A DNA stretch of 49,339 bases from a virus. The notes below the pieces were generated by a model. It ran no database searches and was not told where the DNA came from. It saw only the letters and a program-made list of their open reading frames with translations. Both the position numbers and the translations under genes were made by a program. Location of the stretch: the IMG/VR virus record IMGVR_UViG_3300021425_000055, positions 1 to 49,339 of that record; one strand, written 5' to 3'. The first letter of the stretch is position 1; each line of letters opens with the position of its first letter. Below, in pieces: positions 1 to 49,339 of this stretch.

Positions 1-127
1 TCACCGTCATGTAATTCAATCAGGTGACGACTACTCATCTGAACCCGCTAACGTACAGGCTATTTGTGTAGCCGCATTTGGAGACTAAGACATGGCTACA
101 TGGACTATCGCAAACCTTGAGCGTAAC
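1..127. repeat. 127-base exact repeat, left copy
   Basis: Bases 1-127 match 48243-48369 base for base. The first mismatch is t at 128 against g at 48370. Beyond that the copies remain clearly homologous to the end of the 101-residue gene (397 / 48639) and are then unrelated. An exact 127-base overlap at a contig end is typical of assembly graphs built with k = 127, so this is best read as an assembly node joining the genome into a circle. Confidence 0.9.
2..88 (+). CDS. C-terminal fragment of the 75-residue virion-associated small protein
   Basis: The reading frame enters from the left edge and ends in TAA at 86-88. Its 28 residues are identical to the C-terminus of the complete 75-residue protein at 48103-48330. 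It is therefore the same gene seen again across the circular join, not an independent truncated gene. No function is recognised. Its position directly after the tail fibre suggests a small tail or virion accessory protein. Confidence 0.8.
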   Translation, partial: HRHVIQSGDDYSSEPANVQAICVAAFGD

Positions 128-397
128 TTGGCAGACGGCGGTGTAACCGTTGCACACTGGCGTGTTACTGAATCTGAAACTGTTGGTGACGACACATTCA
201 CTGCCTCTGCATACGGCACGTGTGGCTTTACACCCGACGCTGACGCTGATGACTTTGTTGCTTACGACAGTCTGACAGAAGAAGTAGTTATGGGCTGGGT
301 ACACGCAGAGGTAGATCAAGACGCTACTGAAGCGGCACTAACAGCTAACATTGAAGCGCAAAAGAACCCTGTGTCTGCTGATGGTATGCCTTGGTAA
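92..397 (+). CDS. small hypothetical protein, allele 1 (101 aa)
   Basis: Soluble acidic protein of 101 residues starting MATWTIANLERN and ending VSADGMPW. No signal peptide or membrane segment is visible. It starts 3 bases after the upstream stop. A second allele lies at 48334-48639 and differs at 7 of 101 residues, all in the stretch beyond the exact 127-base repeat. The gene follows the tail fibre and the 75-residue gene in both genotypes, so it is probably part of the tail-fibre module; that role is inference. I do not recognise the family with certainty. Confidence 0.85.
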   Translation: MATWTIANLERNLADGGVTVAHWRVTESETVGDDTFTASAYGTCGFTPDADADDFVAYDSLTEEVVMGWVHAEVDQDATEAALTANIEAQKNPVSADGMPW

Positions 398-400
398 ATT

Positions 401-1078
401 ATGCGTTATTGGCTGTTGTTTGCGTTGATGACTTTATCGCTGTCAGGGTTTGCCCAGACTAGAGAGCAAGTTGAAGTCGAAGGTGAGGTAGAAATAGAAG
501 GAGTGCCTTCTGAACTACCAGATAACAGCCAAGAAGGTGATTTAAATACTAACACGCAAGTAGGTGGCAACAATACCTCTGGAAGCTACAACACCAACAA
601 AACTTATAATGGTGCAGGCTCAAGTGGTATGCCAGTAAACACAGCAATCAGTCCTAGTCTTATGTCTAACGGATCTGAAAGCTGTCTCCAAAGCACTACA
701 GGAGGCCTACAGCTTTTAAGTGTTGGTGTGTCTTCAGGCAAATACACACAGGATGTTGAGTGTAATCGCCGTAGAGACGCAATAACTTTAAGCAACATGG
801 GTATGAAAGTAGCAGCTGTATCGCTAATGTGTCAAAACCCAAACGTATGGAGGGCTATGTTTATGTCTGCTACGCCTTGTCCGATTGTAAAAAATGGCAA
901 GCTAGTAGTTGGCAGAAACGCATTACTCGAAATAAAACAAAATCCTGAGTTACACATTACTGATTACTTAGACAACAAAAACCTTTACGATAGCTTACTA
1001 GGAGTAGGTACGAATGAATCAACTGAGGTTGAAAGCACTATTAGCGTCTCTGATCGTTTCCGCACCAGCGTACAGTAA
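401..1078 (+). CDS. exported protein, cysteine-containing, unknown function
   Basis: The 225-residue product begins with a clear Sec signal peptide (MRYWLLFALMTLSLSGFA, cleavage expected near residue 18). An acidic linker and an Asn/Gly/Thr/Ser-rich stretch (about 45-75) follow, then a domain with several cysteines (SCLQSTTGG, DVECNRRR, SLMCQNP, TPCPI). From memory, the C-terminal domain resembles hypothetical proteins next to tail genes in cyanophages and other marine phages. Export points to a periplasmic or outer-surface role. It overlaps the next gene by 65 bases in another frame. Confidence 0.8.
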   Translation: MRYWLLFALMTLSLSGFAQTREQVEVEGEVEIEGVPSELPDNSQEGDLNTNTQVGGNNTSGSYNTNKTYNGAGSSGMPVNTAISPSLMSNGSESCLQSTTGGLQLLSVGVSSGKYTQDVECNRRRDAITLSNMGMKVAAVSLMCQNPNVWRAMFMSATPCPIVKNGKLVVGRNALLEIKQNPELHITDYLDNKNLYDSLLGVGTNESTEVESTISVSDRFRTSVQ

Positions 1079-1853
1079 CGAGATTGATAACCTAGTAAAC
1101 GCATCTCAGTCTATTCGAGATAGTTTTAAGTATGGTATTCAAGCTGTTGGTGGTATGCACTCTTATGCATCCCAAGGAAAAATAGCTCCTACAGGTACAA
1201 CAGAAGGCGGTAAGATTAGTTACGACCAATCTGATGCGTACAATCAAGCTTTAGCCGCAGTACAGAACGCAGTTTATACGTACAATCCCGGCGCTCAAGA
1301 ATACTTTGACAATCAGGCCGACCAAGCTATGAACGAAGTAAACACAGCAGTCGATACTTTTGTTGAAGCTAGTCAAGCTGTAATAGAAGTAGTTGTTGTA
1401 AATCAAATGGCTGAAGATGCTCAGAATGCTGGTGATGAACGTGGTGCTATGGCCCTTCAAGAGTACATAGAAGCTAATGACGTTGTTCTAGCAGACGCAG
1501 AAGTAGACTTCTACAACGAGTCTTTAGAAAATGTTGAGTCAGCCGCACAGGTTGCAGCAGCTTATTTTGCTGTAGCCAACGACGAAGACTTAGTAGCCGC
1601 AGCAGATGATATGGCCTATGACATTCGTGTCACATATCAAGAAGCTGCCACATCATTTTTTGATGCTGCTACACAGGCTGTATGGGTTTCGTTTGATGGT
1701 GGTGAAACAATACAAGGTTTAGCGCTTGGCGGATACTTTGTAACTGTTGAAGCTATTATTGTTGAGGGCGAACAAACAGACTTCTTCAGGACTTCCCCCG
1801 AAGGTGGTTGTTGGTTTGCTGTAGATTATGAGGCCTGTATCAATGGCGCTTGA
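1014..1853 (+). CDS. exported alpha-helical protein, unknown function
   Basis: The 279-residue product has an N-terminal signal peptide (MNQLRLKALLASLIVSAPAYS, cleavage near residue 21). An Ala/Glu/Asp-rich, mostly helical acidic body follows, with two cysteines near the C-terminus (GGCWF, EACINGA). An AGGAG-like ribosome site lies just upstream of the ATG although the start sits inside the previous gene, so the 65-base overlap is probably genuine. Together with the preceding gene it forms a pair of exported proteins ahead of the holin-like genes. The function is unknown; a role in envelope modification or lysis is only a guess. Confidence 0.8.
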   Translation: MNQLRLKALLASLIVSAPAYSNEIDNLVNASQSIRDSFKYGIQAVGGMHSYASQGKIAPTGTTEGGKISYDQSDAYNQALAAVQNAVYTYNPGAQEYFDNQADQAMNEVNTAVDTFVEASQAVIEVVVVNQMAEDAQNAGDERGAMALQEYIEANDVVLADAEVDFYNESLENVESAAQVAAAYFAVANDEDLVAAADDMAYDIRVTYQEAATSFFDAATQAVWVSFDGGETIQGLALGGYFVTVEAIIVEGEQTDFFRTSPEGGCWFAVDYEACINGA

Positions 1854-2373
1854 TGATTTAGAACTAAACATAGGCGGTCAATCGTTTAAAGGTGTTTATG
1901 TTGCAGTAGTTGTTTCTTTTGCATCAACTATTGCTGGAGGAATCTGGGCAACCAGTGAGTTCTTTAGTCGCTTAGAAGCTCAGGAAGCCGCTGTACAAGA
2001 CGCTGGAGTTACTGCTGCTACCCTAGAGGCTAGGTTCGAAGATTTACGTGAAAGTCAATCTACAGCCTTACAGGGCTATGAAGTCATTATATCTAACATG
2101 CAACAGAGCCTTGAAGACAATGACGTAGCAAGTTTACAAGGAAAGTTGGCTGAATTGGGTACAAACCTTGAAGCCATTATGCAAGCACAACAGGACTTAC
2201 TAGACTTACGAGACCGTGTAGCTGCTGTAGAAAAAAGTAATTCAGAATCTGTACTTAAAGTAGAAAACAGAGTTGAGTCGCTAAAGGACACAAATGAGCG
2301 TCTAAAGCGTATACAAAAAGAAATAGACGATCTATGGCTTGGCCTAGATTCTTTAGCGAACCCACTAGGATAA
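1843..2373 (+). CDS. membrane-anchored coiled-coil protein (i-spanin-like topology)
   Basis: I chose ATG 1843 (MALDDLELNIGG) because GAGG lies upstream at a usable distance. An in-frame ATG at 1828 lacks this and would add five residues. One membrane segment (about residues 17-38 from this start, VYVAVVVSFASTIAGGIWA) is followed by a long charged coiled coil to the C-terminus. This topology fits an inner-membrane spanin subunit or a virion membrane protein, and the gene sits in a membrane-protein cluster (1843-3036). No partner outer-membrane lipoprotein is adjacent, so the spanin reading is tentative. Confidence 0.75.
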   Translation: MALDDLELNIGGQSFKGVYVAVVVSFASTIAGGIWATSEFFSRLEAQEAAVQDAGVTAATLEARFEDLRESQSTALQGYEVIISNMQQSLEDNDVASLQGKLAELGTNLEAIMQAQQDLLDLRDRVAAVEKSNSESVLKVENRVESLKDTNERLKRIQKEIDDLWLGLDSLANPLG

Positions 2374-2377
2374 AAAG

Positions 2378-2563
2378 ATGTCTAAGACTGAAGAACTTTT
2401 AGCACGTATCGAAGGCCATGAAAAAGAATGTGCTGTTCGTTATGAAATGATTCAACGGCAGTTAGATTCTGGCGTAAAGCGTTTCGATAAGCTAGAAAGA
2501 ATGGTCATGTCTATTTATCCATTTATTATAGCAAGTATTGTTTTTGCGGAGTATTTTCGATGA
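2378..2563 (+). CDS. small coiled-coil plus membrane-anchor protein (XhlA-like architecture)
   Basis: The 61-residue product has a charged amphipathic helix (MSKTEELLARIEGHEKECA) and ends in one hydrophobic segment (SIYPFIIASIVFAEYF). A short coiled coil with a C-terminal membrane anchor is the layout of XhlA-type holin accessory proteins. That assignment rests on architecture only. It begins 5 bases after the preceding stop and overlaps the next start by 4 bases (ATGA), so it is probably translated with the holin-like gene downstream. Confidence 0.75.
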   Translation: MSKTEELLARIEGHEKECAVRYEMIQRQLDSGVKRFDKLERMVMSIYPFIIASIVFAEYFR

Positions 2564-3036
2564 AGTTTGATGTAATTAAAGGGATATTGGGCGAAATAGC
2601 CCCTACGATTGGAACAGCCCTTGGTGGCCCTGTTGGTGGTGCAGCAGCAAGCATGTTAGCAGATGTGTTGGGATGTGATCCTACGCCACAAAAAATTGAA
2701 AAGGCTCTTGCACAAGCTACGCCAGAACAACTGGCAGAAATTAAAAAAGCAGAACTAGACTTCGAAGTTCGCATGAAGGAACTAGAAGTAGACGTGTTTG
2801 CTCTAGAAACAAAAGATACGCAACACGCTAGAGATTCATTTAAAGAAGATTGGACTGCACGAGCTATTGCACTTGTTTCTGTTGCGCTTTTTGGTGGATA
2901 CATTCTTTTAGTAACAATACAACCGCCAGATGCGAATGACGACGGTATTGTAAATCTTGTATTAGGCTACCTTGGAGGCATCGTGTCTTCTGTAGTTAGC
3001 TTTTACTTTGGCGCTAGTAAGTCAGGGTCTAAGTAA
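2560..3036 (+). CDS. 3TM-type holin (gene-transfer-agent holin family)
   Basis: The 158-residue product has a Gly/Ala-rich N-terminal hydrophobic segment (about 15-40), a charged middle with DTQHARDSFKEDWTARAI, then two hydrophobic segments (about 104-122 and 132-150) and a Gly/Ser/Lys tail. The motif of a conserved HARD...W block just before paired membrane helices matches the family named holin of 3TMs for gene-transfer release. The role would be permeabilising the inner membrane so the lysozyme (16080-16505) reaches the cell wall. Translational coupling to the preceding small membrane gene supports a lysis function. Confidence 0.75.
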   Translation: MKFDVIKGILGEIAPTIGTALGGPVGGAAASMLADVLGCDPTPQKIEKALAQATPEQLAEIKKAELDFEVRMKELEVDVFALETKDTQHARDSFKEDWTARAIALVSVALFGGYILLVTIQPPDANDDGIVNLVLGYLGGIVSSVVSFYFGASKSGSK

Positions 3037-3061
3037 AAGACCTATAAGGGAGAAGTAAGAA

Positions 3062-6000
3062 ATGTCGAAGAAAAGACAGACACGAAATTCTAAAAAGTTT
3101 AAAAAGGCTGCTGCGTCTAAAAGAGCTAGAGCGCCGATGCAGAAAGGTGGTCGCATGTTTGCAGGCGGTACGTCGGGTTTTGATCCACGTACAGGGACTA
3201 CAAAACGTCCTGCTGGTCAAACTGATGGGATAAACCCTAATCCTATGAAAGGCATTCCTCCCCGAACTACTGCTGGTCCTAAGCGTCCTCCTGATATAGG
3301 AACGCCTCGTCCTCAGCCAAGACCTACTGGAGTGTCTGAGCGCCCAGATAATACAGAAGGTCAGTTGCCAGAGTTTACAGGCATTATTCCAAACCTAACA
3401 GAAACAGGAAGAATTTTTCAGCCTGATACACGAAGTCAATTGCCTACAGGCGACCCATCAATGGCGTTACCTCCTAGTGATGATGATGGTCAAGCCAAGC
3501 CTGCGCCGGGTAAAGGTTCTACAGAAACAGCGCGGCGAGGAGGAAGGCAAGACGGTAACGACGGGGGTCGTCAAGACGGAGGAGGCACTACTACTCCGGG
3601 AATGGAATCAAACCTATCACAAGCCCCACTAGATCTTCAAATTAATCTTCCTGATCGTCCAGACCTGCCTCAAGTTACTCCTGAAGATGTAGCTTATGGT
3701 CCAGACTCTATGGTCTATGAGATGGCTGATACAGGTGATGCAAGAGCTACTACAGCCGCTGCAACTACAGCACGAGCACAAGCAGATGCAACTGCTGCAC
3801 AAGCTGCTGCGCCTCAACAAGTTCAAGCAGCACAAATGGAAGCTGCTATAGCTGAAGGCGTTGCTCCCGGAGAAGGCGTAACAGGTCGAGTAAGTGAAGA
3901 GGCTATTGCAAGAGTTGATGAAGGCACTATTACTCAACCAGCTGTTGCGGCTCAAAGAGATGCGGCTGCAGAACAAGCTGCAAGAGCAGTGGCTGCACAA
4001 AGGCCTGAGGCTCGTGATTATGCGGAAGCTGCTACAAGTGGAACTACTATTGAAGTAGAAGATATCGAAGGCCCAGCAGTTGTTACACGCGAAGGCGCTA
4101 CAGTCTCAAAAGCTGAAGTAGAGCGATTAGGTCAAATAGCGCAAGGACGTGGTGTAGATCTTCAAGATCTTCCAGAATATAAAGATGTAATTCAAAAGCG
4201 TATTGCACAACAAGGCGAGGCTGTAACTGCTGAGTATCGCTCACGTCTTGAAGAGGCTCCACAGGCTGAAGCAGCACAAGCAACATTTGAAGGCGTTGAT
4301 GTTACACCTCAGGGCGAAGCAGCGACAATCGCTGATGTTCCAGAGCTAACAGCGGCTCAAAGAACTGCGGCACAAGCTGAAGAAGTTATGGCTCCTGATG
4401 CAGCGCAGATGGGCGATGTGGCTGAAGCAGTAACACAAGAGCGACAAGCCATTACTGCAGAAAAGCTAGAAGAAATGGCTGCATCTCAAACAGATCTTTC
4501 ACAACTTGGAGACTTTAGTTTAGCTCAAAGACGAACAGCACAGTCTGCTGAGGCTGCTACAGGCGTAGCCGCACAGTTAGGCGTTGCGCCAGAGTCTATT
4601 GCGGCTCAAGCTGCATATGTTGCTGCAGGTCAAATTCCTATTGAAGAAGCAGCAAACATTGATGACATTCCAGAGTTTCAAGTAGCTGCTCAACGAACTG
4701 CACCTGTAGGTGAGGCTGCTCAAGCTATTGCATCTCAATTAGGCGAAGCGCCTGCTGTAGACCTTGAAGGCCGTGAAGCTATTCTTGGAGAAGCGCCAAA
4801 GGGTAATGCATCTCAAATTGGTGGTATTCCAACAGCACAAGCTGCACAAATGCAAGCGGTTACTGGTAAAGCCCGTAAGATGGCTGCTGCAGACATGGCA
4901 CGAGTTACTGTGGGACTTCCCGAAGAAGTAACGGCTGTTGTCATGGAAGACCCTGCAACCGTTGAAGCACAGTTAGATAATGCACCTCAAGAAGTTACAG
5001 CAGCTGTTGCAGCACTACCAGAAGAAGCGCTTGTATCTACACAGATGGAAGGCCTTCTCGCTGGTATGGAAGATGGCGAAGTTCCAATGTGGGCACGACC
5101 AGCTGTAGACGCAATCAACGCACAGATGGCTTCAAGAGGCCTTAGTACGTCCACTGTTGGACGAGATGCGTTATTCAATGCAATCATCCAGAGTGCGCTT
5201 CCAATGGCTCAGAGCAACGCTCAAGCCCTTCAGCAACGTGCTACTCAAAACCTTAATAATCAACAGCAAGCAAATCTTCAGCAGTCTAAGCAGATTGCTC
5301 AACAGCGTTTGGCAAACCTTTCAAACAAGCAAACAGCTGCGTCTCAGACAGCACAAATGGCACAGCAAGTTAACATCAAGCAATCTGAGTTCCAACAGCA
5401 GGCTGAGATGGCAACTGCCCAACAGCGCGAACAAGCACGTTTAACTGAAGCTCAGTTTGCACAGCAAAGGGCACAGCAGACTTCACAGCAACAGCAACAA
5501 GCAGCTTTACAGAACTTGTCTGCTGGTCAGCAAATGGAGCTTGCTAACCTTCAAGCTATTAATGCTTCTGCGACTCAAAACCTTAGCGCAGAGCAACAGA
5601 CTCGTCTTGCGTCTTATCAGGCTCAAGTCAATCGTACTATGCGTCAAGCGGACCTCCAACAAGACATGGAGAAGGCAAACTTAAGTGCTTCACTTCAAGT
5701 TGAGATGTCTAACCTAAACAATCAGAATCTTGCCGCTAGAGATTCTATGTCTGCTGAACAACAAGAAAGACTGACTAATCTTCAGACTCTTGTAGACTTC
5801 CGCAAAACAAACGCTACGTTAGCACAGCAAATGGATCTTGCAAATCTTAGCAACGACCAGCAAATGCGTTTGGCTAATTTACAGCAGAAGGCTGAAGCAG
5901 ACCAAGCAAACTTTACAGCACAAAATCAGTTTGAACTTACAGAGCTAAATGCAAAAGTTCAACGAGCTACACGTCAGGCTGAACTCAAGCAAGACATGGA

Positions 6001-8086
6001 TAAGGCTAATCTTAATACTGCTCTTCAGGTTGAGTTATCTGAGTTGTCTGAAAAGAACGCTACTGCCCGTGCAAACATGACGGCAGAGCAGCAGACTAGA
6101 CTTCAAAATCTCCAAACACTTGTAGACTTTAAGAAGACTGATGCACAGCTTGCTCAACAAATGGACATGGCTAACATGTCTAATGAGCAACAAATAGAGC
6201 TTGCGAACCTTGCTGAAAGAGCTTCTGCTGATGCGGCTAACTTTACTGAAGCAAATCGCTTTAGACTAACAGAGCTTCAAACAGCAGCACAGGTGTTGTC
6301 GGAAAATACTCAGCTTCGTCAACAGGCTGATATTGCAAACTTAAGCTCAGATGAGAAGATTACTCTAGCAAACTTAACTGCTCAAAATCAAGCGTCTGCC
6401 GACAATCTTAACGCATCTCAACAGGCTGAACTTGCAAATCTGAATGCCCGAGTTCAGACAGAAACGCAGAATGCTCAGATGCGTCAGCAGGTCATAACGC
6501 AGTCGTTTAGTCAGCGTCAACAAACAGAGCTTGCGAATCTTGAGGCTTTAAATCGTGCAGGCTCTGAAAATCTTAGCGCTGAACAGCAGAGTCGTTTAGC
6601 AAGTTTTAACGCTACCATTGATCGCAATGTACGTCAAGCAGATCTTACTCAACAAATGGAAGCTGCTAATCTTGATGCTCGACTCAAAGTAGAGTTGTCA
6701 GAGCTTACAGAGCGTAATGCAACTTCTCGTGCAAACATGTCGGCTGAACAGCAAACACGCCTTGCAAACCTGCAAACACTTACTGAGTTTAGAACAACCA
6801 ATGCTCAGTTAGCCCAGCAGATGGATATGGCAAACCTTGCTAACGAACAGCAGATGGAAATGGCTAATCTTCAAGAAAGAGCTTCAGCGGACGCTGCAAA
6901 CTTTACTGAAGAAAACAGATTCCGTATGCAAGAGTTGAATAACTATGTTCAGGTTATGTCTCAGAATGAGCAGTTAGCACAGCAGGCAGATCTTGCAAAC
7001 CTTAGCATGGAAGAAAAGATTTCTCTTGCTAATCTTGATTCTAAAAATCGTGCAGATTCAGAGTCTATGTCAGCACAGAATGTTGCAGAGCTTCAGCAGT
7101 ATGAAAAGAAAATGCAGGCAGCACAGGTTAACGCACAGCTTGCACAACAGATGGGCCTTGCAAATCTATCTAATGAGCAACAAGCTTCGATGTTTAATGC
7201 ACAAATTGATGCAAACCTTGACATGGCTCAGTTTGATGCTAATCAACAGGCTGCGCTGGCTAACAGTCAGTTTATGCAGTCAATGACCATGAAGGACTTC
7301 GATGCTCGACAACAGTCTGTAATGCAAAACGCAACGGCTATGGCCTCAATGGATATGGCAAACCTTGATGCTCAGACACGTTTGGCTGCTCAAAACGCTC
7401 AAGCATTTCTTCAGATGGACATGGCTAACTTAAGCAATGAGCAGCAGATGGCTGTAATGAATCAACAACAAGCGCAGCAGACTATGTTGTCAAATCAAGC
7501 TGCTGAGAATGCGTCTCGTCAGTTTAATGCTGCTAACGAACAACAAGCCAATCAGTTTATGGCAAGCCTAGCGTCTCAAACAGAACAGTTTAATGCTGCT
7601 CAATCGAATGCTATGAGCCAGTTTAACATCTCTGAACAGAATCGTATATCGGCTCAAAATGCTCAGAATGCCACACAGGTCTCTTTAGCTAACGCTCAAA
7701 TGCAAACAGATATTTCAAAGTTCAACGAGACTATGGATCAACAACGTGAACAGTTTAATGTTGCTAATCGACAGGCTATTGAACAAGCAGATATTGCATG
7801 GCGTCGTCAGACAAACACAATTAACACTGCGGCTCGTAATGCGGCTAATCAGCAGAATGTTATGAATGCTTTCAATCTTGAAATGTCAGAGCTTCAGTTC
7901 CTTTGGCAGGAAGTTCGTGATAATGCTGCATACACACGACAGGCCTATGAAAACGATCAAACTCGTAGGACTCAGTTGTATGCAACAGCTATTGGCAACG
8001 AAGCAGCCGCTAGTGGTGAAAAGAATTCTACAACAACAAGCGCTATTATTAGTGCGGTAGAAAGATTATTAGGTCTTGGAGGTTAA
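3062..8086 (+). CDS. giant repetitive virion protein with 83 tandem hendecads (ejection or tape-measure-like)
   Basis: The product has 1674 residues. Residues 1-190 are basic, then Pro/Gly-rich and disordered. Residues about 220-690 are Ala/Gln/Glu-rich with degenerate repeats (AAQRTA, DIPEF, ASQLGEAP). A conserved-looking block (WARPAVDAINAQMASRG, about 680-720) precedes an uninterrupted run of 83 eleven-residue units at 729-1641, and a 33-residue tail ends in LLGLGG. Hendecads form long, straight to right-handed helical rods and are known from phage tape-measure proteins. The neighbours are other large virion proteins, so an internal or ejected virion protein that spans the envelope is likely. 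No enzymatic motif is visible. The upstream sequence GGGAG supports the start. Confidence 0.85.
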   Translation: MSKKRQTRNSKKFKKAAASKRARAPMQKGGRMFAGGTSGFDPRTGTTKRPAGQTDGINPNPMKGIPPRTTAGPKRPPDIGTPRPQPRPTGVSERPDNTEGQLPEFTGIIPNLTETGRIFQPDTRSQLPTGDPSMALPPSDDDGQAKPAPGKGSTETARRGGRQDGNDGGRQDGGGTTTPGMESNLSQAPLDLQINLPDRPDLPQVTPEDVAYGPDSMVYEMADTGDARATTAAATTARAQADATAAQAAAPQQVQAAQMEAAIAEGVAPGEGVTGRVSEEAIARVDEGTITQPAVAAQRDAAAEQAARAVAAQRPEARDYAEAATSGTTIEVEDIEGPAVVTREGATVSKAEVERLGQIAQGRGVDLQDLPEYKDVIQKRIAQQGEAVTAEYRSRLEEAPQAEAAQATFEGVDVTPQGEAATIADVPELTAAQRTAAQAEEVMAPDAAQMGDVAEAVTQERQAITAEKLEEMAASQTDLSQLGDFSLAQRRTAQSAEAATGVAAQLGVAPESIAAQAAYVAAGQIPIEEAANIDDIPEFQVAAQRTAPVGEAAQAIASQLGEAPAVDLEGREAILGEAPKGNASQIGGIPTAQAAQMQAVTGKARKMAAADMARVTVGLPEEVTAVVMEDPATVEAQLDNAPQEVTAAVAALPEEALVSTQMEGLLAGMEDGEVPMWARPAVDAINAQMASRGLSTSTVGRDALFNAIIQSALPMAQSNAQALQQRATQNLNNQQQANLQQSKQIAQQRLANLSNKQTAASQTAQMAQQVNIKQSEFQQQAEMATAQQREQARLTEAQFAQQRAQQTSQQQQQAALQNLSAGQQMELANLQAINASATQNLSAEQQTRLASYQAQVNRTMRQADLQQDMEKANLSASLQVEMSNLNNQNLAARDSMSAEQQERLTNLQTLVDFRKTNATLAQQMDLANLSNDQQMRLANLQQKAEADQANFTAQNQFELTELNAKVQRATRQAELKQDMDKANLNTALQVELSELSEKNATARANMTAEQQTRLQNLQTLVDFKKTDAQLAQQMDMANMSNEQQIELANLAERASADAANFTEANRFRLTELQTAAQVLSENTQLRQQADIANLSSDEKITLANLTAQNQASADNLNASQQAELANLNARVQTETQNAQMRQQVITQSFSQRQQTELANLEALNRAGSENLSAEQQSRLASFNATIDRNVRQADLTQQMEAANLDARLKVELSELTERNATSRANMSAEQQTRLANLQTLTEFRTTNAQLAQQMDMANLANEQQMEMANLQERASADAANFTEENRFRMQELNNYVQVMSQNEQLAQQADLANLSMEEKISLANLDSKNRADSESMSAQNVAELQQYEKKMQAAQVNAQLAQQMGLANLSNEQQASMFNAQIDANLDMAQFDANQQAALANSQFMQSMTMKDFDARQQSVMQNATAMASMDMANLDAQTRLAAQNAQAFLQMDMANLSNEQQMAVMNQQQAQQTMLSNQAAENASRQFNAANEQQANQFMASLASQTEQFNAAQSNAMSQFNISEQNRISAQNAQNATQVSLANAQMQTDISKFNETMDQQREQFNVANRQAIEQADIAWRRQTNTINTAARNAANQQNVMNAFNLEMSELQFLWQEVRDNAAYTRQAYENDQTRRTQLYATAIGNEAAASGEKNSTTTSAIISAVERLLGLGG
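5246..7984 (+). repeat. 83 x 33-base in-frame hendecad array
   Basis: The encoded sequence divides into 83 consecutive 11-residue units, from QNLNNQQQANL at residue 729 to NDQTRRTQLYA ending at 1641. None is skipped or extended, and the 33 residues left over complete the 1674-residue protein. The commonest unit looks like ANLSNEQQMRL. Units repeat at a spacing of 10 units (330 bases) and of 20 units (660 bases). Confidence 0.95.
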
Positions 8087-8088
8087 TA

Positions 8089-9369
8089 ATGAGTTTCCTA
8101 AAAAAAATTGGCAAAGGAATTAAAAGTGCCTTTAGTAAAATCGGCAAAGGAATTAAAAGTGCTTTTAAGTCTTTCGGTAAATTTATGGACAAGATTGGCA
8201 TTATAGGTCAGATCGGCTTATCGCTTTTACTGCCCGGCATTGGCTCTGCGTTGAGCGGGATGTGGGGAAGTTTAGTTGGAGGAATGCAAGCATATTCAGG
8301 AGTAGGTGCTTCTATTATTCAAGGCGCTGGTAATTTTTTAAATGCTGCAACTAAGGTTGCTTCCACTATCACAAAGCCTTTTACTACAATTACTGAAGGC
8401 GTTAGTAATGTTGTTGGTGAAACTCTTAAAGCGGGTGCAAATGCGCTTGGTGTAGATACTGCTCTTATAAAAGCAGGAGAAACGCTTGGGTCAGATTATT
8501 TATCAAATCTTGGGACAAGTATTAGCGAGGCAAACCTTACATCAATTGGAGAAACTTTTGGAGCCAGTGTAGATAAGTTCATGGGATCATTCTCTGGAGG
8601 CGGTGTAAATCCAGCAGGCTCTTTTGAACAAGCTAGAACTAGAGCTATGATGACCCCAGAGCAAAAAGAGTTTATAGGTGGAATTCAAGACTTTGAAATG
8701 ACTCCTGAAGTAGAAGCTCAAAGATTAAAAGAGTTTGATGAAGCATATGGCTCATATGATACTGGCCGTCAACTTAAATCTATGCAGCCACAATTTGCTC
8801 AACCTGATTTAGCTACGCCCGATATGCCTGCTTCAATGACTGAAGTAAAAGTAACTGGGGATTCTTTGTTATCGCCAGAGGTTGATGTGACTCCTCCTAG
8901 TGCTGGTGGTCCTCAAACTATGGGCGACCCTTCTGCTGTAGTTAATCGCAAGCTTATGACAGACGCAGATTTCTTAAATATCGCACAGCCAGATTTTACT
9001 GATACTACTAAACGCGGTTTTATTAGAGAAACTTACGACAGAGCAGTTGCTGCTGGTACTGAAATGTTTAGAGAAGCCCCTGAAAAAGCTATAGACAAAC
9101 TAGGATCAACGATTACTGATATGCCTTCTCAATTTGCTAGAAGGGCTGTTGGACTTGATCCAGATCCAGTATACAACCAAGTGTCTTACGCTACTGTTGT
9201 TCCAACAATTCAAGAAGCTCCAATGGTCGGCTCGCAATCAATGATGAATCCAGTACAGTATGTAGCTAATAATCAACAGGCAATGGGATTAGAACCCTTC
9301 GGTCTCAACGCTAATATGTATAACGCGGCAACTTACATAAATACAATGCGTAAGTACGGTTTCGCATAA
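8089..9369 (+). CDS. virion protein with cationic amphipathic N-terminus (likely ejection protein)
   Basis: The 426-residue product opens with a duplicated cationic amphipathic segment (KIGKGIKSAFS / KIGKGIKSAFK, residues 6-27), followed by a hydrophobic Gly/Leu stretch (about 37-75: GQIGLSLLLPGIGSALSG). The rest is moderately acidic and ends in an Asn/Ala/Tyr-rich tail. A membrane-active N-terminus in the ejection-protein block suggests insertion into the host membrane during DNA entry, as inferred for podovirus internal proteins. The gene starts 2 bases after the hendecad protein. I recognise no named family. Confidence 0.75.
   Translation: MSFLKKIGKGIKSAFSKIGKGIKSAFKSFGKFMDKIGIIGQIGLSLLLPGIGSALSGMWGSLVGGMQAYSGVGASIIQGAGNFLNAATKVASTITKPFTTITEGVSNVVGETLKAGANALGVDTALIKAGETLGSDYLSNLGTSISEANLTSIGETFGASVDKFMGSFSGGGVNPAGSFEQARTRAMMTPEQKEFIGGIQDFEMTPEVEAQRLKEFDEAYGSYDTGRQLKSMQPQFAQPDLATPDMPASMTEVKVTGDSLLSPEVDVTPPSAGGPQTMGDPSAVVNRKLMTDADFLNIAQPDFTDTTKRGFIRETYDRAVAAGTEMFREAPEKAIDKLGSTITDMPSQFARRAVGLDPDPVYNQVSYATVVPTIQEAPMVGSQSMMNPVQYVANNQQAMGLEPFGLNANMYNAATYINTMRKYGFA
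8104..8169 (+). repeat. 33-base tandem direct repeat
   Basis: Two adjacent 33-base copies (8104-8136 and 8137-8169) encode KIGKGIKSAF followed by S or K. They differ at only a few bases. The unit length equals the 11-residue unit of the neighbouring giant protein, although the sequence is unrelated. Confidence 0.85.
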
Positions 9370-9382
9370 GGAACAATAACAC

Positions 9383-9988
9383 ATGAACGAAGAATATAAT
9401 CAAATGGTTTTAACGGGCGGAAGACCTATTCCGGGTCAAAGCCTGACAAGCGATCCTGAAAATCCAGCACCATATGAAAGGCCTCCACAATATACTTCAG
9501 TTCATGAAGCGTCAGAAGATATTTTTGAAGGGCTTATCGAAGAGCAGACGTATCTAGAAATTCTAAATTTGTTGACTGAAAATGTGCCTGTCATGGACAT
9601 TGTACAGACTCTTCTTTTTACTGGATTTAAAGAAGGCAAATGGAATCCTGATTTGATGCTGATGCTTGTTGAGCCTGTAGCTTACATGATTTTAGCGCTT
9701 GCTGAACGTGCAGGACTTGATCCAAAAATCTATACAGGCGAAGAAGACGACGAAGCTGAAGAGCGCGTGTTGGGTGTTGAGTTAAGAAAAGAAAAGATAT
9801 CTCGAATTAAAAAACTTGCTGAGATTGGTAAAGCACCTTCAAGCGCTATTACACCTGAGATGGTAGAAACAATAGAAGCGCTGCCTGTTGCAGAAGTGCC
9901 GAGTCTTATGGAGCGTCCTGCAGAGGCACAAGCCTCTACACAAGAAAGCCTAATGGCTCCTCCATCCGTTGAAGAGGAAGAAGTATAA
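9383..9988 (+). CDS. conserved phage structural-block protein, unknown function
   Basis: The 201-residue product carries an N-terminal Pro-rich motif (GGRPIPGQSLTSDPENP), then a helical core (IFEGLIEEQTYLEIL...LLFTGFKEGKWNPDLMLMLVEP) and an acidic Glu-rich tail. From memory, the RPIPGQSLTxDPENP plus EGKWNPDLM combination recurs in many marine phages at this location, between structural genes. It overlaps the next start by one base. A virion or assembly role is inferred from position only. Confidence 0.75.
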   Translation: MNEEYNQMVLTGGRPIPGQSLTSDPENPAPYERPPQYTSVHEASEDIFEGLIEEQTYLEILNLLTENVPVMDIVQTLLFTGFKEGKWNPDLMLMLVEPVAYMILALAERAGLDPKIYTGEEDDEAEERVLGVELRKEKISRIKKLAEIGKAPSSAITPEMVETIEALPVAEVPSLMERPAEAQASTQESLMAPPSVEEEEV

Positions 9989-11391
9989 TGTCTATTGAAC
10001 AGTTTGGTGAATCTCTTTTAGGAGATATTCGAAAAAGAAGAGAGCAAGAATCTCGAAGACTTCGAAAGCAAGAAGAGCGTCAGGCTCTTATGGGCTTAGG
10101 CATCGGGCTTGCGGCTAAAATTGGTAACGAAAGACTTGCTAGTAAAACGCAAGATTTTTTGAAAAAAGAACCATTCTTGTTGGGTCAGCAAGCTCAGAAA
10201 ACAGCGCTTGGATACACTTCGCAGCTAAACAGCTATCGCTCTGCTATTCAGCAAGGGGGAGAGGGCTATTCTTCTGGAGACACGATAGGCTATGCAATGA
10301 CTCAGTTTAAGCCAGAATTTGAAGCTCGTGCTAAAGAAGAATTAGCTAATACATATACAGGCGATTTAACTACTTACAACGCTAAGGTTCGTCAAGAAAC
10401 AAGAAGGATGGCTGAAGAGTGGGCTAGAGACTACGACAAAGCTATTTCGTTAGCTGATGAAGTTTTAGACAAAGATTCGTATTCGGCTATGGTTAAACTT
10501 AGTGCGACAAAGGCCAAGCCAACAAACATGGGCGACTATATCACAAGAGGCATCTCAAGTCTCTTCGGAGGTAAGTCCCAAGAAGAGTTTGAAGAAGAAG
10601 CTTTTGAAGCCATCACTGACGAAATGGAAGACGCTGAAGAACTAAACACGTTCATGACAACTTTCCAGACCTTTGGAGACATGGTAAGAGCGTATCAATT
10701 TACTAAACAGGTTTTTCCTGAAGCCGCTTTTGGTCCTAACAAAACAACACAAGTAACAGAAACTCCTGACGTTCAGGTACTAGATGATAAAATTTTTGTT
10801 GGTAGAAAGGTAAAGACAACGAATCTTATAACTAAAGATGTAAAAGAAGAACTTGTTTTTGATACAGACGAAAATAATAGGCTTGTTCCTTTAGTAGATA
10901 CAACTGATCCTGAAGAAGCTATGCAAAAATTATTAAAGCAAAAAAACGACACATATAATTATGGTGTTCGAGCGTTTTCAGTTTTAAAGCCTGAAGCATT
11001 TGAAGGTTTTATGGCGGCAGCAACAGCACAAAGCCTTAAGCCGGAAAATCCTAGCACACTTGAAGAATATAACAAAATTGGAAGATTATATCGCACTTGG
11101 TTAAAAGGCAATGTGAAAGATCCTGCTGCAGAACAATTAGAAAGAGAGTTAATAGATATAACCACTACAGGTATTATTACAACTAAACTTGCAGGAGAAC
11201 AACTTTCAGGTTTGCCCAACGATCAAAAAATAGAAAAAATAAGTCAGCTACTGTTCAATATGCTAGAAGGCACTAGGGTGACTATGGAAAAATATGGAGA
11301 AACTCAAGGTCCAAACGTACCACCAACTTTAGACTTTACTGGTTTACTACAAGAAGAGTTTAGAGAAGAGAATCCATACATTGCTAGATAA
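9988..11391 (+). CDS. internal virion protein, unknown function
   Basis: The 467-residue product is mainly helical and charged. It starts with an Arg/Lys/Glu-rich coiled coil (residues 10-35, RKRREQESRRLRKQEERQ) and has no signal peptide or enzymatic motif. ATG overlaps the last base of the preceding TAA, so the two are probably coupled. The location between the 201-residue protein and the 1555-residue protein places it in the ejection or inner-virion block. Confidence 0.7.
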   Translation: MSIEQFGESLLGDIRKRREQESRRLRKQEERQALMGLGIGLAAKIGNERLASKTQDFLKKEPFLLGQQAQKTALGYTSQLNSYRSAIQQGGEGYSSGDTIGYAMTQFKPEFEARAKEELANTYTGDLTTYNAKVRQETRRMAEEWARDYDKAISLADEVLDKDSYSAMVKLSATKAKPTNMGDYITRGISSLFGGKSQEEFEEEAFEAITDEMEDAEELNTFMTTFQTFGDMVRAYQFTKQVFPEAAFGPNKTTQVTETPDVQVLDDKIFVGRKVKTTNLITKDVKEELVFDTDENNRLVPLVDTTDPEEAMQKLLKQKNDTYNYGVRAFSVLKPEAFEGFMAAATAQSLKPENPSTLEEYNKIGRLYRTWLKGNVKDPAAEQLERELIDITTTGIITTKLAGEQLSGLPNDQKIEKISQLLFNMLEGTRVTMEKYGETQGPNVPPTLDFTGLLQEEFREENPYIAR

Positions 11392-11409
11392 ATTAGGAAA
11401 TAACTAAAA

Positions 11410-14400
11410 ATGGCTAGAACTGTAATCACGCCTGACGGTGTTATCTATGGCAATGTTCCCGATAGCTTTACTGATGAGCAAGTATTTCAAAAGCATTTGG
11501 AATCAAAGCGGTCAGGAATTACTGCTGCCCCTATTTCTACACCTTCACCAAAAGTAAAGTTACCTGAAGTAGAAGAAGAAAAGCCAACAATTGAAACGCC
11601 AGAAACTCCTGTTGTTGAAGAGCCAGAAGAAGAAAAAGAAGAAACGAATGGAGTTGTTACTGATGTTGTTAGAGGCCTAACACAATATGGTTCATTTGTG
11701 CCTAAGCTTGCAACAGATGTCTTTGGTGTGCCTGAAAGCTTTGAAAGCCAAGAGCAGTTTGTCGGAGACACTGTAAGACAGTTTGCAAGTTCAGCGGCAG
11801 CTATTCTTCCGGGGATTGAAGTTGAAGATATTATAACTCCAGAAAACAAAGTAAAAGAAAGAGGCATTACTGGTACAGCAACAGAAATTGCTCCTTATGT
11901 GATAGGTGGAAGTGTTATTTCAGGATCAAAACTTATAGCAAGCCTGCCTGCTCTTACAAAAGCTGCTGCGACTACAGGATCTTTAGCCGCTTTAGATCAG
12001 ATATTATATGCAGGAAACGCAGATCAAACTATATTCAGAAGTTTAGAAGATTCTGAGCTTTTAGAAGCTAATCAAGCAGCACAAGATTTTGTATCGTTTA
12101 TGTCTATTGATGAAGATGACACAGTTCTTGAAGAAAGAATTAAGCTTACTGTAGATAATGCTGTAGCAGGAGCAGGAGGTTACTTACTTTTTAAATCAAT
12201 TGCAGGAACCAGTAAAGCTGTTGCAAAATTTAAAAAGCCTTTAGAGCAATTGACTAAATCAGAACAAGCTGAAGCAATCATGGACGCTTTAAAAGAGGCC
12301 CGTTCTAAAGTTAAAAGACCTGAATTTTTAAAACCTAAAATAAATTATACAAATATAGATGACGATGCTTTACAGGTTTTAGAGCAAACTGCAGTTAAGC
12401 CTGACGGTCTTTCTGCAATAGCTACTAGTGGCCCTCTTCGTAGATTTTTTCAACAAGTGTTTACTTCGCGTGGGTATTGGTCTCCAAAAGCTTTTAGTGC
12501 TTTTAATGACTCACAGTATGCAGAACGTCAGATAGTTAGTCAGGCTGAACACATATCTAATCGACTACAAAAAGCCTTAAATAATTTAAACGATGGCATT
12601 AAAACTAAACGGGCTACTACCCTTGTACAACGTGCACTTTCTGAAGATTTAGATTTTGCGCCTGACATGTCTTTAGAGCAGCAAGTAAAGCTTGTATCTC
12701 AAAAATACAAAATAAATGCAGACATTGCTACAGAAGTTGTTAATGCTCGTAATTTAATTGATGATCTTTCAGCTAAAGCTTTAAACTCAAACGTGCCTTC
12801 TCCTGATTTTAAAGAAGCTATTCTTGAAAATATGGGTATGTATATTCGAAGATCTTATCGTCTTTATGAAGATGCTGGTTATCGTCCATCATCTGCTGTT
12901 CTTCAAAACGCTAGAAAATATTTTAGGGAGTTAGCAGAAAAACAAGGCATAAAAGATTTAGAGGAAATTGAAAATTTTGCTACAGATAAAATACAAGGTA
13001 TCTTAGATACTAAAAAAGCTAAAGAACTTGAAAATTATTATGGAAGAGTTAATAAAGTCAATACTGAGATATTGCAGCAACGGGGCGATATTCCTTTAGC
13101 TATTCGTCAACTGATGGGTGAAATAGAACAGCCCTCAGAAAATATTGTGTTAACGGCTTCAAAGCTTGCTAGGCTTACTGAAAATAATAGATTTTTTAAT
13201 GAGCTATATGAACTAGGAAATAATAAATATATTTTTAATGCTTCTACATCTACTAGAGGCGCTACTGTAAAAATAACTGGGACAAATTCAATTTTAGACG
13301 GTAAGTATACAACTCCAGAAACACTGGCTGCAATCAAAAATAAAGAATCTCATTTTAGTTTTCTTGATTCAGGACTATTCAGGGTTGGCGCTCAAGCAAA
13401 AGGATTTTCACAGAAGATGAAAACTGTATATAGCCACATGACGCACCTTAGAAACTTTGGTGGCGGGCTTCAGTTTGGTATAGCAAACGGTTTAAATCCT
13501 TTTTATGGTGCAAATCAAACTAGAAAATTATTGTGGAATGAAATAAAGTCAGGCGGTGATGCTGCTTTAGATACTATGTATGAGCGATACTTGCGCTTAG
13601 GCGTTATCAATACTAATGTTAGAGTAAATGAATTTAGATCGCTTTTAGAAACTGGATATCAGTCTAATTCTGATAACTTTATGTCTAATCTTGCTAAAAG
13701 ATTTGGCGGTACAGTTTTGCCTGATAGGGCTTATGTTAAAGGCGCTAAAATTGTTGAAGGAATTGATGACGGTCTTACTGATATTTATATGGCTACAGAC
13801 GATTTTTTCAAAATAAATTCTTTTGAGAAAGAGCTTGCAGTTTTAAAAAGAGCAAAGCCAAATGAAACTCTTGAGGCGTTAGAAAAAGAAGCAGCCGACA
13901 TTGTTAAAAATACGATGCCTAACTATGATCGTGTTCCAAAAGGAATCAAGGAATTTAGATATCTGCCTTTTGGTAACTTTGTTTCTTTTCCTGCAGAAAT
14001 ACTAAGAACATCAGCACATATTATTACACAAAGCGCAAAAGAAATAAGCTCTGGAAACGCAGAATTAATTAAAAGAGGAACAACGCGACTTACTGGATTT
14101 AGTGCATCAATGGCAGGATGGAGTGCGGTATCAGACGCGTCATATCGCTGGGCTGGTTTTGATGAGGAAGAGCAAAAAGCAATTCAAAAGCTTTCTGAAA
14201 CTCCTTGGTCTAGAGCACCTAGAAATGTTGTGCGTTTTGGAGACACAATTTATACAAACGATACTCAATTTATAGATTCTTACAGCACTGTTAAAGAGCC
14301 TTTTGCAGCAGCTATAAGAGAAGTAGAGCGTGGCAAACTTCGAGGTGAAGGGCTAGAAAAACGGCTAGGGCTTGCTATTGCTGAAGCAGGTATAAATTTA

Positions 14401-16077
14401 CTTTCTCCATACTTTGGAGAAGCAATTGTAACTGAAGCAGCCCAAGACCTCATGTATGCTTTTAGAGGTAACGGCTATACAAAGGAAGGTAGGCCTATTT
14501 TTGTTGAAGGAATGTCTCCTATAGATCAAGGAACCGAAGCTTTTTATTTAATGTTTGATGCCTTTAAACCCGGTTCAATAGATTCAGGTAAAAAACTTGC
14601 TGAGGCTGCATTCAAAAAACCTCAAATGCACACAAAAGAACCTCGTGATTATGGTGCAGAACTGATGGCAAACACTACGGGTATACGTTTTTCTGAATTT
14701 AATCCTGAAGAAGCTTTTAAGTTTAAAGTTAAAAAGTATACAAGGTTTAAAAGAAACTTAATTATTGCTAGGCCTTTTGGGTTTGCAGAAAAAGCAGACA
14801 ATCTTGTTGATCGTTATATTAGACGACAAAAAGCACTACACGATATACAACAAGACATGTATGAAGATTTTCTTGCTGCACAAACTTTAGTAGGTACTGA
14901 TCGTGCACTATATATTATGCAACAAAACGGAATAAGTGAAACTGAATCTGCTTATATCGGACAAGGAATATTCTTAGAAGAAGACCCTTTAACTGCAGGA
15001 AAGTTAGGGTCGGATTATGAAAAGCTTGTTTTTGATGATCTTCCTTTTGAACAATATCAAAATGAACTATTTAAAGCTAAATATAGAATGAGCCACACGC
15101 CTCTTATGCCTGTTGAGCCTGCAGAACTAAAAGAAGCTTTTAATAAAGATGCAGTCCAACTGCCTTCAATGACTATGGAGGGCGTTGAAAACTTACCAAC
15201 CGAAGAAGAGGTAGTGCGGGGTAATTTTGCAAAAGGTGGAGAGGTCGTAGTACCTAACGCGCCTGTTGAACCTGACGAGCGAATCGACAAGATGACAGGC
15301 CAGCCCTATAACATCCAAGCTGGGTCAGCCTTCGTAGATGAAGAAGATCCTGAGAAGCGCATGTTGTTTAATGAGGGTGGGTTTGTTGACAAAATTACAA
15401 AAGCCCTTGGGGTTTCTAAGCAAGATCTTGATTGGGCTAAAAGCCTCGACAAAAAATTTCCAGAGTCTGAACAACTTGATGGACGAGGAGATGCCGCAAG
15501 ACATTTGGCGCTTGGTTGGTTAGCTAAAAAATCTAACTATCCTAAAGCTTCTCAGTTTGCTATTAACGCACGAGAGTTTGTGGAGTTTGATTTTAAAGGT
15601 GGTCCAATGGACATCGAAAATAATAACAAAGGATTTAATCTTGATGCTAGTACCCGTGAAGAAGCTGAAAGAAAAATTATGAGGATGATTAATAACAAGG
15701 AAGTTATGTACTACACGCCTCAAGAAAGCAAAGCAAGACGTGGCTATCAAGTCGGTGGAAGCGTTGAAGATCCTAGTATGTATAGGTCAGACGGAAGCAA
15801 GAAGTCTGCACAAGGGTTTTTAGGGCCAGTAAAAAACAATGTTGAAGGCGGGACAATGACAGAGGTTTCTGTTGGTATGGAAATAAACGGGCAAGAAATG
15901 GAAGTTCCTACGATGGTTCCATCTTTAACTAAAGAGGAAATAGAAACTTTAGCAAACATGCAGCTTGAAGGAAACGCTAAGAATATTCCTGAGTCTATTA
16001 TTATAAAAGCAAAGCAACACGCTTTACAAAGAATAGACCAAGGCCTTAGCCCGTTCTATCAAGACGGAGAAAAATAA
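11410..16077 (+). CDS. large internal (ejection) virion protein with C-terminal accessory modules
   Basis: The 1555-residue product, the second largest inner-virion protein, begins with a short motif common to phage ejection proteins (TPDGVIYGNVPDSFTDEQ), followed by an acidic linker, then a long helical body. Near the C-terminus are a linker (ERIDKMTGQPYNIQAG), a domain with GDAARHLALGW, NAREF and PMDIENNNKGF that resembles the DUF6973 pattern, and a final module (QGFLGPVKNN, EVPTMVPSLTKEEIE, QGLSPFYQDG) that I recall from many marine phage virion proteins. T7 gp16-like function (DNA ejection conduit) is inferred from size and position. No classic lytic transglycosylase motif is seen. Confidence 0.8.
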   Translation: MARTVITPDGVIYGNVPDSFTDEQVFQKHLESKRSGITAAPISTPSPKVKLPEVEEEKPTIETPETPVVEEPEEEKEETNGVVTDVVRGLTQYGSFVPKLATDVFGVPESFESQEQFVGDTVRQFASSAAAILPGIEVEDIITPENKVKERGITGTATEIAPYVIGGSVISGSKLIASLPALTKAAATTGSLAALDQILYAGNADQTIFRSLEDSELLEANQAAQDFVSFMSIDEDDTVLEERIKLTVDNAVAGAGGYLLFKSIAGTSKAVAKFKKPLEQLTKSEQAEAIMDALKEARSKVKRPEFLKPKINYTNIDDDALQVLEQTAVKPDGLSAIATSGPLRRFFQQVFTSRGYWSPKAFSAFNDSQYAERQIVSQAEHISNRLQKALNNLNDGIKTKRATTLVQRALSEDLDFAPDMSLEQQVKLVSQKYKINADIATEVVNARNLIDDLSAKALNSNVPSPDFKEAILENMGMYIRRSYRLYEDAGYRPSSAVLQNARKYFRELAEKQGIKDLEEIENFATDKIQGILDTKKAKELENYYGRVNKVNTEILQQRGDIPLAIRQLMGEIEQPSENIVLTASKLARLTENNRFFNELYELGNNKYIFNASTSTRGATVKITGTNSILDGKYTTPETLAAIKNKESHFSFLDSGLFRVGAQAKGFSQKMKTVYSHMTHLRNFGGGLQFGIANGLNPFYGANQTRKLLWNEIKSGGDAALDTMYERYLRLGVINTNVRVNEFRSLLETGYQSNSDNFMSNLAKRFGGTVLPDRAYVKGAKIVEGIDDGLTDIYMATDDFFKINSFEKELAVLKRAKPNETLEALEKEAADIVKNTMPNYDRVPKGIKEFRYLPFGNFVSFPAEILRTSAHIITQSAKEISSGNAELIKRGTTRLTGFSASMAGWSAVSDASYRWAGFDEEEQKAIQKLSETPWSRAPRNVVRFGDTIYTNDTQFIDSYSTVKEPFAAAIREVERGKLRGEGLEKRLGLAIAEAGINLLSPYFGEAIVTEAAQDLMYAFRGNGYTKEGRPIFVEGMSPIDQGTEAFYLMFDAFKPGSIDSGKKLAEAAFKKPQMHTKEPRDYGAELMANTTGIRFSEFNPEEAFKFKVKKYTRFKRNLIIARPFGFAEKADNLVDRYIRRQKALHDIQQDMYEDFLAAQTLVGTDRALYIMQQNGISETESAYIGQGIFLEEDPLTAGKLGSDYEKLVFDDLPFEQYQNELFKAKYRMSHTPLMPVEPAELKEAFNKDAVQLPSMTMEGVENLPTEEEVVRGNFAKGGEVVVPNAPVEPDERIDKMTGQPYNIQAGSAFVDEEDPEKRMLFNEGGFVDKITKALGVSKQDLDWAKSLDKKFPESEQLDGRGDAARHLALGWLAKKSNYPKASQFAINAREFVEFDFKGGPMDIENNNKGFNLDASTREEAERKIMRMINNKEVMYYTPQESKARRGYQVGGSVEDPSMYRSDGSKKSAQGFLGPVKNNVEGGTMTEVSVGMEINGQEMEVPTMVPSLTKEEIETLANMQLEGNAKNIPESIIIKAKQHALQRIDQGLSPFYQDGEK

Positions 16078-16079
16078 TA

Positions 16080-16505
16080 ATGAAAAGACTCATAGAAACT
16101 CTAAAGCGTCATGAAGGCGTCAAGTACTATGTCTACAAAGACCACCTAGGCTACGAAACTATTGGCGTAGGGCGTTGCTTAAAGCAGGGTGTTGGCTTAG
16201 GGCTTACTCACGACGAAGTAGATTACCTTCTAATGAATGATATTAATCGTTGTCTCGAAGAGCTAGACGCAGCTTTTCCGTGGTTCAAAGATCTTACAGA
16301 GATTCGAAGAGAGGCAATGATAAACTTGTGTTTTAACTTAGGACTCACACGTCTCAGAAAGTTTGAGAAGGCCTTGGCAGCCATGTCAATTCACAACTAC
16401 GAAGAAGCTGCCGATGAATTCTTAGACAGTCGATGGGCTAAACAAGTAGGCAATCGAGCAACAGAGGTTACTGAGATGATACGCACTGGAGAGCAACATG
16501 CCTAA
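16080..16505 (+). CDS. endolysin, T4-type lysozyme (glycoside hydrolase family 24)
   Basis: The 141-residue product is a minimal lysozyme that cleaves the glycan strands of peptidoglycan. The catalytic triad typical of T4 lysozyme is visible: E12 in KRHEG, D21 in YKDHLGYETIGVG and T27 in the same motif. It also has the family segment REAMINLCFNLG and the C-terminal W-x-x-Q-V-G-N-R-A element. There is no signal peptide, so it depends on a holin. Candidate holins are at 2560-3036 and 17245-17436. It starts 2 bases after the ejection protein and overlaps the next gene by 8 bases. Confidence 0.95.
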   Translation: MKRLIETLKRHEGVKYYVYKDHLGYETIGVGRCLKQGVGLGLTHDEVDYLLMNDINRCLEELDAAFPWFKDLTEIRREAMINLCFNLGLTRLRKFEKALAAMSIHNYEEAADEFLDSRWAKQVGNRATEVTEMIRTGEQHA

Positions 16506-16788
16506 GAAAAAAGATCCGAGGCTAGAAAGGGCAGGAGTAAGTGGCTACAACAAACCGAAACGTACACCCAATCACAAAACAAAGTCACACGTCGTGGTGG
16601 CAAAGGAAGGAGATAAAGTTAAAACAATTCGCTTTGGTCAGAAGGGTGCGAAGACTGCAGGCAAACCAAAAGCAGGTGAGTCGGCACGGATGAAGGCAAA
16701 GAGGAAGTCGTTCAAGGCAAGACACGCTAAGAACATTAAGCGAGGAAAAATGTCAGCGGCTTACTGGGCTGATAAGGTCAAATGGTAG
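16498..16788 (+). CDS. small, very basic conserved phage protein
   Basis: The 96-residue, strongly Lys/Arg-rich product contains RTPNHKTKSHVVVAKEGDK and IRFGQKG, and ends in FKARHAKNIKRGKMSAAYWADKVKW. From memory, the same C-terminal pattern (RHAKNI..GKMSAAYWA.KVKW) is widespread in marine and freshwater phages. No function is established to my knowledge. The charge suggests nucleic-acid or capsid-DNA contact. It overlaps its neighbours on both sides. Confidence 0.85.
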   Translation: MPKKKDPRLERAGVSGYNKPKRTPNHKTKSHVVVAKEGDKVKTIRFGQKGAKTAGKPKAGESARMKAKRKSFKARHAKNIKRGKMSAAYWADKVKW

Positions 16789-16973
16789 TAGATTTATTTA
16801 CCAAGCATCCAAAGTCTGCTAATGAAACATATTGGCAGCACTTAAAGCGAGCAGCTATGTTTTCAGGCTGGCTGCTTTTGGGAAGCATTGTGTGTGCAGT
16901 TCATGCAGTCTTTCCTTTTTTATTCACCGAAACTGCGAGTAAGATAGTATGTAAATTATATACTAGATACTAA
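16782..16973 (+). CDS. DUF6356-like small membrane protein
   Basis: The 63-residue product has the pattern LFTKHPKSANETYWQHLKRA followed by a hydrophobic segment (about 28-48) with HAVFPFLFTETASKIV. This matches, from memory, DUF6356 (LFTeHP.SvgETYfeH ... vHallPFLFv.TgS). It is a predicted single- or double-pass inner-membrane protein of unknown function. It overlaps the preceding gene by 7 bases and sits in the post-lysozyme cluster, so a lysis accessory role is possible but unproven. Confidence 0.8.
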   Translation: MVVDLFTKHPKSANETYWQHLKRAAMFSGWLLLGSIVCAVHAVFPFLFTETASKIVCKLYTRY

Positions 16974-17017
16974 GCCGTGAGGCTACAGCACGTCGAGATG
17001 ACGTTAGGAGATACACA

Positions 17018-17248
17018 ATGAATAAGTATATAGTGGCAGCAATGTTGCTGTCTGCTCCAGCATTTGGAGCTAATGGTATTCTCATACAAAAAGGAAATCA
17101 ACAGTACGTGGTTATACCAGACTGTCAGATCTCCGAAGATGTGAAAGACATAAGGATAAGACACCTACACGTAGGCGCACCAGTTCACATGAAACACAAA
17201 GGGCGACGAGTTCGCTGTAGAATAGAAGAAATAGAGGAACGATCATGA
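17018..17248 (+). CDS. small exported basic protein
   Basis: The 76-residue product has a signal peptide (MNKYIVAAMLLSAPAFGA) and a short mature domain of about 58 residues rich in Val, Ile, Arg and His, with two cysteines (PDCQISED, RCRIEE) that could form a disulfide in the periplasm. The ribosome site TAGGAG lies upstream of the ATG. It overlaps the next gene by 4 bases (ATGA). No family recognised. Confidence 0.8.
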   Translation: MNKYIVAAMLLSAPAFGANGILIQKGNQQYVVIPDCQISEDVKDIRIRHLHVGAPVHMKHKGRRVRCRIEEIEERS

Positions 17249-17436
17249 CAATTAAACAAGCACTTAAATCACGAACAGTACAGTATGGCGTAGCTCTTGC
17301 TGTTCTTTCAGTTCTCCAAGGCTTTGTAGGTTTTCTTCCTGCTAATCCAGCTGTTCAGGCTATGGTAGGCTGTGCGATTGCAAGCGGTATTGTTGTTCTT
17401 CGATTCATGACAACTCAACCCGTGAGTCAAAAATGA
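17245..17436 (+). CDS. putative holin, two membrane segments
   Basis: The 63-residue product has hydrophobic segments at about 15-31 (YGVALAVLSVLQGFVGFL) and 36-54 (VQAMVGCAIASGIVVLRF). A short basic N-terminus and a short polar C-terminus frame them. Size, topology and closeness to the lysozyme fit a class II holin. An alternative is a structural membrane peptide. It overlaps its neighbours by 4 bases on each side. Confidence 0.7.
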   Translation: MTIKQALKSRTVQYGVALAVLSVLQGFVGFLPANPAVQAMVGCAIASGIVVLRFMTTQPVSQK

Positions 17437-17621
17437 CAACAAAAAGAAAAACAAAGTCGAAAGTAAATGAGGCGGGTAATTATACTAAGCCTACTATGCG
17501 TAAGCGACTCTTCAACAAGATAAAGGCTGGTTCCAAGGGTGGAAAGCCCGGTCAGTGGTCTGCTCGAAAAGCTCAGATGCTTGCTAAAGAGTACAAGGCT
17601 GCAGGTGGAGGTTACAAATAA
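17433..17621 (+). CDS. small basic conserved phage protein (KAGSKGGKPGQWSARKAQ family)
   Basis: The 62-residue, highly basic product has the block NYTKPTMRKRLF, then IKAGSKGGKPGQWSARKAQ and AKEYKAAGGGYK. From memory, this pattern is common in cyanophage and other marine phage genomes and in some giant-virus proteins. Its function is not known to me. It overlaps the previous and next genes, forming a tightly coupled set of basic proteins. Confidence 0.85.
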   Translation: MTTKRKTKSKVNEAGNYTKPTMRKRLFNKIKAGSKGGKPGQWSARKAQMLAKEYKAAGGGYK

Positions 17622-17872
17622 TGGCTCTCAAGAAGTCTCAGAAGTCTCTTAAGGCTTGGACAAAACAAAAGTGGCGTACTAAGTCGGGCAAGAAATCCAG
17701 TAAGACTGGAGAGAGATATTTACCTGAGAAGGCTATCAAGGCCTTGTCCGCCAAAGAGTACGCCGCCACTACTAGAAAGAAGCGAGAAGATACTAAGAAG
17801 GGTAAGCAACACAGCAAGCAACCTAAGCGTATCGCCAAGAAGACTCGCGCCTACCGCTCTAAGAAATCCTAG
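17621..17872 (+). CDS. small basic conserved phage protein (TGERYLP-type, DUF5872-like)
   Basis: The 83-residue Lys/Arg-rich product contains SLKAWTKQKWRTKSGKKSS, TGERYLPEKAIKALS and AATTRKKREDTKKGKQHSK. The SLKxWTxQxW...RYLPxxAxxxLS pattern resembles what I recall as DUF5872; I am not certain of the accession. It is the last rightward gene, and its last 14 bases overlap the end of the leftward block, so the two transcription units collide here. Confidence 0.8.
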   Translation: MALKKSQKSLKAWTKQKWRTKSGKKSSKTGERYLPEKAIKALSAKEYAATTRKKREDTKKGKQHSKQPKRIAKKTRAYRSKKS

Positions 17873-18092
17873 CATTTAGAGCATCTAATTCCAGTTCTAT
17901 CTTTTCATGAAGGCCGCTCAAATGCTGGGTGGCCTCTTCTAATACCTTCCTAATTATTTTCTGTTCTTCGGTTTCCCGAAAGAATCTAGAAACTTCTTGT
18001 TCTGGTAGATGATGAAACTCTGACATGAGATTGCCAGAGCTATCAAAAAATATTCGGAACCCAATTAAATTTCCCTCAGTCTTATTCGTCAT
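17859..18092 (-). CDS. small hypothetical protein, last gene of the leftward block
   Basis: The 77-residue product starts at ATG 18092 (MTNKTEGNLIGF), overlapping the upstream stop. An in-frame GTG at 18113 would add seven residues. It is charged and helical in its C-terminal half (ETEEQKIIRKVLEEATQHL), with no membrane segment. It is coupled to the 76-residue gene upstream and overlaps the convergent rightward gene by 14 bases. Function unknown. Confidence 0.7.
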   Translation of the reverse strand: MTNKTEGNLIGFRIFFDSSGNLMSEFHHLPEQEVSRFFRETEEQKIIRKVLEEATQHLSGLHEKIELELDALNARIS

Positions 18093-18312
18093 CGCGTGTT
18101 TCCATTTCAACACGAACGATGTCTAGACCTTCAAGATAATCTTTAGATTCCATCAAAAGCTTTAACTGAGATTCGATTGCTTCATAGAAAGCATCGTGAT
18201 CGTGGAAGGCCATTGGGTTACTAATGATAACCTCAACAGCCATCGCGTGTTTTTTCACATCTGCTTCGTAATAGCTTCTCATTGTCTTTAATATCTGATT
18301 CGTTGTTAACAT
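18082..18312 (-). CDS. small hypothetical protein downstream of nrdJ
   Basis: The 76-residue helical acidic product (MLTTNQILKTMRSYYEAD...) has no recognised domain. It starts 11 bases after the nrdJ stop with GAGGGGTAAG upstream (a good ribosome site) and overlaps the next gene by 11 bases. It is probably co-transcribed with nrdJ. Confidence 0.75.
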   Translation of the reverse strand: MLTTNQILKTMRSYYEADVKKHAMAVEVIISNPMAFHDHDAFYEAIESQLKLLMESKDYLEGLDIVRVEMETRDDE

Positions 18313-18323
18313 CTTACCCCTCT

Positions 18324-20195
18324 TTATATCTCACAGTTGTTGCCAGTACATGCAAGCGTTTGTGATCCTTCTGTCATGTCACTCTCTTCAACAATATCCC
18401 AAGACATTTCAGTAGGAAAATCAGCAGCCATTGCTTCATATTCCTCTTCACTGATAGGCTCATAAGGTGCTTGTTGATATGTGTGCTCGCTATATGGCAA
18501 GAAACTAATACCACTAATCTTGTCAAACTTATTATACAACCACTGACCTACTTCAAGAAACTCTTCATCGCGATAGTAACATGTCATCGAGGGCTTATGT
18601 TCACACCAAAAGTCTTGGTAGATCTCCCAAAGCTCAAGCTGCTCCATAGCACCCATCTCAGAGGCCGTCACAGCCCCGTCAGGAGATTTTATAGGGAAGC
18701 TGAATACCTTGGTACTGGGTGACATTACATCGTCTTCTACGGGGATTCCTGAGGCTTCGAGGACTTGGCAGAGTGGGTCTCGAGAGTCTGCTCGAACTCG
18801 TCTAATGTATTGAGATGAGTATCTAGGGTGGATTCCACTCGCGCTATCAACAAGCTGACTAACAGTGCCGCTAGGCTTAATGGCGGTAATAGCAGTAGAA
18901 ACTTCAATACCAAGAAGACCAGCCCATCGTCTGTTGGTTGCGACGGCTTCTTCTCGTAGTTCTGTGAGCCACGTCTTAAGTACACCTTTGTCTCTCCTTC
19001 CCGACATTGTCGGATGATCCATAATGCCCGTCAAGCTAACACCCAACAAAGCCTCTTCTTCTGTGTTGTTCTGCCACACCTTCCTCAAGTATCTGAAATT
19101 GGTAAGGGTAGCTTGTAAAGTTCCAAGGATAGTCGCAGTACGAACTTTCCGTTTGAGGTCTGAGAGACTATCGGACGCCCTGACAACAACCTCTGATAGA
19201 TTACAGAATTGGTAGGGTCGAAGGATAATTTCGGAGCATGGATTAGTTCCAAAGTCATAGGTAGCATCTCTTCGCTCGTTTTTTGCAGCTTGCTTTTGAC
19301 TTGCAACCCTAGAGAACATTCCTCGTTCCCCAGACCTTGACTCGTATAAACTTTTCCACTCATTTAAAAATGCCTCAAAATCTGGTTTCTCTGTATAACA
19401 CGCACTGTTGTTGGCTAGACCACGTTGAGGATTGTCTTGCCACCATTGGCCTGACTTGCATCTTCGGAGTCTATCGTCAGTGAGGTTAGACAGACTGATG
19501 AGAGCACTTCTTCTAACCCCACCGACGACGACGATTTGTGCAATTTTACAGCAGATATCGTGGCATTCAATTGAGGAGAGCTTACGTCCAGAAGCTTCCC
19601 GAAAGACCTCAGTGGTGAACTTAAACAAATCGACAAGAGGCTCAGGACCAGACGCTCTACCCCCGAAGGTTCTAAGCGCGGAGCCTGCACCTCGTACTCT
19701 AGATATGTCCCACTTTGGAAGCTGACCCGAATAGAGCAAGCTAATAAGTTCTCTGTAGGCTTTAGCCCAGCCAATTTTAGAGTCGGCGACGTGTATAACG
19801 GTATCGGTGTCATGGAATTCCTCTGCTACTTCAGGTAGTTTAGTTACGTATTGACGCTCAACGCTGAAGCCTACGCCTGTACCGCACATCAGGACGTACA
19901 TCATCTCGTCAAACGCTTTGGGGTGATCGATAGGCATGTAACTACAGTTGAAGCCAGCAACATTATCACGATCCAGCGCTTCACCAGCAGTCATCAAAGC
20001 CCTCATACTAGGCATAACATCCAAGCTGTGGATGTCTGCGAACATTCCGTTAGCATCTTCTAAAGTAAGCTTACCCTTCTCAACCCAGAAGTTCAAGTAT
20101 CTGTCGATTGTTTCTTCCCAAGTCTCACGCCGTTGTTCTTCTGGTAGGTAACGTGCGTACCGTGACTTGTGAATGTATTGTTGATATAGATCCAT
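18324..20195 (-). CDS. nrdJ: adenosylcobalamin-dependent (class II) ribonucleotide reductase
   Basis: The 623-residue enzyme reduces ribonucleotides to deoxyribonucleotides using a thiyl radical generated from vitamin B12 coenzyme. Visible residues are C84 in FNCSY and C331 in CNLSE (reducing pair), the FGTNPCSEI motif with N318, thiyl C320 and E322, and a C-terminal redox pair C616/C621 in ACTGNNC. The glycine-rich segment MCGTGVGF (103-110) matches the monomeric Lactobacillus-type fold. Being B12-dependent and single-chain, it needs no oxygen and no second subunit. A strong AGGAG precedes the ATG, which overlaps the stop of the tiny basic gene upstream. It feeds phage DNA synthesis beside the polymerase genes. 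Confidence 0.95.
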   Translation of the reverse strand: MDLYQQYIHKSRYARYLPEEQRRETWEETIDRYLNFWVEKGKLTLEDANGMFADIHSLDVMPSMRALMTAGEALDRDNVAGFNCSYMPIDHPKAFDEMMYVLMCGTGVGFSVERQYVTKLPEVAEEFHDTDTVIHVADSKIGWAKAYRELISLLYSGQLPKWDISRVRGAGSALRTFGGRASGPEPLVDLFKFTTEVFREASGRKLSSIECHDICCKIAQIVVVGGVRRSALISLSNLTDDRLRRCKSGQWWQDNPQRGLANNSACYTEKPDFEAFLNEWKSLYESRSGERGMFSRVASQKQAAKNERRDATYDFGTNPCSEIILRPYQFCNLSEVVVRASDSLSDLKRKVRTATILGTLQATLTNFRYLRKVWQNNTEEEALLGVSLTGIMDHPTMSGRRDKGVLKTWLTELREEAVATNRRWAGLLGIEVSTAITAIKPSGTVSQLVDSASGIHPRYSSQYIRRVRADSRDPLCQVLEASGIPVEDDVMSPSTKVFSFPIKSPDGAVTASEMGAMEQLELWEIYQDFWCEHKPSMTCYYRDEEFLEVGQWLYNKFDKISGISFLPYSEHTYQQAPYEPISEEEYEAMAADFPTEMSWDIVEESDMTEGSQTLACTGNNCEI

Positions 20196-20299
20196 TATTT
20201 CTCCTTAGCTCTCCGACGTTTAGGTGTCGTGTCTTGTCGTGTCTTATGTTTTTTCTTTCGATTGAATTTGTTTGTTCTTTCTTGCTTTCTATCAATCAT
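20195..20299 (-). CDS. 34-residue highly basic microprotein
   Basis: This short reading frame starts at ATG 20299, overlapping the endonuclease stop, and ends in TAA overlapping the nrdJ start (TAATG). About 16 of its 34 residues are Lys or Arg (for example RKKKHKTRQ, PKRRRAKEK). Perfect coupling on both sides supports translation. It might bind nucleic acid or simply carry ribosomes to nrdJ. No family recognised. Confidence 0.6.
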   Translation of the reverse strand: MIDRKQERTNKFNRKKKHKTRQDTTPKRRRAKEK

Positions 20300-20750
20300 C
20301 TTCAGACGACCACCCCTCCGGTAAACTATCTTCGCTATACCAACGAAACCCTTTGGAACTAGCCCACTCTCCGTGAGACCGTTTAGTGCCATCAACACGT
20401 CTCTTTGCCTGAGGCATTGGAGCACTAGGATCAGAAAACAAGAACACAAGCTCGTAGTTTTCAGGCAAGCATTTACTTATCCAAATATATTTACTATATT
20501 CAGGTGCATCCCAAAACCTTCCTTTGGCTTCGAGAAGTATTGTCTTACCATCAATCTCTTTAACAAAGTCGGCATGATACGTATGCTCAACGATATAGTC
20601 GATCTTTGTTGTATGGATATCCCATTCGGATAGAGGGCCTGAGTGCAGCTTGTACTCCCAATGAGAATCATAGCCCGGCGCTAAGTCTTTCTCAACCGGA
20701 CGCGGGACTCTTTTTTTTCTAAAGCCTCTTCTTATTTTAGGTGCTGTCAA
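20292..20750 (-). CDS. T7-type endonuclease I (Holliday junction resolvase)
   Basis: The 152-residue nuclease resolves branched DNA during replication, recombination and packaging. Catalytic residues expected from T7 gp3 are present: E32 in SHWEYKL, D61 in YHADFVKE, and E74/K76 in ILLEAKGRFW. The C-terminal SHGEWASSKGFRW...LPEGW parallels the T7 SYGEF...IPAEW segment. No ATG is available upstream of the conserved domain. The start is TTG at 20750, overlapping the stop of the 56-residue gene (TTGA), with AGAGAGG upstream. Confidence 0.9.
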   Translation of the reverse strand: MTAPKIRRGFRKKRVPRPVEKDLAPGYDSHWEYKLHSGPLSEWDIHTTKIDYIVEHTYHADFVKEIDGKTILLEAKGRFWDAPEYSKYIWISKCLPENYELVFLFSDPSAPMPQAKRRVDGTKRSHGEWASSKGFRWYSEDSLPEGWSSEDD

Positions 20751-20917
20751 TGTAGTACTGCCTCTCTTTTTTCTATCTCAAGACACACAGCTTCATGAAG
20801 ATTGTAAAGGGCTTCGTCGTCTACAGTATCTATTTCATTACCACTTGAAATATGTATTGCAAAGCCCATTATAATTGCTTCAAGTGGAACTAAGTCTCCA
20901 AAGTCTTCATCTTCCAT
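20747..20917 (-). CDS. small acidic hypothetical protein (56 aa)
   Basis: A complete frame from ATG 20917 to TGA 20747-20749 encodes a Glu/Asp-rich 56-residue protein (MEDEDFGDLVPLEAIIMGF..., ending EIEKREAVLH). Its start overlaps the previous gene by 28 bases and its stop overlaps the endonuclease TTG. It fills what would otherwise be a gap between genes in a tightly packed operon. No function can be assigned. Confidence 0.65.
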   Translation of the reverse strand: MEDEDFGDLVPLEAIIMGFAIHISSGNEIDTVDDEALYNLHEAVCLEIEKREAVLH

Positions 20918-21198
20918 GAATTCATCACTGATTGTATGTCACTTAGTGTAAAGGACTCAATAGGTCTTTCAGGATACATAACCACTAACTGCTTTAGTTT
21001 CTTCCTAACCCATCGAGGTGAAAACGTACTTAGAAAAAACTTGTTGTTGGCGTAGACATGAGTTTGATCGGGCAAGAGTTCTTTGTAATTATTAATAGTG
21101 ATTTGTTTAGCTTCTTCTTCCGATACTAATGTTCTAAGCCAAGCAACAAGTATAATTCCTACCTGTTTGTTTATTCTTTTTATCTTCCTTTGGTTCAT
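20890..21198 (-). CDS. small hypothetical basic protein
   Basis: The 102-residue product is Lys/Arg-rich (MNQRKIKRINKQVG...) with FSPRWVRKKLKQLVV and no membrane segment. It overlaps the exonuclease stop by 4 bases and the next small gene by 28 bases. It sits among DNA-processing genes, so a nucleic-acid role is plausible, but no domain is recognised. Confidence 0.75.
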   Translation of the reverse strand: MNQRKIKRINKQVGIILVAWLRTLVSEEEAKQITINNYKELLPDQTHVYANNKFFLSTFSPRWVRKKLKQLVVMYPERPIESFTLSDIQSVMNSWKMKTLET

Positions 21199-22052
21199 AA
21201 GATTTCTTCTACGCGAGGTTCTGACACAACCTTCGTAAAGTACACAGGGCCACTAGCGTAAGCGAAAGACCGAAGACCTTGGCCGTCGTTAGCGTCTGCG
21301 TAGCATTCAAATTTATAGGGACAGTATGAGCATCCTGAGGGTAATTTCATGTTGCCTTTTTTACCGTCAGAAATAGTATTATAACATCGATCTGGAGGTG
21401 TGTCAAGACTTAAAGCCTTACGAACGTCTTTAATTTTCTGTTCGATGTTAGGCTTCTCTAAATCTTCAGGCTGAAACAAGCACAACTCGCCGCTCTCTTT
21501 GTTGATAACAAGGAAGCCGCCGTTGTCTGTGTTCTCTGCAGCCTCGTAGCCAGCAAGCTGTGGTAGATAGCCGAAGGGATCGTTCTCAGCTAAAGAGCCA
21601 TCGACAAATTTCTTAAATGAATAACGAGAAGCAGACTTGACATCGACTACTTGTCCATTAATCTTACAGTCCATGTGGCCTTTGATGCCTGATACACTAA
21701 TTTCTTTTTGCTCTGATGAAACCTCGTGACCAGATAGTCGGACTAACATCAAAACAATCTCTTCGAGAATGTGTCCATAAAGAAACTTGATCTGCGTTGG
21801 GGCGCTTATAGCTGAAGGAGAACTAGAGTTCTTGTTGTCATACCACAGCTGGCGAAGAGGCCGTCCCACGTTTGACATCCTTAACGTGAATTCTTTTGAA
21901 GACTCTCTAGGCTTAGACCAAGTTAGGATGCTTTCTTTAATACGCTCCATTGTTTGATCTAGTTCTTCTTCATTTATCTCAAGGGCCTTACCTTCAGAGA
22001 GGCCTTCAAGCTTTGCATAGATATCTTGAACTACTGTATTTAAATTTTCCAT
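21195..22052 (-). CDS. Cas4/RecB-type PD-(D/E)XK exonuclease with C-terminal cysteine cluster
   Basis: Counting from an alternative start at 22076 (293 residues), the signature runs: the phage-exonuclease motif NVGRPLRQLWYD, H102/E105 in YGHILEE, D136 in GHMDCKI, D145-x-K147 in VVDVKSAS, and Q173 in PQLAGY. Four cysteines (C231, C249, C252, C258; SGCSYCPYKFEC) could hold an Fe-S cluster, as in Cas4 and AddB. The inferred role is resection or degradation of DNA ends in recombination or host DNA breakdown. I prefer ATG 22052 (MENLNTVV), which reduces the overlap with the upstream gene to 13 bases; 22076 is possible. Confidence 0.85.
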   Translation of the reverse strand: MENLNTVVQDIYAKLEGLSEGKALEINEEELDQTMERIKESILTWSKPRESSKEFTLRMSNVGRPLRQLWYDNKNSSSPSAISAPTQIKFLYGHILEEIVLMLVRLSGHEVSSEQKEISVSGIKGHMDCKINGQVVDVKSASRYSFKKFVDGSLAENDPFGYLPQLAGYEAAENTDNGGFLVINKESGELCLFQPEDLEKPNIEQKIKDVRKALSLDTPPDRCYNTISDGKKGNMKLPSGCSYCPYKFECYADANDGQGLRSFAYASGPVYFTKVVSEPRVEEIL

Positions 22053-22339
22053 TCTGTATGATCCACGAACCGACATCTTCGGTTTCTTGCGTTGAATTCA
22101 ACTACTTGGACTCTAAGTTTCTTCTGCTCTTCGGTTCGCTTATGACCCCAAGAGTTATTAGAGTTCTTAGATTTCACATCTATGAAGATAGGCGTTCCGT
22201 TCTTCACAGCAATAATATCTATCGCACCAGTGCAGCCAGTGTTCCGAAAGACTTCATAGCCTTCGTCCCACAACCAAGTAGTAACGTAATGTTCTGCCAT
22301 GTCTCCAAGGCGTGAAGGGTCTGTTATTTCTTTTGGCAC
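22040..22339 (-). CDS. small PD-(D/E)XK nuclease / resolvase-like protein
   Basis: The 99-residue product has a compact restriction-endonuclease-like core: E16 in GDMAEHYV, D41 in GAIDIIAV, and D54-x-K56 in FIDVKSK. This is the layout of archaeal-type Holliday junction resolvases and YraN-like proteins. It starts with GTG, whose first G is the last base of the upstream TAG. It lies in a run of four nuclease genes beside the polymerase. Substrate unknown. Confidence 0.75.
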   Translation of the reverse strand: MPKEITDPSRLGDMAEHYVTTWLWDEGYEVFRNTGCTGAIDIIAVKNGTPIFIDVKSKNSNNSWGHKRTEEQKKLRVQVVEFNARNRRCRFVDHTEWKI

Positions 22340-22845
22340 TATAGGCTCCTTAATTTTCCAAGAGGATCTAGTTTTGATATAGCTAGATTGTAACAGTCTA
22401 CGGAAACTTTCCAGTTATTGGAAGGATCTATCTCTCCTTTCTTCCAAAACTTTGCCTCTTTAAAGTATTCGCTTTGTGGTTTGTAACCAAGAATCCAGCC
22501 TTCGTTAAGTGAGGGCAGCACTCTTACAAAAACATAAAGGTCACAGTCTTGATGGAGACTTGTCTTTGCTATTGAACATTCATAGCTAGGCTTAGGAGGA
22601 TAGTTAGTTCGTTTAGTTTTTACATCTACCCTCAAACCATTGTAAATCATGTCATAGTTCTTGGTATGTGATAGATCGACGCCTAAAAACTTAGCTACCA
22701 TTAGTTCGCCACTAAACCCAGCAACATTTCCTTGCCCTTTAGTAATAGAATTTTTTATGTGTCCCAAATTCTCAGCAAGCTCTTTGGCCTTTTCGAACTC
22801 TATATGATTAAGCTTAGTGCGTGTCAGCCCAGTTATTCCCGACAT
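22339..22845 (-). CDS. PD-(D/E)XK nuclease-like protein
   Basis: The 168-residue product carries a nuclease-like arrangement: E47 in GFSGELMVAKFLG, D65 in NYDMIYNG, and D74-x-K76 in RVDVKTKRT, followed by YECSIAKTS and a hydrophobic strand DLYVFVRVL. This order (helix with Glu, then D, then DxK) fits the PD-(D/E)XK fold used by resolvases and restriction enzymes. It overlaps the 3' end of the DNA polymerase gene by 32 bases. The exact activity is unknown. Confidence 0.7.
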   Translation of the reverse strand: MSGITGLTRTKLNHIEFEKAKELAENLGHIKNSITKGQGNVAGFSGELMVAKFLGVDLSHTKNYDMIYNGLRVDVKTKRTNYPPKPSYECSIAKTSLHQDCDLYVFVRVLPSLNEGWILGYKPQSEYFKEAKFWKKGEIDPSNNWKVSVDCYNLAISKLDPLGKLRSL

Positions 22846-24574
22846 TGTATTCTCCTGTTAACCCACAACGTAAATTAAACTCTAGTCCTGCTTGTTCAAT
22901 AGCCTCAACACCTAACTCACCTACACGTTGAGAGACATCTTCGAGTGCTTCGATCTGCCATTCATCATGCACATTAGCCACAAAGTGTGCATCCATACCA
23001 GACATCTTGTCATTTAACAACACAAGCGCTTTCTTCATAACTATTGCGCCTGCTCCTTGAAGTAGTGTGTTAAGTGCAGCGTGTTCAGATCTTACGAATA
23101 GCTTGCGTCCGTCTAGCCCCTTGAGGTAGCCGCGCTTTGCCGCTCTTGCAACTCTGTCTTTAAGAACTTTAAATGCAGGGAGATTATCGAAGAAAGATTG
23201 TCTAAGTCGTCCACCATCGTCTGCGTTTCCTCCGACCACCGTTCCAAGCTTTGCATCTCCTGCTCCGTACAAGAGTGCATAGATGAAAGTTTTTGCCTGA
23301 TTTCTTGATTCAAGTCCCGCAGCCATTTGATTTGCTGTGTGTATATCTCCGTTGAGAAGCTCATAAGTAAATCCCTCATCGTTCATATAGTGTGCCAGCA
23401 TCCTTAGCTCCAAGCCGCTGGCGTCTATGCCCACAAGTTTATACCCATTCATCACCGTCCAACACTGGCGGCACTCTTTACCATAAGGACTTCCAGTACT
23501 AGGAACTTGCGCCATGTTTGGATGACTGTGTGTCATACGTCCAGTCACTGCGCCGTTAGTATTAACGAACCCACGGACTCGCCCATCATCTTCTACCACC
23601 TTAAACCATGAAGTTATCTGAGCAATACGCTTTTGAAGCATAAGATATTTAGCAATAACTGCAGCTTCAGGGATGTCATCTATCTTTGACAGGACTTTTT
23701 CATCAACAATTGGCTGTCCCGTAGGCGTAAATTTTGTAGGCTTCCAGCCAAACTCCACGAGATATTCTCCAATTTGTTTCCTAGAACCAAGGTTAAAAGG
23801 TTCAGAATCACAACGAACAAGATGCTCGTTCGGATTCGCGCTCGCCTTTTCGTACTCCTCATCTGACAACCTGACCTTCTTGGTTTCGCCTTTAAGTTGT
23901 GCCATCTTAGAAACCTTACCAGCCTTTGTCATGAGAGGAACAAGGGTCATCTGTGTTTCTCGTGGCCTGAAAGTTTTGTGAACAAGCTTCTCAGCCTGTG
24001 AAATGTTTTCGTTTAGTTCAGCTAGTAAACTCATGGCGTGTTGTTCATCTAACAAGAACCCACGATCTCGCTGTGCTTGCATGACTCGATACACAGAATG
24101 CTCTAAAGCAACAGCGTCTTTACTAAATCCCGCTGCTTCGACACGCGCAAGATGCTGGTAGACCTTGTGGTTTAGTGACACATCTTGTCTGCAATATGCC
24201 ATCATCTCCGGCGAAAAGCTTTCAAAATCTTCGAACTCGATCTTCTTGTGTCGTAGCCTGTAGCCCCATCCTTCGAGGCCGTGACCACCTTCTCGTGTTG
24301 GGTTGAACAGTCGAGACAACACAAGAGTATCTACAATGAACCGACTGCCATCATCAAGATCAGAGCCAAGAAGTTTCTTGACTACAGGTATGTCGTATCC
24401 AAGGATGTTGTGACCGATAAGTTCTTTAGACTCTTCGAGCAGCTTGACTCCTTCAGCTAGTTGGTCTGGTCCAAACTCATAGAACTTCTTAGTTACTGTG
24501 TCCATTGCAACAATACAAAAGACCTCAGTAGGATCTAGTCCATTGGCTTCAATATCAAAAACATAGCTTGTCAT
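22814..24574 (-). CDS. family A DNA polymerase with 3'-5' exonuclease (T7-like)
   Basis: The 586-residue replicative polymerase carries exonuclease motifs D7/E9 (VFDIEANGL), IGHNILGYDIP and YCRQDVSLNHKVY, and polymerase motifs A (GIDASGLELRMLAH), B (RNQAKTFIYALLYGAG) and C (VHDEW). Motif B has tyrosine at the position equivalent to E. coli Phe762, as in T7, a feature associated with highly processive polymerases of lytic phages. It overlaps the primase-helicase by 4 bases and the following nuclease by 32 bases. It is shorter than T7 gp5 (704 residues) and I see no obvious thioredoxin-binding insertion. Confidence 0.97.
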   Translation of the reverse strand: MTSYVFDIEANGLDPTEVFCIVAMDTVTKKFYEFGPDQLAEGVKLLEESKELIGHNILGYDIPVVKKLLGSDLDDGSRFIVDTLVLSRLFNPTREGGHGLEGWGYRLRHKKIEFEDFESFSPEMMAYCRQDVSLNHKVYQHLARVEAAGFSKDAVALEHSVYRVMQAQRDRGFLLDEQHAMSLLAELNENISQAEKLVHKTFRPRETQMTLVPLMTKAGKVSKMAQLKGETKKVRLSDEEYEKASANPNEHLVRCDSEPFNLGSRKQIGEYLVEFGWKPTKFTPTGQPIVDEKVLSKIDDIPEAAVIAKYLMLQKRIAQITSWFKVVEDDGRVRGFVNTNGAVTGRMTHSHPNMAQVPSTGSPYGKECRQCWTVMNGYKLVGIDASGLELRMLAHYMNDEGFTYELLNGDIHTANQMAAGLESRNQAKTFIYALLYGAGDAKLGTVVGGNADDGGRLRQSFFDNLPAFKVLKDRVARAAKRGYLKGLDGRKLFVRSEHAALNTLLQGAGAIVMKKALVLLNDKMSGMDAHFVANVHDEWQIEALEDVSQRVGELGVEAIEQAGLEFNLRCGLTGEYNVGNNWADTH

Positions 24575-26199
24575 ATTTCATCTCCGTCTAAGCCTTGAAG
24601 ATCATCAACAGATATTTCAGAAAGGCGTCCGCTGTCTAAGTCATAGTGAAGGTGTGTGGCTAGGCCAACATCTCCCGTGTATCTAGACTTGAGTACACGT
24701 ACCTTGGTTGTTGAAGCAACCACAGGATCGTCTGCCTGCTGATTACGCTCTAAGCTTATCACGCAATCACTCAATTGTGCTATCGACTGAGAGCCACGTA
24801 AATGATTCAGTGCAGTTTCAATGCCGTTCTCGTGGCCTCGATCACCCTGTGTGCGTCGAAGGTGAGAGACTAGAATCATTCCACAGCCTGTCTCTTCAAC
24901 AAGAGTTCGAAGCCTGTGCATGATCATGTCAATAGCCTTACGCTCATCAGGGTCATCAGAAAGTAACACGAGCATATGAAGGTGATCAAGGACTATCCAC
25001 TTACAGTCGCAGCCTATGATCATATAACGAAGCTTACTGAAAACACTTTCAAGGTCGTTCATTCCAAGGTGTCCGTACACCCACACACGATCCTTATTCT
25101 CTCCGCCAAACATCTGGTGGTGTATCTGACGAAGATCGTCTTGATCAAAAAGATTACGAACGCTGTCGAGGTGTAGTCTGGCGTCGGCTTCGATGGATAG
25201 AATACCGTCGATAGTTCTCTGCCAGTTTTCCTCAAGGGCCATGACGCCCACATTATCTCTAGTCTTTTTAATCAGCCAGTGTTCTAGCTCACGAGTGACA
25301 CTTGATTTTCCAAGCCCTGTGCCACCCGTCAATGTGACTAGTTCACCCGCACGAAGACCTTCTAATTTTTCGTTCAGCCCTGCCCAAGGGAAAGGCACTG
25401 AGTCTTTTCGTGTGCGAGTGAGATAGTTTTCTACGTTCTCAGATACGTTCAAGACTCCAGAGGGTGTGTATAACTTGGAGTTCCACCAGTACTGGACGTA
25501 GGCTTTGTGTTGCGAACCGCGTAACATGTCATTGGCGTCTTTGTAATCGACGGGTAGTGACATGATCTTTGCTTTGCCGGGACGCAATAGTTTGGCTACC
25601 TTTCGAGCAGCCTCTTCCCCCACCTTGTCATTGTCAAAGTTAATGATGATGTTATCGAAGGACTCTAAAAACTCTAGGTTCTCCTTCACATCACGATCAG
25701 CAGACTGTGCGCCATTGCGAATAGACACAACAGGCCACTGTGAACCCATGAGTTCATAGGCTGACATGGCATCTACTTCACCTTCAACAATGGTTACGTA
25801 CTTACCACCACTTTGAAATAGCTGCTGGCCGAAGAGACCAACATTCCTAGATTCCCCTTGCCATGTAAAGTTCTTATCAGGCTTGCGAGTCTTTGATCCT
25901 ACTCGCTCGCTGCCAGAATAGTATGGGTAAACATGCTCGACTATCTGACCTTTTGAATTCTTTGTGGATTTAACTCCGTATTTCTTAGCCGTTGCCAGAC
26001 TGATTCCTCTGTCTGTTAGGGCGTAATATTCACCGTCGTCCATAGACTGCCTCGATGATATTGGAGTGACGTTATCAAGCTTATTGCTTGGGATGAAAAC
26101 ACCGCAGCTAAAACATTTGATGGAGCCATCGTCGTTCATCGCTGCGGGATCAGATCCCCCACACTCAGGGCAGGGGATGTGAGTTTTTTTAAATGCCAT
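24571..26199 (-). CDS. bifunctional DNA primase-helicase (T7 gp4-like)
   Basis: The 542-residue product has an N-terminal zinc site (C10, C13, C29, C32: CPECGG...CFSCG), TOPRIM motifs (VEGEVDAMS, INFDNDKVG) and a RecA-type helicase. The helicase has Walker A GGTGLGKSS, Walker B IVLDHLHML, SHLRRTQGDRGHENG, and the arginine-finger region LRGSQSIAQLSD...LERNQQADD. The C-terminus is acidic (LDGDEI) and matches that of the ssDNA-binding protein. It would unwind DNA and prime lagging-strand synthesis for the overlapping polymerase gene. GAGGA precedes the ATG. Confidence 0.97.
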   Translation of the reverse strand: MAFKKTHIPCPECGGSDPAAMNDDGSIKCFSCGVFIPSNKLDNVTPISSRQSMDDGEYYALTDRGISLATAKKYGVKSTKNSKGQIVEHVYPYYSGSERVGSKTRKPDKNFTWQGESRNVGLFGQQLFQSGGKYVTIVEGEVDAMSAYELMGSQWPVVSIRNGAQSADRDVKENLEFLESFDNIIINFDNDKVGEEAARKVAKLLRPGKAKIMSLPVDYKDANDMLRGSQHKAYVQYWWNSKLYTPSGVLNVSENVENYLTRTRKDSVPFPWAGLNEKLEGLRAGELVTLTGGTGLGKSSVTRELEHWLIKKTRDNVGVMALEENWQRTIDGILSIEADARLHLDSVRNLFDQDDLRQIHHQMFGGENKDRVWVYGHLGMNDLESVFSKLRYMIIGCDCKWIVLDHLHMLVLLSDDPDERKAIDMIMHRLRTLVEETGCGMILVSHLRRTQGDRGHENGIETALNHLRGSQSIAQLSDCVISLERNQQADDPVVASTTKVRVLKSRYTGDVGLATHLHYDLDSGRLSEISVDDLQGLDGDEI

Positions 26200-26200
26200 G

Positions 26201-26431
26201 TTAGTCCTCTACGACTTCGGCTTCCTCAATGAAAACAGCGTCTTCGGTCAAGTACTCTTGAACCTTAGAGTGCAGAGCAACTGCTGCTGCTTGTGCAATA
26301 ACCATACGATCTTCGAGAGATCGCACGTCTTGTTCTGCTGTTACCAAAAGCTGGAAAGCTTTCTGTCCTTCAGCAGACAAGAGAGTTACGTCATAAGACG
26401 TATCGTTGTGTGTGTAAATAACATTAGACAT
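26201..26431 (-). CDS. small helical protein, DUF6447-like
   Basis: The 76-residue acidic product starts with a short beta stretch containing TSYDVTLLSAEGQKAF, followed by a helical heptad region (LVTAEQDVRSLEDRMVIAQ) and an acidic tail. The layout (a Y-x-V motif, then a Gln-rich helix pair) resembles DUF6447 and the protein at 48813-49061, though identity is low by eye. It lies between ssDNA-binding protein and helicase; its ATG overlaps the ssDNA-binding protein stop (TAATG). Function unknown. Confidence 0.75.
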   Translation of the reverse strand: MSNVIYTHNDTSYDVTLLSAEGQKAFQLLVTAEQDVRSLEDRMVIAQAAAVALHSKVQEYLTEDAVFIEEAEVVED

Positions 26432-26856
26432 TATATTTCGTCTCCGTCTCCGTCTTCGATGTCAAACTCAGAACCGTCTGGCGAGTTATATTCCACAAGA
26501 TCAAGGACTTGCATTGCTTGGAAATCCAAACCCTTGAATACTTGCCCGTTCCACTTAGTGTCCCACTCCTTGTACTGGACCTTAACGTGTGAACCATTAC
26601 CAACATTCACATCAATCTCTCGTTTGCTTTTGTCAAAGAGCTTAGGCGCTTGACGAACCATGCCGTCTTTGCCATCGACCTTACGCTTGATGATCAACGC
26701 AGGGCCTTCTTCCATGTCCTTGACTGTAAAGCCACGGTCACGAAACGAATCAGCCGTTGACTCATCAACAACAAGATTAACTGAGTATGCTGGTGTAAAC
26801 TTTGTGTTAGGTGTAGTAACAAAAGACCAGTATGCTTTGCCTTCAATCACTGCCAT
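26431..26856 (-). CDS. single-stranded DNA-binding protein (T7 gp2.5-like / DUF2815-type)
   Basis: The 141-residue product begins MAVIEGKAYWSFVTTPNTKF. It is a small OB-fold candidate with GPALIIKRKV, NGSHVKVQYKEWDTKWNG and GLDFQAMQVLDLVEY, ending in a strongly acidic tail (FDIEDGDGDEI). Acidic C-terminal tails of phage ssDNA-binding proteins dock on polymerase and helicase. The domain pattern, size and location beside primase-helicase and polymerase make the assignment good. AGGAG lies upstream of the ATG. Confidence 0.85.
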   Translation of the reverse strand: MAVIEGKAYWSFVTTPNTKFTPAYSVNLVVDESTADSFRDRGFTVKDMEEGPALIIKRKVDGKDGMVRQAPKLFDKSKREIDVNVGNGSHVKVQYKEWDTKWNGQVFKGLDFQAMQVLDLVEYNSPDGSEFDIEDGDGDEI

Positions 26857-26860
26857 TAGA

Positions 26861-27076
26861 TTATCTCCTATATAAATATGTAATAAAATCAGGTATTTGT
26901 CTTAAAATATATTCTTCAGTAATTTCAATACCATTATACTGAGAATTCATTATAACCCACTCTTTCATAAATGTCAAACTTTCTTTTGATGGCATGTGAA
27001 CTCCAAGCATCATCACGAAAGCCCTCGCTAGAACATCATCTAGCAATTCATCATCAGATAGTGTATCATCACACAT
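26861..27076 (-). CDS. small acidic hypothetical protein
   Basis: The 71-residue product (MCDDTLSDDELLDDVLARAF...) is helical and acidic in its first half with an aromatic C-terminus (DFITYLYRR). It has one of the best ribosome sites in the block (AGGAGGTGCG before the ATG). It lies 4 bases before the ssDNA-binding protein gene in the transcript. No family recognised. Confidence 0.75.
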   Translation of the reverse strand: MCDDTLSDDELLDDVLARAFVMMLGVHMPSKESLTFMKEWVIMNSQYNGIEITEEYILRQIPDFITYLYRR

Positions 27077-27084
27077 CGCACCTC

Positions 27085-27375
27085 CTATTGGTTTACTTCT
27101 TGGATAAGTCTATCAACATACCACTTACATTTTCTGAGGTCTTCAATCGGCTTACCCTTGTAGTCATATCGCCACAGATACTTCAACGCATTACCTTTCA
27201 GGTAGCCTCTGAACTCATTCTCAGGCATCGAAGCTTTGATAGCTTCAATGGCTTCGACAGCCCCCTTGTTGTAGTGATCAGGCTTCGTCACTGGATCAGG
27301 GTCTTTCCTAATCGACAGACTGTTAAGTTTTTTCATAGCGTCCCACTGATCTGGACTCGCATTATCTATGGACAT
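27085..27375 (-). CDS. DUF3310-type protein (SaV / nucleotide kinase-like)
   Basis: The 96-residue product shows the family signature: KPDHYNKGAVEAIEAI, then FRGYLKGNALKYLWRY and DLRKCKWYVDRLIQ. DUF3310 proteins are widespread in phages. One member in a lactococcal phage (SaV) binds ssDNA, and related T7 gp1.7 is a nucleotide kinase. Which activity applies here cannot be told. AGGAG lies 8 bases before the ATG, inside the end of the preceding small gene. Confidence 0.9.
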   Translation of the reverse strand: MSIDNASPDQWDAMKKLNSLSIRKDPDPVTKPDHYNKGAVEAIEAIKASMPENEFRGYLKGNALKYLWRYDYKGKPIEDLRKCKWYVDRLIQEVNQ

Positions 27376-27545
27376 GTATAATCTCCTTCACGTATTGAAT
27401 GAAGTATATAGAATACCTCAACTGGAGTCAAATTTAAACCCTCTAAACCTTTAGCAATTGCTGTATAATCAGGATAAGGATTATTAAATATGTGCATCCA
27501 AACTAGATCATCCACTGTTACTTTCTTGTTGTCAAGTGTTTCCAT
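27366..27545 (-). CDS. small hypothetical protein (59 aa)
   Basis: A complete frame from ATG 27545 (METLDNKKVTVDDLVW...) to TAG 27366-27368 overlaps the DUF3310 start by 10 bases. It encodes a soluble acidic helical protein ending in FYILHSIREGDYTCP. It fills the otherwise empty interval between two genes of the operon and has a plausible AGGGAA site upstream. No function recognised. Confidence 0.65.
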   Translation of the reverse strand: METLDNKKVTVDDLVWMHIFNNPYPDYTAIAKGLEGLNLTPVEVFYILHSIREGDYTCP

Positions 27546-27554
27546 CGTGTTTCC

Positions 27555-27839
27555 CTATATCATGTTTACATATTCATCATTGATGATTGTCTGAACGTGA
27601 ATATATCCTTCAGGCCAGTATGTATAAGACTCTTTTAAAGCCTTCGCTGCCCTGTGTACTGATGCTTCAAAGTTCTCAAACAACCCTAGTTCGTCCTTGC
27701 AGTACCAAAAGGGTATACGTAGGACTGGCTCTGCTGGTCCGTTGTATTCATAGTACACGATTATCTCCGCGTCGTTATGAATAGAGCCGTCGTTACCAAA
27801 CATCTTTGTGTGGTCGTTCTCCGGTTGTTTCATATTCAT
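27555..27839 (-). CDS. small hypothetical protein (94 aa)
   Basis: The acidic product has aromatic-rich segments (EIIVYYEYNGPAEP, RIPFWYCKDELGLF, YTYWPEGYIHVQT). ATG overlaps the previous stop (ATGA), with GGAG upstream; a second ATG two codons in also has GAGGG nearby. No recognised domain. It is part of the leftward early cluster. Confidence 0.75.
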   Translation of the reverse strand: MNMKQPENDHTKMFGNDGSIHNDAEIIVYYEYNGPAEPVLRIPFWYCKDELGLFENFEASVHRAAKALKESYTYWPEGYIHVQTIINDEYVNMI

Positions 27840-28087
27840 CCCTCACTCTCCGGTAGCTCATCACTTGCTAAGAATAGGAGCTTATCTAACATGTGTTTTG
27901 TCATGACCACATTACCCTTATCGTCTAGCGTGTATTCGAAATCCTTACGAATAACAAAAGGTATGCCACCCCAAGGATCTCGCTTCATGATGTCATTGGT
28001 CACAGTCCTTGCCTGCGTGTAGCCTTGACAGTAAACAGAATAGTCTCCGCCTGTGACCTCATAGATTGATACTTCATTTATCAGCAT
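27836..28087 (-). CDS. small hypothetical protein (83 aa)
   Basis: The product begins MLINEVSIYEVTGGDYSVY and contains MKRDPWGGIPFVIRKDF and a C-terminal helix ending LASDELPESEG. GAGGAG lies upstream. The start overlaps the lipoprotein gene by 14 bases and the stop overlaps the next start. It could be a small soluble early host-interaction protein; nothing specific is visible. Confidence 0.75.
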   Translation of the reverse strand: MLINEVSIYEVTGGDYSVYCQGYTQARTVTNDIMKRDPWGGIPFVIRKDFEYTLDDKGNVVMTKHMLDKLLFLASDELPESEG

Positions 28088-28289
28088 TGCCTGTACTCCT
28101 CACACAAAAAGGTTTAGATGTTAGTTGGTCTACACAATACCTTTGTCCGTATGCTGTCGGTCTTGTGCATTCAGTTACTACTATTGGTATGTTCTTGTAC
28201 TCTAAGCAGTCTCCCTCAAGTTCTGAGGTCACACAGCCAGCCCCCAATAGCATAACTAAACCAATCAGAATACTGCTATTGGTCTTCAT
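28074..28289 (-). CDS. small lipoprotein
   Basis: The 71-residue product has a lipoprotein signal peptide with a lipobox ending at C19 (MLLGAGC). The mature part of about 53 residues has four more cysteines (GDCLEY, TECTRP, RYCVDQ, PFCVRS), suggesting two disulfides in the periplasm. AAAGGAG precedes the ATG. Being in the early block rather than next to a spanin partner, it may act in superinfection exclusion or envelope interaction, as known for other phage lipoproteins; that is inference. Confidence 0.8.
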   Translation of the reverse strand: MKTNSSILIGLVMLLGAGCVTSELEGDCLEYKNIPIVVTECTRPTAYGQRYCVDQLTSKPFCVRSTGNADK

Positions 28290-28300
28290 GTATTTCTCCT

Positions 28301-28387
28301 TTAGATCATGATGTAGTTAATGAAAGCCAACGCAAACGCTGGCGAGATTAAGATTGCAAGTATCAAATAAGCTCGTAACATTTTCAT
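28301..28387 (-). CDS. 28-residue membrane microprotein
   Basis: A short frame from ATG 28387 to TAA 28301-28303 encodes a nearly all-hydrophobic peptide (MKMLRAYLILAILISPAF, then ALAFINYIMI). GAGGAG lies upstream and the next gene's AGGAG follows its stop. It is predicted to be a single membrane helix. Similar peptides recur in this cluster (29552, 29671, 31084). Confidence 0.55.
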   Translation of the reverse strand: MKMLRAYLILAILISPAFALAFINYIMI

Positions 28388-28391
28388 TTTA

Positions 28392-28613
28392 TTACTCCTC
28401 TGGGTAAGATTCTTCGAAGGCATAATTGTCTATCATGTAGTCAACTATCTCATTCTTCTGTTCTTCTGTCAACAGATCTATAATCTCTGTGATGTTCAGA
28501 AGCTTTGCCGAGTTTAGGTAGACTCGCTTTTCGATTTTGTCGTACTCATAACCAACAGTTATATCTACAACTAACTCGTGTTCTAGTAACTCGTATTCAT
28601 ACTGTAGTGTCAT
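28392..28613 (-). CDS. small hypothetical acidic protein (73 aa)
   Basis: I chose ATG 28613 (MTLQYEYELLEHELVVDITV) because AGGAG lies upstream and the start overlaps the previous gene by 17 bases. A longer frame to 28721 has no support. The product is Glu/Tyr-rich with a beta-type N-terminal half and a helical C-terminal half (LLTEEQKNEIVDYMIDN). No family recognised. Confidence 0.7.
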   Translation of the reverse strand: MTLQYEYELLEHELVVDITVGYEYDKIEKRVYLNSAKLLNITEIIDLLTEEQKNEIVDYMIDNYAFEESYPEE

Positions 28614-28980
28614 TGCTCTCGTCTCCTGAAAATTGTGTAAGGATACTCCTATCGTCGGTTGCTTCGTTCTGATAGTCGCCTGAAGCAAGCTTATTGTACG
28701 CCTCTGCGTCTGCCGCGTCAAGGATTGCGTCTTCGTCTTCGTCTACTGCTGCCAACACATCAACAATAACGTCCACGTTCATGGTCACAAGGACTCGATG
28801 GACACACGTATCTACCTCTTTCTTTGTGTCATTACAGCAGTCCTCGAGATTGTCGAGGGCTACTAAAACTGAATCAAACTTCAAGTCCTCGAAGTCCTCG
28901 ATCAATTTCTTGTAAGTCTCAACAGTGTCAGCCAAGTTTCTCAAGGCCTTGCGCTTGTCTTCTTCCTGATAGTAATTCAT
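28597..28980 (-). CDS. acidic helical hypothetical protein
   Basis: The 127-residue product starts at ATG 28980 (MNYYQEEDKRKALRNLAD), supported by GAGGAC 7 bases upstream; an in-frame extension to 29016 would run into the previous gene. It is strongly acidic (VLAAVDEDEDAILDAADAE) with a central coiled-coil-like segment and two adjacent cysteines (EDCCND). DNA-mimic behaviour is possible for so acidic an early protein, but this is speculation. Confidence 0.7.
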   Translation of the reverse strand: MNYYQEEDKRKALRNLADTVETYKKLIEDFEDLKFDSVLVALDNLEDCCNDTKKEVDTCVHRVLVTMNVDVIVDVLAAVDEDEDAILDAADAEAYNKLASGDYQNEATDDRSILTQFSGDESNDTTV

Positions 28981-28990
28981 TGATATGTCC

Positions 28991-29185
28991 TCAAAATAAA
29001 TCCGTAAACGCTCCATTGCGTCGTGGTGGTTCGTAGTCTTCTGCAGCTTCTAAGAACTCTCTTAGCTTGCCAGACTTTTTGAGCTTCCACAAGGCGCTGT
29101 TCTCGATCTGTTGGACTGTAGCCCTACTAACCCCTAGCTCTTGTGCAATCTCTTTGTGTGTCATGTGATACCGAATGTACTTCAA
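28991..29185 (-). CDS. sigma-70 region 4-like HTH protein
   Basis: The 64-residue product is read from TTG 29185, which overlaps the previous TGA and has GGAGG 6 bases upstream. Its core MTHKEIAQELGVSRATVQQIENSALWKLKKS matches the helix-turn-helix of sigma factor region 4, which contacts -35 promoter elements. Without region 2 it cannot be a full sigma factor. It may act as an activator or anti-host co-factor steering host RNA polymerase. This is notable because no phage RNA polymerase is encoded. Confidence 0.8.
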   Translation of the reverse strand: MKYIRYHMTHKEIAQELGVSRATVQQIENSALWKLKKSGKLREFLEAAEDYEPPRRNGAFTDLF

Positions 29186-29361
29186 AGTATGTCCTCCGTA
29201 ATTACCTTTTGAATTTTGTATTCGAGGCCGTTGTCTAAATTTTTTAGCCTGTAAAGCATTGCTTTTGCCTCCCCAAGATCTGTAAATTGAAAGACGTTCT
29301 CCCAAAACGGATCGCCTTTATCTCGTGTGTGTATCTGATACTGTATGTCGATGCCGATCAT
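29182..29361 (-). CDS. small hypothetical protein (59 aa)
   Basis: Translation from ATG 29361 (MIGIDIQYQIHTRDKGDPFW) overlaps the preceding stop (TAATG). The product ends KIQKVITEDIL, where the GGAGG for the next gene is located. It contains FTDLGEAKAMLYRLKNLDNG. An in-frame extension to 29493 lies over the upstream gene and is unlikely. No recognised family. Confidence 0.65.
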   Translation of the reverse strand: MIGIDIQYQIHTRDKGDPFWENVFQFTDLGEAKAMLYRLKNLDNGLEYKIQKVITEDIL

Positions 29362-29555
29362 TAGATATACCTGTGTGTTGGTTGAAGTTCTTCCAATAGA
29401 ATATCGATGCCCATATTTTTTATAAGCTTGATAGCCCTTGGCGTGAATGTCTTTGTGCCTGCTAACTCTGCAAGCATCTGTGCGTGTTCGCATACGGGAT
29501 AGATTTTGTCTTCGCCATACACGCTTTTCTGTTTTACTACGATTCCCTTAATCAT
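29361..29555 (-). CDS. small hypothetical protein (64 aa)
   Basis: The start at ATG 29555 (MIKGIVVKQKSVYGEDKIYP) has GAGGAG upstream. It is soluble, with PVCEHAQMLAELAGTKTFTP and a C-terminal helix. It overlaps the membrane microprotein upstream by 4 bases (ATGA). Function unknown. Confidence 0.65.
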   Translation of the reverse strand: MIKGIVVKQKSVYGEDKIYPVCEHAQMLAELAGTKTFTPRAIKLIKNMGIDILLEELQPTHRYI

Positions 29556-29668
29556 CTTCGTGTCGCTCCTCGTGGCTTGTCTTCTTTCACTTGCGTCATG
29601 CAAACAAATAATAAGTAAGGGACTATCAATAACAGACAATCCCACCAAGGTTGCCATGCCTCAAACAT
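29552..29668 (-). CDS. 38-residue membrane microprotein
   Basis: A frame from ATG 29668 with AGGAG 8 bases upstream encodes a Trp-rich head (MFEAWQPWWD), one membrane segment (CLLLIVPYLLFVC) and a short basic tail (KEDKPRGATRR), and its stop overlaps the next gene's ATG. Coupling plus ribosome site plus a clean membrane helix support a real gene. Confidence 0.6.
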   Translation of the reverse strand: MFEAWQPWWDCLLLIVPYLLFVCMTQVKEDKPRGATRR

Positions 29669-29670
29669 GT

Positions 29671-29805
29671 TTAGATCTCCTCGTCTTCAAATCTAGCCTT
29701 GCGATTGTGGTTGAACCTTTTATTAAAGTCTTCGTCGTCTATCGTCAGCCATGCTACGACGATCACACCTGCGAATACAGCAAATAATATATAACCTAAC
29801 TCCAT
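29671..29805 (-). CDS. 44-residue membrane microprotein
   Basis: A frame from ATG 29805 to TAA 29671-29673 has a single N-terminal membrane segment (GYILFAVFAGVIVVAWL) and a charged cytoplasmic-type tail (DDEDFNKRFNHNRKARFED). AGGAGA lies upstream, within the end of the zinc-ribbon gene. It is part of a run of membrane microproteins in the early region. Confidence 0.6.
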   Translation of the reverse strand: MELGYILFAVFAGVIVVAWLTIDDEDFNKRFNHNRKARFEDEEI

Positions 29806-29807
29806 AA

Positions 29808-29972
29808 CTAAACGTCTCCTTTTTCTGCAAAAGCTATCTCGCGCCTCTCTGCTTGTAGTTCATCGTAACAATGGTGGCACACGCTGTCGTCGTATGCTTC
29901 GTCGTACATGACGGAATCCTCCCGCCAATATCTACCGTCACACAGTGGACAGTCAAACGGGTAGGGCATCAT
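29808..29972 (-). CDS. 54-residue zinc-ribbon protein
   Basis: A frame from ATG 29972 to TAG 29808-29810 has two CxxC knuckles: C8/C11 (CPLC) and C32/C35 (CHHC), separated by 20 residues. This is a standard treble-clef or zinc-ribbon spacing. The tail is helical and charged. It overlaps the preceding gene by 4 bases (ATGATG). Probably a nucleic-acid- or protein-binding early regulator; the target is unknown. Confidence 0.7.
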   Translation of the reverse strand: MMPYPFDCPLCDGRYWREDSVMYDEAYDDSVCHHCYDELQAERREIAFAEKGDV

Positions 29973-30187
29973 TCCTCTACCCCTTCATATACCCACGTCG
30001 TGCCTCTTACAGTGAACGCACGGTCCTTTGCATCGTCTACGTCACAATCACAAATCACTGCTGTGGTTCCGCCTATTTCGTAAACTCCCCATGATGGCTC
30101 TGTTGCATGATCGTTTAAGCGTTCAGCCCGTATCAACTGGTGCGCGTTGTAATGCTTTGCTGTTTCCTGATCCTGATACAAAATCAT
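29969..30187 (-). CDS. small hypothetical protein (72 aa)
   Basis: ATG 30187 (MILYQDQETAKHYNAHQL) is preceded by GGGAGG and overlaps the previous stop by 4 bases. An in-frame extension to 30322 lies over the upstream gene and is Arg-rich by chance. The product contains a beta-type segment (WGVYEIGGTTAVICDCD) and FTVRGTTWVYEG. No recognised family. Confidence 0.7.
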   Translation of the reverse strand: MILYQDQETAKHYNAHQLIRAERLNDHATEPSWGVYEIGGTTAVICDCDVDDAKDRAFTVRGTTWVYEGVEE

Positions 30188-30381
30188 TCTTCTTCGCCTC
30201 CCGATAGTCTGTCGTCTAGTGCATTCTCGACCGCGTCTGTGCCGTATCTCTTCACCATGTAATGCAGAAACGAATGACTCTCTACGTCTGTGTTTCCTAC
30301 CTTTACGAAATGGACTCCCCACGCATTAGCTGGTGATTCCAATCCCTCGATATACATCTCAACGTCTCTTTGTAAACTCAT
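30184..30381 (-). CDS. small hypothetical protein (65 aa)
   Basis: The product MSLQRDVEMYIEGLE... ends in an acidic tail (LSGGEEE) that also encodes the ribosome site for the next gene. Both ends overlap neighbours by 4 bases. Soluble; no recognised domain. Confidence 0.7.
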   Translation of the reverse strand: MSLQRDVEMYIEGLESPANAWGVHFVKVGNTDVESHSFLHYMVKRYGTDAVENALDDRLSGGEEE

Positions 30382-30581
30382 AACCGCCTCGCTAGTTCTT
30401 TTGGGTCAATGTTCTTAATTATGTCAGAGCGTATCGCCTTGAATAAATCTTGCTCGCTTCCTTCCTTGTGTACTCGATCAAGCACCGTCTCTTCATCCAC
30501 GCCCCACAACTGAGACATAACAATCGTTGTGTGCCTGTTCACTGATTCAGTGATGATCTGTTCTAGTTCCCTTACGTTCAT
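30378..30581 (-). CDS. small hypothetical protein (67 aa)
   Basis: ATG 30581 (MNVRELEQIITESVNRHTT) has AGGGAGA upstream. The product is helical, with VMSQLWGVDEETVLDR and IIKNIDPKELARRL. It overlaps the next start by 4 bases. No recognised family. Confidence 0.7.
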   Translation of the reverse strand: MNVRELEQIITESVNRHTTIVMSQLWGVDEETVLDRVHKEGSEQDLFKAIRSDIIKNIDPKELARRL

Positions 30582-30591
30582 TTCTGTCTCC

Positions 30592-30861
30592 CTAAAGATC
30601 GTGATCGTATTCATCGTTAATAATATAGTTATAAAACTTCTTCGCCATTTTCGAGATATCTAAGTTGCTATAAATCGCAGCTGTGAACTCTTTGGCTATC
30701 GGGCTTTCGATTGTGTTGATCAAATGCTCCGCAATTGTTTCATCATAAAAGTCTATGAAGTCTTCTAAGTTTCTTGCATGAGCCGCGTCATGAAGTTCGC
30801 AATAAATCGTGTAATCGTTGTAAACAACAAGCTCAACGTGATGTCGTGTATCAATATTCAT
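30592..30861 (-). CDS. small hypothetical protein (89 aa)
   Basis: The acidic, His/Tyr/Asp-rich product begins MNIDTRHHVELVVYNDYTIY, followed by a helical segment and the tail NDEYDHDL. It lies 4 bases downstream of the 71-residue gene in the transcript. No recognised domain. Confidence 0.7.
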   Translation of the reverse strand: MNIDTRHHVELVVYNDYTIYCELHDAAHARNLEDFIDFYDETIAEHLINTIESPIAKEFTAAIYSNLDISKMAKKFYNYIINDEYDHDL

Positions 30862-30865
30862 GTCT

Positions 30866-31081
30866 TTAGCCCTCTGCTATTACGTTGGTATAAAAGTCTG
30901 ATTTTTTGTTTACATACCACAAAGCGGTTTCCGCATTTGGGAATCGATACATGTCCAACACTGGTGAAACATGGAACCCACTATCGTGATACTCGTAAAG
31001 CTTACCCTTGTCCAACACTAGCTTAACTCTTGCTGTGTGTCCGTTGTAACCGTCTGGCCTGTCTGCGTAGCATACGATCAT
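30866..31081 (-). CDS. small hypothetical protein (71 aa)
   Basis: The start at ATG 31081 (MIVCYADRPDGYNGHTA) is favoured over a GTG three codons earlier because GGGGTG lies upstream of it. It contains VKLVLDKGKLYEYHDSGFHV and RFPNAETALWYVNK. No recognised family. Its start nearly touches the stop of the membrane microprotein upstream. Confidence 0.7.
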   Translation of the reverse strand: MIVCYADRPDGYNGHTARVKLVLDKGKLYEYHDSGFHVSPVLDMYRFPNAETALWYVNKKSDFYTNVIAEG

Positions 31082-31083
31082 GA

Positions 31084-31188
31084 TTAGCACCCCATCAAAG
31101 GTTGAAAGGAAATAAGGATTGATATCGCGCCTACTGCTATGACGTTGAATCCTAGGATAAATGTATTGATGATTAAAAGTTTGATCAT
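31084..31188 (-). CDS. 34-residue membrane microprotein
   Basis: A frame from ATG 31188 to TAA 31084-31086 is almost entirely hydrophobic (MIKLLIINTFILGFNVIAVG, then AISILISFQPLMGC). GAGGGC lies upstream. It is a predicted single membrane helix, similar in kind to the microproteins at 28301, 29552 and 29671. Confidence 0.55.
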   Translation of the reverse strand: MIKLLIINTFILGFNVIAVGAISILISFQPLMGC

Positions 31189-31191
31189 TGT

Positions 31192-31623
31192 TTAGCCCTC
31201 TAGCTTTATGTATCCGGTAACCTGCCGTCGTCCTGCAGTGCTCGCAGTCCAGTCGATTATTTCACTGTCTACGACTGTCGCCACATGACCACACATTGAT
31301 ATCAGATAAACGCCCTTTGGGTTTGAGCGTATAAACTGATTTATAGTTTGTACTTTGTACCCAGAGAATCTGGCCGCTCTCGCGCTGAATTGTGGGTAAC
31401 CATGCCACGAAACTGTTCGCCCTTTCATCTCGCAAATTTCCTTGCAAGCTTTCTCGACAATGTCCCATGTCGCTCCCCTGCCGTGTGGCCTGCCATACTT
31501 CGCAAGCTTCCGATGTGCTAGACCATACGAGCAATCGAGCAAGTTTGACAAGGCGCGAACCGTACAGTCGCCGTGTTCTTTGTATGCCTCACGACATTTC
31601 AAATGTTCTTCGTAAGTGTTCAT
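31192..31623 (-). CDS. putative papain-like cysteine peptidase
   Basis: The 143-residue product has C20 in HGDCTVRALSNLL at the start of a helix, H113 in MCGHVATVVDSEI, and D124 in IIDW. This is the Cys-His-Asp order and spacing of papain-fold peptidases (C39-like). The preceding Gly-Asp and the hydrophobic strand after His support the fold. As one of the first leftward genes it may cleave a host protein early in infection, but activity and target are inference. Confidence 0.65.
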   Translation of the reverse strand: MNTYEEHLKCREAYKEHGDCTVRALSNLLDCSYGLAHRKLAKYGRPHGRGATWDIVEKACKEICEMKGRTVSWHGYPQFSARAARFSGYKVQTINQFIRSNPKGVYLISMCGHVATVVDSEIIDWTASTAGRRQVTGYIKLEG

Positions 31624-31692
31624 TGATTTACCTTACCTTTTAAGCTGTCCACAATAGCGCCCCGTGTGAGACGCTACGATTGACCTCCTAAA

Positions 31693-31920
31693 CTATGCCG
31701 CGTTATTGATTTCGCTTAACTTGTTCAAAAGCATTTCTCTCTGGCATTCGTCAATGATTGTGTCGCATCGAGTCATGTTGCGACGTATTTCATTTAGGAA
31801 CGAATAGCTTTCGTTACTTCCAGTGAAATATTTTTCAATGTAATTAGCTTCTTGACGGTGCAAGTGCTTTAACTCGTTAAGCGATTGAATGATCATTGCG
31901 TGGAGTTCTTCGTTTGTCAT
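31693..31920 (-). CDS. first leftward early gene, helical hypothetical protein
   Basis: ATG 31920 (MTNEELHAMIIQSLNELKHL) is preceded by GAGGG. The 75-residue product is predicted to be a helical bundle or coiled coil, with NEIRRNMTRCDTIIDE and CQREMLLNKLSE. It is the gene closest to the leftward promoter region. An extension to 32007 lacks support. The 69 bases between it and the peptidase gene hold no gene. Confidence 0.7.
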   Translation of the reverse strand: MTNEELHAMIIQSLNELKHLHRQEANYIEKYFTGSNESYSFLNEIRRNMTRCDTIIDECQREMLLNKLSEINNAA

Positions 31921-32350
31921 GGTGTTGCCCTCTTTTGGTTTATTGCGTGTCGTTTGTAGATACTCACTAGCATATGAATACCCACAAAAAACACGCCACA
32001 AACTCACAAGCTTTCACAGTCTTTGGTGATCTTTTGAGATTGGATTGTCTGCCCGATCCCTATCACCATTTGATACTCGCTTGTATCTGTGGCGTTAGCG
32101 CTTCCAGTACATCGTTTTTCGTTTCAATTAGTGCCTACCCTCGCACCATACTTCTCTAATGATCCACCCGCAGATGAGACAAGATACCTTGCCAAGTATG
32201 GTTCCGCTTAGATAGCCTCGCACGTCATTTAGACTGCAAAACATCTGGCTAACAATTACCCGTCTGTCAGTGACGTTGGCTGTTTAAAGGTACTCGGTAG
32301 TCCTTTGAAGGGTATCCCTCGCTGGCCTTTCCCTGCCGGTTGATCTCTAA

Positions 32351-32377
32351 GCTATAGATCCCTTTTGAGCCTGTCAA
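32351..32377 (-). promoter_or_regulatory. candidate leftward sigma-70 promoter
   Basis: On the minus strand a perfect -35 box TTGACA (32377-32372) is followed by TATAGC (32356-32351) with a 15-base spacer; a less good -10 at 17 bases also exists. Position and direction suit transcription of the early block starting at 31920. The spacer is short, so this is tentative. Confidence 0.4.
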
Positions 32378-32422
32378 CAACTTTTTCAAAATATTTTTCT
32401 GAAATGGGGTAAAAATGTGGTA

Positions 32423-32671
32423 AGTCTTTGAAATCCTTCGGAGAAAAAATTTAAAAAATAATTCTTAGAAAGTCTTTGAAGTCCTCTAAAACCTGTCTAC
32501 CAGTCTTTAAAAATTTTTGAAGGTCTCAAAAATCTTTCGAGTTGATGACGTGTTTTTCAGTTGAGGGAGTTTGTGAAATATTCACAGGCTATGAAGTCTT
32601 CACAGGGGCGTGGAAATGTGCTAGGGACTTTGAAGTGCGGGGAGATTGTGAAGGGCTGTCAAGTCTTTGAA
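32423..32671 (+). repeat. interspersed AGTCTTTGAA motif array
   Basis: The decamer AGTCTTTGAA occurs exactly at 32423-32432, 32471-32480 and 32662-32671. Near-matches are at 32502 (AGTCTTTAAA), 32531 (AATCTTTCGA), 32595 (AGTCTTCACA) and around 32626 (GACTTTGAAG). All are in the same orientation. Such spaced same-direction copies can be binding sites for an initiator or regulator. Confidence 0.6.
32572..32586. promoter_or_regulatory. palindrome TGTGAA-ATA-TTCACA
   Basis: Perfect 6-base arms flank a 3-base centre. The half-site TTCACAGG recurs at about 32599, and TTGTGAAGG occurs nearby at 32646-32654. The symmetry suits a dimeric DNA-binding protein. The site lies among the AGTCTTTGAA copies. 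Confidence 0.45.
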
Positions 32672-32826
32672 GGGGCGGGGCAGGTGGCCATACCCCCACC
32701 CGTATATATATACTCATGCTCGAACATTTTCAGAAGGTTTTGGAGTGTCTACCAGATAGGCGCACAGATCTTCCAAGACCTAGGATTGTCGCCCCGATCT
32801 TCTAAGAGTCGCGGGGGATATATACA

Positions 32827-32845
32827 TGTACCTCTGCGGGGTACA
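32827..32845. promoter_or_regulatory. inverted repeat TGTACC-7-GGTACA
   Basis: Perfect 6-base arms flank a 7-base G-rich centre, about 60 bases upstream of the terS promoter -35 box. It could be an operator or part of a short RNA hairpin. Confidence 0.4.
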
Positions 32846-32872
32846 ATAGTATTATACACCTGTATTTCAGTT

Positions 32873-32909
32873 TTGTCAAGACTAAAAAACTTAAAAAAAG
32901 ACTTGACAA
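32873..32909. promoter_or_regulatory. inverted repeat overlapping the late promoter -35 (candidate operator)
   Basis: The arm TTGTCAAG at 32873-32880 is the exact complement of CTTGACAA at 32902-32909, and extended arms match at 10 of 11 positions. The right arm contains the -35 hexamer TTGACA. A protein bound here would block RNA polymerase, so this is a good candidate for early-to-late control. Confidence 0.55.
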
Positions 32910-32931
32910 GCCTCAAATATAGGTATATACT
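32903..32931 (+). promoter_or_regulatory. consensus sigma-70 promoter of the late (terS) operon
   Basis: TTGACA at 32903-32908, a 17-base spacer and TATACT at 32926-32931 form a near-perfect housekeeping promoter. The expected start of transcription, about 7 bases after the -10, falls at the A of the terS ATG (32938). This implies a leaderless mRNA recognised by host RNA polymerase. Confidence 0.75.
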
Positions 32932-32937
32932 ATAATC

Positions 32938-33342
32938 ATGGAAACTAAAAAAGATTTAACATTAAAACAACAAAGTTTTCTTGACAACTTAATAGAGTGT
33001 GGAGGCAACCCTAAAAGAGCAGCAGAGATTGCAGGTTATGCTCCCGGTAGTTATACTACAGTTGTCAAGGCTTTGAAATCTGAGATTCTTGATTTGACTG
33101 AAGGAATCTTAGCTATGAATGCTCCTAAAGCTGCTGTAAAGCTTGTAGAGGTTCTAGAAAGTGATGAGCCTATCCCACAAGCTAATATTCGATTACAAGC
33201 AGCCCAGACGCTTCTAGACCGTGTTGGTGTAGCAAAGAAAGAAAGACTAGACGTAAAGATAGAGAATCCAAGTGGTTTGTTTATTCTTCCAGCTAAAAAA
33301 ACAACAATAATAGAAGATGTAGAATATGAAGAGACGGACTAG
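32938..33342 (+). CDS. terS: terminase small subunit
   Basis: The 134-residue product has a helix-turn-helix-like N-terminus (QQSFLDNLIECGGNPKRAAEIAGY, about 10-36), a helical oligomerisation region (APKAAVKLVEVL, QANIRLQAAQTLLDRVGV) and a C-terminal segment GLFILPAKK. This is typical of phage small terminases that select the packaging site, and terL follows. No ribosome site lies upstream: the promoter -10 ends 6 bases before the ATG. It overlaps the next gene by 17 bases. Confidence 0.85.
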   Translation: METKKDLTLKQQSFLDNLIECGGNPKRAAEIAGYAPGSYTTVVKALKSEILDLTEGILAMNAPKAAVKLVEVLESDEPIPQANIRLQAAQTLLDRVGVAKKERLDVKIENPSGLFILPAKKTTIIEDVEYEETD

Positions 33343-33559
33343 CAGTACCATTCCGTTTGGTTATAAATTGATTGATGACGATCCTGAACACATCGAAGAG
33401 ATCCCCAGCCAACTTGAAGCTTTAAACAAGATACTACCGATGATTAAATCAAGATCTTTATCTTTACGTGAAGGTGCATTATGGTTATCCCACAAAACAG
33501 GAAGACCTATAACGCATCAAGGACTACAAAAAATACTAACTAAATATGACACAGAATGA
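33326..33559 (+). CDS. small HTH-like protein between terS and terL
   Basis: The 77-residue product has the pattern IPFGYKLIDDDPEHIEEIP, then LEALNKILPMIKS, SLREGALWLSHKTGRPITHQ and GLQKIL. This resembles, from memory, the helical DNA-binding domain found in serine recombinases and in small genes next to terminases of marine phages. No catalytic domain is present. It may help the terminase bind DNA. It overlaps both neighbours (17 and 14 bases). Confidence 0.75.
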   Translation: MKRRTSSTIPFGYKLIDDDPEHIEEIPSQLEALNKILPMIKSRSLSLREGALWLSHKTGRPITHQGLQKILTKYDTE

Positions 33560-35228
33560 TTGGGATGTTAATCCAGACAACTATGTCAAAGATGACGATG
33601 GTAATTTTGTCCTAAAGAAAGATGGAACACCTCGTAAGAAAGCGGGGCGTTCTAAAGGGTCAACAGGTAGAGGCTATAACTACCACTCTAAGACCCAAGC
33701 GAAGCTAAATGCTTCTAAGAAAATTAGACAAAAGAAAAAAAAGATAGCGCAGGCCCGTTCCAGTATAGTAAGACATCAAGAGTCTTTAAAGAAAACTGAA
33801 AAAGCCCTTGACATACTAGAAGATAAATCTAAAAATCGTATTGTCGAAGAAACATTTGTAGAAGAAGCAGCCCCTTCGCTTCAGCCTGAACTGAAAGAAA
33901 ACATAATCTTTCAGCCTAATGAAGGCCCTCAAATGGATTTCTTGGCTGCAGGTGAGACAGATGTACTATACGGTGGAGCGGCTGGTGGAGGTAAGAGCTA
34001 TGCGATGTTGGTTGACCCACTTCGTTTTGCTCACAGGGCAGCACATAGAGCATTAATCCTGCGGCGTTCTATGCCAGAGTTACGAGAGCTTATCGACAAA
34101 TCTCGTGAACTCTACCCTAAGGCCTTCCCCGGATGCAAGTACCGTGAGGTAGAAAAGCTTTGGACTTTTCCAAGCGGTGCTAAAGTAGAGTTTGGATTTT
34201 TGGAACGTGATGCAGATGTGTATCGCTATCAGGGCCAAGCTTACAGTTGGATAGGTTTTGATGAAATAACACACCTACCAACAGAGTTTTCGTGGAACTA
34301 CTTGGCTTCACGATTACGTACAACTGACTCAGAGATAACGCCCTATATGCGTTGTACGGCTAACCCCGGCGGTGTAGGTGCAGGATGGGTCAAAAAGAGG
34401 TATATAAGCCCCTCAATGCCTAATGATTCATTTGTAGGCGACGATGGGATTACTAGAAAGTTTATACCAGCTCGATTAAATGACAACCCGTATTTGGCTG
34501 AGGATGGCCGATACGAGCAGATGTTAAAGAGCTTGCCGCCGACCCAACGCAAACAGTTGCTTGAAGGTAATTGGGAAGTTGCAGAAGGCGCAGCATTTAC
34601 AGAGTTTGATCGAGATATACATATTATTGAGCCTTTTGACATTCCTCTTCATTGGGAGCGTGTCAAAGGGCTTGACTATGGTTACGCATCAGAATCAGCG
34701 TGTGTTTGGGCTACGATAGATCCTAACGATAATACATTGATTATTTATAGAGAATTGTATCGTAAAAATCTACTGGCTACCGAACTTGCTGAAATGTTGA
34801 CGAACATGGAACTAAATGATCCAATGTCTGTCAGAGGCGTACTAGATACAGCCTGTTGGTCTAGGACAGGAACAACTGGACCCACAGTAGCAGAAACATT
34901 AATTCAAGGCGGACATAAGCTTAGGCCTGCAGATAAGAATCGTATTGCAGGTAAAATCCAGATACATGAACACTTAAAAGTTCAACCATCTGGCAGACCA
35001 CGAATGCAGATATTTAATACGTGTCCTAATCTGATTCGTGAGCTTCAAAGCATTCCACTTGATAAGACTAATCCTGAGGATGTTAATACACACGCTTCGG
35101 ATCACGCCTACGACGCACTACGATACTTAATTATGTCTAGGCCAAGAATAAATGATCCACTAAGTCAAATAAGAGACTTACAGCGTGAACAACATTTTCA
35201 GCCTTTTGATTCAACATTTGGTTACTAA
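33546..35228 (+). CDS. terL: terminase large subunit (packaging ATPase-nuclease)
   Basis: The 560-residue motor packages DNA into the prohead and cuts it. It has Walker A GGAAGGGKS (143-151), Walker B IGFDE (236-240), coupling motif TANPGG (271-276), nuclease acidic residues D377 (KGLDYGYASE) and D434 (GVLDTACW), and C-terminal HASDHAYDALRY. The first 121 residues form an unusual extension: basic and AT-hook-like (PRKKAGRSKGSTGRG), then a Lys-rich coiled coil, ahead of the usual adenine-binding motif FQPNEGPQ. Confidence 0.95.
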   Translation: MTQNDWDVNPDNYVKDDDGNFVLKKDGTPRKKAGRSKGSTGRGYNYHSKTQAKLNASKKIRQKKKKIAQARSSIVRHQESLKKTEKALDILEDKSKNRIVEETFVEEAAPSLQPELKENIIFQPNEGPQMDFLAAGETDVLYGGAAGGGKSYAMLVDPLRFAHRAAHRALILRRSMPELRELIDKSRELYPKAFPGCKYREVEKLWTFPSGAKVEFGFLERDADVYRYQGQAYSWIGFDEITHLPTEFSWNYLASRLRTTDSEITPYMRCTANPGGVGAGWVKKRYISPSMPNDSFVGDDGITRKFIPARLNDNPYLAEDGRYEQMLKSLPPTQRKQLLEGNWEVAEGAAFTEFDRDIHIIEPFDIPLHWERVKGLDYGYASESACVWATIDPNDNTLIIYRELYRKNLLATELAEMLTNMELNDPMSVRGVLDTACWSRTGTTGPTVAETLIQGGHKLRPADKNRIAGKIQIHEHLKVQPSGRPRMQIFNTCPNLIRELQSIPLDKTNPEDVNTHASDHAYDALRYLIMSRPRINDPLSQIRDLQREQHFQPFDSTFGY

Positions 35229-35231
35229 TAT

Positions 35232-37397
35232 ATGAATGATGACATCTTAGACAATGCAGACAATCTTTATTTCACAGAAGTGGAAGATGAAGATGGCATG
35301 AATGTTGAATTAAACGAAACACTAAAGTCTAATTTAGCAGGTTTAATCGAAGCTCGTTATGTTTCGGCAGAACAAGCAAGAGAGTATGATGAAGATCGTT
35401 GGATTACAGCATACCACAACTTTAGAGGAATGTACCCAAAACACGTTCCTTTCCGTGAGAATGAAAAGTCTCGCGTGTTTATTAAGATTACTAAGACAAA
35501 AGTACTGGCTGCATACGGTCAGTTAATTGATGTTATTTTTGGAACAGGTAAGTTTCCTATTGGCGTTAGCCCAACAGAAATACCTGAAGGTGTTCCAGAA
35601 TACATGCATCTTTCACAAGACTCAGCACCCGGCATTGAAACAACAACGGGCGGTATGGATGTTGCTGAAGAAGTTGAGAATCCGTTTGAAGTAGGCTTTG
35701 AAGGTGACGGAAAAGTTCTTAAGCCCGGAGCTACTTATCGAACAAACAAGTTTCTTGATGATCTTGTAGAAGAAAACATGGATGACTTTGAGGACGGACC
35801 ACACCCTGATCCTCAAATACTTGAAGTGTCTCCAGCTAAACAAGCTGCAAGAAATATGGAGAAGTTGATTCACGATCAGATTGATGAATCAAATGGTTCA
35901 AGTGAATTAAGAAATGCAATCTTTGAATCGTGCTTGTTTGGTACAGGTATCATCAAAGGTCCATTTAACTTTAACAAAACTTTACATCGTTGGGAGACAA
36001 GTGAAGAATCAGGAGAACGAGAGTATAACCCGCTTTTTGTACGGGTTCCTCGTATTGAGTTTGTATCAATATGGGATTTCTTTCCTGATCCAAATGCAAC
36101 GAGTCTTGATGAATGCGAATATGTACTTCATCGCCATAAACTCAATAAGTCACAGCTTAGGTCTTTAAGCAAGCTTCCATACTTTGATGAAGATAGTATT
36201 CGTGAGGCTCTTAGGCTTGGCCCTAATTATGTTGAAAAAGACTATGAGCATGAGTTAAAAGACGATCATCGATCAGAAGAATATGGTTCTAACAAGTACG
36301 AAGTTCTTGAGTACTGGGGAATCATGGATGCTGAGTATGCTCGTGAAGTTGGCATGGATGTTGCTGATGATGTAGATGATCTTGATGAGATTCAGATTAA
36401 TGCTTGGGTCTGTAACGGACTTGTGCTTCGTGCTGTTGTCAATCCATTTACGCCTTCACGCATACCTTATCATGCTTTCCCGTATGAGCGCAACCCATAC
36501 AGCTTCTTTGGTATTGGCGTAGCAGAAAACATGGACGATAGTCAGCAGATCATGAATGGTCACGCACGTATGGCTATCGACAACCTAGCTCTTAGTGGCT
36601 CGTTGGTCTTTGAAGTTGATGAGTCTATGTTGGCTGGTGGTCAAAGCATGGAAGTATATCCCGGTAAGATCTTCCGTCGTCAAGCAGGAATGCCGGGTCA
36701 AAGTATTCATGGACTAAAGTTTCCAAACACATCACAAGAAAACATGATGATGTTTGACAAGTTCCGACAGCTTGCAGACGAGCAAACAGGTATTCCAAGC
36801 TACTCACACGGTATGACAGGCGTTCAGAGCATGACACGAACGGCGTCAGGAATGTCTATGTTGCTTGGCGCAGCGTCACTAAACATTAAGACAGTTGTTA
36901 AGAATCTAGATGACTTTTTGTTGCGGCCTTTAGGTCTTGCATACTTCCAATGGAACATGCAATTCTTTGAAGGCTCTTTAAAAACTGAGGGTGATTTAGA
37001 GATTAAGGCTATGGGTACAAATAGCTTAATGCAAAAAGAAGTAAGAAGTCAACGACTAACTATGTTCTTGCAGACAGCACAGAACCCTGCCGTTGCTCCG
37101 TTCGTTAAGATGTCTAAGCTTATCTCTGAACTTGCATACAGCTTAGATCTTGATCCAGATGAAATTTTAAATGATCCAGAAGAAGCGGCCATTGCTGCAC
37201 AAATAATAGGACTACAAAATAATGTTGGACAAACAGCTGGCAGCGAAGCTGTCCCCACTGGCGAGCAACCCGGAGTTATGGGAGGCCCTGAAGGAGTACC
37301 TGAATCACCGCAAGACCTTGGAGCTACAGGGACTGGTGGCGGCAACATCGGAACAGGAAATGTTCCGCAAGCAGGGGAGAGTGAATTTGCTGGATAA
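35232..37397 (+). CDS. portal protein (head-tail connector)
   Basis: The 721-residue product would form the dodecameric ring through which DNA enters and leaves. Its place directly after terL, its size, and characteristic segments (RVPRIEFVSIWDFFPDP, YHAFPYERNPYSFFGIGVAE, DEQTGIPSYSHGM, RTASGMSMLL) fit portals of marine podovirus-like phages. The C-terminal 50 residues are Gly/Pro-rich and probably disordered. That segment overlaps another gene in a second frame (37222-37452). The start lacks a good ribosome site and is probably coupled to terL. Confidence 0.9.
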   Translation: MNDDILDNADNLYFTEVEDEDGMNVELNETLKSNLAGLIEARYVSAEQAREYDEDRWITAYHNFRGMYPKHVPFRENEKSRVFIKITKTKVLAAYGQLIDVIFGTGKFPIGVSPTEIPEGVPEYMHLSQDSAPGIETTTGGMDVAEEVENPFEVGFEGDGKVLKPGATYRTNKFLDDLVEENMDDFEDGPHPDPQILEVSPAKQAARNMEKLIHDQIDESNGSSELRNAIFESCLFGTGIIKGPFNFNKTLHRWETSEESGEREYNPLFVRVPRIEFVSIWDFFPDPNATSLDECEYVLHRHKLNKSQLRSLSKLPYFDEDSIREALRLGPNYVEKDYEHELKDDHRSEEYGSNKYEVLEYWGIMDAEYAREVGMDVADDVDDLDEIQINAWVCNGLVLRAVVNPFTPSRIPYHAFPYERNPYSFFGIGVAENMDDSQQIMNGHARMAIDNLALSGSLVFEVDESMLAGGQSMEVYPGKIFRRQAGMPGQSIHGLKFPNTSQENMMMFDKFRQLADEQTGIPSYSHGMTGVQSMTRTASGMSMLLGAASLNIKTVVKNLDDFLLRPLGLAYFQWNMQFFEGSLKTEGDLEIKAMGTNSLMQKEVRSQRLTMFLQTAQNPAVAPFVKMSKLISELAYSLDLDPDEILNDPEEAAIAAQIIGLQNNVGQTAGSEAVPTGEQPGVMGGPEGVPESPQDLGATGTGGGNIGTGNVPQAGESEFAG

Positions 37398-37452
37398 TTT
37401 GATGTCATTGCCTGCACAAATTAAAGCCGCAAAGGAATTTAAAGATGAGTAA
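37222..37452 (+). CDS. small helical protein overprinted on the portal C-terminus
   Basis: The 76-residue product is read in the +1 frame relative to the portal over 176 bases and continues 55 bases beyond the portal stop. It has a convincing soluble composition: NPELWEALKEYLNHRKTLE, then AATSEQEMFRKQGR and NLLDNLMSLPAQIKA. A short protein with the pattern WxALxxYL ... ATSEQEMFRxQG is, from memory, common just after portals in other phages. AGGA lies upstream. It may bind portal or scaffold. Confidence 0.75.
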   Translation: MLDKQLAAKLSPLASNPELWEALKEYLNHRKTLELQGLVAATSEQEMFRKQGRVNLLDNLMSLPAQIKAAKEFKDE

Positions 37453-38731
37453 AGAATTTCCAGATTTGACAGGTGACGGCAAAGTCACACAAGCAGACAT
37501 CCTTAAAGGACGTAAGGTCTTTGCAGAGGGTGGCTCATTAATGGTTCCTGTAGAGCGTCAACAGAAAAGTGCTGGCGGCGTTATCTTTAAGCAAGTATTA
37601 AAAGCAATCTCTAAGCCTAAAACAACTAAAGCAAAAGCAATTACTACTGAGCTAAAAGAAAAATATGATCCATCTGAAATAGAAGAAATGGCAGAGTCTT
37701 TTGTTGAGGCCGTTGAAAACAACACAAAAATGACTAGCAAAGGAACAGTTTCTTTAAAGACTCCACTATCTAACATTGCTCAAGAAGCTGCAGATACTTT
37801 AAATGAAAATAGAGATGTGACAAAAAACTTTATTGATGCAAAAGACATCATTAAGATATCACGACTAGACGATTTACGTGCTGGTGGTGGTGGTAAGACA
37901 GATAATCTTTTAGATTCAATCATACAATCAGTAGGTTCAGTCACTGAAAAGCCAAGTGTTATGGGAAGCTTTATTCCTGACGAAGCTGCAGGCACTCGAC
38001 CTGTCAGAAAATCTCAAGTGCTTTCTGCAGTTAAAGGAGCAGCTGCGGGTTCTTTGTTAACTGGCGGTGCTATGTCAGCTTGGAATGCATTAAATGAAAT
38101 GCCGCCTGTAGATAAAAAAGAAGCTTCTGCTTTTGAGAAAGCTTTTAGTAAAGCCTTTAATGAAGGTGAAGAAACTTTTATGTTCGACGGTAAAGAATAT
38201 ACAACAGAAGTCCGAAAAGGAAAAGCACACGGTGGATCTATGACATTACTATTGCCCGTTGAAGATATGAAGCCTGACGTAGAAATGGAAAACGATTACG
38301 TTTCGTATGTTATGGACGAAACACTATCAGATGATGAAATGACATATGTAAACAAAGCATTAGAGTCGGATAACCGATTGAGTGAGTTGTTTGACAAAAT
38401 AGTGCTGGCATCAGCAGAATTTACAGGTGCTGGGGAAGTAGACGGACCCGGTACTGGCACATCAGATGAGATACCTGCACGACTCTCAGACGGAGAGTTT
38501 GTATTTACAAAGAAAGCAGTAGATCAGATTGGTGTAGAAACACTTGAAGAAATGATGAAGGACGCAGAGGCCGAGTATGATGCGTCTAGACAAGACATGG
38601 CAGTTGGTGGAATCATGAATGATCCAACACAAGATGAGAAAGCTGTACTGCCTGACGAAGCTATGAGTGATGATGAGATTGAAGAGCAGATGCTTGATTC
38701 TAATCGCATTCCTAGCTTAATGCGACGATAA
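37445..38731 (+). CDS. structural or assembly protein with N-terminal EF-hand-like loop
   Basis: The 428-residue product begins with a calcium-loop-like motif DLTGDGKVTQAD (residues 7-18), as in dockerin and EF-hand loops. It then has a Lys-rich helical region, a Gly/Ala hydrophobic stretch (about 192-212) and an acidic C-terminal part with the widespread virion motif GPGTGTSDEIPARLSDGEFV. A tail or head assembly protein is likely. ATG overlaps the previous stop, with AAGGA upstream. Confidence 0.75.
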   Translation: MSKEFPDLTGDGKVTQADILKGRKVFAEGGSLMVPVERQQKSAGGVIFKQVLKAISKPKTTKAKAITTELKEKYDPSEIEEMAESFVEAVENNTKMTSKGTVSLKTPLSNIAQEAADTLNENRDVTKNFIDAKDIIKISRLDDLRAGGGGKTDNLLDSIIQSVGSVTEKPSVMGSFIPDEAAGTRPVRKSQVLSAVKGAAAGSLLTGGAMSAWNALNEMPPVDKKEASAFEKAFSKAFNEGEETFMFDGKEYTTEVRKGKAHGGSMTLLLPVEDMKPDVEMENDYVSYVMDETLSDDEMTYVNKALESDNRLSELFDKIVLASAEFTGAGEVDGPGTGTSDEIPARLSDGEFVFTKKAVDQIGVETLEEMMKDAEAEYDASRQDMAVGGIMNDPTQDEKAVLPDEAMSDDEIEEQMLDSNRIPSLMRR

Positions 38732-38856
38732 GGCTACCTAAAAAGTTTTTAGCCCCTTATCATAAACGATAACCTTGAGGCCACCTTGTAATCTCAAGAC
38801 CCTAGAATTACTTCTAGCCACCTTGAAAACAAACAAGCCCCGAAAAGGAGTAAGAC
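38732..38856 (+). promoter_or_regulatory. structured 125-base intergenic segment before the scaffold gene
   Basis: No gene is present. A perfect hairpin CTAGAA-TTAC-TTCTAG lies at 38802-38817, and CTTGAG (38774-38779) can pair with CTCAAG (38793-38798). The phrase GCCACCTTG occurs twice (about 38780 and 38817). There is no U-tract, so an RNA-processing or translation-control element is more likely than an intrinsic terminator. AAAAGGAG at its end is the scaffold ribosome site. Confidence 0.5.
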
Positions 38857-39684
38857 ATGACTGAAGTACACGAACCAGAAGCTAATCCATACAATGCAAA
38901 TAAATCTTGGCACGAGGAGTCAGAAGCATCTAACGGATCAGCAGAGAGTCTATTTTTCGAATCAGAAGGTTCCGATGAGGCTACCCTAGAAGAGGCCCCT
39001 CAAAAGCAAAAAGGAACTAACTATAAGAAAAGGTATGACGACCTAAAACGACACTACGATGAAAGGATCGCAGAGTTTAAACAAAAAGAGCAAGAACTGT
39101 TAGCACAAGCGCAGGCAGCTCAACCATCTTATCAGCCGCCAAAATCAGCTGAAGAGTTGGAGCAGTTTAGAACTCAATATCCTGATTTGTATGAAACTGT
39201 AGAGTCTGTTGCACATCTACGAAGTCAAAAAGAAGTACAGGCACTTCAACAAAAGATGCAAGCCATCGAAGAGCGAGAAGCAATGATCTCTCGACGTGAA
39301 GCTGAAACTAAGTTGCGAGACCGCCATCCTGACTTTGAAGATATTCGCGGAGACGAAGGGTTTCATGAATGGGCAAAAGAACAGCCTGTAGAAATACAAG
39401 GTTGGATCTATAACAACCCAGATAATGTTAGTTTAGCAAGTCGTGCTATAGATATCTATAAAATGGAAATGGGCATGAATGTAGGAAGCCCTAGAAATCA
39501 GTCAAGTCGAAAAACGTCTAGAAAAGAAGCTGCAAGTTTAGTATCTACTAAGACTACAACAGTAGACACTAAGCAGCCAAAAATTTGGACGACTCGGGAA
39601 ATAGCTGCCCTATCTATGGACGACTATGATCGACTTGAAAAGGAAATTGATCAAGCCGCCCAAGAAGGCAGAGTAATTAAATAA
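38857..39684 (+). CDS. capsid assembly scaffolding protein
   Basis: The 275-residue product is acidic at the N-terminus (ESEGSDEATLEEAPQ), has long charged coiled coils (KKRYDDLKRHYDERIAEFKQ; LRSQKEVQALQQKMQAIEER), and a basic then mixed C-terminus that usually contacts the capsid protein. Position immediately before the capsid gene and this composition are standard for podovirus scaffolds. AAAAGGAG precedes the ATG. Confidence 0.85.
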   Translation: MTEVHEPEANPYNANKSWHEESEASNGSAESLFFESEGSDEATLEEAPQKQKGTNYKKRYDDLKRHYDERIAEFKQKEQELLAQAQAAQPSYQPPKSAEELEQFRTQYPDLYETVESVAHLRSQKEVQALQQKMQAIEEREAMISRREAETKLRDRHPDFEDIRGDEGFHEWAKEQPVEIQGWIYNNPDNVSLASRAIDIYKMEMGMNVGSPRNQSSRKTSRKEAASLVSTKTTTVDTKQPKIWTTREIAALSMDDYDRLEKEIDQAAQEGRVIK

Positions 39685-39708
39685 CTTTGTTTTTAAGGAG
39701 TCAATACA

Positions 39709-40671
39709 ATGGCTAGTAATACATCCGATCAGTATTTTGCTCAATCATCGGGGAGCAACTTCTCTGGCAACAACTTCATGCCAGAACTCTATTCCAAGAA
39801 GGTACTTAACTTCTTCCGTAAGGCGTCTGTTGCAGAAGCAATCACTAACACTGATTATGCTGGTGAGATCTCTGCGTTTGGTGATTCAGTTAAGATCATC
39901 AAAGAGCCAGTAATCACTGTCGATCAGTACGAGCGTGGTGGTTCTGTAACTGCAACAACTTTGACTGACAACGAAGTAACTCTTGTTGTTGATACGGCGA
40001 ACGCATTCAAGTTCATCGTAGACGACATCGAAACTTCAATGTCTCACGTCAACTTTAAGGAAGTTGCTTCATCTTCAGCTGCTTACGCACTGCGTGATGC
40101 ATTCGACACAGGCGTAATTGCTAAGTTGTTTGCAGGCGTTCCTGCGTCAGCTCCTAACCACATCCTTGGTTCGGATAGTGCAACTGATCTTGCAGCTGGT
40201 ACTTTCGATGGTACTGGTAACCTTGACATCGGCTATGCTTCTGGCGAGCACGATCCAATTGATGTTCTTTCACACATGGCACGTCTTCTTGACGAGCAGA
40301 ATGTTCCTGAAGAAGGTCGTTGGTTCCTTGCTAACCCAGAGTTCTATGAGCAGCTTGTACAGACTAGCTCTAAGCTTATGAGCGTTGACTTTAACGCTGG
40401 TCAGGGTTCAATCCGTAACGGTCTCGTATCTTCTGGTAAGTTGCGTGGCTTTGACATGTACAAGACTAACAATATTGCAGCTACTTCTAATGCAGCTGGT
40501 AAGTGTATTGCTGGTCATATTTCATCTACTTGTACTGCACAGACTATCATCAACACTGAAGTAGTCCGTGACACTGCAAGCTTTGGTGACATTGTACGTG
40601 GTCTTCACGTCTACGGAGCTAAAGTACTTCGTCCTGAAGCACTTGTCTCTGCCTTCTACGGCATCGACTAA
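39709..40671 (+). CDS. major capsid protein
   Basis: The 320-residue shell protein begins MASNTSDQYFAQSSGSNFS, with FMPELYSKKVLNFFRKASV, a Gly-rich E-loop-like region (YERGGSVTATTLTDNEVTL) and a C-terminal domain (VRDTASFGDIVRGLHVYG...VLRPEAL). Length, position after the scaffold, a strong ribosome site (AAGGAG) and a hairpin with a T-run right after the stop fit a highly expressed HK97-fold capsid protein; the fold itself is inferred. Confidence 0.9.
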   Translation: MASNTSDQYFAQSSGSNFSGNNFMPELYSKKVLNFFRKASVAEAITNTDYAGEISAFGDSVKIIKEPVITVDQYERGGSVTATTLTDNEVTLVVDTANAFKFIVDDIETSMSHVNFKEVASSSAAYALRDAFDTGVIAKLFAGVPASAPNHILGSDSATDLAAGTFDGTGNLDIGYASGEHDPIDVLSHMARLLDEQNVPEEGRWFLANPEFYEQLVQTSSKLMSVDFNAGQGSIRNGLVSSGKLRGFDMYKTNNIAATSNAAGKCIAGHISSTCTAQTIINTEVVRDTASFGDIVRGLHVYGAKVLRPEALVSAFYGID

Positions 40672-40679
40672 AGCGGAGT

Positions 40680-40703
40680 GGGGGATGAAATACTCCCCCT
40701 TTT
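40680..40703 (+). terminator. intrinsic terminator-like hairpin after the capsid gene
   Basis: GGGGGA (40680-40685) pairs with TCCCCC (40694-40699) around an 8-base loop and is followed by TTTT. It lies 9 bases after the capsid stop. Partial termination would raise capsid mRNA over downstream tail genes. The 5' arm also abuts the start codon of the next small gene. Confidence 0.65.
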
Positions 40704-40867
40704 CTATTATGCCACAGATTGGAAGCGAACAAAATCCTATTCGTATGAGCGCTAAACGGACAGTTAAAGTTAGCGGTCAATATTTAAAAAGCGAAAATAA
40801 AAAGAAATACGATGAAAATTATGATCGTATTTTTGGGAGAAAGAAAGATGGGAATGAAAAAAGATAA
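40685..40867 (+). CDS. small basic hypothetical protein (60 aa)
   Basis: I chose ATG 40685 because GGAG lies 6 bases upstream; an internal ATG at 40709 has no ribosome site and sits just after the hairpin. The product is basic (MSAKRTVKVSGQYLKSENKK...IFGRKKDGNEKR). If the start is right, ribosome binding and start codon are folded into the hairpin at 40680-40703. No family recognised. Confidence 0.6.
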   Translation: MKYSPFSIMPQIGSEQNPIRMSAKRTVKVSGQYLKSENKKKYDENYDRIFGRKKDGNEKR

Positions 40868-41036
40868 GCGCATGAAATATGGTATGGGCGGCACAGCACG
40901 AGAATCTTATATGGGTGGTGGAATGTATCGTAACCCAATGGCTCATGGCGGCAAAGCAGGTTATAGCAGTATTCGAGACATGGAAAAGGCTTGCATGACT
41001 AAAGCAGACTACAACATGTCAATGCGTCAAAAATGA
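40848..41036 (+). CDS. small Met/Gly-rich basic protein (62 aa)
   Basis: ATG 40848 has GGGAGAAAG upstream. The product is unusually rich in methionine and glycine (KRMKYGMGGTARESYMGGGM, then YRNPMAHGGKAGYSS) and ends with a helical segment. It is typical of small uncharacterised genes between capsid and adaptor in marine phages. It overlaps its neighbours by 20 and 4 bases. Function unknown. Confidence 0.7.
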   Translation: MGMKKDKRMKYGMGGTARESYMGGGMYRNPMAHGGKAGYSSIRDMEKACMTKADYNMSMRQK

Positions 41037-41179
41037 AAGTCAAAGCCCCTGAAGGCTATCACTGGATGAAGAAGGGCAAAGAATATAAGCTCATGAAAGA
41101 TCCTAGAGATGGCTACAAACCCCACAAAGGTGCTTCGAAAGAAGCTAACTTTGAAATTCAAAAGGTTCATAAGAAATAA
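41033..41179 (+). CDS. small basic hypothetical protein (48 aa)
   Basis: A complete frame starts at the ATGA overlap (41033) and ends in TAA at 41177-41179, overlapping the adaptor start. It encodes a Lys-rich protein (MKVKAPEGYHWMKKGKEYKL, then KDPRDGYKPHKGA). The EGYHWMKKG pattern recurs, as far as I recall, in small phage proteins of this position. No function known. Confidence 0.7.
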   Translation: MKVKAPEGYHWMKKGKEYKLMKDPRDGYKPHKGASKEANFEIQKVHKK

Positions 41180-41949
41180 TGGCTGCTACTTATCTTGAAA
41201 TTACAAACGAGTTGTTGCGAGAGTTGAATGAAGTAGCTCTCACATCTTCGACGTTTGCTGGGGCTATTGGTGTTCAGCAACATATTAAGGATTGTGTAAA
41301 CAGAGCATACCTTGATATTGTTAATGAAGAACCTCAATGGCCTTTTCTTGCTGTAGATACAAGCGGTTCTACAGATCCTTTTTATGGTAATACTTATGTA
41401 GAAACTGTAGCAGGCACTCGTTGGTATTTGTTGAAGCCTACATCGTCTAGTTTGACAACAGACTATGGCTACATTGATTGGGATAATTTTTACTTGACAA
41501 CAATTGGTGTGACAGACGAAACAGCGCCTTATGTAAGTAAAAACCTTAAGTTTACAACTACAGAAGAATGGAAAGACTTTGTACGCACAGCAGAAAACCA
41601 AGATGATGCAGATACGCAAAATCATGGTGAGCCTAGCAAAGTTATCATTAGCCCAGACAATCGTAAGTTCGGGCTAAGTCCTATTCCAGATAAAGTTTAT
41701 CGCGTTTATTTCTTTGCATACAATCTGCCGACAGAACTAAGCGCACATGGAGATGAAATCGTATTCCCAAATATTTACAAGCCTGTATTGCTTGCTAGAG
41801 CTAGATACTATATTCATCAGTTTAAAGAAAGCTCGCAAGCTGCAGCATTTGCACTAGAAGATTATAAGCGTGGCTTAAAGCTCATGAAAGGAAATCTCAT
41901 GAGTCCAACGCCTAACTATATGAAAACAGATCGCGTGAGGTTTGTATAA
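41179..41949 (+). CDS. head-tail adaptor (tail tubular protein A-like)
   Basis: The 256-residue product opens with a helical N-terminus (ITNELLRELNEVALTSSTFA), followed by QQHIKDCVNRAYLDIVNEEPQWPF, a beta-rich middle and a helical C-terminus (YYIHQFKESSQAAAFALEDY). This order is seen in T7 gp11-like adaptors that attach the nozzle to the portal. Position between capsid and the nozzle gene supports the call. Confidence 0.85.
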   Translation: MAATYLEITNELLRELNEVALTSSTFAGAIGVQQHIKDCVNRAYLDIVNEEPQWPFLAVDTSGSTDPFYGNTYVETVAGTRWYLLKPTSSSLTTDYGYIDWDNFYLTTIGVTDETAPYVSKNLKFTTTEEWKDFVRTAENQDDADTQNHGEPSKVIISPDNRKFGLSPIPDKVYRVYFFAYNLPTELSAHGDEIVFPNIYKPVLLARARYYIHQFKESSQAAAFALEDYKRGLKLMKGNLMSPTPNYMKTDRVRFV

Positions 41950-43548
41950 ATGTCTCAGCCCTTTGGCGTTTCATGTAGAGGTGGCTTAAACACCAACCTC
42001 AACCAGCTTGAAATGCTTCGACAGCCCGGACTTGCTACACGCCTTAGAAACTTTGAGGTAGATCCTGATGGCGGCTATCGACGTATTAATGGCTTTACGC
42101 AATATGGTGATACACGTCCCAATAGTGATAATGACATTCTTGGGATTTTTGTGTATGGCGATGGTGTGGTTGTTTGCTCAGGTACTGATATACATTTTAG
42201 TATTGATGGCTCAACGTGGATACAAATTAATAAAGACAGTGTGGCTAATGGTGGTGATGACTATACCACTTTTACAGGTCGCAGTGCCTTAACACGTACA
42301 GGTCAAGGTCAATGCTCGTTTGCACTTTTTGAAGGTGCAACATTTGATTATGGCGAGTTGATCATTGCAGACGGTGCTAACAAGCTTTATTCGTTCCGCA
42401 TGGAAGGCTCTGGCGCACTAACAACTCGTACATTCTTTGCGCTTGAAATTACAGTAGATGGTACTAATGGCGTTAAGTACATAGCCAACCACGACCATCA
42501 CCTTATTGCAGCAGGCGTAGAAAATAATTTAAATACAGTTTACTACAGTGTTTACAATGACCCTGATAACTTTACAGGTACTGGTGCTGGCTCAGTAGTT
42601 ATATCAGATCAGATTCAAGGCATTCGTGGATTTCGTACTGATTTGATTGTGTTTGCTAAGAACAGTATTCATAAACTTATAAACATTAATGATGCTGCAA
42701 ATATACGCATTGACCCTATTACAGAAAACGTAGGATGTTTATCAGGGTATAGCATTCAAGAAATTGGCGGTGACCTTTTGTTCTTGAGTCCTGACGGTAT
42801 TCGTACTATTGCTGGTACAGCCCGTATTGGTGACGTTGAGTTGAGTTCAGTATCTCGACAGATTCAAAGTGTTATCGGAGACATAGCAGACTCAATCAAC
42901 ACGTTTACTATTGATAGCTGTGTATTGCGTTCTAAGTCTCAGTATCGTTTATTTTATACGGATAAAGCTTTAGGTTCAAATGTTTCTAAAGGAATTATTG
43001 GTACGTTTACTGCTAATGGCTTTGAATGGGCTGAAACGCTTGGCATTCAAGCTATGGGACTCACAACAGGATTTGATAACAACGGGGTTGAAAAAGCTTT
43101 TCATGGTGATAAAGATGGATATATTTACAATCATGATGCAGGCAATGCTTTTAATCCCGCTGGCGTTGCTTCAAACATAGAAGCTATTTATCAAACACCA
43201 AACTTTGACTTTGGTGATATTGGTACACGTAAAACAGTTAAATACGCACGGTTGTCTCTTAGCCCAGAAGGTGAGATTCAGCCAACACTTCGTATGCGTT
43301 TTGACTACGAAGACACAGATATTCCACAGCCTCCAGATTATGTTCTGGACTCTGTGCCGCTTCCTGCGATCTTTGGTAGTGCTATTTTTGGTACAGCAAC
43401 CTTTGGCGCTAGTAACGACCCAATGGTTCGACAGCCCGTAGAAGGCAGCGGAAACACAGTAAGTTTTAGAATTACAAGTACAGATACTAAAGCGCCATAT
43501 GCAGTCAATGGCCTTTACATAGATTATATGCCATCAGGTAGGAGATAA
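41950..43548 (+). CDS. tail nozzle (tail tubular protein B-like)
   Basis: The 532-residue, beta-rich product begins GVSCRGGLNTNLNQLEMLRQ, followed by ATRLRNFEVDPDGGYRRINGF, the opening motif common to short-tail nozzle or stabilisation proteins. Repeated beta-propeller-like segments (GVVVCSGTDIHFSIDG, LIIADGANKLYSF) follow. It starts right after the adaptor stop. A different nozzle-like gene starts at 49061 in the alternative branch. Confidence 0.85.
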   Translation: MSQPFGVSCRGGLNTNLNQLEMLRQPGLATRLRNFEVDPDGGYRRINGFTQYGDTRPNSDNDILGIFVYGDGVVVCSGTDIHFSIDGSTWIQINKDSVANGGDDYTTFTGRSALTRTGQGQCSFALFEGATFDYGELIIADGANKLYSFRMEGSGALTTRTFFALEITVDGTNGVKYIANHDHHLIAAGVENNLNTVYYSVYNDPDNFTGTGAGSVVISDQIQGIRGFRTDLIVFAKNSIHKLININDAANIRIDPITENVGCLSGYSIQEIGGDLLFLSPDGIRTIAGTARIGDVELSSVSRQIQSVIGDIADSINTFTIDSCVLRSKSQYRLFYTDKALGSNVSKGIIGTFTANGFEWAETLGIQAMGLTTGFDNNGVEKAFHGDKDGYIYNHDAGNAFNPAGVASNIEAIYQTPNFDFGDIGTRKTVKYARLSLSPEGEIQPTLRMRFDYEDTDIPQPPDYVLDSVPLPAIFGSAIFGTATFGASNDPMVRQPVEGSGNTVSFRITSTDTKAPYAVNGLYIDYMPSGRR

Positions 43549-43550
43549 AC

Positions 43551-46500
43551 ATGGCCCAGAATTACACTCGACAAAGTACGTTAAGTGATGGCGATACTAT
43601 TACGGCCTCATTGTTTAATGATGAGTATAACCAGTTAGTTAATGCCTTTACGTATTCAAGCACTTCAGCATCTTCTACTGGTCACCGTCACGACGGCTCT
43701 TCTGGTCAAGGTGGTAACATCTTTAAGATTGGCGATTTAGATTTTCTTAACAAGATTGAAGTAGACAGCACCAATAATCGTTGGGGTTTTTATGTAGAGG
43801 TTTCTAGTGCAGCAGTCGAGCAGATTCGTATTCAAGATGGCGCTATTGTTCCTGTTACTACTAATGATATTGATCTGGGTACTGCCTCACTCCAGTTTAA
43901 AGACCTTTATATTGATGGGACTGCTAATGTTGATAGTCTTACACTAACTTCTGGCGCAACAGTCACAACCATTCTTGATGAAGATGATTTGTCTTCAGAT
44001 AGTGCTACAGCACTCGTAACTCAACAGTCCGTAAAAGCGTACGTTGACTCACAAGTCACTGCACAAGACCTAGACTTCCAAGCAGACTCTGGTGGTGCGC
44101 TAAGTATCGACCTAGACAGCGAGACACTGACCTTTACGGGTGGCACTGGTATTGATACGTCTGGTTCAGATAATGCTGTTACCTTTGCTATTGACTCTAC
44201 CGTTGCCACACTGACTGGCACTCAGACGCTAACTAATAAGACTCTGACTTCTCCTGACGTAAACACTCCTGACATTGACGGTGGTACTATTGACGGTACT
44301 GTCATTGGTGGTACTACTCCTGCCGCTGTTTCTGCTACTACTGTTTCTGCTACAGGTAACATTACTGTAGGCGGTACTGTAGATGGCCGTGATGTTGCTA
44401 CTGACGGTACAAAGCTAGACGGTATTGAGTCTGGTGCTACTGCTGACCAAACAGCCGCAGAGATTCGCACACTGGTTGAGTCTGCTACTGACTCTAACGT
44501 TTTTACTGATGCAGACCATACGAAACTTGATGGCATTGAAGCAAACGCTACAGGCGACCAAACTAATGCTGAAATTAGAGCCGCAGTAGAAGCCGCTACA
44601 GACTCCAATGTATTCACTGATGCAGATCACAGTAAGCTAGACGGTATCGAAGCCTTAGCAGACGTAACGGACACGACTAATGTCACTGCCGCTGGTGCTG
44701 TCATGGACAGTGAGTTGACCAATGAGACTGCTGTTAAGTCTTTGGATCAAGGCGTTGCTACTACTGATAGTCCTACCTTTGCAGGCGTTACTGTCAATGG
44801 AACCGTAGAGTTTGACGGTCTGTCTGGCACAGGTGCTGTTAGCGTTACAGACATCCTTGACCAAGATGATATGTCTAGCAACAGTGCTACAGCATTGGCT
44901 ACTCAACAGTCGATCAAGGCGTATGTCGATTCTCAGGTTGCTACAGCAGACACACTGGCTGAAGTCCTTGCTAACGGTAACACCACTGGCGGTACAGACG
45001 TTGCCTTCGGTGACAACGACAAGGCTATCTTCGGTGCGGGTAGCGACTTAGAAATCTACCACGATGGGTCAGCAAGCTATATCGTAGATAACGGTACAGG
45101 CAATTTACGCTTGCAGGGTGTTGTGCAAGTTGCAGACGATCCATCATCCAACGATGGACGCATTTTATTTGGTGATGACGGTAACGCCAAAGGCATTATT
45201 CATTACGACTATAGTTTAGGCGATTTTCTATTTGAAAACACTTGGGCTAATTCTGCTGGAGAATTTAAGTTTACAGCCAATAGTGTAAATGCCCTTACCG
45301 TTTCTGACGCAGGCATCGACGTAACGGGTACTGTGACTGCTGATAGTTACGACATTGGTACTTTAGGTACTTTAGGTAGTGTAGCTACAGACAGGTTGTT
45401 TATTGCTACTGCGGATGGTCTTGGACTACAGTTTGATTTTGATAACAGCAGAATTGTACCTGTTGGCGCTGACGGTTCTACTTACAATAACAATGTAAGT
45501 CTAGGTTCTTCGGGCTTAGAATTCAAAAATCTTTTGCTATCTGGTAATGCTACTGTCGGCGGTACTGTGACGGCTGATGGTTTGACTGTTGATGCAAGCA
45601 CATCAGAAATGATCACGCTTAATCACAGCACTCCGTCGAATTTGACAGCAATTGGGCAAGACTCTTCTGGTGATTTCCGTATACGTAGTGACAGCGTCAA
45701 CAGACTAAAGTCGTATGCTAACGGTGACTTTGAACTTTACGAAGACACTGGCACGACTGCGAAGTTCGAGTGGGACAGTAGTGAAGAATCCTTAACTATT
45801 GGCGGCGGTAGTACAACTCAACAAACGTTACGAGTTACAGGCGCACACGCATCAGCACTTTCTACAGGCTTTGATAATCAGGTCGTTAAAGTAGTAAACA
45901 CGTCTGCCTCTAAGCTGGCAGGTATAGATTTTGTTGCCGCTAATACCAACGGCGATGCTGGCACTATTGCAAGACTAGGCGGATTTAACACTTCAAGCTC
46001 TAGTTATCTTGGTGAGATAACACTGTCTACTAGAGACGGCACTGGCATGGTTGAGCGTGTCCGTGTTGATGCAAGCGGGAATGTCGGTATTGGTACAGAT
46101 TCTGTTATTTCTGGAGCCAGATTAGATGTAAGAGGGGCTAATGCTAATAACCTATCTAGCTTAGACGCGCAAGTTTTAACTGTCCAAGACACAACTTCTT
46201 ATGCGGCTAATGTTGGTGGTGGCATTGCTTTTGGCTACAAGTTTAACTCGTCAGGAGCGTCTATCCAGCGCGGCGCTGTCATTAAAGCCGTAAAAGAAAA
46301 TGGTACTGACGGTGACTATAGCACCTCAATGGCGTTTGCTACTGTTGCCAACGGTGGTCAAACAACCGAAAAGATGCGCATCGACTCTAGCGGGAATGTT
46401 GGTATCGGCACTAGCAGTCCTGCATATACGTTGCACACAAAGTCAAGTTCAGGTGGTGTAGCTTTAATAGAAAGTACAGCCTCAAACAGCGACTTATATC

Positions 46501-48059
46501 TTAAAGATAGTGGAACAACGTATAACTATTCCAACGGCATAGGGTCTGTTGGAGATGCTTTGCGTTTTAGGTCTGGTGATGGCACAGAAGCCATGCGTAT
46601 CGACTCAAGCGGCAACTTGTTGGTTGGGAAGTCAGTAACAACCTTTAACACAACAGGAATGCAAATTGACGGCTCTAACGGCAATTTCTCAATCACTGCC
46701 TCTGGAGCAACTACAGCATTTTTTAATCGCACATCTACTGATGGTGCTATCGCTGAATTCTACAAAGACGGCACAGCAGTCGGTAGTATTGGTACTGCTA
46801 ATGGCAATGCTTTTATTTTGAGTAACGATGTTGGCTTAACGTTTGCTGGTGGTAACGACGCAATTTTTCCAACAACATCAGCTGGAGCTTACAGAGATGC
46901 CGCTATTGATTTAGGCGGTTCGGGTCAACGCTTCAAAGACCTTTACCTGTCAGGCAATGCGTATGCAAACACTTACCGCCATGATGGTGATTCAGATACA
47001 TACTTGAATTTCCCAGCGGCAAATCAATTATCTTTAGTTGGTGGTGGTGCAACAATAGTAAAAGCGTATCAAATAGCAGGTGCTTATGGTGTTTTAGAAG
47101 CTCATGGAAGCGGCTCTGCTACTTACCCAAACTACACTTTTAATGGCGATAGTAATACAGGAATGTATCGGGCAACTACTGATACATTAGCTTTCACTAC
47201 AGGCGGCTCAGAACGCATGCGCCTAGATGCTTCTGGCAACTTGTTGGTTGGGAAGACTTCTACCAATATAGCTGTTGCTGGGTGTCGCTTGGGTAGTTTT
47301 GGAGCAATTTTAACTCGAGGTGATGGCGCTGAACCTTTGCGTGTAAACCGAACTGGCTCTGATGGTGACGTTATAAAAATAGACAAAGACGGCACAACAG
47401 TCGGTAGTATCCAATCTAGAGCAGGCGTTGTTTCTACCATAATTCTAGACCCTCGTTCTGGGCAAGGCGCAGGTTTAACAGGGGCTGGAGCAGGCGGAGA
47501 TACACTACGTCACATAACCCCTACTAATGAGTCTGGCACTGAAGTTGACGGTAAAGTTTCTCTAGGTAATTCAAGCAATGGCTTCAAAGACCTTTACCTG
47601 TCAGGCGGTGCGTACCTAGGCGGCACAGGTTCAGCCAATCTGCTAGACGACTTCGAAGAAGGTGATCACACAACCAGTATCACTTGCTCAACCTCTGGAA
47701 CAGTTACAGTAAATACTACGTTTGATAGTGTTTCTTATGTAAAAGTTGGGCGGCTAGTAACAGTAACTGGCCTTGTAATTGTTGGTACAGTTTCCTCTCC
47801 AGTAGGTGCTTTTTCCATATCAATGCCTTTTGTTGCCGCAAGTTCTGGCGTTGCAAAAAGAGGCTCAGATTCAGCCGCCGCAATAACAGTGCATAATGGT
47901 GTGTCAGCAAATTCAGCAGACTATGTATCAACCATAGGCGTAGGTTCAAGTTCACTTACTGTTTACTTAGGTGACGATCCTGATATTCAAACCGATAGCG
48001 CACAGCAATTGCAAACAGGCACACAAATTTCCTTCCATATATGCTATCCCACAAACTAA
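43551..48059 (+). CDS. long tail fibre / receptor-binding protein
   Basis: The 1502-residue product has an N-terminal virion-attachment region (residues 1-120, TGHRHDGSSGQGG) and a shaft of repeats. These include two DILD(E/Q)DD...QQS(V/I)KAYVDSQV blocks, TLTNKTLTSPDVNTPDIDGG, 37-residue KLDGIE...FTDADH repeats, and DxSGN(V/L)xxG motifs such as RIDSSGNVGIGT and RLDASGNLLVGK. A C-terminal beta domain (NLLDDFEEGDHTTSITC... to the end) is the likely receptor contact. No peptidase S74 chaperone signature is seen. Confidence 0.9.
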   Translation: MAQNYTRQSTLSDGDTITASLFNDEYNQLVNAFTYSSTSASSTGHRHDGSSGQGGNIFKIGDLDFLNKIEVDSTNNRWGFYVEVSSAAVEQIRIQDGAIVPVTTNDIDLGTASLQFKDLYIDGTANVDSLTLTSGATVTTILDEDDLSSDSATALVTQQSVKAYVDSQVTAQDLDFQADSGGALSIDLDSETLTFTGGTGIDTSGSDNAVTFAIDSTVATLTGTQTLTNKTLTSPDVNTPDIDGGTIDGTVIGGTTPAAVSATTVSATGNITVGGTVDGRDVATDGTKLDGIESGATADQTAAEIRTLVESATDSNVFTDADHTKLDGIEANATGDQTNAEIRAAVEAATDSNVFTDADHSKLDGIEALADVTDTTNVTAAGAVMDSELTNETAVKSLDQGVATTDSPTFAGVTVNGTVEFDGLSGTGAVSVTDILDQDDMSSNSATALATQQSIKAYVDSQVATADTLAEVLANGNTTGGTDVAFGDNDKAIFGAGSDLEIYHDGSASYIVDNGTGNLRLQGVVQVADDPSSNDGRILFGDDGNAKGIIHYDYSLGDFLFENTWANSAGEFKFTANSVNALTVSDAGIDVTGTVTADSYDIGTLGTLGSVATDRLFIATADGLGLQFDFDNSRIVPVGADGSTYNNNVSLGSSGLEFKNLLLSGNATVGGTVTADGLTVDASTSEMITLNHSTPSNLTAIGQDSSGDFRIRSDSVNRLKSYANGDFELYEDTGTTAKFEWDSSEESLTIGGGSTTQQTLRVTGAHASALSTGFDNQVVKVVNTSASKLAGIDFVAANTNGDAGTIARLGGFNTSSSSYLGEITLSTRDGTGMVERVRVDASGNVGIGTDSVISGARLDVRGANANNLSSLDAQVLTVQDTTSYAANVGGGIAFGYKFNSSGASIQRGAVIKAVKENGTDGDYSTSMAFATVANGGQTTEKMRIDSSGNVGIGTSSPAYTLHTKSSSGGVALIESTASNSDLYLKDSGTTYNYSNGIGSVGDALRFRSGDGTEAMRIDSSGNLLVGKSVTTFNTTGMQIDGSNGNFSITASGATTAFFNRTSTDGAIAEFYKDGTAVGSIGTANGNAFILSNDVGLTFAGGNDAIFPTTSAGAYRDAAIDLGGSGQRFKDLYLSGNAYANTYRHDGDSDTYLNFPAANQLSLVGGGATIVKAYQIAGAYGVLEAHGSGSATYPNYTFNGDSNTGMYRATTDTLAFTTGGSERMRLDASGNLLVGKTSTNIAVAGCRLGSFGAILTRGDGAEPLRVNRTGSDGDVIKIDKDGTTVGSIQSRAGVVSTIILDPRSGQGAGLTGAGAGGDTLRHITPTNESGTEVDGKVSLGNSSNGFKDLYLSGGAYLGGTGSANLLDDFEEGDHTTSITCSTSGTVTVNTTFDSVSYVKVGRLVTVTGLVIVGTVSSPVGAFSISMPFVAASSGVAKRGSDSAAAITVHNGVSANSADYVSTIGVGSSSLTVYLGDDPDIQTDSAQQLQTGTQISFHICYPTN
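44411..44655 (+). repeat. 111-base (37-residue) tandem repeats in the tail fibre
   Basis: KLDGIE begins at 44411, 44522 and 44633, a constant spacing of 111 bases. Between them are two near-identical blocks of the form AEIR..VE.ATDSNVFTDADH. This is a triple-stranded shaft-type repeat of the fibre. Confidence 0.8.
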
Positions 48060-48062
48060 TTA

Positions 48063-48082
48063 TCTCAAGTGGATTCTTGAGA
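48063..48082 (+). promoter_or_regulatory. hairpin between tail fibre and 75-residue gene
   Basis: TCTCAAG and CTTGAGA form a perfect 7-base stem with a 6-base loop. No T-run follows. The same CTCAAG/CTTGAG core occurs in the hairpin region before the scaffold gene (38774-38798). It may be an mRNA processing or stability element. Confidence 0.45.
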
Positions 48083-48102
48083 CGGACTAAAGGAGAAAGA
48101 CA

Positions 48103-48330
48103 ATGGCATTAACTAAAAGCGTAACAGCAGACAAAATTGAAGTAGTCACAGGACAAGACGAGGACGGCAACGACGTAACCTCTGTTCAAGTACGGACTGC
48201 TACTAAGGTACTCGAAGACGGCGCTGTAATTTCACAGTCGTATCACCGTCATGTAATTCAATCAGGTGACGACTACTCATCTGAACCCGCTAACGTACAG
48301 GCTATTTGTGTAGCCGCATTTGGAGACTAA
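48103..48330 (+). CDS. small tail-associated protein (75 aa)
   Basis: The product MALTKSVTADKIEVVTGQDE... is beta-rich and acidic and ends SEPANVQAICVAAFGD. AAGGAG precedes the ATG. Its 3' end lies in the 127-base repeat and reappears at positions 2-88. A conserved small gene after the fibre suggests a fibre-tip or assembly partner; function is not known. Confidence 0.8.
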   Translation: MALTKSVTADKIEVVTGQDEDGNDVTSVQVRTATKVLEDGAVISQSYHRHVIQSGDDYSSEPANVQAICVAAFGD

Positions 48331-48369
48331 GACATGGCTACATGGACTATCGCAAACCTTGAGCGTAAC
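48243..48369. repeat. 127-base exact repeat, right copy
   Basis: This is the internal copy of bases 1-127. It covers the last 88 bases of the 75-residue gene, a 3-base spacer and the first 36 bases of the 101-residue gene. If the contig is joined here, the circle is 48,242 bp. What follows (48370-49339) is an alternative branch. Confidence 0.9.
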
Positions 48370-48639
48370 GTGGCAGACGGCGGTGTAACCGTTGCACACT
48401 GGCGTGTTACTGAATCTGAAACTGTTGGTGACGACACATTTACTGCCTCTGCATACGGCACTGTAGGTTTTACACCTGACGCTGATGCTTCTGACTTTGT
48501 TGCTTACGACAGTCTGACAGAAGCTACTGTATTGGGCTGGGTACACGCAGAGGTAGATCAAGATGCTACTGAAGCGGCACTGACGGCTAACATTGCGGCT
48601 CAGAAGAACCCTGTGTCTGCTGATGGGATGCCTTGGTAA
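48334..48639 (+). CDS. small hypothetical protein, allele 2 (101 aa)
   Basis: This is the second version of the gene at 92-397, identical in its first 12 residues and differing at 7 of 101 overall (for example V13 for L13, V44 for C44, S53 for D53). All differences lie past the exact repeat. What follows is unrelated to what follows allele 1. It marks the point where two genotypes split. Confidence 0.85.
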   Translation: MATWTIANLERNVADGGVTVAHWRVTESETVGDDTFTASAYGTVGFTPDADASDFVAYDSLTEATVLGWVHAEVDQDATEAALTANIAAQKNPVSADGMPW

Positions 48640-48800
48640 TGGGCATGCTTATGGATATTGCGAACATCGCAACTTCAGTTATTGCAGTATGCTCATTGAT
48701 TGCTGCTCTAACGCCCACACCGAAGGATGACGTGTGGATCGGGAAGGCGTACAAGTTCCTTGAGGTCTTGGCGCTTAATGTAGGTAAAGCTAAACAGTAA
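48639..48800 (+). CDS. small membrane protein, holin-like (53 aa), alternative branch
   Basis: ATG overlaps the previous stop (TAATG). The product has one hydrophobic segment (IANIATSVIAVCSLIAAL) followed by TPTPKDDVWIGKAYKFLEVL and a Lys-ended tail. The TPTPKDD motif after a membrane helix occurs, from memory, in short holin-like phage proteins. It is absent from the genotype continuing at position 401. Confidence 0.65.
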   Translation: MGMLMDIANIATSVIAVCSLIAALTPTPKDDVWIGKAYKFLEVLALNVGKAKQ

Positions 48801-48812
48801 GGAGTAACGACG

Positions 48813-49061
48813 ATGGGAAAAAATGAAAAGACCCCAATCACCGTGAACGATAAAGAGTACATTGTTGAGGATATGAACGATCAGCAAAAGCTACTCTTAA
48901 ACCATGTAAATGACTTAGATCGCAAACTGGCGAGCGCTAGGTTTAACGTAGATCAACTCGCAGTTGGCCGTGATGCCTTCATCCAGCGTCTAGCAGAAGC
49001 GCTAGAGCAGGAAGTCGTTACAGATGCTGATTACGATGAGGTTGCTGATCAGGAGGATTAA
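48813..49061 (+). CDS. DUF6447-like protein, alternative branch
   Basis: The 82-residue product has ITVNDKEYIVEDMNDQQKLL, then HVNDLDRKLASARFNVDQL, a beta strand with paired helices matching DUF6447 as I recall it, and an acidic tail. AAGGAG precedes the ATG. A weakly similar protein is encoded at 26201-26431 in the early block. Function unknown. Confidence 0.75.
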   Translation: MGKNEKTPITVNDKEYIVEDMNDQQKLLLNHVNDLDRKLASARFNVDQLAVGRDAFIQRLAEALEQEVVTDADYDEVADQED

Positions 49062-49339
49062 TGCCTCTCATTACTCTGGATATCCCACCGGGGATTGTAC
49101 GGAACGGAACAGACCTGGAGTCGGCAGGCCGTTGGAGAGATGCAAGCCTAGTTAGATGGCGAAACAACTCTTTGCGACCTGTTGGCGGCTGGGATACCAG
49201 AAAGGCTGCGGCGGCGTCTCAACCGCCCCGTGGCGCTGTTACGTGGCTCGATAACTCAGGAGACATTCACTATGCCTTCGGCACAGCGGATAACCTATAC
49301 ACCGCGCTAGACTCAAACACCATTATTGATATCACCCCG
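49061..49339 (+). CDS. tail nozzle / stabilisation-like protein, N-terminal part (cut by window edge)
   Basis: The first 93 residues are present: MPLITLDIPPGIVRNGTDLE, then GRWRDASLVRWRNNSLRPVGGW, a motif at the start of many phage tail nozzle or stabilisation proteins (PG..rnGT...GRW.d..lVRw...lrPvGGW). It is unrelated in detail to the nozzle at 41950-43548 and is richer in G+C (107 of 180 bases at 49081-49260, against 81 of 180 at 42001-42180). It starts at a TAATG overlap with AGGAGG upstream. Confidence 0.75.
   Translation, partial: MPLITLDIPPGIVRNGTDLESAGRWRDASLVRWRNNSLRPVGGWDTRKAAAASQPPRGAVTWLDNSGDIHYAFGTADNLYTALDSNTIIDITP

Follow-up and report, generated by a model that had tools for sequence, protein, structure and literature searches.

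A conserved element and 10-bp phased DNA before the terminase genes of marine phages: a probable pac-type packaging-initiation site

Introduction

The pac site of phages SPP1 and SF6 (pacL-pacC-pacR; TerS, G1P) is situated at terS, the gene for the small terminase subunit, and has flanking recognition segments around the region that is cut; its TerS is a ring of helix-turn-helix (HTH) domains, for which selection of bent DNA has been proposed (PMC4737164, PMC4856287). As described, the HTHs of this ring are weak, non-specific and about one helical turn apart, and the pac DNA they would select is intrinsically bent (PMC4737164). The cos site of lambda (cosN-I2-cosB, with R sites and an IHF bend) is likewise a terminase site of several parts, at which DNA bending is described (PMC4856287). 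HK97 TerS threads DNA through its channel instead (PMC11331095), and lateral interdigitation has been proposed for PaP3 TerS (PMC7672466). Wrapping versus threading in DNA recognition by TerS was the subject of major debate in 2024 (PMC11331095), and a 2022 review found the evidence behind both models scarce and inconclusive (PMC9611059). For Sinorhizobium phage phiM6, PhageTerm predicted a pac cleavage, which was set as position 1 of the genome (PMC6256558).

The region that we describe precedes terS in 49,339 nucleotides of viral DNA, the whole of which we call the window (IMG/VR record IMGVR_UViG_3300021425_000055, positions 1 to 49,339). Compared by description with SPP1/SF6 pac, it has the same place at terS, a TerS of the HTH-ring kind, segments flanking a presumed cut region and a proposed selection of bent DNA; it differs in having a phased array of about 280 bp and a G/C core, containing TATATATAC, that is conserved in many contigs. 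With the phiM6 end it shares its place before terS and terL and a core that is homologous through intermediates, whereas phiM6 lacks the 10-bp phasing and a direct profile match fails. It resembles lambda cos in being composed of several parts, but shows no sign of a staggered cut at a fixed place, and its repeats are phased at 10 bp rather than being a few spaced R sites.

We consider it probable (about 0.7) that the region is where pac-type packaging is initiated and that its DNA has a shape suited to wrapping around a TerS ring: its identity as a packaging site is fairly well supported, and from the phasing we infer the wrapping. In the literature searched, with narrow terms and few subscription journals, we found no description of the core or of the phasing in these phages. 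A sequence that drifts while its 10-bp phase lasts, in dozens of uncultured marine phages, makes a direct, testable case for the study of TerS recognition.

Results

The terminase genes of a marine phage

The window belongs to a marine phage, kin of Pelagibacter phages HTVC103P, HTVC104P and HTVC115P, to whose terL its own is 61-65% identical, and more distantly of HMO-2011 and phiM6. Its terminase genes are these:

32938-33342, plus strand: terS, small terminase subunit (PHROG terminase small subunit, E 5e-6; Pfam Terminase_2 below cut-off only)
33546-35228, plus strand: terL, large terminase subunit (PHROG 979, E 3e-65; Pfam Terminase_6N, E 1.4e-11)

A profile of the TerS family matched the solved TerS proteins of NV1 (E 3.8e-6), PaP3 (6.6e-5) and, weakly, SF6 (0.01-0.05), indicating an N-terminal HTH of the SF6/PaP3 type at E values from 3.8e-6 to 0.045. 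Foldseek, run with a TerS model that is weak (pLDDT 62) and serves in a support role only, placed PaP3 and NV1 first and SPP1-like TerS next, none of them below E 0.001. Judged by profile and model, TerS resembles the HTH rings of NV1/PaP3 and SF6, its closest solved relatives being the PaP3 group.

Elsewhere in the window, the minus strand of 18324-26199 carries a replication block with ribonucleotide reductase, a Cas4-domain exonuclease, DNA polymerase and primase/helicase. Searches for RNA families (gathering threshold) and tRNAs found none in the 49-kb window; in the Aeromonas phage MQM1, eight annotated tRNA genes are clustered between terS and terL (locus L211, 656-1883).

A conserved core element precedes terS

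One element in the noncoding DNA ahead of terS is shared by most relatives:

32678-32755, plus strand: conserved core, consisting of GGGCAGGTGGCCA, a G/C-rich spacer, TATATATATAC, ACATTTT and TGTCTACCAG (profile match, E 7.8e-20)

It lies 260 bp ahead of terS and adjoins the array described below, beginning 6 bp past the third decamer. We first recognised it in 66 rows, with L039, L052 and L065 as off-site matches by eye; across loci its consensus is GGGCAGG[A/T]GGCCA, a G/C-rich spacer, TATATATAC, ACATTTT and TGTNNACNAG. The spacer (32691-32702 in the window) swaps strand among relatives, appearing as C runs or as G runs between the same flanks.

A packaging site is expected beside terS and once per genome, and this is how the core is distributed. 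Scanning IMG/VR for the pattern yielded 44 stretches in one scan and 78 in another, and in 133 of 135 pattern matches—a number that includes the window itself and some contigs counted twice—terS follows on the same strand, 230-541 bp downstream; in the other two the sequence ends 48 and 101 bp beyond the element, before terS could be reached. The core is found at one place per record in all 23 longer records searched, some of which may be incomplete genomes. A profile of 62 nonredundant elements gave one match each in 187 of 208 sequences, the window's stretch and some contigs again being counted twice. Among 80 terL loci, 67 have the core, mostly 820-1000 bp upstream of terL, and the remaining 13 have less than 900 bp of sequence upstream of the gene.

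This profile is usable for finding packaging sites in the clade of the window phage. It had no match in the stretches around terL of HMO-2011, CRP-1, CRP-3 and HTVC033P; HTVC103P, HTVC104P and HTVC115P have a diverged core by eye, weak by profile (E 0.051, 0.97 and 0.048 respectively).

Purine and pyrimidine runs alternate every 10 bp upstream of the core

An earlier note on this DNA had remarked on a repeated decamer within 32299-32700, an outlying box related to it, a TGTGAA/TTCACA palindrome and very A+T-rich DNA. All are present, and most fall within a longer array:

32299-32310, plus strand: outlying related box AGTCCTTTGAAG
32370-32530, no strand: A+T-rich segment of the array, 71% A+T
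32397-32677 (left boundary approximate), plus strand: 10-bp phased array of Y4R4-type boxes, among them CTTTGAAG, CTTCGGAG, CTCTAAAA and TTTTGAAG (sliding scan, box density)
32423-32432, plus strand: decamer AGTCTTTGAA, copy 1 (exact match)
32471-32480, plus strand: decamer AGTCTTTGAA, copy 2 (exact match)
32502-32511, plus strand: AGTCTTTAAA, near copy of the decamer with one mismatch (mismatch search)
32572-32586, no strand: inverted repeat TGTGAA-ATA-TTCACA, within the phased array
32662-32671, plus strand: decamer AGTCTTTGAA, copy 3 (exact match)

The A+T content of 32370-32530 is matched by 0.5% of 161-bp windows. The decamer occurs exactly three times, always on the plus strand, against a mean of 0.001 copies per dinucleotide shuffle of 32299-32700; because 15 of 1000 such shuffles produce some 10-mer in triplicate, the count is unusual, not extreme, and alone a weak finding. 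Matches with at most one mismatch number 19 in the whole window where 7.1 are expected, a total reached in none of 100 shuffles. Conservation among close relatives, which the earlier note had proposed as a check, proved partial: in rows made up of the window and seven such relatives, one of which (L112) starts past sites 1 and 2, the exact decamer is kept in 6/7, 3/7 and 4/8 rows at sites 1, 2 and 3. Only transitions are seen at sites 1 and 2; site 3 also has T-to-G in two rows.

The decamers are part of an array of about 280 bp where runs of pyrimidines and of purines follow each other with a 10-bp period. To quantify this we scored purines and pyrimidines as +1 and -1 and took as statistic the correlation at 10/20/30 minus that at 5/15/25, over the 250 bp preceding the core. 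The window gave 1.11 (z = 6.1; reached in 0/1000 dinucleotide shuffles). For 67 nonredundant loci, of which the window is one, the value was 0.87 (z = 39.6; reached in 0/200 shuffles), with autocorrelation peaks near 10, 19, 29 and 40 bp; taken singly, 61 of the 67 exceed z = 2 and six do not. In a sliding 250-bp scan of the 49-kb window (mean 0.067, sd 0.192), the maximum of 1.28 lies at 32461-32710 and the next peak reaches 0.80. The density of Y4R4-type boxes is also highest here, 10 per 300 bp at 32366, the best value outside the region being 6.

Phasing varies with distance from the core: it averages 0.95 at -200 to -50, is 0.07-0.08 at -600 to -350, and climbs again to 0.18-0.25 at -900 to -550. 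Coding DNA of terL, used as a control, has a weak yet significant 10-bp signal of its own (0.107, z 13.7). The rhythm is one of purines and pyrimidines: coding the array as G/C versus A/T revealed no 10-bp rhythm. Purine peaks keep a single 10-bp register on either side of the core (about -35, -25, -15 and -5; +55, +65, +75, +95 and +105). Helical phasing over about 100 bp or more is thus present, as sequence phasing, in the window and in most of its clade.

What persists among loci is this phase (61/67), while the letters drift. In counts over 74 loci the octamers CTTTAAAG, CTTTGAAG and CTTTAGAG come out on top; CTTTGAAG is the core of the decamer, and on this sequence evidence the decamers are the window's form of such boxes. 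Transitions are not favoured in the array: in 57 locus pairs, after 16 comparisons of the array and 19 of the upstream flank had been dropped for identity below 70%, ts/tv was 1.22 in the array and 1.19 in flanking DNA, and the test therefore lends no support to base-level selection on the purine/pyrimidine pattern. Phasing at 10 bp was not found at the mapped pac end of phiM6 or at HTVC115P's own element, and in HTVC103P a peak of 0.78, second-highest in the stretch scanned, lies solely upstream of the element.

Intermediates connect the core with the pac end of phiM6

In the phiM6 record a version of the core begins, at GGCAGG, 55 bp after position 1 and ahead of terS and terL. Direct profile comparison fails both ways, the window-group profile missing the phiM6 element and the phiM6-group profile missing that of the window. 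The connection appears through intermediates: the window-group profile matches a phiM6 relative (L218) with E 0.0019, the only one of 80 phiM6-like terL loci matched at E < 0.01, and a phiM6-group profile built without this relative has the element as its top match in 17 of 186 window-group loci. The best phiM6-group match on the window group (L094) has E 4e-6 and 19.7 bits, the best elsewhere 9.3 bits. In four other phiM6-like loci, close or related to phiM6, the element was located through GGCAGG. By this chain of sequence matches the window core is homologous to the core of phiM6, and the phiM6 end predicts where the first cut would fall:

32623, no strand: neighbourhood of the predicted first packaging cut (from phiM6, 55 bp before GGCAGG)

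The view of the earlier note that no standard feature explains the pattern gives way here: the place before terS, the single copy per record and the link to phiM6 pac all point to a packaging site. As for the phiM6 pac end itself, TTCAAGT has nine copies in 51.3 kb, seven of them around that end, from -276 to +494, and these are not phased at 10 bp.

Ends of contigs give a mixed picture. Of 69 whole contigs, 14 end at most 500 bp upstream of the core, and the next three 500-bp bins hold 4, 5 and 3 ends; near the core the ends fall at scattered bases and do not converge on one. The excess upstream could reflect assembly breaks too, and the scarcity of ends downstream probably reflects a selection favouring contigs with terL. 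A set of long contigs that seemed to start at the core was rejected, most such loci being chunks inside longer records: in the record holding L160, for example, the core is at 32900. At least 2 kb flank the core on each side in 21 of 23 longer records, which run through it, with contig ends scattered. The one contig truly starting near the core, 164 bp upstream, is G004 (52.8 kb).

A terminus of another type would be a direct terminal repeat or a cos-type end, with two cuts marked by two copies of the motif that closes the core:

32494-32503, plus strand: upstream copy of flanking motif TGTCTACCAG (family TGTMWACYAG; exact repeat of 32746-32755)
32746-32755, plus strand: downstream copy of flanking motif TGTCTACCAG, at the end of the core

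These copies, 252 bp apart, form an exact 10-bp pair flanking the core, and contig L112 begins inside the upstream motif. At up to one mismatch, 56 of 68 loci have the downstream motif at +66 to +68 from GGGCAGG, and 38 of 68 have the upstream one, compared with 12 of 268 control windows. For MQM1, a more distant relative, the PhageTerm prediction was moreover one of 327-bp terminal repeats, not pac ends (PMC10410586); the claim rests on that report, since a comparison of the MQM1 record ends found short shared words only and no shared 327-bp repeat. Such an end is nevertheless unlikely in the window phage: among relatives the position of the upstream copy ranges from -87 to -201, contig ends other than that of L112 do not cluster on the motif, the two ends of G004 have no overlap or 15-mer in common in the stretches compared, and phiM6 was called pac (PMC6256558).

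A proposed packaging-initiation site on wrapped DNA

In the mechanism that we propose for a pac-type site, the unique core marks the place where packaging is initiated, and the phased boxes, decamers included, would supply DNA easily bent in one direction, as many as about 28 helical turns of it. TerS, the likely ligand, would form a ring with its HTH domains outward and wrap part of the array, making about one contact per helical turn; it may also hold TerL at the core. TerL would cut nearby, probably some tens of bp upstream of GGGCAGG and inside the array, and packaging would run toward terS and terL and end by the headful.

Because HK97 TerS threads DNA and interdigitation has been proposed for the PaP3 group, the array fits wrapping without proving it. 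We put forward as possible, and tentatively, the further idea that the packaging site of the clade is a nucleosome-like wrapping segment, in which the 10-bp rhythm rather than the letters is kept because TerS reads the shape of the DNA. If so, these phages would support, with genomic evidence from across the family, the wrapping model of DNA recognition by TerS.

A host protein (HU, IHF or DNA gyrase) might instead wrap or bend the phased DNA, leaving TerS to contact the core only. Purine/pyrimidine phasing without a strict consensus does resemble generic bendability, and lambda cos is described as using IHF-assisted bending (PMC4856287). The phasing stays in register through the core, however, which suggests one wrapped complex, and we think a host protein improbable in this role.

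Origin and switch readings of the region

The earlier note had suggested an iteron-type origin or a multi-site regulator. A region with multiple protein-binding sites is supported by the sequence; the iteron part is not. In an iteron-type origin the direct repeats measure about 17-22 bp and adjoin a rep gene, and DnaA boxes are usually present. Here Y4R4-type boxes recur every ~10 bp in place of ~20-bp iterons, the genes downstream are terS and terL, and DnaA-like boxes are absent near the array, both matches in the window lying elsewhere. Cumulative GC skew, which the note had proposed as a check, turns at ~18 kb and 31-32 kb; these points coincide with changes of gene direction and therefore say nothing separate about an origin. 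The occurrence of repeats and an A+T-rich stretch close to such a change would suit a replication origin with iteron-like binding sites, but given the size of the units, the DnaA-like boxes lying elsewhere, a skew that tracks gene direction and a core that precedes terS in all but two of the pattern matches, we regard it as very unlikely; no evidence for a replication origin was found.

The idea of a switch, also raised in the note, was partly right in that two predicted sigma-70-type promoters stand back to back between the core and terS, at 32851-32931:

32851-32879, minus strand: leftward sigma-70-type promoter, TTGACA-17-TATAAT, 12/12 (promoter scan)
32903-32931, plus strand: rightward sigma-70-type promoter before terS, TTGACA-17-TATACT, 11/12 (promoter scan)

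The scan returned five promoter-like sites against a shuffle mean of 2.7. Counterparts of the leftward promoter occur in 45 of 67 loci (shuffle mean 0.1), those of the rightward one in 57 of 67 (shuffle mean 0.5). A transcription switch, in which a repressor or TerS on the boxes controls divergent early and terminase promoters, would draw on this arrangement, and also on the description of the SPP1 TerS-pac complex as lowering transcription of the motor operon (PMC4737164). Yet the array stops ~170 bp from the promoters, without overlap, and operators seldom occur as one unique core per genome; as the primary function of the region a switch seems quite unlikely. It could rather be a second role of the packaging site than an alternative to it. 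A transcript from the leftward predicted promoter would cross the core and the array, and TerS bound at the packaging site might influence that transcription.

Two minor observations concern the promoters. The 12/12 leftward promoter would have a leader of ~840 bases (32007-32851 in the window) to the first listed minus-strand ORF. In HTVC115P (L201, ~555-600) and HTVC103P (L205, ~760-800), a motif like TGTTAACTAG/TGTCAACTAG overlaps, by eye, promoter-like sequence before terS, a position that would suit autoregulation by TerS.
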